Positions 1 through 64,000 of a stretch of 64,000 nucleotides of DNA are shown here, piece after piece. How positions within the stretch are numbered: position 1 is the stretch's first letter; each line of letters begins with the position of its first letter. A program made the position numbers and the translations under genes. The notes under the pieces were generated by a model. That model was not told the origin of the DNA. It saw nothing but the letters and a program-made list of their open reading frames with translations, and ran no database searches. The stretch comes from Xestospongia bergquistia (Eukaryota > Porifera > Demospongiae > Haplosclerida > Petrosiidae): NCBI GenBank assembly GCA_963965975.1, contig OZ014413.1, positions 3,792,001 through 3,856,000 of the forward strand. Direction: 5' to 3'.

Positions 1-85
1 TAAAAATTGAATACTAGTATATAAATCTTCAGTTTATGTATTCTGGATTGAATAGAAGCTTGTAAAATAATTAATTCCAAAGTTG
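1..85. repeat. Duplicated downstream flank of a transporter copy
   Basis: The first ~80 bases closely match positions 22197-22280, which lie just downstream of the transporter remnant at 21.25-21.95 kb. Both contain the stretch TCAGTTTATGTATTCT followed by GATTGAATAGAAGCTTGTAAA. The window therefore probably starts just downstream of another transporter copy that lies outside it (inference). Confidence 0.7.
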
Positions 86-789
86 TTGGTATACAGGTTT
101 GGGAAAGAATTCATTGTTTGAGGAGATATTCTTGAGAGCTCCAGTAACTGAGGTTCATAGGGGTATGAGGGTAAAAATTATTGGGGGTGCTCATCAACAT
201 TGAAGTACGGTAATGGCAGGCTCCTAGGGGGGTCTGGGGGCATGCCCCCAGGAAAATTTTGAAATTTGAAGCTTTCAGAATGTGGTTATTATCTATTTTT
301 AGGACAATTTGAGGTTCCATAATGATAAGCTTTACTTACCTAATTAATTAATTTACATGTATAGGTGTACATTGTTACATTGCAAAGCTGTTAACTTGGT
401 GCTTTGGCAACGTGAATTCACCTGAAGAATAATTATATTGGGGGTGCTCTGCACCCCTCACCAAATTATTGGGGGTGCCTGAGCACCTCCAGCCCCCACC
501 CTCCTACGCCTATGAGGTTTCCTTGAAACAGTCCAATGTATGAAATATATAGAAATAATGTATGAAGGTATACGAATAGTTTTGCGTAAACTTGTAGTGT
601 AGGTAATGGACATATCATATGTAAATTTTAAAGTAATAACCACCATAATAAAATGCATCAAATGTATATGTGCATTATTTAATAGTAAGGACTGATTTGC
701 ATCATTTAAGTATATTTATTATTCAACATGTAAAAATAGTGTTGTTTCCATAGCAACATAAGCTGTAATATTTCAACATGTACACTTTA

Positions 790-823
<34 letters not shown>

Positions 824-1247
824 TTGTGGTATATTAGTGAGAGAATGATTCAGTCCATTTACTAATTATTGTAGGTAATTTATATATAATATATATATAT
901 AATAGTATTGGTTTCCATAACAACATAGGCTGGATTATCTCCACATATATATATACACCTTGATGCATATATGTAAATAACGTTTATTAATGATAGAATG
1001 ATTGAGTTCTTTTATAAATTATATGTAAAATATAGTTTCCATAACAACATAGGCTGTAGTATTTCCATATTAAATACTATATGACTGGTGTGTGGTTAAT
1101 ACTGGTTACTACGTTTACCAGCTGCAATACTCACATTTAAAAAATCTCAGTCCATGCATTGACTAACATTATTAATAAATATAAATTATTATTATTTCAT
1201 TTTGAAACTGAAATGATGAAAAGTAGAGAACCCACAGAATGTCATAT
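81..1247. repeat. Dispersed repeat, copy 1
   Basis: This interval aligns over nearly its full length with 59306-60135, starting at GGTATACAGGTTTGGGAAAG and ending near CCCACAGAATGTCATATAT. It holds three diverged internal units of about 130-170 bp, each with a core like TTTCCATAACAACATAGGCTG (near 747, 910 and 1037), plus a (TG)n tract at about 797-823. This copy is longer than the other mainly because a MITE is inserted at 156-514. No coding capacity is visible; it is probably a non-autonomous transposon or a segmental duplication. Confidence 0.75.
156..514. mobile_element. MITE nested in the dispersed repeat
   Basis: A 359-bp insertion absent from the sister repeat at 59.3 kb. Its ends are imperfect inverted repeats: CATAGGGGTATGAGGGT on the left, and the complement of the right end reads CATAGGCGTAGGAGGGT. 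TGAGGTT flanks it at 149-155 and 513-519 (the last overlapping the right terminus by two bases), and the empty site in the other copy has AGGTTT once, so a 5-7 bp target duplication is likely. The interior has repeats of TTATTGGGGGTGCTC type and no ORF. The superfamily cannot be assigned from this copy. Confidence 0.8.
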
Positions 1248-1715
1248 ATAATAAGTGAACATTTTTAAAAAAGTTATAGTTTTACAGTTGTGCCGAACAA
1301 ACATAATAAGAGAAATAAGAAGGTAGGACCACCAGGTCCAGGAGGGAGACCACACTTTGTTGTGTCTTAAACTGATCCACACTTCCTACAACACAGCAAA
1401 ATGTGGCTTTATGCTTGACCTATTGGCACTACCTTAGAAGAAAAAAAACGCCATCCCTACATAGGGAATGTTTTTGCCTTACTGATGGATCTAAAGAAAC
1501 ACACATAAACTTCTTGTGTTATTTTTAATTCTGTCCACTATGATGGCACAGATGCATGGTGATTGATTAATATTAGTGTATATAGCAATCAATTATGTCA
1601 TTACTACCTTATGTGTAATGCTCAGTAGGCATATTCACTAAAATTGTCTAGGCATATCAACAGTGCATGATCTCTTTCAAGTGATAGTGATAAGATATCT
1701 AGCCCAACCTCTCAA
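1248..1715. other. Non-coding stretch before the transporter remnant
   Basis: No gene is seen. Positions about 1660-1740 are the upstream part of the inverted duplication, matching 4020-4100 on the opposite strand. Confidence 0.5.
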
Positions 1716-2985
1716 TTGATTAAGAGAAATAATACAGTCAAGAAATGGCATACAGGATTTTATCATCAATTGCCTATTATTAAGTATAAAAAAGCCACTC
1801 TTATTGTAGTGTGGAGCATCTTGATGAGTACATATGAAGTCTTCTTATTTTGTGTTGTTTTATTGTTACTCTCAATACTCAAGAGATATTCATCCACAAT
1901 GATTATGTCAAAAGAACCTCCAATGACTTCTACTCTTTTGTTACCTTGGCTTATCCAGTAGGTGGTCTGATAGCTGATGTATATTATGGAAGATATCGTA
2001 TTATTTCTTATGGAATATATCTGGCTTTTTTTTCTTACATACTTATTGCTATTGGCTGCATATTATGATATATTAATGAAATTATGTCTCAAGTTTTCTT
2101 GTATGTAGGATTGCTAGTATATGCAATAAGTTTAGCTGGTTTTCGATCTAACATTATCTTATTTTATATAGATCAAGTTATTGGTGATTCTGCTGATAAA
2201 ATAAGTACTGTTATCTACTGGCATAACTTTGGACATGGCTTAAGTTTCATTAGTGTCTTTGTTTTAGAATTGTTGATTCAGTCAAGAGCACAATTGACAA
2301 TCATTCATTTAACTATTGCTAGCTTTGCTATTGGTACGATTGTAATAACACAGAACCTACTTAAACATTGGCTGGACATTACTCTACAAACTACTAACCC
2401 TATTAAATTGATTGCTAAAGTAATCAATTATTCCAGAATGAACAAATACCCAAGAAATCGTAGTGCCTTGACCTATTGGGAGGATGAAGTTCCTTTGTGC
2501 CTAGACTTGGGTAAAGAGAAGTATGGAGGCCCATTCACAGAGGAACAAGTAGAGGATGTGAAAACAGTACTACGGTTGATTCCAATATTGCTTTGTTTAT
2601 CAGGAATGATCATAGCTTAGGAAACATCTTTTAACCCTCTACTATAGCACAGTCTTCTATGAATATGAAAAGATTTATGATTAGACTATGGTACACTACC
2701 TATGGTGCTTCTCTTTTACTTAATAACTACTTCTATGGTCCATTTATGTACCTTAAGTCAGCTCCTCTTGGATGTGATTTCTACTATTTTCTTGCTAAGA
2801 GCATTATTGTTGTATTTGTACTAGTCATATTCTATTGTTAGGTAATTGTTACAAGTTACGTATAAGAGAGAATGTCATCAACATACATGAAATAGCTGAA
2901 GATCATTATGAGAGATATATGCAACTGGAAGAATTGTATATGAATGAACAAGACAATTTATATGGGTCTGTCAGTAGTAGCTGAG
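1716..2985 (+). pseudogene. POT/SLC15-like peptide transporter, broken copy A
   Basis: A decayed proton-coupled oligopeptide transporter (PTR2/SLC15-like) membrane protein. Recognisable in order: a hydrophobic N-terminus; the family motif GGLIADVYYGRY (near 1960); FRSNIILFYIDQ (near 2143), corresponding to the K/R-x-N-x(4)-F-x-x-DQ region; and the cytosolic segment with ALTYWED and EEQVEDVKTVLRLIP (2465-2590), typical of SLC15A4-type proteins. A C-terminal tail YKLRIREN with an acidic end closes it near 2985. The copy is broken: the frame changes near 1850, TGA interrupts at about 2066-2068, and roughly 130 residues covering the middle membrane helices are missing between 2620 and 2640 compared with copy B. 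Function is lost; family assignment is confident from the motifs. Confidence 0.75.
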
Positions 2986-3294
2986 TCTCTTTATTAGAAG
3001 CCGTTCATCTGTTTCAAGCAACTATTTTGTTTCTTATTGACATAGCATTTGTTTGTGTTATTCATCAAAACAGTTTCCTTCTGTTAATATGATATTATTA
3101 TTAATATAGTTATGTAGTTAATGCATATTGGTATATTTTTCAAGTTAATAATCTTAATAGCAAAATTTTGTGCATGTATATTTAAGTTAATATTTATGTA
3201 GAAATAGTTCATCTAAATAGTAGTATGTTTGTTATTCAGCTGACCATACACTCAGATGTTACTTTGGATTGTTGACTTTTTTTATATGAAGGAA

Positions 3295-3348
3295 GTCACA
3301 AATAATTTAAAATAGGCCATTTGGCATATACGGTTATTAAAGGGTTAA
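3295..3348. mobile_element. Solo end fragment of the local piggyBac-like family
   Basis: About 50 bp match the right end of the piggyBac-like element at 28.4 kb, but here the terminus is better preserved: GGTTATTAAAGGG followed directly by TTAA (3345-3348), the expected piggyBac target site. No matching left end is visible nearby. It lies in the spacer of the inverted transporter duplication. Confidence 0.65.
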
Positions 3349-3469
3349 GTTCATATTGCTATAGTATAATGTTACATCAAAAAACACTCCAAAATAAGTA
3401 ATATGATTTGGTCTCATATTTTATTGAGTATTCCTTGTAAAATAATTTGGAAACTGTGACATTATTCCA

Positions 3470-4100
3470 CACATTACAATTAAATTATACATGTACAGTT
3501 TTGTTTATTAACTTGAAACATATATCTCAAATATTAATATGAATTAACTACGTAACTATAGTAATATATTAATAAGACTATATTAACAGAAAGAAAACAA
3601 TTTTGATAATATATACTAAGTAATTGCTTAATAACACAAACAATTACTATGTCAAATAACAATTAAAAGTTATTACTTACTTCAAACTGATGAGCAAACT
3701 CTAAAGACATCCAGTCTCTACTAATAGACTGATATATACTGTTGTGGTCATTCATATAGAATTCCTCCTGCTGTATATATCTCATACATCAGCTATAGGA
3801 CCACCTACAGGATAAACCAAGGAGACAAATGAGTAGAAGTTATTGGAGCCTTTTGACATAATCATTGTGGATGAATGTCTCTTGAGTACAGAAAGAACAA
3901 TAAAGCATCACGATATAAGAGAACTTAATGTGTACTCAAGATGTTCAACACTAGAGTGGCTTTTTTGAACTTAACAATAGGCAAATCCTGTATACCATTT
4001 TTTGACTTTTTTTATTTCTCTTGATCAATTGAGAGGTTGGACTAGACATTTTATTATTACTATCACTTGAAAGAGATCACTGTTCATATACTGACACAAA
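3470..4100 (-). pseudogene. POT/SLC15-like transporter remnant F, inverted partner of copy A
   Basis: Read on the minus strand, this repeats copy A: the upstream leader (4100-4010), the N-terminal HNDYVKR segment, the PVGGPIADV motif (about 3800), then a direct jump to the C-terminal tail (Q-Q-E-E-F-Y-M, about 3760) and a 3' flank matching 3040-3180. Everything between the second membrane segment and the tail is deleted. Together with copy A it forms an inverted duplication with a spacer of about 270 bp. It cannot make a transporter. Confidence 0.7.
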
Positions 4101-4543
4101 ATTGGCAAATACACTCACAAAGCATAGAAGAATTCATTAAAGATGAGGAAATCATGATATAAATCATTGTTATCTATATACACAGACAGTATGACATGTA
4201 ATTAATGACTGACAAATTGTGCTGTCATAATAGCAAGAACTGATAAAAAAAACATGAGTGGCGTATACATTGTGCTATACTGTCTACTTCATTGTTTAAT
4301 GTTACCATGCTTGCTTGTAATGTAGAACAAATAAGTCTGAAATTTTCCTCAAGTTTTACATTCTGTACAATCTTAAAGTTCACAACGTGCACATGAAATG
4401 AAGGTGTTTGTGGTTTTTTGTGTGGTATGCAGTGTTTGGACATGGTTGTGTAATCAATCTCAAAAACAAATTCCCATTCAAATGTCGAAGAGATATCTGC
4501 CAAAATAGTCACGTGTGAGAGAGAACAGAGTTAACATACAATT

Positions 4544-4738
4544 GATAAAAACATCCCTCATGATGATGGTCTTGAGCAGTACATTACTTCCTGGAAAGGT
4601 ACAAAAGAATCATTTACAACAGCTAAGATCATCATCACTCTTGCTGAATTCATCTTGACTCACAACTATTATGAGTTTGAATATAGTAAATTTCTCCGTA
4701 ACATTGTGTCAACAATGGACACTAAAATGGCTCCTTAA
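4544..4738 (+). mobile_element. Penelope-like reverse transcriptase scrap
   Basis: A 64-codon open stretch reading KNIPHDDGL at the start, then TTAKIIITLAEFILTHNYYE and a TMDTKMAP end. This is the layout of the Penelope-like RT segment (N-I-P-H-x-E-G, L-I-E-x-x-L-x-x-N-x-F/Y-x-F, G-T-A-M-G-T-x-x-A-P). No endonuclease or terminal repeat is visible nearby, so it is an isolated fragment, unconnected to the element at 18 kb as far as can be seen. Confidence 0.6.
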
Positions 4739-4739
4739 T

Positions 4740-5955
4740 AAAAAAGAGAAGAATGTGCACATTAGAAGCTACATTTTCAATTGAAAAGAGTACAACAGAC
4801 ACATGATATTAAGACAAATACAGATGGCTGATCACATTCCTTCCAATCAGCTTTGTGTTATAAAATCAACACTTTTAAAGAACATACTCCCTTAAACAAC
4901 GTTCCAACATTTAGAACAAATTAGTCAGAAGTACTTTCTACTCATGTTGTAAGAGCAGCACATTCTTCTACAGCAAGTCAAGATGCTGTACATGTAGCCT
5001 TTTTTTACTAGAAAACATGACCAGAACTCCATCTGTAATATACTTAGTGAATGTTGCTGTGACAGCTTCTCATCAGAGTATTCTACTTAATCCATTGCAG
5101 ACAATCTCTTAAGGCAGATTACATAAGGAAGGCAGGACAAATATTAAGAAATAGAAGGAATGACCATCGACACACTATCAGGTCAAAAAACTTACATTTT
5201 CTGGTAGAGGATCATTGCTTTTGTCAGGAACACTCTGAAAAAGGCCTTAAGATCTCTGTCCTCAAGAGCAACCACCAAAATGATGTCATTTACAACAACT
5301 AATTATAAACTAACTAAACCTTTTATTAGTAGAAACTAATTTAATTAAGATATTGAGATCGTTGAATAAGTTCAGTAGTTAAAACTTAATGCCTTTAAAT
5401 ACCAAACAATGTTATAGAAGATGTATAAATAAAAACTATAAACTATAAAAATACTTTTGCAAAAACTATATAAACTGAATATTATTGAAGATAACCACAA
5501 AAGCTTTGAGTCTTTTACACTTTTGTTTGATTGAATGATTTCTTATAGAGTGGTTTCACTAGAAAGGATAACAATTTTGTGACATGTGATACATCTAATA
5601 AAGCAAGACAGTACCTAATAAGGTCTCAATTCAAATAATAGAATAACAGACAGAGTAGATAATTCCATAGATTCCCATTTTAATTGACATACACCCTCTA
5701 TTTGTGATAATTACCAATATAAACAACTACTGGGACTGTATGTATACATAAACAAGTGCATGTATACAATAAGAACATAGTAATAATTGTGAATTAAATG
5801 ATTTTCTGTCAAAGATTAAAATCAGACAACAAATTAAATTTTAAAAAGCTGTATTTGTTATATAGTAATATCAAATGTAGACAAGAGAAAATAAAGAGTT
5901 TACAAATTTCCAAGAACTACTTTAGTCTGAGGACTCAAGTGACAGTCCGATTTGT
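4740..5955. other. Non-coding stretch
   Basis: AT-rich sequence with no supported gene. The ORF at 5798-6013 on the plus strand is the antisense shadow of the end of transporter copy B. The minus ORF at 4225-4512 has no recognisable motif and is not annotated. Confidence 0.5.
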
Positions 5956-7399
5956 TTCCTGTAATCTACTTCCTGTTCAATGTAATGTTCCTCAGCTATC
6001 AAATGTATATTGACTTCATTCTCTCTCACTCTTAACTTGTAATGCCTAGCGAGTACCAGATACACTATCAGTATGACTAAAATTATCATGCTTTTAAAGA
6101 CAAAATAGTAAAGATTTTGGCTGATGACATCTCCTTCACATTTAAATGATTACCTGCCATTGATACTGATTACATATCCAAGTCCAGATGCTGCATACCA
6201 CAGTCCAATCATAAATCCTCTCATATCATGTGGAGACTGAGCAATTGTAAATTCCAAGGATGTTGGAAAAATTAACACAAATGACATTCCAAACAAAATT
6301 TGAGGGACAATAATACTGGATATGAATTAGTATTTAATTGAAAGTGGTCCTTACAAACAAGCATGATGACATAATAAAGTGGAGTTAATAAAGCAAAAAC
6401 CAAACCCAGACCAATTCTCCTAAGCATACTTGGAATGCATTTATTAAAACATGGATGTATTATCAGTTGATGCACTAGTAGAATAACTATAACAATTATA
6501 AACTCTAATGAGCTATTTAATATAAAACACGAAATGAACTGCAAGCCTTCATCTAAACTAGAAAAGCTATTCCATCTTACCTCTTCTGCACAACATAAAC
6601 CCACTATACTAATGAGTAATGGTGTTAATCTTATAATTGTTTTGACATTCTCTACCTGCTTCTCTGAGAAAGGTCCTCCATACTTTTCCTTACCCAATCC
6701 TAGTCGAGGAGGGTAATCCTCCTCCCAGTAGGTCAAGGCACTTCGATTCCTTGGATACTTGTTCTTTCTAGCATAGTATAGTACTTTAGCAATCGTTTTG
6801 ATAGGGTTGGTAATCTGAGGTGTTGTATCAAACTAGTGTTTAAAGAGATAGTTAGTGATAAGAACTGTAGACACAGCAACACCTGATATAACATAGCACA
6901 CGATGATAAACTCCTTGATAAGACATTGTCCAATTTCAATAAGAACATACACAATTGGTATACTCACAGAGTCCCAATAGATTATAGTACTCAGTTCATC
7001 AGCTGAAGTTCCAATAGCTTGATCAATATTGAACTGGATAATATTGGACCGAAAGCTACAGTATCCAATAACTTGTAAAATATAAGCAAGCCCCATAAGA
7101 ATTAAAATAGGTAGTTCCAATGTGAAGTATATCTTAATAAATAAAACTAAGCCACCAATTAACCAAGACACAAATGAGAAGTGTATATTAGCAATGATGG
7201 ATATATATCTACCAGTCTTAACATCAGCAAATAATCCAAACAGAGGGAATAAGAAGTATGCTACACAATATATAATATCAAAGAAGGGATAGAAACGTTT
7301 GTCATGTTCTACATGGATATCAATGTAAGTGGTTGATGCAATATACCTTAATAAAGTAATTTGAGCATACATCAAAGCATTCCATAGAATAATAAGCAA
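5956..7399 (-). pseudogene. POT/SLC15-like peptide transporter, copy B (nearly full length)
   Basis: The most complete transporter copy, reading right to left. The start region MLIILWNALMYAQITLLRY leads into LFGLFADVKTGRY (GG-x-x-AD motif, first G lost), FRSNIIQFNIDQ, ALTYWEEDYPPRLGLGKEKY and EKQVENVKTIIRLTP (6650). Further helices follow, then FTIAQSPHDMRGFMIGLWY (6250-6200), the position of the family's A-P-x-x-M-R motif. The tail YKLRVRENEVNIH ends near 5956. As read, TAG interrupts at 6833-6835 where copy A has Trp, the frame changes near 6310, and TAA occurs near 6155. Some of these could be short introns, but no good phase-matched splice pair was found. Either a recent pseudogene or a gene with sequencing errors. 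The substrate cannot be inferred. Confidence 0.75.
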
Positions 7400-7811
7400 T
7401 TTAATTAGTTGTCAGAATAAATGTTGGTTGAGTCTAGATACAAAGCAATGTAGGCCAGAGATCTTTTTTAAAGCATAGTTAGTTCTGTAAATGGACTATG
7501 CACAGTAGTAATGTAAAGTGTGTCCTTAAATTAAGAAATTATGTTGATTAAACAATATGAAAATTAAGAGTCAAGTCATGAGACATGATTATTTCTTGAA
7601 AGTAGACAGTATGCTAATTAGTAGTAATCTCAATCCTTTTCTTACCTGAAAGCTAATCATCTAAACTGTGTTCTCTTCCACTATCACTTTAAAGTTAATT
7701 CCATAGTCTATTAGCTACACCACCCCTTTGTTGTTATAATACTTATAAGTTCATAGCAAAACATCAGAAGTAACTATATAGATTCTATTGAATCAAATTA
7801 TTGTGTTCTTC
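7400..7811. other. Intergenic spacer
   Basis: Between the transporter copy B start and the end of the beta-helix membrane gene, both on the minus strand. No gene or repeat is recognised. Confidence 0.5.
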
Positions 7812-10800
7812 TCATTCTGTAGAATCAACAATAACAACATCTGTTGAAGTTACTCTATTTCTTTTATCAAGTAATGTGTAGTAAATGCTCATCTCATGAT
7901 CAAAGGCGTCATCATTATCTGGACTCTTCTCTACTTGTTGTAAAGCGTTTATTTGATATTTCTTTATCACATTTCGTCTAAAGAGAAGCAAATGATAGAC
8001 ATAAATACATTGTAATTTATAAAAAAATATGTTAAGAATGGTCTATGTACTATACTCTATTTGTGTTAAGAATAACTATGGTTTAGTGTAATCCAAAAAC
8101 ACTCATGCCATCAACCTATCTTGGTTGTTGTATCATAGTTGCTAAATTTTTTTTATGAATCATAGTCAAGGTTTTTGAGGATCTTTGTTTCTGTCTTTTC
8201 TTAATGAAGCCTACATACTTTTACTAATAAAAGTACTTTTAACTGTATAGGGTTAACAATTTTACAAAGTATAGTATTTAGCATGTAAGTGTAAGTACCT
8301 GGTGAGTAGTTGTAGAAATGTACATTAGAAGAATTATTGTTGTGGCTAAAACTATTGCAAATCACTTACATGTTTATTATTATCCACACACTTCTACAAA
8401 CCATTGCCACAAGTACTGGTATATAATAGAACACTGCTAAGAGTACGGCAAACATAGTCACAACTCTACCACATTGAGGAATACTGGAAGTAAACTCTGA
8501 AGTAGAGGTCAAAGTATCTTGTAACAGTGGGTTAGATAGTAACATGATTAGAATGATAAACCATGTCGATGTTGCCAGTTCTAACCAGTTAGTTATCAGT
8601 TGTTTATATGGAGTTAAATAACCATATGTAGCAACAAGTACTACCAAATATAGTAAAAGGATAATCTGTGTAGTAATGAGAATCATTAGTAATAATTATA
8701 TCATATGGTTGAAGCAACATTGTTATTAGAATTTGAATAACATATAGGACAGGGAGATATTTTAAAGTTTACTCACTAACAATGAATATGCTATTGTTCT
8801 ACATGTCATGTGTCTACTTGAAATTAACATGACTTACTGGAAGATATGGTAAAGCTATGATCAAAACTAGTAAGAAAGATCTCCGAATTAACTCAATTCC
8901 ACACCAAAATCCAATGTTTTTCCTGAAAGGCTCCTTAAATGCTGAAGTCATCTTCTTCATAAAGTAGTATTTCTATGAAACAAATTATGACCTTAACAGG
9001 GTTGAGGTCAATTACATGAGAATGATAATAATTACAAGCACGATTACACAGTGATTACAATTATGATTATAATTACAGAGCCATGATTATGACCACGATT
9101 ATGATTACTATTACAGATTACAATCTAGCAGTGACAATATATATAGACCTTTTACATTTAGCTACAAATATGCTAGGTGTAATCAGCCTAATCACATCTT
9201 CTTTCATGCATCATTTCATAAATTTACACTAGTAGATGCTAGCACAGGCAACATGTCCTTGTTCCATGTACTACTTGCAAAGGCTACTGTAATCGCTGTA
9301 GTCACTTGTGATTATTGCAATTACTTTGTCTGATTATAATTATGATTACTGATTACACTGTTTCTAGAAAGTTGATTACAAATGTGATTATACCAAAAAA
9401 TGCAATTGATTGTAATCAATTACGATTACGATTCTAATCGGCCCCAACCCTTGACCTAAATAGTTATTGATGTTATTTATCATTCAGAGAAGGTATACCT
9501 TTGCTCTTTTGTTAATGTAAGTCATTGAGATAATAACTGGTATTAACAATATAGAGAGAAATAGAACAAAAACAGACAGTATGGAGAGCCAAAGATGGCT
9601 GGTTGATGTAAAACATTCAGTCTCACCACTAAAGTACCATCGCTGTGTAAGAACAATAAAATAACACAGTATATTCAGTAACTCATATTCAATGATTAAG
9701 TAGGTTCTAATATTTAAAGCTCCATGACTTACTCTACTTGATTGGTTTCCGCCTTTTTGAGGTATAACTCGACAGTTTAGAACACTCAAACAAGTATAGA
9801 TGATGTGTGAATAAGCTAATAAGATAACAGTCCATACTCCTTTAGTGTTAGAGGACAAATTGGAAAAACGTTGATACTGCTTCATAAAATATCTATAAAG
9901 AATGACACTAAATGTTTGGTTACCTTTCAACAAACAAATTAACAAAGTCCAGTGGAAGATATATTACTATCTACTACCCATATGCATGTGTCCATGTATG
10001 TTTACCTCAATATTATGGCTAATGGGACTATTAGTATTATATTAAATAGTGGTATGAATTTGAAAAAATAAGACATTGAAGTACTCAGTGATTCTGATAA
10101 ACAGAAATCATAAACAAAATAAAATCCCAGAGCATTTGATAAGTAATAGAGCTAGTGAAGAAAAGACAATATTAATTTTGTTAGTATTAGCTAATAAAGG
10201 TTATGGATTGAGTTCAAACATTTATTACTAGCAATAATAGCAAATTATGTTACTATTGCTGTGTAGTAGTGTAGAGTAGTCAGTTTCTATTATTAGCATT
10301 CAATTAAATGAATAATATTGCTATATATAATTAATTTACATATTTTCCAATAGTGATAAAAGAGGGTGGAAAATATAGACCAATCACTGGAACCATCTAT
10401 TAAATATAGGAAAACAAAAAAGATGTAAAGGCTATCTCTCTATATTGATAACGATTGTAATACTTGTGTATATACTATCTTTCAAAAATGACTCTACAAT
10501 GGGAATATGTAGAACAAAAGTAACTTTAACAATTGACAAAATAATAGCTATCATTAAATGAGGTTAAGACAATTTACAACTTTTAAAAAAGGCTTTAATA
10601 AATTCTCACATTCATGCATTGTCTTACTAGAAAGTTTTATTGTTTTCTATTTCACTGAATACAACATTACAATAGTAAGACAAATTTAAATTAATTGGTA
10701 TATCTTCAGTAATAATGATCATACCTGTATGTAGAAGAGAAATGGATAACTCCACTCTGGTATACCAATATCAAAGAACACTATACTAAATATTACTAAC

Positions 10801-13800
10801 ATATCAAGAACAACTACAAGAAATAAATATATCATTTACTATATCAAGTACATTTATAATTTACCTAGTACTAATATTAAAGTGAGGTGATTATTACTAC
10901 ATGAAACACAGTTATTTAAGAGAACACTAACTCCACCTTCTTTGCACTCACCACATAAAGTACCTATAAAAAATAATAAATTTTGTAAAATGTCATAATA
11001 ATGTAACATGTATACTTTAGTATATTCTACTATTTGATAATTCACTTATAATCTTTTATCTTTTACTACAAACTCTAGTCATTTACCTTTTCTTGAACAC
11101 ACACATTGTTTATCAGTATTAGAATGAACTGAAACACAAGAACTATTACCAGCACTAGTATTAAAGAAACATTGACAATATCCTGGAGGACACCAATAGA
11201 AGTAAAGTGATGCAGGCTCTCCTACTATATGAGTTGCCCAGCGATTAGACTAAGTACAAGAAATACTACAGATATAATAGTAATATACAGTGAGCCTTTT
11301 TAAATCAGACAAAACTGTAATATATAGAATAGTTAATGTAATATAGTAGGTATAGTTAATAAAAGTAAATAATATATTTAAAAAATTAAGCATTTAAAAA
11401 GAATAATTGGGTAATTAAAACATGCTTCACACATTTTAGGTGACCACTGATGATGTTATTATTATAATTATTTGAGATTACCCATACTTTTGTACTTCAT
11501 TGTTATATAATATGATAGTAATTAGGTCATCTAATTTACCTTAATAATAACAGAATCTTGGTCTTGTTCACATGACAGAACATTATGTACTGATTGGTCA
11601 CATTGACATGTTCTGTGACTAGTCATATTAGTAGCAGAAGTTAATACATATCCTCCAATACAGTCTTGATAAATCAGTGGTATAAATGTAGCTTCTGTCT
11701 ATAGTGTGTAGTAATGATGTATTTGTAGTTACGTTAGAATGACAGAATGAAAGACATAAGCAAAGTATCAGTACGATGCTGTGATTGTTCTAGGCAAGCA
11801 GAGAAATTGGTAATGTAATTTGTATTTGTTAAGCTAGAGCATTTATAATGTCTTGTTAATCCTGTCATTTAAGGGTGGTAAAAGAATTTATTGAATTGTT
11901 AAATTTAAATCATTGCTAACAATTTCTCATACAAAGTAGGATATTAGAAATATTTTGTTTTCCAAAGTAAAGATTGGTTTTCTACATGCTATCAGCTACA
12001 GATTTATCAATGATAAAGTGTCATACCTTTTCTCTGATGATCTGGACATCATAGTCAAAGACATTAATGGTACCAAGTGTTTTGTTTGTAGATATATTGT
12101 CAGCTTCATGTACTAAACGGTATGTAAATTTAGCTATAAATGTATCAGGAGAAATGTATGAGTTGTCCTAAACAAGAGGAGCTCATAATTTTGTTAAAAC
12201 ATGTCATCATTATGAATACTATCACTAGTAGTATGGCAATACAGTCACAAAAAATTATATTTATAAAGTAGATGAAATTAAATAATTAAATTTTCTTAAT
12301 AATTATCTATTCACATATAGCAAATGCTACAAAGTAGGATCATCATTTCATCCCTACCATGTTGGATATATAATTCATATACAGTGATATTATATGTTTT
12401 TACTAGAAATACTTACAACATGGTTGTTGTTATCTTGATTAAAAGGAGAAGCGTATTAATGATCCTGAGGGATTTCCAAACTCATCCAGAGCTCTGAGAG
12501 ATAAATTTAACCTTTGACCTGGCCACTCACTCACTTGGTTACTGTTGATGACAAGTTTAACAGAGTCTGTCACAAAAGAATGTGTTTGATTGTATGAGTC
12601 TTGAAATGCTGAGTTTTTGTTGTCATTGCTATAATAAAAGATTTCAAGATTATGACAATGAAAAGACGCTGTTTGGTGATACTTCTATGGATATAAAGGC
12701 CAAAAGCTATGGTACTCCCTTTAAGGTATAGGGTTAATTTTATCTATGGTTAAATTGCCTAACTTGTAGCATAACTAACATATAACTAACTTATCTTGTT
12801 GCTACATATACCACAGCTTTCATTTGGAAGTTGCATATATACACTAGAATATAAAATAGTATAAAATGTGGATAAGCCTCCTAGAAACACTCCAATGTTC
12901 AAAGAACGTCACTGTTACTTGGCATGCAAAGTGTGACATGGTGGCAGGTAGAAACGTTAATAACTAGAACAGTCAACATATGACAAATGATAAGAATATG
13001 AACCTTTTATGTGATATCACAAGAATACTATTGCATTCAGTTACCTGACTTGGAAGATAGGCCATTGAGGAAAGAATGATTCATCAAATGATTGTATGAC
13101 TCTATTACTAACCCAAGAACAAGATATTAAACTAGTAGCATATACTGCAGCACCAAACCAAGCTATGTTACCAGTAAAAGTGATGTTAATTCCAGTCTGA
13201 AATATAAAGAAATATATAATTTATGACATCAATCTGATAATTTTGTATAGATATATCAGTGTAGGATATATCGTCTATCGTTAAAAAAGGGTTAATAAAC
13301 AAAGAGGTAACAGTCATAAATAAACTTTCAGGGGAATGTCTGTAACAATTAGATTGGATTACTGGACTGAACATTTGAACTTGCAGAATTTGTATATGTA
13401 AATAATTTGGATATGGGCAGCCTCCATGAGCCTGTAGTCTGGCTGGTTAAACCACCTCAAATAAAAGGCACTCCATAACATATACCCATTAAGGTGATAA
13501 ACACGCTTATTTTCTTACTATAAGTTAGGTTATAATTTTGCAACTATCATTGAAACCAGGACATGATTATGCTTGAGTTAGAGCTAACTTGGGTATTAAT
13601 TTATTAAAGAATACACAAAGAATTGAAGTTACTGACCACCTGTCAATCATCTCAGACATCTAGACGTACATATTAAAGGGTAACTGAACCCCAAAATTTT
13701 TTTGTTTGCAATTTGTTTGTTATGAAGTACTATTACCTGCAAAAATATCCAAAATTGCAAAAACGCGCTACTTCCACTCGAAATTTTGGATCAAAAGTTG

Positions 13801-16800
13801 CAGATTTCTAATTTGTCAAAAATACCTCCGTTGATGGGCGTGGTCAATCGGTGACGTACAAGGGGGAACACGTTTATACATGTGATAAGAGTAAGAATGG
13901 GAAAAAGATGTGTAGTAGCCAACTGTAGCAGTACCCACAAGGATAAAGTTAGCCTGTTCACATTCCCAAAGAATGCTCAACTGAGAGCAACGCGGAACAG
14001 GCAGATAAAGACCACTAGAGCCGACCGGCATTCTTCTTCAGAGTACTCATGTGTGTGTAGTAAGCACTTTACTCATACAAATGAGATATAATAGGACATT
14101 TGAAGTTTTTATTTGGTATTTTAATATGTTTATATGCAAAAGAAAGTAAAAATAATCCTATAATTCTCAATCATTACAGAGAAGTACTTAAAATAGCAAC
14201 AGCAGGCATCATGCCAGAAAAAGTGGTTGTTCCACCTCCATTATGTAGCACATATGATAAACCAGTGAAGGAGAAAGCTATTTTAGAGCATAAAAGTAGA
14301 TTTAAGTAATCAATAATTAATTAATCATATTTTAAAACCAACATAATTTCCTTGAGAAGGAAATTGTTCTTGTATTTTATTAACAGCACAAGCCGGTAAG
14401 ACAACTCGGTTGTGTCTTCCAAGCCAGCGCCAGCACCAACTGACTAACTGACAATATGCTGTATGCCGTAATTGTCTGCAATAAAATAGAAGCATACTTA
14501 CTCATGTAAGGAACCATGGCGTGCACTAGACCCATAATGCTGACGGTAGACATAATAGGCAGTCTGAAGTACCCACATGTCAAGACAAACATTGTCAAAA
14601 CCGGGATGGTCTGTAATACACTTCACTGGTGAGCTGGATTGGGTAACATGACTTTTCTTGTCTTGAACTTCTTGTATCTCACAGCAGCAGACACATTCAA
14701 TAGCAGTTGGCATAGGTACACAATCGCCACAGTTACACCTTCCTCTAGTTTATTACATTTCTACTATTTTTTTAGTCTTACCAATTAGTATTTCCAAGCC
14801 TGCTACTCTCTGGTGAGTCCTGGTCATCAGATTCACTGCTGCTACTAGAGCCATTGCTACTATCTGTTACCTCTGGCTCAAACAGAAAAGGCTGAGCTCC
14901 ATGTAATTGCTCCTCATCACTGTCATTGTTAATGGAAGACAGAGGAGAACATGAAGGTGATGACTGCTCTAATGTTGAATGCTCTTCATCAGACGCGTTC
15001 CCCCTTGTACGTCACCGATTGACCACGCCCACTAACGGAAGTATTTTTGACAAAATAGAAATCTGCAACTTTTGATCCAAAATTTCGAGCAGAAGTAGCG
15101 CGTTTTTGGAATTTTGGATATTTTTGCAGGTAATAGTACTTCATCATAAACAAATTGCAAACCAAAAAATTTGGGGGTTCAGTTACCCTTTAAGCTTTTG
15201 TAAGAATTATTGCTATGGAAGAATTTGAAATAGCCCATTTTAACAAATATGTGATGTACACTTCTAGGATATACCAACACAGACATATCTAATTATTTCT
15301 ATTCATACACATGTGGCTGTAGATCAACACATTTCCAGTTAAAAATAGTTTTGTTAATATTGACAATACAACTTTGGTTGGGTGGGCAATTTGTGGGTAA
15401 AGAACGCTATTTTGCAAGGTCAAAAGGTCACTTCTGTACTCCAGTTCAGTTAGTTATGTCCCCAGACTACCATGTTCCTGAACAAAGAGAGTCTGGTGCA
15501 TTTGCTTCAAATTCTTGGTCCTAGCATCATAGTGTGACATGTCAACTCCATGTACTCATATACCAATGATCACATCACAAGTTGCTAATGGTCATGTGAC
15601 ACATGATAAGATTAAACCTAAGCAACAATCAACTACAGTTTACAACATAATTATAGCTATCCCTCAATTACTTGTACACAAAACATCCATTCCACGTACA
15701 AAGAAAATACATGAACAAGTTTCCGAGACCAGCAATTCCTCAGAGGTGTCAAAATGTAGCATTCACATGTTTTCTTACAAGGTCATATGATCAATGACAT
15801 CATATTGATGACACTAGGACTGGGAACTCAGAGCAAATGCATTAAACTGCCTTTTTGCTTGGGGTATGTGGTAATCTAGGGATGAGACTAAGACCAGTAA
15901 TCCAGTCCAGTGATTACAGACAGCGCTTTTAGGAAGGCTAGTTCAATCAAGTGTGTAAACACTGGGCTGGACTGGCCTTTAATTATTTGTGGGTATGTAG
16001 GTAAAGGTTCATGCCGGATCAACCTAATGTTGTATACAATTCACAATATTAAAATAAGATAACATTATGCCCTTTGATTTTTTGCATATATACAAGCTGT
16101 ATATGTTAAACTTCACAAATAATTTAGATTATATTCAAAAGCAAGCTGTCTGTAGGCCACCGAGGTCAGTCTTGTATAAAAGACTCATTTAAATGATAAT
16201 ATCTTGATTTATGAAGTGGTCATTTGTCAGAATTTCATGCATTACTTTTACTGTTAATGTTGACATTTTGGTCTGGTCTTGCCAACACTAACTGTTTACC
16301 TTGAACAGTCTTATTGACAGATATATAATATAATTCATGCATGATATGATACATGCACACAAAACACAAAAGCTTTTAGCTGTAAGATTGTAGAGTTATT
16401 ATATAAGCTGAACTGAAGCTACCAGCAGTCTTGTATTGTAGTCATGCCTAAGTCACACCCACATAAATAACTAAAGGACACAATAGTCCAGTCTAGTGAC
16501 TCCTAGTTCTAAGTTTTGTAAGAATCACAATTGCTAGAATACACCTTTTTAAAAGTGGAAACCTTGTATGAAAAACAATAACTCTATGTAAAAGTATATC
16601 TTAACAGCCAAGCTGTGACATTTGGAGTTATATGTACATCTACTATTTTATGTGAATGATACCTGAATGATGAGTTCACAATCACTACATTGTCTGCTTC
16701 AAATATTCGAATTGGAAGTGGGCAATGATCGAAGTGAACATTTTCAAAACTGATAAAGTCAGATCTACTGAAATACAAGGAATGAAGGTTACCAGTTTGA

Positions 16801-17138
16801 GTGTAAAATTGTTCAGCGTCAAACTGACAGACAACTTGAACTCCTCCATTTCCTATGATACTAACTGATGCATTAGTAACAATAGGTTCAGTAATAAGAT
16901 GTACACCAGACTGAAGATTAATGACAAAGTAGTTACATACTTTGGTATCTCTCATTGTGAAGTTTAGAGCAGCTTGTAGGCTAGGACATTTAGTCGTCTC
17001 TTGGCTGCACTCCTTGTTTTCAATATTTCGGAGGACATGCAACGTATATATTATAGTACCATTGTTCTTACAAAACGACCAATTGGTGTCAATAGTATAA
17101 AGAAACAACAAAAATAGAAGCAATCTACTAACCATCAT
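7812..17138 (-). CDS. Secreted beta-helix, cysteine-rich, multi-pass membrane protein
   Basis: Fourteen exons are supported by reading frame and GT-AG sites: about 17138-16584 (3' edge unsure), 13196-13045, 12628-12417, 12167-12027, 11694-11540, 11249-11087, 10963-10865, 10813-10725, 10151-10006, 9892-9733, 9642-9499, 8972-8838, 8665-8370 and 7977-7812. Exon 1 begins MMVSRLLLFLLFLYTIDT, a signal peptide, then repeated short strand motifs with many N-x-T/S sites, as in right-handed parallel beta-helix (pectin-lyase-like) proteins. An Ig-like segment (WPGQRLNLSLRALDEFGNP) follows, then CDQ/CEQ and CPPGYCQC cysteine-rich exons and GTLCGECKEG. The last seven exons hold about seven hydrophobic segments and a hydrophilic tail ending DVVIVDSTE. 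This suggests a large surface receptor or adhesion-like protein (inference); the family is not named. The 3.4-kb intron holds a transposon, and beta-helix exons seem to be missing there, as may one exon between 10.15 and 10.72 kb. No disabling change was found in the exons read. Confidence 0.75.
9000..9440. repeat. GATTAC/ATTATG-type simple repeats in an intron
   Basis: Two clusters of loosely repeated hexamers (GATTAC, ATTATG, ATTACA) at about 9025-9120 and 9300-9440, inside the intron between the exons at 8838-8972 and 9499-9642. No larger element boundary was found. Confidence 0.6.
13897..14309 (+). CDS. THAP zinc-finger protein inside the transposon (partial)
   Basis: The start at 13897 gives MGKRCVVANCSSTHKD, which places the first Cys pair (C-x4-C) where THAP domains have it; a further in-frame ATG lies at 13882. 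FTFPK and then VCSKHF complete the C2CH zinc ligands, with the last Cys-x2-His near 14065. The ORF ends at 14091, somewhat short of a usual ~90-residue THAP domain. A second open block at about 14176-14309, after an acceptor-like TTACAG, reads LKIATAGIMPEKVVVPPP and may be the next exon. THAP domains bind DNA and are used by P- and Kolobok-type transposases to recognise their own ends. The transposase body is absent. Confidence 0.65.
14325..15004 (-). CDS. P2X7-ballast-like zinc-cysteine protein inside the transposon
   Basis: Three exons with GT-AG sites: about 15004-14782, 14744-14502 and 14475-14325. Exon 1 is an acidic, Ser-rich linker with no in-frame ATG after a TGA in the terminal repeat, so the start is missing or upstream. 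Exon 2 has CNCGDCVPM, ECVCCCEI, then CITDHPGFDNVCLDMWVLQT. Exon 3 has LRHTAYCQLVSWCWRWLG, then NRVVLPACAVNKIQEQFP and ends YVGFKI. This is the pattern of the C-terminal zinc 'ballast' domain of the vertebrate P2X7 receptor (C-x-C-G-x-C, C-C-x-E, C-I-T-x-H-P-x-F, R-x-x-A-Y, R-V-x-x-P-x-C-x-V, I-R-x-x-F-P), which also occurs as stand-alone proteins in invertebrates. No P2X channel part is present. The stop lies 15 bp from the THAP stop, so the units are convergent. Confidence 0.75.
15194..16583. other. Intron or intergenic sequence, no gene recognised
   Basis: The minus-strand gene should have further beta-helix exons here, but none with a good frame and splice sites was found. The plus ORF at 15539-15790 shows no motif and is not supported. 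Confidence 0.4.
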
Positions 17139-18020
17139 AACAACACAACAAACTAGACTTACGTCTTACGAACTCGATCGCGAGGTCAGAATCTTTTTTT
17201 ATATAGGAATGTTATGGGCAAAACCAACAATAAAAAAATGTGGTTTGTCATGTGTTCCAGGATTATCAACATTACTAGGGAAAGAGACAACTAGACGCTT
17301 TCTCTGTAAACAGTAGGCTGACCTTGTCAGACTATATATACAGCCAACGAAATTCCGTATCGGATATCCATATAAACTTATGACTCACATCCGTTTTCCT
17401 ATATCAATTTCACAACGTTCGGGCAATCACTCTGTTCAATCAGAACTGATACGGTACAGTTGTGGTTACAACGTTTGGAAATGGATGGTTTACATTAGTT
17501 GCCGTATTTCCACTGGTTAAAAATTACCAATTAATGTAATAGTGTTGTATCTTTGTTATGGTTATTTACTTACACTAATCCAATGACTATATTATTATTG
17601 TAAAAGTAATGGAAATTATACATTATAGTCTTAACATTGTATTTATAATATTAATTTACAATCACTAATACATCAATTGGATTATTGTTGTAAAACCAAT
17701 TTTATTATTATTGTATATTCATTGGTGTATTTATAATATTTTTAACTTATTCATCATTATTAATTATATATACAAGGAAATTGTTGGCTAAAAGTACTCT
17801 TTGAAATAGAATAAATTATACTGAAAATTATTTCATTTGAAGAAAGCAATTAAGAATGCTAATTTGAAGTGATGTGTACATGCTGTTGGGAATCAAATAA
17901 TGAATCTCGAATATCACTACATTACTAATATAACCAAGTCTACATGTACACCAGCTATCTAAGTAATGTTAACGTATGAGTCAAAATATGTTATATGTCC
18001 CATCTACATACTCGCAAAGT
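17139..18020. other. 5' flank of the beta-helix gene
   Basis: Presumed promoter side of the minus-strand gene starting at 17138. No motif is convincing enough to call. The distal half is AT-rich with repeated TTATTATTG-like words. Confidence 0.4.

Positions 18021-18063
<43 letters not shown>
18021..18063. repeat. (TA)n microsatellite at the left edge of the Penelope-like element
   Basis: About 20 TA units. A second (TA)n tract at about 19462-19488 lies beyond the other end, suggesting the element inserted into a TA-rich target. Confidence 0.8.
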
Positions 18064-18065
<2 letters not shown>

Positions 18066-18104
18066 CAGAATTAAAGGACAAAAGAACAGAGCTCTCGCTA
18101 TGTT

Positions 18105-18147
18105 GCTGTTACTCCGAGTTTCACGCGTTATGCGATCGTCAGACAGC
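18105..18147 (-). ncRNA. Hammerhead ribozyme motif, 3' terminal repeat
   Basis: Read on the minus strand: stem I strand GCTGT, core CTGACGA, a small stem II (CGC/GCG around ATAAC), core GAAA, a minimal stem III (CT-CGG-AG), the cleavage dinucleotide TA, then ACAGC closing stem I. Type I hammerheads with very short stem III are known in Penelope-like elements. The pairing was traced by eye and is short. Confidence 0.6.
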
Positions 18148-18191
18148 TGGATACTACTCTATTTACAGGCTGGTAATATAGCATCAAGGTG

Positions 18192-19250
18192 TTAACTATG
18201 TCCTATCCTAGAGAAATGTGCTAAATAGTACTTGTTTTCGTGTCGGCATTTTGAAACGAGTTCGGATCTTTTATTCAAGGTGGTGGTTTTGTCGGCGTTG
18301 ATGATAGAGAGCTTTTCCGTTAGGCAAAGGTTGCACCGCTTTGTTGTGTTGGAGTAGGCTTGTGCCCTTCGGTTTATTGACCAAGTAATTTTGAATTCCT
18401 TACCTTCTTTCTTCAATTGCCAAACATACTTCGATAGTTCCGTGCTATTTCCGTATTTCTCGTCCCTAATTGATTGCATGTGGTTGGAATATCTCTGCTT
18501 GAAGGCGTGTTTGGTTAGGCCTATGTACACCTTTTTCTCATTTCTTCTCATGTTTTCGACTTCTGGATTGTAGATGATGTTATTAGACTGGCCTTCGCCG
18601 TTTAGTGGGCATAGGTCTTTTTTTCGGCAGTTACAGGTTTTCTGCGTGCGTGTGCTGGTGTCCTTTGAGACCTCATTATTGTGTGCCTTGATGATGTTGG
18701 CTAGGTTTGGCATGCAGCTGTAGCTGACCTTAACAGTGTCTTTGTTGAATATTTTGTGTAGCCTTGAGTTTTCCGGGAAATGCTTGGCGATCAGCTTTAG
18801 GAATTTTTGGCCTACATTCGTTGATACGTTTTTGCTGAATGGTGAGTTGAACCGTATGATGTTGCGCTGTCGGTTACGTTTGCTCTTTTTTGGTTGGTCG
18901 TCGCTGTAATGTAGGTTTTCCAAGTAGCCGCAGGATTTGAGTGCATCTACATAGAGGGGAGCAGCTTGGTTGAAGATTTCTTTGTCATGCGAGATGTCAG
19001 AGATGCGTCTGCTGATCGAATCTGGCAGATTCTTGATGATGTTAGGTGGGTGGTTAGACTGCTTGTGGATGTAGACTGGTTTGTCGTTCGGCTTTCTATA
19101 AGGGTAGTACTTACCATTGTTCAAGTTTAGGGTGATGTCAAGAAAATTTACAACTTTTAGGTTGGCTTGGATGGTGATTCTGAGGCCAGTCTCTTTGAAG
19201 ATCCGAACTCGTTTCAAAATGCCGACACGAAAACAAGTACTATTTAGCAC
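18192..19250 (-). CDS. Penelope-like ORF, C-terminal part with GIY-YIG endonuclease
   Basis: A 352-codon frame. Its first ~20 codons lie in the terminal repeat and are not original coding start. True element coding begins about ANLKVVNFLDITLNLNNGKY, the thumb/linker part after the RT palm, followed by YIHKQSNHPPNIIKNLP. A cysteine-rich linker (CNCRKKDLCPLNG, near 18620) precedes the GIY-YIG nuclease: VYIGLTKHAFKQRYSNHMQS with the conserved Y-I-G, R and H, then LSKYVWQLK and ITWSI. These nick DNA for retrotransposition. RT palm motifs are absent, so the copy is dead on arrival through 5' truncation, but the remaining frame is fully open, indicating a young insertion. Confidence 0.85.
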   Translation of the reverse strand: MLNSTCFRVGILKRVRIFKETGLRITIQANLKVVNFLDITLNLNNGKYYPYRKPNDKPVYIHKQSNHPPNIIKNLPDSISRRISDISHDKEIFNQAAPLYVDALKSCGYLENLHYSDDQPKKSKRNRQRNIIRFNSPFSKNVSTNVGQKFLKLIAKHFPENSRLHKIFNKDTVKVSYSCMPNLANIIKAHNNEVSKDTSTRTQKTCNCRKKDLCPLNGEGQSNNIIYNPEVENMRRNEKKVYIGLTKHAFKQRYSNHMQSIRDEKYGNSTELSKYVWQLKKEGKEFKITWSINRRAQAYSNTTKRCNLCLTEKLSIINADKTTTLNKRSELVSKCRHENKYYLAHFSRIGHS

Positions 19251-19321
19251 ATTTCTCTAGGAATAGGACATAGTTAACACCTCGATGCTATATAACCAGC
19301 CTGTAAATAGAGTAGTATCCA

Positions 19322-19364
19322 GCTGTCTGACGATTGCATAACGCGTGAAACTCGGAGTAACAGC
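19322..19364 (+). ncRNA. Hammerhead ribozyme motif, inverted terminal repeat copy
   Basis: The same arrangement as the partner at 18105-18147, in the opposite orientation. CTGACGA is at 19327-19333, GAAA at 19347-19350, and cleavage would follow TA at 19358-19359. A C-to-T change relative to the partner gives a wobble pair in stem II. Confidence 0.55.
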
Positions 19365-19410
19365 AACACAGCGAGAGCTCTGTTCTTTTGTCCTTTAATT
19401 CTGTTCTAAC

Positions 19411-19461
19411 CCGCTCTGTCTAACGACATCGAGCACTCTTCAACAGACTTAGATACTTCAG

Positions 19462-19496
<35 letters not shown>

Positions 19497-19846
19497 TGTA
19501 TATCAGATGCATCATTTAAATAATATTCAAAATTTCATAAAATTCCTGACTTGAATTAACTTGATTATATAAACCACTATTAGTAGTAGATTGGGATACA
19601 TGTTGTATATATCATTATTATATTAAAAAAAATATTTATTATCTGTTTTTGGTCAGGGGTTTGAATATTAATCCAATATATTCTTTTCACAGTTTAATTT
19701 TCTTAATAAAGAATTTGAAGCACTCACTAGCCACATTAACTGATATGGTGACATAATCTGGTACGTACTATAATGAAGAATGACCTAATAAAAGGAAATT
19801 AAAAAGTTTATATCATCCATCATCAATTATAAATAATTTATAATCA

Positions 19847-19885
<39 letters not shown>

Positions 19886-20504
19886 ATTATATAAAAGTCT
19901 TAAGCATACATTCCATTTAATCCTTAGATAATGTCTATACTACTTCATGTCATTAATTAGTATCATTTTCAGGAAGGTTGATATGTTTTGAGACATATAT
20001 TATGCTGCTAAGAGATGTCATCAATAAATTATGGTGTAGATGTTAGTGATATGGATGAGGTAACTCTTGACATTATGCAATATTTTCTTAAATGCATGCC
20101 ATCAACTTGGAAGATATCAATAAAGTCTTATAATGGTCAACACAAAAAGATGAAGTTAGGATTGGATACATTATCATTTTACACACAGATCTAACATTTC
20201 TAACACAAACTGCTATATACGTTTAAGAGAGAGAGAGAGAGAGTTTACAAAAATATCTACCTTTTGTAACATAGATAATACTGGTATATATGTTTCTGTA
20301 CAGAGTCCATGGTGTGCTACATCATATCTTGGAATTGATGAAAATATAAATGAGAGAGAGACAAACGCACAAACACACACACTTAGGACAAATTGATAGT
20401 TGACTGTGTATAGTAGCCATACTTCATATGTCAACTGCTAATACTCAGTGTGTTAGTAGTTCAACAACACATGTAAGTCTGCATACTCATTTTATATTTA
20501 TTAG
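19411..20504. other. Non-coding AT-rich stretch with microsatellites
   Basis: Contains (TA)n at about 19462-19488 and 19848-19882 and a short (GA)n at about 20226-20242. The minus ORF at 20213-20434 shows no family motif and is not called. Confidence 0.5.
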
Positions 20505-20855
20505 TACTGCATTGACAATACATTATTGTTGATAATCTAGTGCTTTCTCAATTACTTTTGTTCTTTTACAGTTTGTATGACTTGGTTTTTATGAAGAGAA
20601 CTCCAATATCTCTGCTGTCAATACTATCAATAACTCTTTAATGTTAGTCCTGGTAACAATAGTGAATGGATTATTTTACATTTATTTGTACTACATGGAT
20701 AATACATTATAGTTGGTAGTCAGTCTAGTGCTTCCCCAATTAATTTATTAGTATTACATCAACGATACATTATAGTTGGTAGTCTAATACTTTCCCAATT
20801 AATTTATTAGTACCACATCACAATACATTAAAGTTGGTAGCCTAGTACTTTGAGA
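20505..20855. repeat. Diverged ~62-bp tandem repeats
   Basis: About four units, each with a core like CAATACATTATAGTTGGTAG then CTAGTRCTTTCCCAATTA. The last three units are the most regular. Confidence 0.65.
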
Positions 20856-21244
20856 AGTTGGATGATGAGGATCCACACGTTTCTCTGGATATATGAAATG
20901 TAGAAGCTTCTGCAAAACAAAGTTGGTGGCAATGTCTAGACTGGGAGCTTGTCAGTATTCATATATATTCTGAGTTCTTATTGGGTAAATGAAGGCTTTA
21001 TATCTGTGAATATCTATCAATATATCAATAAAAACAAGAAATAGATGTGGAATCACTAAAATAATTTTCTTTAATACACTGTTGAATCATTTTGTTGGTC
21101 CAAATTGTTTCATGATGTCAACTGTATACAAAATCAGATGCACTTTAGATTTTCTAAAATACTCAGCCGTACACTCTAATGTTGAATGTACATAATACTG
21201 ACAAATCTACTGGTATTCAGTTTTATATAATATTTTAGTCAGTG

Positions 21245-21955
21245 TAGTGAATCAAGTTGATTGTTCATTATCAATCCTATCAATCCTATCAAGTTGATTG
21301 CTAAAGTACTCAACTATGCCAGAAGTACAACTACCCAAGAAATTGTAGTGCGTTAACCTACTGGGAGGAGGACTACCCTTCCCAATTAGACCTAGGCAAC
21401 GAAAAATATGGTGGACCTTTTACAGTAGAGGAAGTAGAAATTGTCAAAACAGTGTTTCGCATTATTCCTCTAATGATTTGTATTTTTTGGACTCAGCTGT
21501 GTTGATGAAGTATACTGGAGTATAATGTGTCATATTTCAGGGATCTATTACTAATTCCACAGATATTGTATGGTGTTGCATTTGCACTGACTTTCCCAGC
21601 ATCACAATAGCACAGTCTCCTATAGAAATGAGAGATGATGATGGTTGGGATGTGTTTGCCTCTCTTGGAGTTAGTTATCTAATTAATATCAATACAAAAT
21701 ATCCTTTTGGCTTTGATAACAATTCTATCTGTCCAAGTCTCTATTACAGTATTACTAAGAATGTTGTTATCTTTAATATACTGTTAGTATTCATAGTACT
21801 AGCTAAATGGTACAAGTTACATGTGAGAGAGAATGAAATCAATATAGGTCAAATTATTGATGAACACTATGAAAGGTATATGGGCCAGGAAGAAGAATAT
21901 GAAAGACAAATGGACTTTCTACTGACTGATACTTTGTTTTTAAAATTATCATAAT
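21245..21955 (+). pseudogene. POT/SLC15-like transporter remnant D
   Basis: Starts within the cytosolic segment (LIAKVLNYAR, then the T-Y-W-E-E-D-Y and G-N-E-K-Y-G-G-P-F segment, near 21355-21425) in more than one frame. It lacks most middle helices, passes TIAQSPIEMRDD (21607-21640), and ends in an open 108-codon frame with HVRENEINIGQIIDEHYERY. The end of that frame (21628-21954) is the cleanest surviving C-terminus of the family in the window. The 3' flank to 22280 is shared with positions 1-85. Non-functional as a transporter. Confidence 0.7.
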
Positions 21956-22196
21956 TGTATTAGTTTATTGCAACAAATAGAGTCGTTGTGATTTTAACAC
22001 ATTATATATATATATTTGATGACATGTTTAAATTATTGATGGCTGTCTTTAAGTTTGTTAAATTTGGGTTGACTGCTATCTTTTTTCTTTGACATGTAAA
22101 TCTTATGTTGGTGAGACATAAAAGAAAATTAAGAAAAGATGTAAAGATGGCAATGCCAAAAATAAAGTAGACAATATAAGTAGACAAACCTTTGAA

Positions 22197-22280
22197 ATAA
22201 AAATTGAATACTACTATATACAATCTTCAGTTTATGTATTCTCGATTGAATAGAAGCTTGTAAACTAATTCCAGTAATTA
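22197..22280. repeat. Second copy of the transporter downstream flank
   Basis: Matches positions 1-85 of the window; see that entry. Confidence 0.7.
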
Positions 22281-22639
22281 TGGGCCTTTTAATTACTGAT
22301 CAGACAGAAACGGATTGATGGTCAGTGAATAGAAAAGGATTTGGATGTATTGATGTTTTGATAGAAGAATAAATATATAGTGTACATTAAAAGAATAGAT
22401 TATCAGACATATAAACGGTTAAATAACACACAGAAAGATATAAACATTAAAAAAAATTAAGAGAGATATAAAATTATCTTTCATTTTCATTTTTTAATAT
22501 CATATATTCATGACCTATGAAGTATTGAAAATGTAAAATGAGTAAAGAAAGATCAAGCTTATTGTTGAGATTAAAAGCAGACTTTCTTTCTTAAATTATT
22601 ATAGTAACTTTATATAAAAGTTTTTCCTTCTTCTAATCT

Positions 22640-23880
22640 CCAATGACTTGTTCAACCACATCTTGTGTCACACCAAGCATTAAATAAATATGACAGTAAT
22701 GACATTTCTTTCTGTGAACAGATATTGTCTTACAACACAAACTATATTTATGAACCAGTTCATTATTTTCTTTTCTGAACAACACAGCTAGTTAAAATGT
22801 AGAATGTTAAGAGTATTGATCTGTGTTCTCTTGAAAATAGTAGATCTAAAGTGAGAACATGTTGTCCTTTATGAGCTTCTCCAGCTACATTTATATTATC
22901 ATAAGCTCCTTCAAATGTTGTGTCATAATAAAAGATGATCAGAATAGGATGACTTTGCCAATAAAGAAATCAACCAGTTTCATTAGTGCATCAATATCCA
23001 TGGAGCCAGAATTGATCGATATCTGTTGATCCAATAATAGAGGGAACTTAAATTGGCCAAGGACCTCCAAGAGGATTATCATTAGGGTATTGACATATAC
23101 CAACATCATAAAATAATAGCATAGCTGCAATGTGTAATTCCTCTTCTTACCACGATGGGAATTATCAGAGTAAAAGGGTACAGGAGAAAAAATATTAGGG
23201 TTATCATCATATAAGAAGGGTCATATATCAGGAACTAGAGATAGTAATGTGTCACTTTTGATTAGCTCTCTAGAGGGATAGGTATGTGCACCCCAAATAG
23301 CATGAATATTCTTTGTATTGAAAAAAATATTAAGTAAATAGACTCAGTAACTTTCCAAATGACTTTCATTATGTGGCCATTTAGCATGCCATAATAGTCA
23401 AGTACGTTACACTTCATCAGTTTAGTGTTTATAGAAAAATCACTTGAGTCAAATGAATCCCCTCCATTGTTCACCATAAAGTTAGCATAAATATAAGTTT
23501 AAGAACAGTATATGGTTTGCAAATGAATTTACATTGATAACCAAAAAAATTAGTAACATAAGGCTGAAAGAATATCAACTGCTCTTTATGAGCATCATCC
23601 TGTTGTCTTTCAGTGATACCAGTAGAAGGTACTTGATATATACCAACAAGCAGTTACTTTAGAATTGTGATCTTCAATGACGTTTGGGTCATTAGTTGGT
23701 GGCGATACATGAAGGTCTCCTTTACTGGATCTTGCAAAAGGTGAGAGAGTGTCTTTCCATGGTTTCTGTTCTGGTCCATAAGGAACTTCTAAATGACTAG
23801 TGTTATGAACCTGTTCAGCCAATTCCAATAATAACAAAGGAGGATATTCAGCCAATTATTCATTCATACATCCTGTGATC
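22640..23880 (-). pseudogene. Degraded gene, unknown product
   Basis: Short open blocks on the minus strand appear in changing frames. The start side (23855) reads MAEYPPLLLLELAEQVHNTS. A middle block (23477-23262) has DSFDSSDFSINTKL. An end block near 22740-22640 reads CCKTISVHRKKCHYCHIYLM, a small Cys/His cluster just before a stop. The blocks run in the same order and direction, which suggests one decayed coding region rather than chance. No family is recognised. Confidence 0.35.
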
Positions 23881-24820
23881 TGCATTGATTCATGCTAACA
23901 TTTGAGATGAAACTTGGCATATTGTGATTACTTTTAACATGCCAGTAATTTTTACTTAGCACATCTATAGGTCAGTGAGGTAGCTACTAATAACAAGACA
24001 TTTACTTCATTGTCATAGTTTTAATAACCTTTGTAATGTCTCATTAGTTAGGTAATATCCACTTACTATATATACATGATATATTTTCAATTTGCACTTG
24101 AATTATAAAAAGGTGTTATGTTAACTATTATATTATGTTGTATGTGCATTAAAAATGATCAAGGATTAGTTAAATAAGCCTATTATTGCCTATTACCGGT
24201 ATTGTGATAATTAATTTAGTAAGTTGTAAAAGAATTATGACATAAACTTTGACATTATATTTAAAAATGTTGAGAATCTTTTCTATATAGCCTTGTAGAC
24301 TATCGATGTCTCTAGTCACTACATATCTTGCCTGATTCTCAAATACTTGTATAATATATAGAAACAGTTTTACAGAAGTGGTTCATTATTACAAAACAGA
24401 TCATATATGATGCGTTATTATATGCTATTATTATGAACAGTGAAGTACTTCATATACTTTAAATGTAATCTCTTAAGTTCATATCAGTTCATTGTTACAA
24501 TTGGTGATTATAAGAGTTGATGACTCGCATTTTATATTTTTAGGTTTCTGTGTTTTCAAGTATAATATTTGAGAAATGACAAGTCATCAGTCAAGATTCT
24601 TTAGTCATTTCTGTCATTTGTCTTCACAATCATCTATTTTGTAATTGTCTGGGATGTTCTAATGTATAACACATCATATTTATAAGATATTTTCGAGATA
24701 CTACTATGTACAGCAAACTCAGATATCAAATAGTGGCAGTAATACTATTTTTTAATAATGGATAATTTATGGGTTTTCTTTGTTCTCGTGTGGACAGGAT
24801 ATTATAAGATTACTATTTGT
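23881..24820. other. Non-coding stretch
   Basis: No gene, transposon end or organised repeat was recognised. Confidence 0.5.
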
Positions 24821-24829
24821 CAATGGCAT

Positions 24830-25316
24830 CTTCTTGTGCTTTTTTGCTTGGACACTTTCTGCTGTGTGTTTCACTATCAGCATATTGCCCTAATAATCCA
24901 TTACTTTTGTAATATATAAACTGGCATCTTAGTTGGATATGCCGTTTTTCATGCTAACATTGTTGAGTTCAACATCCATCAACTTGTAGGAGCTTTAGCA
25001 GATGAACTAAGTTCTATCATATACTGTCATAGTATTAATGGACAGTTATATTTGGTATATTTGAACTTGGACGGTGTTCTTTCCGCCTTTTTCTTCTATA
25101 ATCCTTTAAAACAATAGAAGTAATAATCCCTGTGGTAATAATAACTCATTCCTTTTAAACAATGGCTGGAAACTACTCCTCTTATGAATTCTATAAAGTT
25201 GATTGCTAAAGTATGCTATGAATAACAAGTATCCAAAGAATTGTAGTGCCTTGACCTATAGTGGGAGGAGGACTACCATACCAAATCACTTATCATAAGC
25301 ACCTTATTTTAGATAA
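24830..25316 (+). pseudogene. POT/SLC15-like transporter remnant E1
   Basis: Short pieces of the family are visible: GYAVFHANIVEFNIHQ (24940) followed by ADELSSIIY, matching the F-R-S-N-I-I region of copies A and B, then the cytosolic segment with K-L-I-A-K-V (25200) and W-E-E-D-Y (25265). Heavily decayed. The last ~270 bp are duplicated at 28461-28735 on the other side of the piggyBac-like insertion. Confidence 0.65.
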
Positions 25317-28300
25317 CCCTTTAATAACCAATCCGCGCATGCGCGGTTTCACCATGTGACTGTTAAAATGAAACTTTTGGTGCCGTTTTCTCTTACATTT
25401 TTCTCGTGATTTGTGTGTGGAAACTCTTCATACAGGTAAACCTTACTTAATTATACCTTGTTCTTCATATTGTGTTGTTATTTTGGCGAAGAAAATGTAC
25501 GGTTGTTGTGTTTTCAAGGAATGTTGTGGTGTAATTTTGCTGAGTTTATAGGTAAGTAATCGATGTTATTTATCCTTTTTACTTTTGGTTATACATAAAA
25601 TATTATGATATAAATGAACAGAAAAGACTTAAGTAAGGTTAGTACTTAGTGTGGTACTGTTCAAAGCATGACCTGTCATCATCAGTAGATCTTGATTGTA
25701 CACATAGGTGTATGTTACACTGACAACAAACTATAATTGTTTCATGTCTTTGGTTTAGATTGTACCAACAATGATAACATCTTCCTTTTTTTGCCCCTTT
25801 TATAAGAAAGTGATGAACAGTTCCAAAACTTCTTCGTTTTGTTGGTGTTGTTGACAAATCAAGTGCCGTAGAGAAAATATCAGTCAGTAAGCTATATCTT
25901 TTCCTGTTGTTGTAAGTAGAAATTAAATTTTTAGCCAACTGCAGACGGAAGTGTTTATATTGCTGCCAACTTCTAAAATCAGATCTCGGTGCGAAGTTCT
26001 TCAATAAGACAAATGAGTTAGAGATGGAACATTCAAGAAGAAAATAGAATATGTACCTGAGGTGAGGTAGTTATAATCAAAAATAACAATTGATTGATAG
26101 TCCTTACCTATAGTACTTTCTTGATTTTAGTTTTCTTTGATAATAGGATCGCATCTGATCTGCTCGATCCACCCCACACATAAATTTATTATAAACTGTT
26201 GTGTGAGTTGGTGTTTTCACAGTTATTTTTGTTCCATCTTTTTCTTTCCGTTGACAGGTTGTTGTGGATGGATTGCAGTTGGTGGAAATAACGTACACAA
26301 GTCTTTTATCTTGTTTTACAATGTTTCCGCTTTGAACAAATACACAATCACCTCTTTGAAGATCACCTAAATGTTTATCAATAGGTTATCACACATGCAA
26401 TATTATTTATTACACCATTATCATAATTGTTATATTTTATTTACCTTGTTTGATTTCTTTTATCTGAGCGGGTACAAATTTTCTATTTATTCGAAATGTA
26501 CCACAGGCATATATTTCATCTTTGAGAAGCTTCTCTAACAGGGGAACAGTTGTGATATAGTTATCAAAGAATAGATGATAGTTCCCTCCTACTAATTCTT
26601 TTGATAGCTTTACAACAACTGATTCTCCTAGGTTATTTGTGACATTTTACCCATCCTTACCACTATATATATCGAACTGGCAAATGTATCCATTTGAGCT
26701 ATCTGCCCTTACCCATGCCTTGATGCCTCTTCTAATTGGTTTCTTAGGGACATATTGCTTCAAACTAGACCTACCCTTGAACCTAATCATTGCCTCGTCA
26801 ATTGAGTTTTCTTTATGAGGCATGTAGCTGTCAATCATTTTTGCATTTACAATATCAATAATTGGTCTTATTTTCCCAAGTTTATCATAACCATCTTCTC
26901 CCCTTTTAGGTAGTGTAGCGTTATCAACAAAATGTAAATACCTTCTAATTTCAATAAATCTATTTCGGCTTATTCTGCTAACCACAAGAAAATAATGTAG
27001 CATTGGACTAGTAGATCAGTAATCATAAAGGTGCGGTAACTTCACTATCCCCATAAGCACAATAAATCAAATAAACGCCCTTATTTCATTCACATTGGTT
27101 TCCCAGGTGGTATCATCTTTCTTCAAACAGTCTTTAGCATACCTGTTTGTCTCTCTTACAATTACACTTATGAGCTCATCAGAGAAGAAAGTATCGAATA
27201 TCTCTATAGAATTAGCTATAGGTATTGTTGGGCCTACTTGTTTTGTAAATGGTTTTACAATCACATCTGACAATGTAGTAGACCATATTCTTGTATCCTC
27301 ACTACTGTTACTAGGTCCACCACTATCACTACCACGTTGATGACTACCACCAGCTCCACCTCTTACACTACCACATCCACCTCTTCCTCTACCACGTCTA
27401 CTAGTACCACATCCATCTCTTCCTCTACCACGTCCACATTCACTAATAACATGTCGACCCCTACTACCAGTTCCACCTCTTCCATTACCACTTCCACTGC
27501 TACCATGCCTGCTACTACCTCTTTCCCTACCTCGTCCTCTTTGCATACCACCTCTTGTGCTACTTTGTCCACCTGTCAAAGGACCGTGTCCTCCTCCACC
27601 ATTGTTTGCCAATTGTTCACAAATTTCTTCTTCATCATCATCATCATCACTATTATCATCTTCATTTTGAGCAAACTGTAAGTAGAATAAATAAATATTA
27701 CTTCATGCATATTTTCATAGTTATATATTACATCAATTGTAACTATGTTTTCTTCAATTTCTTCATCACTACAGCTGGAATCAGTAATACAAAAGTCATC
27801 ATCGCTTCCTGAGAATATAATTTCATCATCAGACTCCTCTAGCATCTGCAGAACAGCACTTACATCCATTATTTAGCAACACCTGATTGCATATCACTTT
27901 TACCTCCTTTTACAATAATAAATTGATAGACACGCCCACACGCAAAGCCTTTCTTGAATTGCGTGTTTCATGCTTTAGCTATATTTTTCCTACTTTAGTT
28001 GTAACTCTACTTCTCATGTAACTATGCCTAGATAACTTCCTAACATTGTAGAAGATTGTTGAGACTGATTTCAAATTTCGTTTCATCTTAGAGTAAGTCA
28101 CGTACATTTTTTACATTATTCATTCTAGGTCACTTCTATTTGAAGCTACAAATCTGATATTGTAAACAAAGCTCGAATCATTAATGGTAAATAAGTGTTC
28201 CATGTTACCATAGCTTTGAAACCAGTATTTTAATTTGTTTCATAATTCTATAATATATGGTTAAGGTTAGTACATTCGTATTTTCAAAAAGAAAGTTATT

Positions 28301-28460
28301 TATAATAAACACAAATAAACAACAGGTATAAACACCAGAAGTAAATTCTGAAGGTTCCTAGGAAAAAGAAAATAAAATAAAACAAAATACGCCTAAAGGC
28401 GTATGCGGTCACAAATGAAATAATTTAGAATACGCCATTTGGCGTATACGGTTATTAAAG
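25317..28460 (-). mobile_element. piggyBac-like DNA transposon
   Basis: About 3.14 kb. The left end CCCTTTAATAACC and the complement of the right end, CTTTAATAACC, are terminal inverted repeats of piggyBac type. The flanks read ATAA and TTAT rather than intact TTAA, so they have mutated or the site was atypical. Short palindromes with ACGCC/GGCGT cores lie near the right end (28383 and 28431). A solo end of the same family at 3295-3348 keeps the canonical TTAA. The element encodes a four-exon transposase on the minus strand. Confidence 0.85.
25639..27869 (-). pseudogene. piggyBac-like transposase, four exons
   Basis: Exons: about 27869-27732 (acidic N-terminus MDVSAVLQMLEESDDE), 27675-26455, 26366-26108 and 26056-25639, joined by GT-AG introns that keep the frame. 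Exon 2 starts with an acidic run and an Arg-Gly-rich block, then the DDE_Tnp_1_7 core. The three catalytic Asp positions are all present: SIDEAMIRFKGR, HLFFDNY and GVDRADQM. The C-terminus carries the cysteine-rich zinc finger (CYHCW, CCQCNIHLC). Three in-frame stops interrupt exon 2: after EIRAFI, at the Trp of YDYW, and TAA at 26647-26649 after YSGKDG. Cut-and-paste activity is therefore lost in this copy, but the decay is light, suggesting a relatively recent element. Confidence 0.85.
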
Positions 28461-28735
28461 TTATCAGATATATTTTGCTATATTTGAACTTAGACAGTGT
28501 TCTTTCCACCTTTTTCTTCTATTATCCTTTATAATGATAGAAGTAACAGTGTCTGTGGTAATAATAACTCATTCCTTTTAAACATTGCTAGAAACTACTC
28601 TCATGAATTAAAGTACTCAACTATGCCAGGAAGAACAAGTACCCAAAGAATAGTAAAGCCTTGACCTACTGGGAGGAGGACTACCATACCAAATCACTCA
28701 TCATCAGCACTTTATATTAGATAATGTATATAATC
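28461..28735 (+). pseudogene. POT/SLC15-like transporter remnant E2, duplicate of E1
   Basis: About 275 bp nearly repeat 25045-25316: the same order of transporter scraps, ending with the W-E-E-D-Y segment and ACTACCATACCAAATCACT. The piggyBac-like element lies exactly between the two copies. Confidence 0.75.
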
Positions 28736-28989
28736 TACTTTATATCGGAGAAATTAAAATTTGTTTTACAGGAAACAACAGACACTCTTAACATTAACTG
28801 TGATTGCAGCATAATTAATTCTTGCAATACTCCTGCTCTGCTCCACTAAATGGCTTTTTGAAAGCCACCATATTACAAGAGGTTGTGCTGTTGATGTTTA
28901 CTAGAAAGGAACTGTGGCTGATTCGAAAATATGTGTTGCAAACTGCTCTATTAAGTATTCTTTAATTTAATTACTGAGACTTTATAAGA

Positions 28990-29460
28990 TAGTATCTTTC
29001 ATACTAAAGCTCTTTCCTCTTCTCTCATGCACTCACTCTCACTCTCTTTGTTTCTCATCTTGTCTAATGTGTCAGTTAAATCTTTGTCTCCATTTATATG
29101 GACTCCAACTAAACCTTGTTCTCTGGCATTCGTGATTTCATAACAGTATAATTTGTTGTCAAGCTGCATTCAAATGTGACAACATGCACCTTTAATTAAT
29201 ATTATTATACCTTAGAAGGAGTGACAACACAGTTGACCTCTCCTCTAGAAGCACTCATATTTGTACCAAAAGCTTTGATCACTCCAGAGACCTCGGTTAA
29301 ACGATTATTTTCAGCTAATGCTCCTGTAAAATTATTATGACAACACACAATATGTCACTATGGATTAAGGACAACTAACCAAACAGGTTCACAGTGAGAT
29401 CAAAATACTTCTTAGATTGCATTTTACCAAGGATTGTTAATTATTCTGGAACTTTGCTGC
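28990..29460 (-). pseudogene. ATP synthase OSCP (subunit O) fragment
   Basis: On the minus strand, SKKYFDLTVNLFG (29420-29385), a short intron, and then GALAENNRLTEVSGVIKAFG and MSASRGEVNCVVTP (29335-29225) match the conserved C-terminal part of the mitochondrial F1Fo ATP synthase oligomycin-sensitivity subunit (L-A-E-N-x-R-L, then M-S-x-x-R-G-E-V). The next open block (29165-29030) does not look like OSCP. The N-terminal half was not found in the window, so this is a partial duplicated copy, probably non-functional. Confidence 0.6.
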
Positions 29461-29469
29461 AGTTTGTGT

Positions 29470-30190
29470 ACTTTAACAAACGACTTCTCAGAAAAAGGAC
29501 ATATTATATGTGTTGTCTATTATAAACTATATGGTATAGTGCTTGGATTTATACAATGATGAAGATACTCTTTTCAGTGGCAATGATTATGTTTCTGTTT
29601 GTGCTGTCAAGATAGTAGTATGTACCATCAAGTACATACTACAAGAACTGGTAAACTGCCCATCATGACCACCTTTTGATTTATTCAATTTATTTGATAA
29701 TGTGTTATTTTTGTTATATTCTCCACATAAAATTTGCCATGACAAAACTGAGTCTGTATTTTAGTTTCTGTTGTTAGAAGTCTTTTAAAACAAATGATAA
29801 TTGCTTACAGAAATGAGATGATATTATTGATAGTCTACACCACCAAGTCCAATATTTTGAAGACAAATAACACCGTGCCCACAATAAAGGATATATAGGT
29901 GGTTATTCTGAATAAGATCATTTGAATGACTGATAAACTAGGGAGTGGCTCCCATGACAGAGAGGTGGAGCTATATGTGCCATATGTATTATCTGACTCA
30001 CTTACTTGTACAAAACCTAAACAATTTAGCCATTTTTCCATGGAATCGACGCATTCCTTACCTCAAATTATAGTCAATTTTCAACTATTCAATAGTGAAG
30101 TGTTACCCCTATCTGATGATCCCATTTTGCCAACCACCAGTCATATGACATGTAAATATAAAGGATAAAAGCAGGCCAAGGTTTGATGTG
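29470..30190. other. Non-coding stretch
   Basis: Two overlapping ORFs at 29835-30168 on opposite strands have no family motif and look like chance frames. Confidence 0.4.
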
Positions 30191-30193
30191 TAA

Positions 30194-30610
30194 GTGTTTC
30201 CTATGTTTGAGGAACTCTTGAGAGAGAGAGAGCAATTTAAATTGTCTGATATTATACTCTACCATTGGTACAAATTAACTATAAGACAAAAGCAAATTAT
30301 AATATGTATTTTTAAAATATTATGTTATAGGTGTTTGGTGGTAGTGTGTTTTATTAGCCACATGTTGAAAGCTAAACAAACCAGTGCTAGTGAACTGTTC
30401 AGAATAAACATCTGATACCCTAACTGTGGCCAATTTGGAGAGCAAACTCATTTAATAGTAGGATTCTCTAAACTAGTCGGACTTTAAAGCACTGAGGATA
30501 TTTAGCTAGAGAATAAAAACTGTGTATATTGTGATCCTTTTGTAACAGCAACTGACAGTTATGAGGTGACAGACAGAATCTATTGTGCTAAAAATAAAGT
30601 AAGTTATAAA
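30194..30610 (+). pseudogene. Unknown cysteine-containing coding remnant
   Basis: An open block to 30415 (IICIFKILCYRCLVVVCF, then AKQTSASELFRINI) is followed, past a stop, by Y-P-N-C-G-Q and by C-V-Y-C-D-P-F and Y-E-V-T-D-R-I-Y-C. The paired Cys (C-x-x-C, C-x-x-C) suggest a zinc-binding module. No family is recognised. The blocks keep one direction, so a decayed gene is more likely than noise. Confidence 0.3.
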
Positions 30611-31079
30611 TTACATACTGTTATATAATGTAGTACTTTAGTATAAACCTCTCTAATGGAGTTCTTAATATTGATTAAAATACTAGATTATTTACTGTTT
30701 TAAAATGGACTACAACAAATGAACTGAATATAGAGGGGTCTTTAAACTTCTCTATAAACTCAGTTGTTGTATACACAACTGTACATTTTCAATGGATGCT
30801 TAATAAGTTATATCTCAGTTTAAGAACAATAGATAAGTTGAATGCAAAATTTAGTAAGCATTCTACTTTAAAAAGGTTTACGTGCATGCAAGTAATTTTA
30901 AATGGTTTGATAGAAGTGGTCCCTTTTTGCAAATCAGGCTACAAATCCTATTAAGTTATGTCCTGATACATTACAGAATGCTCTAACACTTTTTGGTACA
31001 ATTTATATAAATTGTCTCCTGTTAAACTAGGTCCTCTTGTTACTTATACTCCATCTATATTATCACAGATAGCGTAAAT

Positions 31080-31960
31080 CATTAGCATTATATCATTAAT
31101 GTCATAATTATGGAATATTTTAGGGATCCACCTGACTTTTCCACAGACATATGGTGAAATCTGTGATGAATTACAAACTGTAAATGTTGTTTTATTTTCA
31201 GGGGATACAAGTTTGCGAGCATGCACTTATCAAAATATTTGATGGAGCTATTTTTCACATGTTTTTTTGGTAAGTATAATACATAGTATATAATATAACA
31301 ATATTTTGAAATATGTAAATATTAAGACCTCGATATTCCTGTTATGACAGTTTGGGAATCCAGTACTAACAAATTTGGACTTGATGTTGATACAGAAATT
31401 GTCTGTAGAGCGGTACAACTTTTACTACTCAGACGTAAAGTTTCTCTGAGTGGTATGATCATGTTGCTTTTCAATGTTTAACATGACTAACTAATGAGCA
31501 ATGGGAGACATTGATGTTAAAGGTTAGCTATGAAAGTGATGGTATTATCTTTGTAATGATTAGGTATCTATGAAGTTTCAAGGAATAGCATATGAAAAGA
31601 ACTATATAGTCAGATTTGATAGTGTCTGCTGTTGATTTTCATGACAAATATTTGGATTATCTCAGGAGCAATGAAAAGGATTTTAGTTCCACATTTTGTA
31701 GTGAACTTGTTGCCCTTTTATATCAAGAACCTGATCTCTTTGGTGAGAACAGTACTTGTAATACTTAATTATTATATTATTTTCTTGTAGATAAAAACAG
31801 AATGTCCAGTAGGTATACTCCAGACAATTTTGCTAGTCATTATCCTTAAAAACTAAACTATGGACATTTGGTACCAAAGATTTATTATGATGGGAGATTG
31901 GATTTTGAGGCTGTTTCCAACAAATCACTATCTTTACTACAGAAGCTAATAAAATTGTTC
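31080..31960 (+). pseudogene. Permuted papain-like (YiiX/C92-type) amidase remnant
   Basis: Pieces in the order of this family: GDTSL (31201) and F-S-H-V-F-L-V (the His box, near 31255), WESSTNKFGLDVDTE (31350), VQLLLLRRKVSLS (31410), V-S-Y-E-S-D-G (31525), then FCSELVALLYQEPDLF (31700, with the nucleophile-type Cys), RYTPDNF (31812) and KLNYGHLVPKIYYD (31850). YiiX/YaeF relatives are NlpC/P60-fold hydrolases with permuted His and Cys. Intron-like gaps separate the blocks and several stops break them, so it is a dead or badly sequenced copy. Confidence 0.5.
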
Positions 31961-32479
31961 AATAGATCAGTAATGTTTGCTGCTAGTACTTTATTGCTAT
32001 TGGTATAAATAACTAAACATTACTTTTACATGTTATTATTAAATAACAATTTTCAGTACAGGATAGAGGCTGGCTTTAGATAGTGATCTTATTACCAGCC
32101 ACTCATACACATTATGCTATAAAAAGTCCAGTAAAGATTATTGCTGAGAATTACAATTATAATAGCACCAATCTAGAACACTAAACTGCCTTTTATAATA
32201 TAGCTACTATTGTAGCCACAATACTCACAAAAGAAAATCAATTTATTACAAAACATAGAAATATTATTCTATTCTATTAATAACAGATAATGCTAGCAAA
32301 CCTAAGAAAGGAATGGCAATGGAAGTTACACTAGACTGCTCCTAGCCAGAGGAACAAGCCAATTAGTATTTACAATGGACATGCATGGGCTTCTATTAAT
32401 TATTATATGACATTTTCAAGGAATGATAAACACTGATAAAAAATAATGCACACGATACTATACTCGATTTGGATTACTG

Positions 32480-32900
32480 AAAGCTCTGATGGGCTCAAGT
32501 CTTCCCTCAGGATTAACAAATCTAGGAAACACTTGCTTTGCAAATGCAACTCTTAAGACAATCTTTCATATTCTTGTCCTACAATAATATATAAATAAAC
32601 GTGAAAAATGTAGTAAGAATAGCTATTGTCAACAATATCATAATAATAAAAATGTATTCTTAGCTATACATTATGGTGCATATGCTTCATATAAAGATTA
32701 AAGATTCTCTGAATGCAGGAGGGGGCTAAGGTGATACAACCAACGGAGATCTACAATCAACTGAACTGCAATTGATAACACTAAGATGAACAATAATTCA
32801 ATTTGTTTAGAATTCATTCCACCACACTGGTCTCCAGGTGATCGAGAAGATGTCTATGAGTTCTTACTCAAGTTCTCCTTCAAATTGAAGCGAGGTATTT
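32480..32900 (+). pseudogene. Ubiquitin-specific protease fragment
   Basis: SGLTNLGNTCFANATLK (about 32505-32555) is the Cys box of USP-family deubiquitinases (G-L-x-N-L-G-N-T-C), preceded by an acceptor-like CCCTCAG. About 290 bp further, SPGDREDVYEFLLKF corresponds to the next USP motif (D-A-x-E-F-L). Finger and His-box regions were not found. A partial, probably non-functional copy. Confidence 0.6.
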
Positions 32901-33539
32901 ATAGTCAATATTAACTAGTGCTTTTGACATATTAATTTAATCATAAGTAATATCAGTGAACACAAATTAACTGAAACTACAATAACTGCTACTAGTTAAT
33001 GTACATAAAATGTATATTTGATATAATACAGTAGAATGTCTAATATGTGGATTGTCCAGATCATCTGCATGAAAGTAACCAATCAAATCTACAAGTAGCT
33101 GTAGAGGTATGACATAAACAGTACTATTAGTATGTTAATAATACATTGTACATATCATATAGGAAGCTAACATAGAAAATGCAATCAAAAATTCATTCCA
33201 AAAGTAATGTTACCTAAAAAAGAGGGCTATGATGTCTAAGATGACTAATGCATTTTCAACTAGTCTAATATAACTAGTTCCATTACCAACAATAGATGTA
33301 ACAAACAAATTCAAACAACAGTAAAACAAGATCTGCAATCATTCTTAATACTTCAATTTCAAGGATATACTCTTTCCTTTTTTACGGTTATGTTCAACCT
33401 TGAGGCAATGATAGAGCACATTTGACCATTTTTTACTCAAGGTCATTATGTTTCTTACATCTGAAAAATAAAAGGTGGTTCAAGATGAATGACTCCTTGG
33501 TAGGCAATACAAGTGATGATAACAAATACAGTTAATTCA

Positions 33540-34210
33540 AGTTATACCACATGGATCTTATGAGATCATGCAAAAGCAGGGCTATAGAGTGATATACCAA
33601 TATATGGTGAGGGCTATCTAGTTTCATGGTGGCTAAGTAATGGAGAGAATCAAGTACTACTGACACATTACTTAGAACACAGGCCAGAACAATATCTCCA
33701 AAGTGGTTTATGTCTTGATGGGTTCTATAATGCATGCATATCAATATTCAGTAGACATAAACAAAATCCTATGTTTGTAACATGTGGATCATGCCTGAAA
33801 TTTATCAATGACAAAAAGCAGAAGTGTCAAATCTACACACTTTCCACATACTTCTTAACGAAGAGGATGACGAGAACTTTGAACTACTTTTCAATATGTT
33901 TAGGACACATACTAACAATAACGAGAGTACACAGCATTTCACTAAGCACTTCAATTTAGAGAACAGCAAAGCAAATACCAGTGGGCTACATGTTACTGAA
34001 AAATAGCTGGTATCAGCACCAACATGTATGTCGAAGCATTCCATCACACACTAAAGTATTTGTATATGAAAGGCAAAATCAATCAATGTGTTGATAAATG
34101 TGTTCATCTGCTCATAAAGATAGTAAAAGACAAAGGTTTTGAAACACTAATAAAATTAGAGAAGGGAAGGACAACTTATCAAATAAATATCATTAACAAC
34201 ATAATTTAAT
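33540..34210 (+). pseudogene. MULE-type transposase remnant
   Basis: Blocks in order: K-I-L-C-x-x-H-V-D-H-A (near 33765-33800), INDKKQKCQIYT, LLNEEDDENFELLF (33850), Q-W-A-T-C-Y (33982), then STNMYVEAFHHTLKYLYMKG (34015) and VHLLIKIVKDKGFETLIKLE (34105). This matches the C-terminal half of MULE-like transposases, with the C-x-W-H-V-D-x-A-W region and the N-T-N-M-x-x-E-x-F-H block. Trp positions are replaced by stops and the frame shifts between 33824 and 34024. Terminal repeats were not found. Confidence 0.6.
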
Positions 34211-34219
34211 ACACTACAA

Positions 34220-35227
34220 CCTCTACATCAAAACCTGAAAACCACTACACCACTAAGAAACAACAAACAATTTGTCAAAATTGCCATATACAATGAAAGG
34301 AATACAATGTTTGTATACATGAGTATGATGTACATGTCTCGACTCTTTTCTTAATGTAGCAATGTGTAAATATATTCACCTTATTATTAAGTATAAAAAA
34401 CTCTCTCCTGAATCATATTCCAGTAGAACCATCAAATATCCCTATGAAGTACCTCAATGTTTGGAATGAAAAATATTCCCTGAAGTCTTAGCTGCCTTGA
34501 AAAAAGACATACAGAGAAATATAGATCATTTATATGTCTTATTAGATAATTATACACATAAAGATATCCTGCAATACATATAAAAGATATAAGAGCAGCA
34601 TTAAATCTTTGAAGGCAATAAAAGAAGCATCACTAGATTCAACTAGTTATCAAATGAACCAGCAAACAAAGCACTATCTCCATCAACAAAAATAATTAAA
34701 CCAATCACCATCAATTAAATGAGCAAAATCAGTCCTTTCTATCAAAACTCCAATCGCTCAATTTACTTAGCTAAAGGTAATCACTAACTTACATAGTTTA
34801 TCTTCAATAAACTCTGTACACACACACATTTTAGATGCTATATTGAGATTAATACTGTATACAATGAAAAGCTATTTCATGCGTAATTATGCACATAAAA
34901 TTGAGGATAATAATTGATACTACAGTGATGACATGAACAATGAATTTGTTACTACACTATACACAAATTTGTTACTACACTATATACAATACTGACAAAT
35001 AAATAGTAAACTTGATAACTGACTAACTTCTTATCTGTAGTCTTACTGTAGTCTGAGAATATATATTAACAAAGAATTAAACAACATTAAATAGAATCAA
35101 TTCTTACTAAAATATATTTAGTCATCAGGGTGTTCCTACTGACAAAGACATTGGCTAACCATTTTTACAAACTCAGTACAAACCTTTCATACACAGTGAA
35201 AGGACACAAGATTGAAATATACAACAA
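34220..35227. other. Non-coding stretch
   Basis: AT-rich. A local 23-bp tandem duplication (AATTTGTTACTACACTATA) occurs at about 34940-34985. No gene is recognised. Confidence 0.5.
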
Positions 35228-35702
35228 TCTTACATATTCTTTATTATCAAGGACTTATAACATAAACCTAATTATATATTCTACTTTATTAATACCTGTG
35301 AACTAGAAACATATCATTCTTGTAAGGTAGTACGAGAGACATTCAATCCTTCCTCACTTGTTACAGCTGCAACTCAATATTATGCCAGCAAACTGTACAT
35401 GCTCACGTGAAAATGTAGCATACTAATATAGTGTACTGACTCAGTATACTACTACACTGACCTGTAGTATACTGAGTCAGTATACTATAAATCACGTGAA
35501 TATTTAAGTTAGTACACTATAAATCACGTGAATATGTACAGTTTGGCGCAAAAATTTTAAAATATTGCCCTTGCTGCAGCAAAACTGAAGACGAATTGAA
35601 GGTCCCTCATTCTGCATTACAAGATTGATATGTTTCTAGTTCACAGGTGTTAATGGAGTAGAATATATGTCCTAATTTCTAGACAATGAAGAATATGTAA
35701 GA
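35228..35702. mobile_element. Fold-back (palindromic) element
   Basis: A 475-bp palindrome. The outer arms share TCTTACATATTC; the inner arms share TATATTCTAC and then CCTGTGAACTAGAAACATAT, followed by diverged pairing down to AAACTGTACAT. The centre has a further small palindrome around TATACTGAGTCAGTATAC, and ATCACGTGAATAT is repeated. No ORF; a MITE or fold-back type element with no clear target duplication. Confidence 0.7.
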
Positions 35703-36535
35703 CTGCAGTATAAATAATGTTATGTTTTCTCTCTGTGTATCACCAATTTATACTGTGTGTACAATTGGTTAGCTAAAAGTCCACTACTCTATATCAACAG
35801 GAACAGGCTGGGATTTCTATACTGACACTCTCTGTGAAATATTTGTAAGAGTCTAGTCTGTTAAATGTTGTACAATGTTCTATCAGTAATACAGGTTTTG
35901 ATCTATTGTAGACTACAAAATTAATAATAGGTTAGTCAACTTTAATCTTACTCCTTAATTTATAATATGTGTCACATAGTAATCATGAACACCTCATTCC
36001 ATTCAATATCTCACACTACTACATCTACAGGTATTAAATGTTACAGATATAGATTGTGGATTAACTTACATGTTATTTCTTTATGTTACAATGTCAATAT
36101 AGGAAGACAACTGTGAAAGTAAGCAGTTTCTCATATAATATTGTTGTATTCTTTTTTTTATAGAGCTAATGCTATATCCTGGATAATAATGAAGGGTTAA
36201 ATGATTATTCTTGTTTTATATTCAGGTTTATCGAACATACTTGATAATATCCAGATTTTAATAAGATTTTATCTTATGCAATGTCAACATCACATGGTAA
36301 CATCATCTATTATATAGTAAGATATTCAATTATGCTCACTGATAATACAGATTCTTCTCCTTCAAGATATGCAGCTTCGAAATCAGTGTAATGGTATATT
36401 TATTTAATATAATATTGTATAATTAGACAATATTACCTTATCTTGTATTTTACACATACACACACTCACATGCAGATGAAGCACTAAATAATTGGTAAGT
36501 ATTCAATGCATAAACATTAACCAGCACTTTGACAA

Positions 36536-36632
36536 TATAACCTAATATTACTAAATGCAATACTACCAAATGTAATACTGCCAAATGTAATACTGCCAAA
36601 TGTAATATTGTCAATATAATATTGTAATATCA
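36536..36632. repeat. Left 15-bp satellite flanking the mini-exon array
   Basis: Tandem units AATACTRCCAAATGT, about five copies. The complementary satellite lies at 39826-39912, so the array is enclosed by inverted repeats. Confidence 0.8.
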
Positions 36633-36678
36633 GTGTCTAAGACAAAATTACTTCATTTTTTTCGTCTTTCTTCTATAG

Positions 36679-39600
36679 CATCGATAGATGTCAGGATCAA
36701 GGCTGAAGACATTCATCTATATCAAAGACACTGGGGGTGTACGTTAACAGCAGAACACATTACTAGTGACATTATTTTACAATACATCATTACTCTTAAT
36801 TTCTGTTTATTTCTGTAGCGTCATTGGACATCATGATCTACGAGCAAGACATTCATCTATCTCCAAGACTCTGGGGGTGTAAGTTAACAGCACACACTGC
36901 TAGTCGACATTAATTTATAATGCATACTTACTTTTAATTTCTGTTTATTTCTATAGCGTCGTTGGACATCACGATCTAGGAGCAAGACATACATCTATCT
37001 CAAAGACTCTGGGGGTGTACGTTAACAGCACACACTACTAATTGACATGACATCATGATACATTCCTACTCTTCATTTCTGTTTATTTCTGTAGCGTCGT
37101 TGGACATCATGTTCTAGGAGCAAGATATTCTTCTATCTCCAAGACTCTGGGGGTGTAAGTTAACAGCACATACTGCTAATTGACATTAATTTATAATGCA
37201 TACTTACTTTTAATTTCTGTTTATTTCTGTAGCATCGTTGGACATCACGATCTAGGAGCAAGATATACATCTATCTTCAAGACTCTGGGGGTGTAAGTTA
37301 ACAGCAAACAGTGCTAGTTGACATTAATTTATAATGCATACTTACTTTTAATTTCTGATTATTTCTGTAGCGTCGTTGGACATCACAATCTAGGAGCAAG
37401 ACATACATCTATCTCAAAGACTCTGGGGGCGTAAGTTAACTGCACACACTACTAGTTGACATGACATCATGATACATTCCTACTCTTCATTTCAGTTTAT
37501 TTCTGTAGCAGCGTTGGACATCACGTTCTAGGAGCAAGATATTCTTCTATCTCCAAGACTCTGGGGGTGTAAGATAACAGCACACACTACTAGTTGACAT
37601 TAATTTATAATACATACTTACTTTTAATTTCTGTTTATTTCTGTAGCGTCGTTGGACATCACGATCTAGGAGCAAGAAATTCTTCTATCTCCAGGACTCT
37701 GGGGGTGTAAGTTAACAGCACACACTACTAGTTGACATGACATCATGATACATTCCTACTCTTCACTTCTGTTTTTTTCTCTAGCATCGTTGGACGTCAC
37801 GATCTAGGAGCAAGACATTCATCTATCTCCAAGACTCTGGGGGTGTAAGTTAACAGCACACACTGCTAGTTGACATTAATTTATAATGCATATTTACTTT
37901 TAATTTCTGTTTATTTCTATAGCGTCGTTGGACATCACAATCTAGGAGCAAGAGATACATCTATCTCAAAGACTCTGGTGGTGTAAGTTAACAGCACACA
38001 CTACTAGTTGACATGACATCATGATACATTCCTACTCTTCACTTCTGTTTATTTCTCTAGCATCGTTGGACGTCACGATCTAGGAGCAAGACATTCATCT
38101 ATCTCCAAGACTCTGGGGGTGTAAGTTAACAGCACACACTGCTAGTTGACATTAATTTATAATGCATATTTACTTTTAATTTCTGTTTATTTCTATAGCG
38201 TCGTTGGACATCACAATCTAGGAGCAAGAGATACATCTATCTCAAAGACTCTGGTGGTGTAAGTTAACAGCACACACTACTAGTTGACATGATATCATGA
38301 TACATTCCTACTCTTCATTTCTGTTTATTTCTGTAGCGTCGTTGGACATCATGTTCTAGGAGCAAGATATTCTTCTATCTCCAAGACTCTGGGGGTGTAA
38401 GTTAACAGCACACACTACTAGTTGACATTAATTTATAATACATACTTACTTTTAATTTCTGTTTATTTCTGTAGCATCGTTGGACATCACGATCTAGGAG
38501 CAAGAAATTCTTCTATCTCCAAGACTCTGGGGGTGTAAGTTAACAGCACACACTACTAGTTGACATTAATTTATAATACATACTTACTTTTAATTTCTGT
38601 TTATTTCTGTAGCATCGTTGGACATCACGATCTAGGAGCAAGAAATTCTTCTATCTTCGAGACTCTGGGGGTGTAAGTTAACAGCACACACTACTAGTTG
38701 ACATTAATTTATAATACATACTTACTTTTAATTTCTGTTTATTTCTGTAGCATCGTTGGACATCACGATCTAGGAGCAAGAAATTCTTCTATTTCCAAGA
38801 CTCTGGGGGTGTAAGTTAACAGCACACACTACTAGTTGACATTAATTTATAATACATACTTACTTTTAATTTCTGTTTATTTCTGTAGCATCGTTGGACA
38901 TCACGATCTAGGAGCAAGACATACATCTATCTCCAAGACTCTGGGGGTGTAAGTTAACAGCAAACAGTGCTAGTTGACATTAATTTATAATGCATACTTA
39001 CTTTTAATTTCTGATTATTTCTGTAGCGTCATTGGACATCACGATCTAGGAGCAAGACATACATCTATCTCAAAGACTCTGGGGGTGTAAGTTAACAGCA
39101 CACACTACTAGTTGACATGACATCATAATACATTCCTACTCTTCATGTCTGTTTATTTCTGTAGCGTCGTTGGACATCACGTTCTAGGAGCAAGATATTC
39201 TTTTATCTCCAAGACTCTGTGGGTGTAAGTTAACAGCACACAGTGCTAGTTGTCATTAATTTACAATCCATACTTACCTTTAATTTCTGTTTATTTCTGT
39301 AGCATCGTTGGACATCACGATCTAGGAACAAGACATACATCTATCTCAAAGACTCTGGGGGCGTAAGTTAACTGCACACACTACTAGTTGACATGACATC
39401 ATGATACATTCCTACTCTTCATTTCTGTTTATTTCTGTAGCAGTGTTGGACATCACGTTCTAGGAGCAAGATATTCTTCTATCTCCAAGACTCTGGGGGT
39501 GTAAGATAACAGCACACACTACTAGTTGACATTAATTTATAATACATACTTACTTTTAATTTCTGTTTATTTCTGTAGCGTCGTTGAACATCACGATCTA

Positions 39601-39790
39601 GGAGCAAGAAATTCTTCTATCTCCAAGACTCTGGGGGTGTAAGTTAACAGCACACACTATTAGTTGACATTAATTTAGAATACATCATTACTTTTAATTT
39701 CTGTTTATTTCTGTTTTATTTCTGTAGCATCGTTGGACGTCAAGGTCAAGGCTCAAGACTTCTGTCTATCTCATAGAGTCTAGGAGTGTA
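36679..39790 (+). repeat. Tandem array of ~23 splice-bounded 60-nt mini-exons, 138-bp period
   Basis: Unit starts (first base after AG): 36679, 36819, then exactly every 138 bp to 39579, and a last one at 39728. Each unit has a pyrimidine-rich acceptor TTATTTCTGTAG, a 60-nt block starting CGTCGTTGGACATCACGATC and ending CTCTGGGGGT, and a donor GTAAGT. The intervening 78 bp come in two subtypes, one with ATTAATTTATAATGCATACT and one with ATGACATCATGATACATTCC. Because 60 nt is 20 codons, any number of blocks could be spliced together in frame. Frame 1 reads RRWTSRSRSKTYIYLKDSGG and is open in all blocks except those at 36679, 36819 and 39579. Whether it is transcribed is unknown; it could be a repeat gene or a minisatellite that amplified an exon. 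Confidence 0.85.
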
Positions 39791-39825
39791 AGTTGATATC
39801 ATACACTAATTTTGACATGTAATGT

Positions 39826-39912
39826 AATGACTGGCAGTATTACAGTTGGCAGTGTTATATTTGGTAGTATTACGTTTGGTAGTATTACATTTGGTAGTAT
39901 TACATATTCATT
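39826..39912. repeat. Right 15-bp satellite, inverted relative to the left one
   Basis: Units TTTGGTAGTATTACA, about five copies, complementary to the satellite at 36536-36632. Confidence 0.8.
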
Positions 39913-40463
39913 GTAATAAGTTATGTGTCTGTATCTGTACTTTGTAAATATCACACAAATATACAATTTCTAACATAAAGTAGAGTATTAAAATGCTTTA
40001 AAGTATTAAACAATCAGATTCTTTAAAGCAAAGGGCAAAGGTGAGTATATTGTTAGAGAGAAAGCTGAGGAAGTCACAAGCAATTTATTAAAAGTCCTGT
40101 TTCCAGTCCCACACATACCAAGGTTTTTTATGGTTGGAAATGGACTACCTAGAGTATTAATTAAAATATGAGGTGTGGTCGAAATAAACCACACCCAAAA
40201 TTGTTAGTGGGTGTGGCTATTGAAGCTTAATGAGTGGGTGTGTTACATACAGATTTGTGGATTCATTTGAGTAGTAGGGTGTGATTATATTATACCTCAC
40301 CCAACACCATCTCCATAGTTTATTACTTGAAGACATAATATAGTCAATACTAGCTTGATTGTAGTTCTTTGGGTTGCTTCTGCAAAATAATGCCTTTCTT
40401 TCTAGTAATTTTACATGTAAATTAACGAATGTCTTTACACTCTAGAGTAACTGGTAAGGTGAG
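39913..40463. other. Non-coding stretch
   Basis: Contains GGGTGTGG/CCACACCC words near 40180-40250 that recur near 55380-55410. No gene recognised. Confidence 0.45.
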
Positions 40464-41245
40464 TATGTCATCTGGAGAGAAGGCTAACAAAATCTGATTA
40501 ACAGTCAGATGTTTGGGGCTTTTCTAGGAATGAAAATTAATTAACTAATAAATAACCTTTATGAGGTGTGATTTAAGGCGGGTCACATCCAATATAATTA
40601 ATAGTTCAACCAGAATGTGTGGGTGTGACTTTATTTACTTAACAGTCAATGTGTTATAATAGTAAAATGATATTAAATTTAATTCAAATACTAACTTGAG
40701 TAAACCAATTTTTAAAAATAATGAGATTAAATAAAGGTAAGTAGTTTCAATGTAAAAATTAAAAACTTAATAATTCAAATTAATGAATTAATATTCTCTA
40801 ATTAATTGTGTTAATGACATAATGTTAAAGTAATTAATTATGCATAATTTATGCAAATTAATTGCACGTGAAAGTAATTCATTGAGACATACTTAAGGTA
40901 ATTAAGTGTATGTAGTAAGTCGTAATTAGAGTAATTACTTATGAGTAGTTAATGTAATTAATTAAGATATAATTAAAACAGTTAGTGTAATTAAAGTAAT
41001 GAATAAATATGCTTACAGTTGCTTCTTTTGTTGAAAATACAGCAATCATTGTGCCTTTCAACATATAAGGTTTTATTTGTAACTTGTAAAGCATATCTCA
41101 TTGAAGCACATTATTAAATACATCACCATACTCAAGATGTCATTGACATTTGTAATACCATCACTAAGCATTCACTCTGTCCTGCTAGTCTGACTCTGTC
41201 CTGCTTGTCTGAAGATTGATAGGATTTTGCTTAATGTTAGCTTCT
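40464..41245 (+). repeat. Segmental duplication, copy 1
   Basis: About 780 bp align in the same orientation with 56586-57355, from GTCATCTGGAGAGAAGGCTA through AATTAATTA-rich sequence to a possible exon (CACCATACTCAAGATGTCAT and TCACTAAGCATTCACTC). The other copy keeps that exon open (CKAYHIEAHYEIDQHTQ). Confidence 0.8.
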
Positions 41246-41249
41246 TGTA

Positions 41250-43027
41250 TTTAAGCATTTCTTGAAGCATCAGAAATAGAAAAATGTTTAAGTAATTTAT
41301 TGAACCTTTAACCATTAGAGCTTAAACTATCACCTCCTACTTTGTTTGAATCAATTGAAGTTTATGGTGATCTTACTGAGGTGATATCCATTGAAAAGTT
41401 TGATCTAAAGTATACTGACTTGACAAACATGTCTACATTAGTCAACCTCTTGTATCAGTGTCTTATTATCAGAGAACAGTATCTGGTTATGATGATATGA
41501 CTATTAACTAATCTTTGTTTGTCTTTGGACAGTGGATGGTGTCTATTCATCTTTTAACTGACAGTTTGTCATTGTAGCTCTGAGTTACAAAAATGCTTCA
41601 TTTCCACATTAAAAGAATGCTAGAAGTGATCTAAATGACCTAGAATATCTTATTGAATATTGATATAACACTTCTGCAAACTGACATATATGTATGATGG
41701 CAATAATGTTAAGGCTATCAACCATTACAACCTATCACAAGATCTTTGTCAAAATATGTTTATGCCAACTTTAAGCAATCTCATGGAATGTCAAGCAATA
41801 AATGCCACCAATGCATCTAACAATACTCGTGTACATGTCTGGCTTTCTCTGTATTATACCGTATGTTCTATCAATCTACTGTTGTAACTGCATTATCTTT
41901 TTTGTCCATCCAGTCACAAGGATTAATGTGTCTTTTCTTTGTTGTGAAGCCATGGAGAAATGTCCCATATTTTTTACTGGTACACTACGATCTTAAAATT
42001 TTATCCGTCTTGCAATATCAATATCAAAAGGAAACATGAGTAAGAGTAACGTTTTTATTTCTTTATTGCTAGAATCAGGTGCTCATTCATTTGTAAATGA
42101 TATTAGACGTGGTGGTAACTGATCTCTCAAAATAACTCAAACAAGGGAAGACACATTACTGCTACTTGCTCACGGAGCTTATCGTAATGCTGTTAGCAGA
42201 CCAAATCATCATGAAATAGATGTCAACCTATACCTCAATGATGACTTCCCTGTTCTTCTTTCTCTTAAGTGTTCTTCAGCTCAATCTATAATATCAAAAG
42301 CCATTCCTTATCAATCAATAGACCTTCCTTGTGATATCATAGTTTTAATTGCCTCACATGATCCAGACAATATTTGTGTTATAAGTGAGGATGATATGAA
42401 TTATTGCAATTCCAGTGAGATAGCAATAGTACTTTTGGAGTGAAGAAGAGGATGAGAGTTGTAGCAGTCTTTGAAACTATGAAGATGATGAAATTACATT
42501 ACGGACTGATGAAGTAAAATGATGACAGTCAGCATATATATGTTACAGTGAGATTGTGTATATAGGGATTTTGCAAAATCCCTGAAACTTCAGGGAGTTT
42601 GTGAAATCACTATTTCACTTAGGGATTTCATAAATTCACTAAAAAAACTAGCATTTTCATGAAATCACTGAAATAAGGCTGCGTTATTTCACAAAATTAC
42701 TGAATGTGATAAATTGGTAGAAAATTCATCATTGTTTAAATGTTGTAAGGAACTTTATTCATAAATGATTACTATGACAAAATAACAATGTGAAACTTAC
42801 TAAAGTAAGTTTTATGTGAAACACACTAAGGTTAGTTTTAACATCTTTATTACACATTTTCGTACACAATCACCACAATGAGACATATTTGATGAAACAG
42901 CAATTCGGCTAATTCTTATTTTGACAACTGATACTGCAGTCTTTGAAACTATGAAGATGATGAAAATACATTACAGACTGATGAAGAAAATGATGACAGT
43001 CAGCATATGTCTTGTGATGACATGTAA
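41250..43027 (+). pseudogene. Degraded gene of unknown family with acidic C-terminus
   Basis: Exon-like blocks: FLEASEIEKCLSNLLNL (41258-41310); LELKLSPPTLFESIEVYGDL and onward to NMSTLVNLLYQC (41320-41460); an Asn-rich block at 41690-41860; then LLAHGAYRNAVSRPNHHEID and onward to DIIVLIASHDPDNICVISED (42160-42390). The acidic tail (SEEEDESCSSL, NYEDDE, ending SQHMSCDDM at 43027) is present twice, at about 42464-42537 and 42936-43008, with a MITE between. A stop follows NDIRRGGN near 42120 and the frame changes near 42440. The duplicated block at 40.46-41.25 kb may carry an upstream exon. No family recognised. Confidence 0.4.
42547..42935. mobile_element. Truncated MITE with AGGGATTT palindromes
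   Basis: Begins with GGGATTTTGCAAAATCCC, continues through CATGAAATCACTGAAAT, and matches 54508-54700 and, inverted, 55040-55310. Only one terminal arm is present. It is flanked by 74-bp direct repeats of the unknown gene's coding tail. Confidence 0.65.
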
Positions 43028-43523
43028 TATGTGACAGTTTCTTGTAATGATAAAGTTAAGCCGTTATAATGTTGACTTGTATTTATCATTGTGACTATAA
43101 TCATTTAAAATTACATATTATTTCTTATACTATAATCATGACAAATGTCAAGACATTTGTAATGACAATAGTCACTTTTAACATAATTGATTGTAAAATA
43201 CTAAATAACAAATAAAAGGAAAAGCATTAGTAAAATAAGAAAGAAAATGAATCCAGTGTGCTTCCACTGCATTAACTGTATATAGTGGAGTCAAAGGATT
43301 CTCAATGAAGTATGTGCATATGAAGTATGTATATCAAAGTGTAATTATAAAATTTCATCAAAGAAAAGTACTTACATTAAGCTTAGATCCTAAATGACCA
43401 ATTATGGTGAAAGTAGTTATATTATCTTACAATAATTACTATTGTAACTGCACCAAGCATGACCCTTTGTAGCCAAGCCATTAATGTTTAATCTTCAAGT
43501 TCAAAATAAGATCATCAATAGTT
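43028..43523. other. Intergenic spacer
   Basis: Separates the plus-strand gene remnant from the end of the minus-strand paralogue. No feature recognised. Confidence 0.45.
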
Positions 43524-46500
43524 TCATATCCACTCAGCTTCAGTGCTTGCACTAGTAATAGGTCCATTATGTAAGTCTGTTATTGCTGTTTGTGAAGCAC
43601 TTCCTTCTGTATATGGAACAGGAGAATCGGGACACAGATCAGGTGATATCGTGAACTCAAGAAATGTCTGATAAAAAACAGTCCAGTGATGATACACAAT
43701 GTATGGACTTTCTAATGGCAGGTCTGTGGACTCTTTACCTGAGCATAGAGTTGCTTGCATAAGAAGTGGCATGCCTCCACTTATTGTCGCTTCACAATGA
43801 ATGTGAAGTAGTGCTTGATGAGAATGTGAAAGTGGACTAACTGCAGCAGGCACAAGTGGGTTTTCTGGATTCACAAGTTGTACTTTTGTCTCAAGTTGGG
43901 TCTTCTTTACAAGGTAAATATTTTGACAGGAACTACAAAAATGAAGAGGCATAGGTCCATCTGTGACACAAACACAGCCAAATCCTGTTCTTTGGAAGCA
44001 GCATTCACAGCGATCAAGACAGTACCAACATCTGTTGGGTGTTCTACATTTCATATCAAATGATAAAGAATTGTCCCTAAAAAAAGTGACATGAATTCTC
44101 TAAAAACATTAGATTACACGAAATATAACCATACTATATCAAGAGCTAATAGAAAACATATTTCAATTATAACTCTTGACAGTATCTCTAAAACTGTACT
44201 AAGCATGCATAATACGCATTCTGTGTTCGTACCTCTTCTGAAGTTTTAGAAGAAAGGAACTAGTGCTACAAAATCCTTTCTCACTCATGATAGAAGGAAG
44301 CAACTTGTGGACATTATCTTGAAACATAGCTACAGGAATGAAGTTATCAACCTGGAATTTTTCACTTGTTTCTGGAAGTAATTGTAGAGCGTGAGATCAT
44401 CTGGATTAATAAAAAATCCAACACTCAGCTGCAAACAATCAGGGTTGAAGTAATGGTAGATAATATAAGGTTTATTTGTAGGAATAGACACTATCATGAT
44501 CATTGCCAACACACAGGAACAGTGTTTCCTCAATACCATTGTTCAAAGGAATAAGATAGTGTATTAAAATCTGATGTGATGATGGCAAAGTAATGCATGA
44601 TTGATGTTCTAATCTTTCAATCTTAAAATATTTAGGCAGAAACGAAATTATCTTGAAATTGTGAAGATGTGGCAATGGAGGTCTTAACTGTAAATTTAAT
44701 GCTTCAAAATCTTTCTTAGTTGCACTGACAAATCCAAATGTTTCTTCTGGTTCGCTAGTTGGTTCCTTTTTTTCAGGTTTTCTACAGCTTCAGTAGATCA
44801 AGTGAGCCAATTGACTTCAAAATCTTGAGCTAAGCAAAGAAAAAAAATTCCAAACACCAATAGGGATCAATGACTTGCGCAAATTGTTTTTTGGAACCAA
44901 AAAAGTACCACCACACATTTTAATTTCACAATGATCAGGGAAAGAATACAAGAGTGAAGGTTTAAATTTTGTGAGGATATTGATTAATCCAAAATGAGCA
45001 ATAAAAAAGTGTGCTTTTCTTGGAACGACAACAATACCATCTTGAATTTGAAATTCTTCCACACCATATAATGCAGGCATGTTAAGCACACGATTTATAA
45101 ATCCACTCTTGCTATCCTGACCTTCAGTTTCAGTTGGACCAATGACAATATATATTTCAGGCAATAGTGAACTACTGACTGATGTATCAGATTGGTCTCC
45201 TTTGGAAGAGTTCAAAAGGAAATGGCAACATTGTGTTAGAACAGAATAAATTTCATCGGCATTCTCAAATTTGAACATGTTCCTTTGAGCAAGACCATGA
45301 AACAAAATGCCAATACAAAATTCATAGAGCCACTTTCCATATGTTACAGATATTGCTTCCATTGGCTTTCTAGGTGAGGAAGTATCATAAATCTGTCCAA
45401 AGAAGTTTGGTATAAATTGAGATTCACCATGACTGCTAAACAAAGACTCACTTGAGCTGCAAAACATGAAAAAGTGACTTCTTTTGGAGACCAGTGTCTG
45501 TTTTCAGGTTGCCAGGTAATTACAAAAGTACGGTTGTTTTAGGCATTTCAAAACCACTACCAAATCTCTCAAGTATTGATCGTGGCCAAATATGACTTTT
45601 AAGAAGCTTTTTCTTTTGCCTGCATAGAAGACACCTTCCACAGCTCTGCAAGCCATTTGCTTCATAGATATAGTCAATCATACATAGGTCAAGCATTTTG
45701 CTTCCTTCTTCATCTAGCTTAAACTGATCAAGGAGTGACCCTAGACACAATATTGCTTCCTTTGTTTTTGCTAAACATGAAGCATGTCTTTCTCTATGTA
45801 ACTTTGGAGGAAAACACTTCCTTGAGAGTTTTTTTAGCTCGTTACGATAAATTTGAAATAGTGACTTTGCTTTATATAAAAGCTGATAAGACATGTCTTG
45901 ACTTTGTCCTGAGTCTGCAAGAGCATTGCATATGTGCACACATTCATTGTAGTAGCCCTCAGCATAGCATTCCTCAATGTAGTAAAGTGGTAAATCTAAA
46001 TTATTTGAAATAAAACATCAAATAACAAAGATACATTAACTATTATCAAACTATAAAGTAGCTTTTATTGTTTTAGCTTTCATTGTTTCATACTTATTAA
46101 TTATCAGCCATTGAAATTTACCTTGCAGTTCACCATCATTGAGTTTTCACAGAACACAAGAAGTAATTGCTTCTAATGAGGGCAACCCAGTTAAACTCAC
46201 TAACTGTGCTAGTAATTCTGAGTTAGAGAGCACAGATGATGAGTGTCCTTCTTGTGCCAACTTCCATAGTAAGCTAACTACAAGTTTCATTTCAATTATA
46301 AAATCATCTCCCCCTTGCAAGATACAGCTTAGTATTTCAAGAAGCTTATGAAACTGAGCAGCAATGGGGTTTGAAGTTAAAGGAAATCCAGTGAGTGATT
46401 TAATATAATTAAGTATTGCAACAATTGACAAAGTTGTGTTAAATTTATTGACTCTGTTTGTTGGTTCTGCCAAACTCAAGTTGCTAAGAAATTCATCTGA

Positions 46501-46761
46501 AACTTCAAGAAGTAATTCTTTGTCATTCATCTCAAGATATAGAGGGCTGATGGCCGTCTTGGCTTGAATTGATACATTTCTTAAAGGAGAAGCACAATAT
46601 GGAGCAATTACATTAGGAATGTCAGCATCAAAAAACTGCCATTGATGTGTAGTTGCCATGGTTAGGCTACTAACCATATGAATTGTCATTATGATCAGCT
46701 CTTTGACAAACTAAAGAACAATTAAAGTATATATGATCACAGTAAATAAATAAAACTTAAT

Positions 46762-46793
<32 letters not shown>

Positions 46794-47214
46794 GTTTATG
46801 TTAACATACCTGATCAACCTGAAGCACATGCCGAAGACCCTTGAGTTGACAAACCAATTGTGACACAATATCTGTTGATGACAAAAGTACATCCCTCAAT
46901 TTTATGCTACATTCCAGCAGTGAGCCCATAACTGTTCCAGCTACTAAGAAACACTGAGAGGCAGAGGATGTAATCCCAGAATTTAACCCTGTGGAAGTAA
47001 AGTTGTACTACTAGTAAAATTATTTGCATTACTTACCAGTGTAAAGAACGTGGATGAAGTTGGAAATAGTTGAAGTAAGACAATCAAGTCTAGCAACCAT
47101 GTCACCTACTCTTTCTCTAGCAATCATAGGCATTACATTAATACATTTTTCAACCTTTATAAAAAGTTGAAGAAGGGCTTCATAAGTTGATTCATTCACA
47201 CTAATTTGGTCATT
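43524..47214 (-). pseudogene. Helical-repeat plus HNH-like zinc protein, paralogue 2
   Basis: Exons run right to left. Helical (HEAT/ARM-like) blocks lie at 47214-47030, 46990-46808 and 46689-46110. A TPR-like block follows (YKAKSLFQIYRNELKK, 45870), then the module CLLCRQKKKLLKSHIWPRSI (45625-45570), the ESLFSSHGESQFIPNFF block (45440), a C-terminal domain (PEIYIVIGPTETEGQD, AHFFIAHFGLINILTKF) and a second one (LPSSHQILIHYLIPLNN, GFFINPDDLTLYNY, about 44580-44375). The last exon (44075-43524) is cysteine-rich: CRTPNRCWYCLDRCECCFQ and HFCSSCQ. As read there is a stop near 46130 and frame changes near 45500 and 44380. Function unknown; C-x-x-C with S-H-x-x-P resembles HNH-like modules. A tandem paralogue lies just upstream. 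Confidence 0.55.
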
Positions 47215-49964
47215 AAAAAAAACTTTGAAAATATTGAAAATTTTGAAAAGCCAAACATACAGGATCAATAAAAAATCCACAACTAAACTCCAACCCAGGT
47301 TCACAATGAGAATAGATTATAATATGGCTTTGTAAGATCAAATGTGCCACTACAACCAATAGCTAAAAAGAATACCTCTTTTTCTCCTTTAGGGAGATGA
47401 AAAATAATTGAGTGATTTTTAGGCAGTACAATACTACTTGGATTTGATTGAGGACGAAATTGAAAACCTGGTGGCAAAAAAGATATTATTCTAGGATAAT
47501 TGGGATCTGGAGAAGGAACAATGTTTGTATCAAAAACACTTAAATCTTCTTTCACACTAGACGCAATATGGAACACACTTTCTAATTCAGGTTGAGGTTT
47601 AATCATCTTTCCCTTTTGCATATGCTCAAAGTGGAGCTAAAGGATGATCAAGCCATTCACTGCTACTCTTTAATGCAAATAACTGCAAAAATGTCCATAA
47701 GCCAAGAGGAAAACCAATACCTCTCCCTTCTTCAGAAAGAGCTGTGGATTCATTTGATATTCAGGTGGAAAGATAAAAGGTTTAGATGGTGAAAAAACAG
47801 TTATGATATGGATAATACCAATATGCACTAATAGATAATGAGCAAAATATGGAGGCTTTGTAGTCCCATCTTGTAGACTTGAATCTTGAACTGTTGATAA
47901 GTATGGAGAATTTAAAACTTGATTAATAAAACCATAGTGCTGATCTTTCTCACTGGCTTAGTGTGGACCAAGAAGAATATAAACCTCTGGAAGGTCTGAA
48001 GATGAAACAAAAGAAGGATCTAATATTATTTTCCTGCATAGCAAGAAAGGTTTGTAAAGTTCATTAGAGTTAAAAAATCGACCAAAGTTAGTTATCATTA
48101 GTGCATGAAAAATCATTCCTATACAGAAATGATATAGCCATGGTCCATACTCAATATATCATTCATCTTCCTGATCAGACTTGGCATGCACTTTACGAAA
48201 AAGTTGGGTAATAAAGGCTTGTTCTCCATATGTGCTAAGCATATTTTCACAAGACTTACAAAAAGCATACATTGTAAACTCCCTTGGTGAAACACTATGA
48301 CCAATTTCTCTTGAGCTAGTATCAAACACACGAAGATTCTCAGGTGTTGTACTTGCTGCACAAAATTTTTTAAGAATAGAATGAGGGCATATATGACTAC
48401 ACAACAAAGGTGCAGTTTTTCTACATAAAATGCATTTTTGAACATCTTTTAAACGATTAGTGGATTTGTCATACTCACATAACACTACATCTAGCATAAA
48501 AGAGGCTTCTTCATCAAAACTAACTTTATCAAGACTGGTTATAGCTTTTCGCGCCTTTTCATAACATGCTTCATGTAACTGCTTCTTGTCTCTGTCTTCT
48601 AGCATACTAGAGGATAAACTGAGTTCTTCTTGTTGATAAAAGTCATAAAGTGACTTTGCTTTCAAGAGCAAAGCTAACTCTATTTGGCTATCAGTGTAAT
48701 GTCTTTCACTCTTTTCTTGGAGAATTTTATCACACTGATTGATGCAATCATTATAGTAGTTATATTTGTAACAACATTGTGGACAGACAAATTGAGAATC
48801 TAGGCAGAGTAAAAAACAGACAATAAAAATTCATATATTTGTATACATCATATTATAATACAATTTAAACTTGCATATATTTAAGAAGTATTAAAATATC
48901 AAGTACATACCATTTCAATGAAGACAGGATAGCAATCCAGTAGCAAGTAGCTTAAAATCAAAATCATCACTTGATTCAATCTCAGAGAGAACATCAAAAA
49001 GAGGAAGGTCTAACGATTTCAAAGCATTGGTGAGATAGTTACTGTGAATAAGATCCCAAACTACTAAACAAGCCTCCTTCTTCACTGAATAGCTTCCACC
49101 TATAAGAATTCCTACTAAAATTGTAAGAAGTCCTTCCTTAAGCAGTCCTTCTTTATACGATTCTGTATGGAGGATACTTCTCATTCTGGAAAGCAACTCC
49201 TCGGCAGAAAAGACACAATTTGAAAAGTGAACTTCAAACGTGTCTGAAGATGATGCTTCACCCAAAATCTCTGTTATGGTTTTAATGTCTTGACCATCCA
49301 GTTCAAGAATTTCACAACTCATTGAGGGAATATAAGGAACAAGTCTACCACCAGTAAAATTGCTATGAATTCTGATATCAAATTGAGGAGACTGGCAAAA
49401 TGGACTGAAAAAATAAGCTGAATCCAGACGGTTAAAGTAACGATGAAAACCAAGTTGAGATGAACAACTATAGAGAATAATGAGGTTGCCAACAATAAAC
49501 TTGTGTGCAATCTAGAGAACAAAATAATATAATATTATGGGCTTTATAAAACATAATATGATAGTCTTATTGCTTATTCTGATTACCTGATCACCTGACA
49601 AAGTTTTCTTCATTTCTTCTAATTCAAAGAAGTTCTAGAAAAATGAACCAGAATTTACTACATACTCTTGAATGTCGGTACTTCTCTCAGTCAAAATACC
49701 AACAACATTATGTGTTAACAACAGTGAATACACAAGAGGTGAAGCAAGGCCATCTCCTAAATCTATTGGAAAATATGGTATGTCAATCTCACCAAGACCA
49801 CATAATGCATCTAACTGCAGTTCCAACAGAAGTTTAACTATCTCCTGAAGGGTACTTTGAAGTACTCTTGCGATATCTTCTAAAACTTTCCTGCTTTCCG
49901 GTAGAGAGCAAGAGATTGATTTGTTCATTGCTGCTTTCAAAAGACGCGATAATTTACCTTCCAT
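47215..49964 (-). pseudogene. Helical-repeat plus HNH-like zinc protein, paralogue 1
   Basis: The start MEGKLSRLLKAAMNKSISC at 49964 opens a helical exon to 49592. The next exon (about 49513-48905) has IAHKFIVGNLIILYSCSSQL and onward to LLTILVGILIGGSYSVKKEA. A zinc/TPR-like exon from about 48797 has FVCPQCCYKYNYYNDC, AKSLYDFYQQEE and CILCRKTAPLLCSHICPHSI, then FCKSCENMLSTYGEQAF. The C-terminal domains follow (PEVYILLGPH, YLLVHIGIIHIITVF) and finally LPKNHSIIFHLPKGEKEVFF and FSCGFFIDP near 47260. Domain order matches paralogue 2 except that its cysteine-rich last exon is missing. In-frame stops appear at 49635, near 48905, at 48159 and near 47955, so the copy is decayed. The C-x-x-C / C-S-H-x-x-P / C-x-x-C-E-x-x-L-S module resembles bacterial HNH-like zinc proteins (inference). 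Confidence 0.55.
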
Positions 49965-50764
49965 TCAGCCATATGACTACAGGAGGGGATATCCAAGGGG
50001 AATCCCTACGTGGACAGCAAAAGGATATAGTTAACTATTTATTAATAATCGGAGTTTGGCTCGTGTTGTCTTGATGACTGATGATATTACTTGTATAAAT
50101 CTGACATTATGCGGTACAATTCACATTAAGAAGAAATTGAGATGAAGCAATCTTCAAAGGATGTTTAATTACATTAAGGAGTATTGAGGTTATGCAAGAA
50201 TGTACTTATACATAATAGACCAGGTCACTAGCAGTTAAACTAGTATCATCACCAGATACTTACTCAGTAGCGAGTTATGATATCATAGTATCATCATCCT
50301 ATGAGTTCATTATCACTTACATTATATCCTCTTATAGGCTGGGCCATACCACCATGCCTGTCTACTGTCTCCTAATGTACTTATATGGCCTTCTTCCAAC
50401 TTCCTTTTGATGTCACACACTTGTTTAGTGAGTATTAATATAACACCCTGGCTTACTTGGTACTAATGTGACCCTCAAGTTAAATGTGTCCTCTAATATA
50501 ATCCTTCTGTCCCCAGGCCTATCTTGTTTAATGTTATACTCATTGTTTGATGAGTTAACCTCCCAATTCACTATGTAATCATTGCTACCGATTATGTCCT
50601 TGTCCTGTTCATCATATGACTATATATATAATCCTATGCTTTACTGAGTACTATGGAAACTTTTTTGTTTGTTATGTCCCAACATTATTTCACGAAAAGA
50701 TATTGATACTAAAAAGACATCAATGAAAACTTAAACTAAATTGAAAGTAAATGTATAGAACAAA
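49965..50764. other. Intergenic spacer between two minus-strand genes
   Basis: Holds the presumed promoter of paralogue 1 and the 3' end region of the DEATH-SH3-LRR gene. No repeat or motif recognised. Confidence 0.45.
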
Positions 50765-53700
50765 TTATTTTATGACTGGCTCAAACTTCAGTCTGTCTTT
50801 AATAACTTCATAACTCTCTAAGTTTTTACAATACTCTTCATGTTGTTCAGATAAGTATGCTTGTAATGTAGTATTTTCAATGAGTGTAGAACATATTTTC
50901 TTGATATCTTCATTGTTCAGTGAAGTACGATGGAGATGTAGTTCTGTTAATGATTTAGTTGTTTTTATTAGTTCAGCTATTGTACTTGTACTGATCTGAG
51001 GATTATATCCAATGCCCAATGTAGTCTGCAATGTTTGGTTTTTATTAAGGCCTTCACAGATATATTGGATGCCATTATCATTGATGTTACAGTTGGAGAG
51101 TTCTAGTTTATCCAATGTCTTATTAAAACTTAACATAGTAGACAAATGACTGGTATCTTCATCTGTGATAGTAACATTAATCAATATTAACCCCTCAAGA
51201 GTAGTATTGGTAAAGAGAGCATCACTGATTTGTTTGATACCACCAGTAAGTGAACAGTAAAAAATAAGTAGGCTTATCGTTGTTTTATTAGTACTTTGTA
51301 GCTCTGCTGATAATGTTGACATACATATCCTGTCCAATGAAGTGCTGTGTATATCAAGTACCCTCACTGCACATTTACTAAGATTACTAATAATTACAAG
51401 AGCACTTTCAGGAGATAATAATCTAAGATTAATACCCCATCTACTTCCTTTGGTCTGTTGTTCTTTTATTAATCTGCTAACAACCTCTTCACATTGTTCA
51501 ATAGTTGGTGAGATAAGCCAAACATTCTTTATATCATCTCTCCACTCAACTCTTCCAGTATGTCCTGTTATAAACAGAGTTAGTATGTAGATACAGTATA
51601 CACATATAATATATACTGTTACAACTTGTACTATGCAAAACATTAGAAATTAAGCTCTAATGAATAAATAATTATTACAGGGTTTACCTCCTAATTCAGG
51701 ATCATCATGAGATAATTCAGATTTAGCTAGTTGTAGTTCTGTAAAATTTGAAGGAAATTTCCCATAGATTCCATTCAGAGTCCCCTCACACCACCATTCT
51801 TCAATCTATAAAAATATATAGTATGAATAGAGACAATGTTTAAACAATATGTTAATATAATGAATGGATGGACAAAAAGGATGCGTCCATACCTTAATGA
51901 CATCTTTGATAACATCTCCAACATTAATGGTTAATTCATCAGGATAATCTTTGGTGTAAGATTGTCTATATTCTGTAGAGACCACTAATACATTATTATA
52001 ATATAACTTTATGAAACATCATAACACAACACACCATAACCTGACTCTTTATCATTAGTTGAACCTTTTGTTTGATCTCTTAACTCATGTTTTGAAGACT
52101 CTACAATAAGAAATGACAACATAATTTGTATAATGTATGTAGTCAGAAGTGTTGAATATTCATATACTAACATGTTTTATCTGTTATGACAAGCCCTTAT
52201 ACTGTATAAGGTGTTTATAACCAAGGTGGAGGCTAGCTGTATAATTTTATCATGTACTATTAAATCAGGACAAGGTTAACAAAGAAAGGTGAATAAGACT
52301 AATTAAGAAGCAAATCTATAAAGTTGTTTAGAAGTCATTGACTTTTCTGTATCTGTCACCAAAATGGTTTATTTGTAAGTAACAACATGTGATTACATGG
52401 CTTAAGATCAAGTACATGCTAAAATAACATTTCCATATATGGGCAATGGACACATCCTAAGACACATAGTATTATGACACTTACCACTGACAGATAGTGT
52501 GGACTCTTCTTGACTAGACTTATGAAGTCCCTCATCAGTTAATGGTTTCTGAGGTTTTGGGATAAATGCTAAATTTAGTAACAATATCATATAATGAGAA
52601 GTGACAATTATCTACAAATATCAGTTACCTTTTAAGCTTTACTTTAACTCTTCAATCTGTTTGTCTCTCTCTCTAGTTATAATGTCAATGTTGTTGTTAT
52701 TTCTTGTAGTCTCTCTATCTCTCTTTGTCTTTCAACAGACACTGACAACAATTCCTTCTCAGTAGCTATATACAAAGAACATAAAACAAATGATCATTAC
52801 ATCATACATCTACCTTCCTTTGTCTTCATTAAATTTTCTATATCCTTTTCTTGTATTTGTCTATTTTCTGTAAATACAAAACTAGTCACTGTAGATTATC
52901 TATTAAATATAATAGTTATAACAGTGACCATATAGTTTTCTACTAATGGTTTGTTGCAGTTCCAGTTGACTTTATAACTCCTTTACATTCTCATCTACAA
53001 CAGTTTTAATCTCCTGTATACAATACATGTAGTAACTGATGTCTAATACTACTCATCTCTTACCTCATCTCTTTGACGTTTATCATAAATGGTGTGATAG
53101 CCAAATGTTAATTTCATTACTCCATTCTCTTTCGTAGCTTAAGATTCCTCTCTGCTACTGTTAATAAGAAGTCCATCAAATTTAGAGGAGCATACCAGGT
53201 AACAATGATGGAGTTGCCATCATTAACTGCTCTAACTTGTACAAACTTAGCCATGTCTCCAAATGCTTTTGATAGCAAGTGTTTGATATCTCTAAGTGTG
53301 TTTTTGTCAGTCTCCCACTCCAACACAACTCAATAGTCTCACAAGTGAGATGTTGAGAAAATGAAGCTATCTTGAAGTTCTGTTTAAGGGGTATATCAGT
53401 TTTACTGCTATGATCTTGTAGTGATCAACAATAGCCTCCAAACAGCAGACATTAATAATGGTACATTTATCTTGTACAAACTCCATGACATTGTCAAATG
53501 ATGTGGCTGTAGTAAGTTGAGGTCTCAGATCTTGAAAACACCTCCGAAGATATCTAATCAACTCTTTCAATGTAGGAATGCCAGCTTCAATGAGAGGTGA
53601 AACTGTTTCAATGAGATTTCCGAAGGTCGCTTTCATCTGATCAAAATCATATTGATAAGTACATTGAAGATTAACTTGGGAAGGAAACGTTTTCTCTATG

Positions 53701-54382
53701 AAAGTGATAATGAAAATAATATTATATAAAAATCTTTAGCAACCTGTACTGTTCCTTCAGATTTCAACAACACACTTGCAAACACTTTAAAAATATTTGG
53801 GTCTTTAGTCACTGTAGTACACAGTGCTCTCAATGGACCTTCTCCTAGTACACTTCCCAATCTATTGACTTCATATGATGTCTCCTTAGAGATCACAATC
53901 TCCACAGGAAGAATAGAAGTGAGAGTCTATCAGTGTGTTGCTGTAGCATTTGGTAGGCAGGAGTAATTGACTCTTCTTCTGTTGTAAACATTTAAAGATG
54001 TACATTATGTAACACAAATTCCAATTCCTCACTTCACTAAATTCTTTTATCTTTTCAGCAGTAAAATTCTCATTAATCTTATTAAGAGCACTAGCTAATG
54101 AGTCCCATGTTGGACCTTCACTTTCACTCACCTTGTTAGCTTTACTTAGCCACAGAGTCAAACACTCCTGAAGACAACTGTCCACATCATCTTTATGGTT
54201 TGCTTTAATGCTTGACAGAGTAGGTTGTAATAAATTCAGTTGTAGACCAAGAGGAGACCAGTGATAGCTTGGAAAAAGTCCTTTCTTCAATGCTTCAATG
54301 ATATCTTTCAAATTAGCAACATCTAAAATAAAATATCATTTTTAAAAGAAAAATGGAACTTAATTTTCAGACTTGATGCCAT
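50765..54382 (-). CDS. DEATH-coiled coil-SH3-LRR protein
   Basis: A multi-exon gene. A possible first exon is ATGGCATCAA at 54382, spliced over ~50 bp into the DEATH-fold exon (54325-54043: LKDIIEALKKGLFPSYHW, then TLSSIKANHKDDVDSCLQ and GPTWDSLASALNKI). Two helical middle blocks follow (53905-53700 and 53660-53370), then LEWETDKNTLRDIKHLLSKA and GNSIIVTWYAPLNLMDFLL (53326-53130), a coiled coil (53090-52630), a linker (PKPQKPLTDEG), and an SH3 domain over two exons (51985-51890 and 51806-51687: TKDYPDELTINVGDVI, EEWWCEGTLNGIYGKFPSNF). The last exon (51565-50765) holds ribonuclease-inhibitor-type LRRs (LDKLELSNCNINDNGIQYI, LTELHLHRTSLNNEDIKKI). No NACHT ATPase is seen. A frame change near 53130 and a stop near 52975 need checking. 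Probably an intracellular innate-signalling adaptor (inference). Confidence 0.65.
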
Positions 54383-54507
54383 AGTCAATATGTCTTGGAA
54401 GTTCAAAGGAGAGTGTGGCGACATAGCTATAAATAGCATTGGTCTAATAGTATAAATAGCATTACTCACATATATGGCAATGTATGATCTATTTATGCTT
54501 CATAAAT

Positions 54508-55312
54508 TCACTAAAAACTCTAGTGATTTCATGAAATCACTGAAATGAGGCTCTTGTTATTTCGCAAAATCACTGAATGTGATATATTGGTAGAAATTCA
54601 GCATTGTTTAAGTGTTGTAAGGAAGTTTATTCATAAATATAGGATTAGTTTTAATATTACACAATGAGACATCTTTGATGAAACAGTAATTCAGCTGGAA
54701 ATAATACCATAGCTTTGATGACTACTCTGAGGATTTATCATAGTTCAGAGCAGTTTATACTTCCTTTAATACTTCCTTTAATGTCGTCTTAGAGCAGTTA
54801 ATACTTCCTTTAATGTAGTCTTACACAGGGAGAGGTGTCACTAGTTTTTGCAATCAAAGAAATCTGTGTAATCACATCCATAGCTTTGATGACTACTCTG
54901 AGGATTTATCATACATAGTTAGAGCAGTTCACACTTCCTTTAATGTGTTGTAATAGCACCTACAACATAACAGCAGGTGTCACAGCAGTCTCAGTTGTCA
55001 TAATAAGAATTGAGAATTGTGTACAGATATTAAAACTAATCATAGCATTTTGAGATTGTTATTTTATCATTGTAATCGTTTATGAATAAACTTCCTTACA
55101 ACACTTAAACAATGCTGACTTTTCTACCAATATATCACATTCAGTGATTTTGTAAAATAACAAGAGCCTCATTTTAGTGATTTCATGAAATCACTAGAGT
55201 TTTTAGTGAATTTATGAAGTCCCTAAGTGAAATAGCGATTTCGCAAACTCCCTGAAAGTTTCAGGGATTTCACAAAATCCCTATTTAGACAATCTTACTG
55301 TAACATATACAT
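54508..55312. mobile_element. MITE with ~150-bp inverted repeats
   Basis: The arms at about 54508-54660 and 55066-55230 are inverted copies (GATTTCATGAAATCACT core, GTTGTAAGGAAGTTTATTCA inner). The right end extends to an AGGGATTT palindrome zone that the left end lacks. The interior has a repeated CCATAGCTTTGATGACTACT block (54706 and 54880) and several CTTCCTTTAATG words. No ORF. The same family is present truncated at 42.55 kb. Confidence 0.7.
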
Positions 55313-55464
55313 GATATACTCCATCTGCAATATTAGTGATACCTTATATTATATTATTCATAGCCATGCCAGAGGTGTGGTTTCATTATTTAGAGGGTGT
55401 GGCTGGCTGTGCTAACTATTTAAATATTTATTTATCGAGATCTCATACCATGTACCCCATCTAC

Positions 55465-55545
55465 AGGACAACCTACTTGTGTATGTGAATGTAACAAAGG
55501 TACTATTAACTTCACTAGTATTGGTAACAATGATGGTACATCAAG
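55465..55545 (+). CDS. Possible orphan exon, Cys-rich
   Basis: Between ATCTACAG and GTAAGT lies an open block reading QPTCVCECNKGTINFTSIGN. Good splice sites and two Cys pairs suggest a real exon of an extracellular-type protein, but no neighbouring exons were found. Confidence 0.3.
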
Positions 55546-55744
55546 GTAAGTGTTGAGGATTGTGTATGAATGAGCAGATAGATGAATAATATAATGAATG
55601 GAGTAATGGACAAATAGTTATATAAATTATCTGTCCATTGATCTATTAATCTAATCAATGTTTTTATACATTCATTAAACCATCCTTTTATCCATTAATT
55701 CATTCTACATTTAGTCTCAGAACTTGAGATGAATGTACAAATTA

Positions 55745-56544
55745 CTTTTAAGTGCGAATGGAATGGTACTTTAATTTAGAGAAGGCCCCCTGTTGGGGAG
55801 GTTTCTTTGGTTAAGTCAGCCAAAAGATGTCTAAAACGAACCATTGGTCAAGCAAAACTGACCTACAATGATTTATCAACTGTTGTCACTGAAGTCGAAA
55901 TGATTATCATTTCTCGTCCACTTTCATATGTCTCAACAGAAGACCTAGAAGAACCATTGACTCCCTCCCATTTACATATTGGTCATTGGCTCCTCAGCCT
56001 TCCCGAATTGACAATTGAGAAGGATTCTAATGATCCTGACTTTCATGTCGGCCCTCTATCAGCAGCTGATTTAACAAGGAGGCTGAGACATCTTAGCAAC
56101 ACCATGGATCAGTGTTGGAAAAGATGGAAGGAGTATTTATCAGAGTTGAGGGAATGTCATAGCTATGGCAAAGGGACCCAGAGTCCTTGTGATCCCATTG
56201 TCATCAGAGACATTGTCTTGGTCTATGATCAAGATCATCCGAGGACATTTTGGAGGCTAGCCAAGGTTAAAGACCTAATCAAGGGTTCAGATGGTAAAAT
56301 ACAAGGGGCCATCATTCAAATTGGTTCCAAGGGAGGAAAATCATCTATTCTTAGGAGACCAATCCAACATCTTTACCCACTTGAGGTTACTTGTATAGAC
56401 AAGACTGAAACAGTCAATCAAAACGTTAATCAATTACCAGACACAATTACTGATGTAGAAAAAACATCTGAATCGAGCAGCTGCACGTGCTGCACTGGAG
56501 AGAATGAAAACCTGGTGTACAGAATTGAACATGTTGAGATTTGA
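55745..56544 (+). mobile_element. BEL/Pao LTR retrotransposon fossil (integrase C-terminal part)
   Basis: Only the 3' portion of a BEL/Pao-type polyprotein is present, with the end of the integrase core and the DUF5641-type C-terminal domain: LTPSHLHIGHWLLSLPEL region, WKRWKEYLSELRE, DIVLVYDQDHPRTFWRLAKV and the RRPIQHLYPLE end typical of the family. No LTRs, gag, protease or RT are seen nearby. It is a broken, incomplete fossil with at least one break, but the long open stretch suggests it is not very old. Confidence 0.85.
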
Positions 56545-56585
56545 CGTGTTCTTTTTCTCTTTGATAACTGAAATATCTTACAAAT

Positions 56586-57355
56586 ATGTCATCTGGAGAG
56601 AAGGCTAACAAAACCTGATTAACAGTCAGATGTTTGGAGCTTTTTTAGGAATGAAAATTAATTACCTAATAAATTACATTTATGAGGTGTGATTTAAGGT
56701 GAGTCACATCCAATATAATTAATAGTACCACCAGAATGTGTGGGTGTGACTGTATTCACTTAACAGTCAATGTGTGTTATAATAGTAAAATGATATTAAA
56801 TTTAATTCAAATACTAAATTACTAAAGTTGAGTAAAGAAATTAAAAAGAAATATTGTGATTAAATAAAGTTAAGTAGTTTTAATGTAATAATTAACAACT
56901 TAATAATTCAAATTAATTATTTAATGTTCTCTAATTACTTGTGTTAATGACATGATGTTAAAGTAAATAATTAAGCATAATTTATGCCAATTAATTACAC
57001 ATGAAAATAATTAATTCAAACATACTTAAGGTAATTATGTGTATGTAATAAGTTGTATTTAGTAATTATTTATGAGTAATTAATGTAATTAAGATATAAT
57101 TAAAACAATTAATGTAATGAAGTAATAAACAAAAATGCCTACAGTTGCTTCTTTTGTTGAAAATACAGCAATCATTGTGCCCTCCAACATATAATGTTTT
57201 ATTTGTAGCTTGTAAAGCATATCACATTGAAGCACATTATGAAATAGATCAACATACTCAAGATGTCATTGACATTTGTAATACCATCACTAAGCATTCA
57301 CTCAGTCCTTCTAGTCTAAAGATTGATAGGTTTTTACTTAATGTTAGCTTTTTTA
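56586..57355 (+). repeat. Segmental duplication, copy 2
   Basis: Direct-orientation match of 40464-41245; see that entry. The ORF at 57145-57360 covers its exon-like end. It starts about 40 bp after the BEL/Pao fossil ends. Confidence 0.8.
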
Positions 57356-57475
57356 TTTAAGTTTATATCAGTATTATGTAAAAAATAATATACTTCTAAA
57401 CCAATATAGAGCACAGATTGCATTTACTAAATACTATCTAAACTAAAGTGTCATTTACTTAAATTAATATGAACT

Positions 57476-57763
57476 TACTCTCCAAGTTTTGAGTATCCTA
57501 TTTTAATTCCATTGAAAATAACCAAAACTACAAAACCAACAGCTGCCAATGCTGCACCACTGATAGAGAAATCACAGGCTAAATAGTTGGAATTATAATT
57601 TGTGCCATCTTTAAACATCTTTAAACAAGAAACACCCAAAACTCTCGCCTTTGGAGAGTGCATGAGCATAGCCAAACAGACCTGCTGACAGCACAAAAAA
57701 TGATGTTGTAACTGAGTATGAAATCATGCTAACACAATGCCATATTTTACTACCTCTCGACAT
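57476..57763 (-). pseudogene. TMEM179-like four-helix membrane protein, first exon
   Basis: The start MSRGSKIWHCVSMISYSVTT leads into a hydrophobic helix, a Gly/His loop and C-F-L-F-K-D. After a frame change it continues with NYNSNYLACDFSISGAALAA and VGFVVLVIFNGIKIGYSKLG up to a GTAAGT donor. The order helix, C-x-L-F loop, C-x-F-S, helix resembles TMEM179/TMEM179B (moderate). The frame change coincides with a perfect 10-bp tandem duplication, TTTAAAGATG twice at about 57614-57633; one copy alone would keep the frame. Later exons were not found to the left. Confidence 0.45.
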
Positions 57764-57769
57764 TTTTCA

Positions 57770-58910
57770 AATGCTCTTCGACAGATAATGTTTGCATCAG
57801 ATCAAAATTTTGTTCCTTTTATAGTCTTAATATACGTAAAATTTAAGGAGGGACAAGCTGACTACGCCGTACAGTATATCTTTGACTAGTCTACATTGTC
57901 ACACCTACTTCATAAGGCGATTCAATATAAATATACTCCATTTTCTACAACTTTATTAATCAAGATTAATTTGGAAAAGAAGAGATCATATTCCATTTCA
58001 CATCTCTTGCCTACGCCAATGATTTGAGTTTTCAGACTAGTATACTTTTAAAGATTGTAATTTCTCAGTGAGTACAAATAAAGATTAAACTTTAATTTAA
58101 TTGTGAATTTTGAAATTTTCATGTGTCGTATATAGAGTAATAGCTTCAACTTACTGCCCTTAAACTTTGTACTCTCTATTTTCAATTACATAGAGTAACA
58201 GGTACATTATAGAACACTAGTTAAATAATAGTTTTTAAACACTTACTTCATCAACGAGGAATTTGATTTATTTTCTTAAGAGGAGATCAACGAATATGGC
58301 TGTATTAATGTCAGTCCTCAATTATGATTAACTAGTTCAGAAGTGACATGTTGATTATTACTTATATACATCTAGTAATATAGTTAACTTCTTGTCAATG
58401 AGTTCCTTTAATTTTATACAGCTTAAATCCTCAGTTACATTTATACAAAAAGTTACTAGTTTTTGACAGAGAGAACCTAGAGTAAAATATGTTACAATTA
58501 ACACAAGTTTGTTTTCCTTGTAATAATTGAACTGCTCTCTATTCAATAAGCAAGTGAATATTGCATTGTTATATGATGTATCTGATAGTTATGACTGGAA
58601 TGTTTGTGGCTCAAAGGGTAATTCAGGTATGTTGTACCAGTAGAGTAATATGATATTAATGGAATGTTTCTTCCAAAAGACCACTATGTATAACCAATAA
58701 TTCCATCAATCCATCAATACTAGTACAACTAGTAATGCTACTATAACCAGTAATAACACTATCAGTATCACTACAATCATTAATATAGTCAATACTATTA
58801 TAACCAGTAATAGCATGACAATACACAGTAGAGAACCTATAGGATACAAATATGTTTATATTAGAAAGATTTAGTCTTTAAAAAACAAATTTGCATTATT
58901 ATTTAATGTA
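57770..58910. other. Non-coding stretch
   Basis: No supported gene. About 40 bp near 58590-58615 (AGTTATGACTGGAATG) are repeated at 58983-59010. The minus ORF at 58358-58546 has no motif. Confidence 0.4.
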
Positions 58911-58913
58911 AGT

Positions 58914-59159
58914 TTGTTTCTTAAAAAGATTGAATTTTCTACTTTAAAAAAAGCCATCATTGGCTGTGTGATATACCCAGTAGTTATGACTGGAATGCTT
59001 TGTGGCTCAAAATGTGTATTTTACCATTTTAACCTCAATTACATAATAGAGTCATATCTGATGTTATTGGAATCTTTCTTTCTCCCTAAAGATCTGTTGA
59101 CAGCTATAGTTGCAATATCTATAAATTATACATTACAAATAGCTTTGCTTGGTGAGTGA
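58914..59159 (+). CDS. Small hydrophobic ORF, unknown
   Basis: 81 codons with hydrophobic stretches (KKAIIGCVIYPVVMTGMLCG and LLTAIVAISINYTLQIALLG). It could be an exon of a membrane protein, as a GGTGAG donor-like site lies at its end. No family recognised; chance is possible in AT-rich DNA. Confidence 0.25.
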   Translation: MFLKKIEFSTLKKAIIGCVIYPVVMTGMLCGSKCVFYHFNLNYIIESYLMLLESFFLPKDLLTAIVAISINYTLQIALLGE

Positions 59160-59305
59160 GTATCAAATAGAGCACAATGAATTATTACAATATTTAAATA
59201 ATAGTTATTGAGATATTTACTTAAAGGTATATCCTATAACCATTTGGTATGCTACTAGTCAAAACTCTATACTCATTAATATCCATTTGGAATGGACCTA
59301 AAAGA

Positions 59306-60135
59306 AGTCATTGGTATACAGGTTTGGGAAAGAGTTCATTTTTGAGGAGATATTCTTAAGAGCTCCAGTAACAGGTTTCCTTGAAACAGTCCAATGTATA
59401 CAATATATAGACATAATATATGAAGGTATACCAATATATATATATATATATAATATAGTTTTGCATAAACTTATAGTGTAGGTAATGGACATATCATGTG
59501 TAAATTTTAAAGTTATAACCATCATAATAAAATGCATCTAATGTATATGTGCATTATTTAATAGTAAGGACTGATTTGCATCTTTTAATATATTTATTAT
59601 TCAATATGTAAAAATAGTATTGTTTCCATAGCAACATAAGCTGTAATATTTCAACATGTACACTTTAATATATATATATATATATATACATGTATATATG
59701 TATGTATTTGTGGTATATTAGTGAGAGAATGATTCAGTCCATTTACAAATTATTGTAGGTAATTATATATAATATATATATATAATAGTATTGATTTCCA
59801 TAACAACACAGTCTTGACTATCTCCACATATACACCTTGATGCATATATGTAAATAAGGTTTATTAGTGATAGAATGATTCAGTTCATTTATAAATTATA
59901 ATATTATGTAAAAAATGGTTTCCATAACAGCATAGGCTGTAGTATTTCCATATTCAACACTATGACTGGTGTGTGGTTAATACTGGTTACTAAGTTTACC
60001 AGCTCCAATACTCACAATCAAACAATTTCAGTCCATGCATGAACTAACATTTTTTGTAAAAATAAATTATTATTATTACATTTTGAAACTGAAATGGTGT
60101 AAACTAGAAAACCCACAGAATGTCATATATATCAT
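59306..60135. repeat. Dispersed repeat, copy 2 (uninterrupted)
   Basis: Matches 81-1247 without the nested MITE and so gives the empty site. Short (TA)n runs occur at about 59432-59452 and 59670-59690. Confidence 0.75.
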
Positions 60136-61789
60136 AACATATACATGTACTCTGATGTACACGTGGAAGTAGACTAAGTAATGTTAGGCCAAATAAACAT
60201 TTCAATGAAAACAAGAAACATTACATTATATATATTTGATCTTCACTAACAATTCATAGCACAAACTTTCAATAATAAATTTCTTTAGACACAAATCTAC
60301 TACAAACATCTACTCTTCTCAACTGAATCCTATTCCAGTACAAGAAATTCCGCAAGCAATATACTTATAACACTAAATTTCTAATTACACAAATTTCGGA
60401 GAGTAAAACAAAAACAAATACTTCTATATGAAATTAATATGTTACCCTTGAATTAGCTGTAGCGATTTCACATTAAAGTATGACTTTTTCTGCTGGGACT
60501 CTAGCTCTAGCATTTTTAAAAAGAATGTTTTCCAATCTTTTCTTGAGTAATAATTATTCCTTGACATGATAATCATATGTAGTGACATGAAATACTTAAT
60601 AGTATCAACTTTACAATACCAGGAAATGTTGAAGTTTTTAGAAAAACATAACAAACAGGTCCTTAAAAGCAATAGGATATGCACAACCAATTAACTGCAG
60701 TGTTTACATAACTAACAATATTCACTATGTGTTAATACACATGCTCAATTCTATTAATTCTATTATTGCTAATGAACAATTATCAAGGTTAATTAGATAA
60801 AGTATTGTTCAGCAGCAAATTAAAACTCACTCTGTGAACAATTTGAGTTATGAGGAACCTGTTCTCAACCACAATAATTCCTTATTATTAATGCCTTATA
60901 ATGTTATTAGTCAGAATATGTAGCAATGAATAAATCTCATGTAGTGTTCAAGTAAATCTGATAAGTGGTATATAGACATTTTATTGTTAAAGAAAATGTG
61001 ATTTAGTACCAATATCAGAAGTTAAAAGTGCTTATTAAACTTTAACACTTATCCTTATTTCATAAATGCAAGGCCTGAAATATATGTGTTATTAAGGTTA
61101 CAGTCATATCTATTACATGAATACATACCTAAATTGAGTATAATGTAAAGTACTAAATGATACTTTCAATGGACAATCAGCTTCTGAACATCCTTATCTC
61201 AACTTTATCATTTGAAAAAATAAGTGCTAGCAAATGCTTGTGTAATGTTCCTGTGACAACTGATGAACTTGAGAGGTTAATTAGTCTGTGTAAATGAAAG
61301 ACAGTAATGTTATTGATGGGGTCTTATCTCTTATCACAAGTAAATGTTACTTGACATGCACTATCTTGTAAAATGTAAGATTCAATTTTTGGGATGACTT
61401 GAATCTGACCAACAATGTCACTCTTTAAAGCAGTAATGATACAACAACAAGTCACTTCTGTACACTGATGTCTACTTCAAACTCACCATGATTAAGTCCC
61501 ATTTTGAACTGACTGGTGCTAATAGTTTAACAGGATGATGTAGTTTTGGCCTTTATCTTTACAGTTAAAACAAAAAGTAAATATGAATACTGAGTAACCT
61601 CAAGAAATTAAAGTGAACTACATAACTGGATTGCTTTTCAAAATAATCCATGAGAAACGTGAAGAATCTCTTGAAACTTAAATACTAATACCATATGATG
61701 ACTCACAATCTCATAGAATAGTTCAGAAAAATGTTTTTCAAAAAGGCATTGTGGAAAGGTGTTTGTCACAAGAACAAAAGAAAGTAATT
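60136..61789. other. Non-coding stretch
   Basis: No supported gene. A 45-codon open block at about 61160-61295 on the plus strand (FEKISASKCLCNVPVTTDEL) has no recognised family. Confidence 0.4.
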
Positions 61790-62190
61790 TTCAGTTTGAC
61801 ATCAAGTTTCTTTTTTCCTTGGTCTTTGCAATAGCATTTTTAATAGCTTCTTTGGCATTTGGTTGATCTGCACAATGTTCACAATGGCTCTGAAACCAAT
61901 CTGAAGACTCTATCAAAACCAGCTCTTCCCAACAAATAACATTTTTCTATCAATATAATAGCATTTGAATACATCTTGGGAGTATATTTAGTATCCAGTG
62001 ACCACAAAATATCATTAATGAGTAGTCAATTGTTATCATCATTTGTGATATGCTCTTCAGCTGAAAGAAGTTTGACAATCATAGCACAGAAAAGTCCAAC
62101 TGGAGCACCATTTGCAAAATAAAACAATAAAGAAGTGTTAATGGAGGACTTAAATGGGACTGCCTTTGAAGGAACAATTAATGACAATCA
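61790..62190 (-). pseudogene. Remnant resembling the tail of a sponge STAND/NLR- or Roco-like protein
   Basis: On the minus strand: VPSKAVPFKSSINTSLLFYF, then ANGAPVGLFCAMIVKLLSAE (62115-62055), LWSLDTKYTPKMYSNAIILI, and in another frame VLIESSDWFQSHCEHCADQP and KEAIKNAIAKTKEKRNLM. The 'G-x-F-C-x-x-x-x-x-L-L' then 'S-N-A-I' then 'I-E-S-S-D-W-F' arrangement resembles C-terminal regions of COR-like or STAND proteins expanded in sponges and cnidarians (from memory, weak). One stop and frame changes mark it as decayed. Confidence 0.35.
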
Positions 62191-64000
62191 AGATAGTGTA
62201 AAAATTTGGGTTTGCTATCAGGCAATCTTTTAGTTTGTAGAAGCTATCCCATCAAAGATACTATTTAGTCACATACTTTTAATAGCATTAACCATATTTG
62301 TCAACTTCATCTGTTCTATCTATCTACTTTTGTAGACATTCACATAGGCATCTCTCAACACCATCTTGACTATGTTTAGCTTTGGTATTCTGCAGTTTTT
62401 ATGTAGTCCTAGTTTAAGAACAAGGTTAAGCCACTTTTGTATTTGAAATGAGCTTCTAATATGACAGTTACATTTGAAAAAATAGACAGTTAACCTTTAA
62501 TTACGAAATGCAATGGACTAAAGGCAATGTATAAATATGTCTGAAAAACATGAAAATTTAATGAAAATATGGAAGTATATGGATACAAGCTAGAATAAGA
62601 TGTGGTGAGAAGTTTCAAGTTGAAGTTATGTCAACAAAGTAAATATTTAAATGTATTTGTTTTGATTCAGGTCCCAAGATTCTGGCGTTTAATCATAGAA
62701 GCATTAAAACAGCAATCTTTTATTTAGTATTTATGAGAGATAATACATTTTCAAAATGATCCTTAGTGCAAGGAGTTTCACTCTTTCAAAAGAATAATGT
62801 AATCACTTGACACTAAGAGCAAAATGAGACATGAAAAATATATTATGATGTATCGTTTCTAGCTAGACATTAAATGCAAATAATGTACTCTCTTAGCAAG
62901 TGCAAAGTTAGTTCTTGTCTAACTCTAAATAATTAACAAACACAATTAAGTAATATATTTATCACTCAAGTTCATGCAATTATCATCATATCTTCTTATA
63001 TTTGATATCATGTTGTTATATTTAACATGTTTTTTTATTGTATTAAGTTCATGGTGTAGTTCTTTGAAAAGACTTGAGTAGAACATTGCGGAACAATAAA
63101 TGTCCATTTTCAGCATGTCATATTTTCCATTCTCTAATTGCTTAAATGGCGGTAATATAACATAGTCTTAGAGTTGTCCAAGGAAATGTGACGACTCAAT
63201 TTCAAAATCAATAAATACACAGGTGAAAAATACTTCATGAATATACCACTGAGTGAATAGCAACTGAATTAACAAGTGATAATAATTTATAGGAAATATA
63301 ACATGTAAATAATAACACATGATATCAAAGACAAACAAACTATCAATAAACATACCAGATCTTACCACATATACAAAATGAAATATGAATTTGCTTGTTG
63401 TATATTTATAGTCTTTTGATGTTTTGACATAGTTTTTTTCTTTTCTGTAATAATATTTTAGCTAAATTTCATTGTATCTATGGTAACATGTAACTCATAT
63501 ACTGATATATGCATATAGAAAGAGTGAATAATCAAAAGACAAAACTCAGAGAACTTTTAATTAATTAAAACATGCAATGTGGACACTTCAGGTAGACTAT
63601 GAATTAAAATAGATAATAGTAATACAGAATAACAGAGCAGTAGAGTAACTACATGTGGGCATACACGGGCATATCCCTGTATAATATCTGGAAGTAATTA
63701 ATTTCATTATTACTATTATTATTGTTGCTGTTTTAATTGCAATTATTTGCTACTGGCCACTCCAATGTTTTTTTATATACAAGTAGGCAGAAATGACCAA
63801 AAGGTAAGATGCAATGAACCAAAGTCATACAAAGAAAGAAAAACGTTACCTAAACGTTACAATTAATTAGTATTTAATAAGTACAATTTCTATAATGATT
63901 AAAAATTCACCTCACCCTCTGATAATTAAATACAATAACTAAACTTTATCTATGCACTAATATACATAACATAGTACTCTAGCTTATTACGCTAAGCCAC
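62191..64000. other. Non-coding stretch to the window end
   Basis: AT-rich, with no supported gene, transposon end or organised repeat. The minus ORF at 63168-63368 has no motif. Confidence 0.45.

Follow-up and report, generated by a model that had tools for sequence, protein, structure and literature searches.

The 1513-bp unit at positions 13677-15189 of the window, the 64,000-nucleotide stretch of Xestospongia bergquistia DNA analysed here, very probably derives by internal deletion from a Kolobok transposon of the Kol0 lineage and is non-autonomous; the ballast gene on its minus strand is better interpreted as KolX, a second gene belonging to the element itself, than as foreign cargo. According to the accessible part of the account by Kojima & Bao 2022 (PMC9587614), Kol0 elements, represented by Kolobok-1_XT and found in sponges among others, encode KolX as a second protein that resembles the ballast, the part of human P2X7 formed by residues 476-595. 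A second protein with ballast homology is likewise found in the window element. The element is filed as a non-autonomous derivative only, since the transposase core is lacking both in the window copy and in all ten copies of its repeat family. The positions of its parts are given in Table 1.

The limits of the unit are well defined. TTAA lies on either side, and the outermost 16 bases, AGGGTAACTGAACCCC, are the same at both ends and abut the TTAA. The inverted repeats extend over 201 nt when TTAA is counted and are 94% complementary, which confirms the 1.5-kb unit with 197-bp inverted repeats and TTAA sites described in the original prediction. Kolobok elements are characterized by TTAA with 5'-RR/YY-3' termini in the accessible part of PMC9587614 and by AGGRR termini in that of PMC6004289. 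The window element has the 4-bp TTAA target-site duplication, and its ends, AGGG..CCCT, agree with both forms of the terminus (AGG...CCT). Searches of the window for Rfam families and for tRNAs each gave no match.

Table 1. Features of the Kolobok-derived element, in window coordinates
Feature	Positions	Strand	Basis
Left TTAA target-site duplication	13673-13676	.	Sequence, termini listing
Left terminal inverted repeat, 197 bp, starts AGGGTAACTGAACCCC	13677-13873	+	Inverted-repeat comparison
Transposase exon 1 remnant: THAP domain, ends before the AVPTIF box of relatives	13897-14073	+	PF05485; tblastn with L055 THAP residues 1-59
Stretch separating the two transposase remnants	14075-14183	.	97% identical to C4:1730877-1730986
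Last exon of the transposase, coding for the C-terminal tail, which finishes in AILEHKSRFK; stop codon 14307-14309	14181-14306	+	tblastn, 93% to L023 tail
KolX exon 3: LRHTAY ... VLPACAVNKI ... YVGFK; stop 14327-14325	14328-14475	-	PF20478
KolX intron 2, 26 nt, GT-AG, predicted (55 nt in three sister copies)	14476-14501	-	
KolX exon 2: cysteine clusters WCNCGDC, CVCCCE, CITD	14502-14738	-	Pfam and PDB matches of spliced protein
KolX intron 1, 43 nt, GT-AG, predicted	14739-14781	-	Alignment of KolX copies
KolX exon 1, N-terminal region rich in acidic residues and Ser; frame open but lacking ATG	14782-15011	-	Aligned with L023, L024, L026
Right terminal inverted repeat	14993-15189	-	Inverted-repeat comparison
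Right TTAA target-site duplication	15190-15193	.	Sequence, termini listing

Judged from its sequence, the minus-strand gene is a genuine homolog of the P2X7 ballast. Predicted GT-AG splicing of three open frames yields 205 residues, which match the P2RX7_C family (PF20478) with an E value of 5.8e-17 and 62.7 bits (cut-off 23.5) over profile positions 59-192 of 192, and P2RX7_C is the sole Pfam family at E <= 1. A PDB search with the spliced protein returned P2X7 chains only at E <= 10 (four distinct sequences, best E 3.9e-7). These matches bear out both the three-exon protein with ballast cysteines that had been claimed and its place in the P2X7 ballast family. The cysteine clusters of the window protein, NWCNCGDC, CCC..CIT, and VLPAC, follow the three-cluster consensus PxWCxCx2C, CC..CIT, and (L/I/V)PSC taken from the accessible part of PMC7016195, departing from it at the P two before W and at the S of PSC. 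A chance cysteine pattern is vanishingly improbable as a source of this likeness, although exons 1 and 2 submitted singly gave no Pfam match at E <= 1. Exon 3 alone matches PF20478 (E 1.1e-6 in the profile search of the genome), and the exon layout is common to the window copy and sister copies. The local score of the window protein versus a P2X7 fragment is 136, far above the maxima of 62 among 2000 shuffles and of 59 among 2000 shuffles with cysteines fixed, so that none of the 2000 reaches it in either control. On the family match, the PDB matches to P2X7 alone, and these controls, we rejected a random cysteine-rich origin.

A complete KolX protein from the window copy is doubtful, because exon 1 has no ATG and intron 2, at 26 nt, is shorter than the 55-nt intron of the three sister copies with KolX. 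A further exon may lie upstream of exon 1. The AlphaFold2 model of the KolX frame of another locus, L043, was built from 2 sequences and has a mean pLDDT of 35.5.

The THAP domain claimed for the plus strand is present (PF05485, E 3.1e-9, 37.9 bits, cut-off 23.9), truncated to profile positions 1-60 of 87. It is not a separate gene, but the initial part of a Kolobok transposase that has lost most of its sequence, as indicated by an H2CH piece in the sister copies L019, L020, and both copies in L022, together with an AVPTIF box in L024. This box also occurs in the frames of L046, L054, and L055, and is missing from the window copy, as are the DDE core with C/DxxH and the H2CH C-terminal domain. 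The H2CH region of the sister copies and relatives, which we take to be the Kolobok H2CH, is also seen at L043, L046, L055, and L056 among others. The tail encoded by the last exon has a counterpart in the transposase of L056, which terminates similarly. The stretch that separates the two remnants is perhaps linked to the internal deletion.

A search of the genome (146 Mb, 21 contigs) with the 197-bp repeat gave 18 matches, which we read as 10 copies: the window copy, L019, L020, L021, two in L022, L023, L024, L025, and L026. TTAA borders both ends of five of them (window, L019, L020, L023, L025). The two copies in L022 are probably one insertion duplicated together with its surroundings, since they sit in blocks identical over 4.2 kb. 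The expectation that sister copies carry the ballast exons holds for part of the family: KolX is present along its length in four copies including the window (with L023, L024, and L026), is reduced to remnants in L019 and L020, and is absent from four. The C-terminal tail is found in the window, L019, L020, L023, and L026. The transposase core occurs in none of the ten, and sister copies combining both genes with a Kolobok transposase, as had been envisaged, are thus not seen in this family. One candidate for an autonomous copy, L023 (the C15 copy, 5334 bp), was rejected; its extra 3 kb correspond to a MULE-type frame (PF10551, E 6.6e-11), likely a nested insertion. Frame-breaking changes affect three of the four KolX-bearing copies. 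In the four-copy alignment, L023 has in-frame stops; in L024 the exon-1 frame lacks an ATG, and one base is missing at the end of exon 1; L026 has frame-changing insertions and deletions as well as a stop.

KolX is not confined to this repeat family. The PF20478 profile found 16 matches in the genome, 12 of them outside the family, and TTAA-adjacent terminal repeats accompany seven of the outside loci (L043, L044, L046, L048, L049, L053, L054). At the other five (L045, L047, L050, L051, L052), the sequence fetched contains no TTAA-flanked terminal repeats. Kolobok pieces, convergent with KolX, adjoin 15 of the 16 matches, with weak tail matches (E near 1e-4) at L047 and L051. The sixteenth, L050, has no Kolobok piece alongside. 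By eye, its KolX resembles that of L046. Exon 2 of the L056 KolX used as query gave 47 genome matches, which merge with the 16 profile matches into 48 KolX-like loci. THAP or H2CH lies within 3 kb of KolX at 30 of these, and every one of the 33 pairs is convergent, whereas 2000 random placements, in a control that assumed a length for contig C14, averaged 0.23 and never exceeded 3. The remaining 18 loci show no THAP or H2CH match within 3 kb, though three of them (L045, L047, L051) do show THAP or tail pieces; weak KolX matches among the 18 (E near 5e-4) may be due to chance.

This arrangement bears on whether a single TTAA/THAP element captured a stand-alone host ballast gene. The accessible part of PMC7016195 reports stand-alone ballast proteins for a sponge and for Cnidaria, and some of the five outside loci without TTAA-flanked repeats may be host genes today. 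Such a capture is nevertheless highly unlikely: the convergent pairing is found again in association with several distinct terminal repeats, 15 of the 16 P2RX7_C matches adjoin Kolobok pieces, and KolX is a published Kolobok protein (PMC9587614, as far as accessible). We rejected it on the first two grounds. Thus the ballast homolog proposed as cargo is real and does lie inside a Kolobok-type TTAA/THAP element, but is best taken as a gene of that element and not as a foreign one.

Parts of fuller elements are distributed over several loci. L056 (C10:3.07 Mb) has THAP, three core pieces, the H2CH region, and the tail on the plus strand with KolX convergent on the minus strand; the 6.5-kb stretch retrieved showed no TTAA-flanked terminal repeats. 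L055 (C1:21.46 Mb) is bounded by TTAA/AGGGTAACAGAAA and encodes a transposase that contains GGDGRADSPG, VTDRRSQ, and DIWH, the last of which fits the C/DxxH motif given for Kolobok in the accessible part of PMC9587614. L056 contains pieces that match the L055 core, and L055 has no KolX match. L053 combines ends, THAP, and KolX with a portion of the core. Among the loci examined, none unites ends, core, and a complete KolX in one copy. The core query, which represents one family's core and may miss others, gave 5 matches at 3 loci in the genome, and the Pfam matches of the core are weak (MULE, E 1.9e-4; Mutator, E 1.1e-3; both below cut-off).

In addition, L048 and L049, which belong to another repeat family, share 1982 bp without a difference and occupy different TTAA sites, which points to recent movement of KolX-bearing elements in this genome. 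Since KolX is present in this pair and the core is not detected, and since 48 KolX-like loci stand against 3 core loci by the queries used, KolX itself might help core-less elements to move, and the KolX-bearing non-autonomous state might be selected. We consider this unlikely. Three of the four KolX copies of the window family carry the frame-breaking changes described above, and pN/pS in the two KolX frames of L043, L044, L048, and L049 spans 0.25 to 1.69, being undefined in some comparisons, with few changes and no clear purifying signal; the frame covering exons 2 and 3 is a continuous one that may contain intron sequence, and an H2CH control placed in a mixed reading frame was left out. 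Furthermore, KolX lies near one end, so that internal deletions may spare it through position alone, and the single-family core query may undercount the cores. By the same measure, we give little probability to core-less KolX-bearing Kolobok elements being a persistent mobile form in which KolX acts in trans with a transposase from elsewhere. If they were, the elements that spread ballast genes would have KolX as their sole near-complete protein gene.

Our preferred reading remains that of an internally deleted Kol0 element. The full ancestor would have carried two tail-to-tail genes, a THAP-DDE-H2CH transposase and, on the opposite strand, KolX. A deletion then probably removed the greater part of the transposase, so that a shortened THAP exon and the final exon are what is left of it; the KolX exons persist, probably in decay. 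From its ends and published Kolobok biology, we infer that a transposase made elsewhere in the genome bound the terminal repeats through THAP and pasted the element into TTAA. The putative role of KolX is most likely that of an accessory protein of transposition, a role suggested by linkage, that is, by its recurrent place in Kolobok elements.

How a ballast domain came to be part of P2X7 has been discussed before. The accessible part of Rump et al. 2020 (PMC7016195) proposes the capture of a stand-alone ballast, and "transpos" is found 0 times in the main text of that paper. The original prediction offered a mobile element as the possible source of the captured domain. This central idea was right but already published: as far as accessible, Kojima & Bao 2022 (PMC9587614) derive P2X7 from a P2X4-like gene fused with KolX and read Nanor as a domesticated KolX. 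The claim that a transposon with ballast cargo was undescribed does not stand either, as KolX in Kol0 Kolobok was in print there in 2022. What is new here is the strict convergent order and the many KolX copies without a detected transposase core alongside. The window copy alone adds little to the published account. Instead, one more genome backs that account, in which ballast domains reside in Kolobok transposons and can be moved along with them, the supposed route by which P2X7 gained its tail.

Compared with known systems, the window element is closest to Kol0 Kolobok, sharing the TTAA duplication, AGGG ends, THAP, and a second protein homologous to the ballast, with H2CH in its sisters. 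Unlike a full Kol0 element, it has no transposase core and probably no working KolX. The convergent gene order is an observation from this genome and was not met in the accessible part of PMC9587614. T2-MITE and Xenopus Kolobok, in the accessible part of PMC6004289, likewise have TTAA, AGGRR ends, and non-autonomous copies that are considered dependent on a Kolobok transposase; KolX, which sets the window element apart, is not mentioned in that part. With the Zn-coordinating P2X7 ballast (P2RX7_C), the window KolX shares the three cysteine clusters, LRHxAY, and the FPxQGxYxGFK end. Unlike P2X7, it lacks the P2X channel part, and its insert before CIT is longer. The channel domain PF00864 has no match in the window element and 5 matches in the genome, all at one place (C7:8116584-8118439) and separated by more than 1 Mb from the closest KolX match on C7 among the matches listed. 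Of the five GDP-contact residues given for rat P2X7 in the accessible part of PMC7016195, the equivalents of R546 and H547 are kept in the window KolX, while R574, R578, and K583, as placed by alignment to P2X7 PDB chains, are replaced by V, Q, and S. Nanor and nanor-like proteins (PTHR36981), likened here by description, are also stand-alone ballast proteins; they are host genes, whereas the window KolX belongs to a transposon.

The two KolX-bearing Kolobok elements in the fetched stretches L048 and L049 are identical over 1982 bp, yet one is on contig C8 and the other on C10, each at its own TTAA site. This indicates recent transposition. No transposase core was detected in either element. 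In another KolX locus outside the family of the window element, L053, an 81-aa frame near the right end of a TTAA-flanked KolX element resembles a MULE-type fragment.

Within the window element's own family, L022 holds two copies, each in a block; the blocks are identical over 4.2 kb and 4846 bases apart. The C15 copy, in L023, is enlarged by an extra stretch containing a 441-aa MULE-type frame, and this insert is probably a nested transposon. Inside the window element, one segment is 97% identical to a C4 segment and is perhaps filler from repair of the element's internal deletion.

Elsewhere in the window, a 354-aa frame resembles the end of a Penelope-type reverse transcriptase and seems to include a GIY-YIG motif; it has no Pfam match at E ≤ 0.01. 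DUF5641, also matched, often ends BEL/Pao-type polyproteins. Another frame combines an Arg/Gly-rich region with a DDE_Tnp_1_7 match, a family of the piggyBac type, the other class besides Kolobok that uses TTAA.

Coordinates of the features, local to each stretch or contig
Stretch	Position	Strand	Feature	Pfam match (E)
L048	4046-6027		KolX element
L049	3963-5954		KolX element
L053	5638-5880	minus	81-aa frame
L022	601-9901		two copies
L023	4104-7097		insert	PF10551 (6.6e-11)
Window	14075-14183		possible filler
C4	1730877-1730986		similar segment
Window	18192-19256		354-aa frame
Window	27067-27702		Arg/Gly-rich frame	DDE_Tnp_1_7 (5.3e-5)
Window	55780-56544			DUF5641 (6.4e-12)
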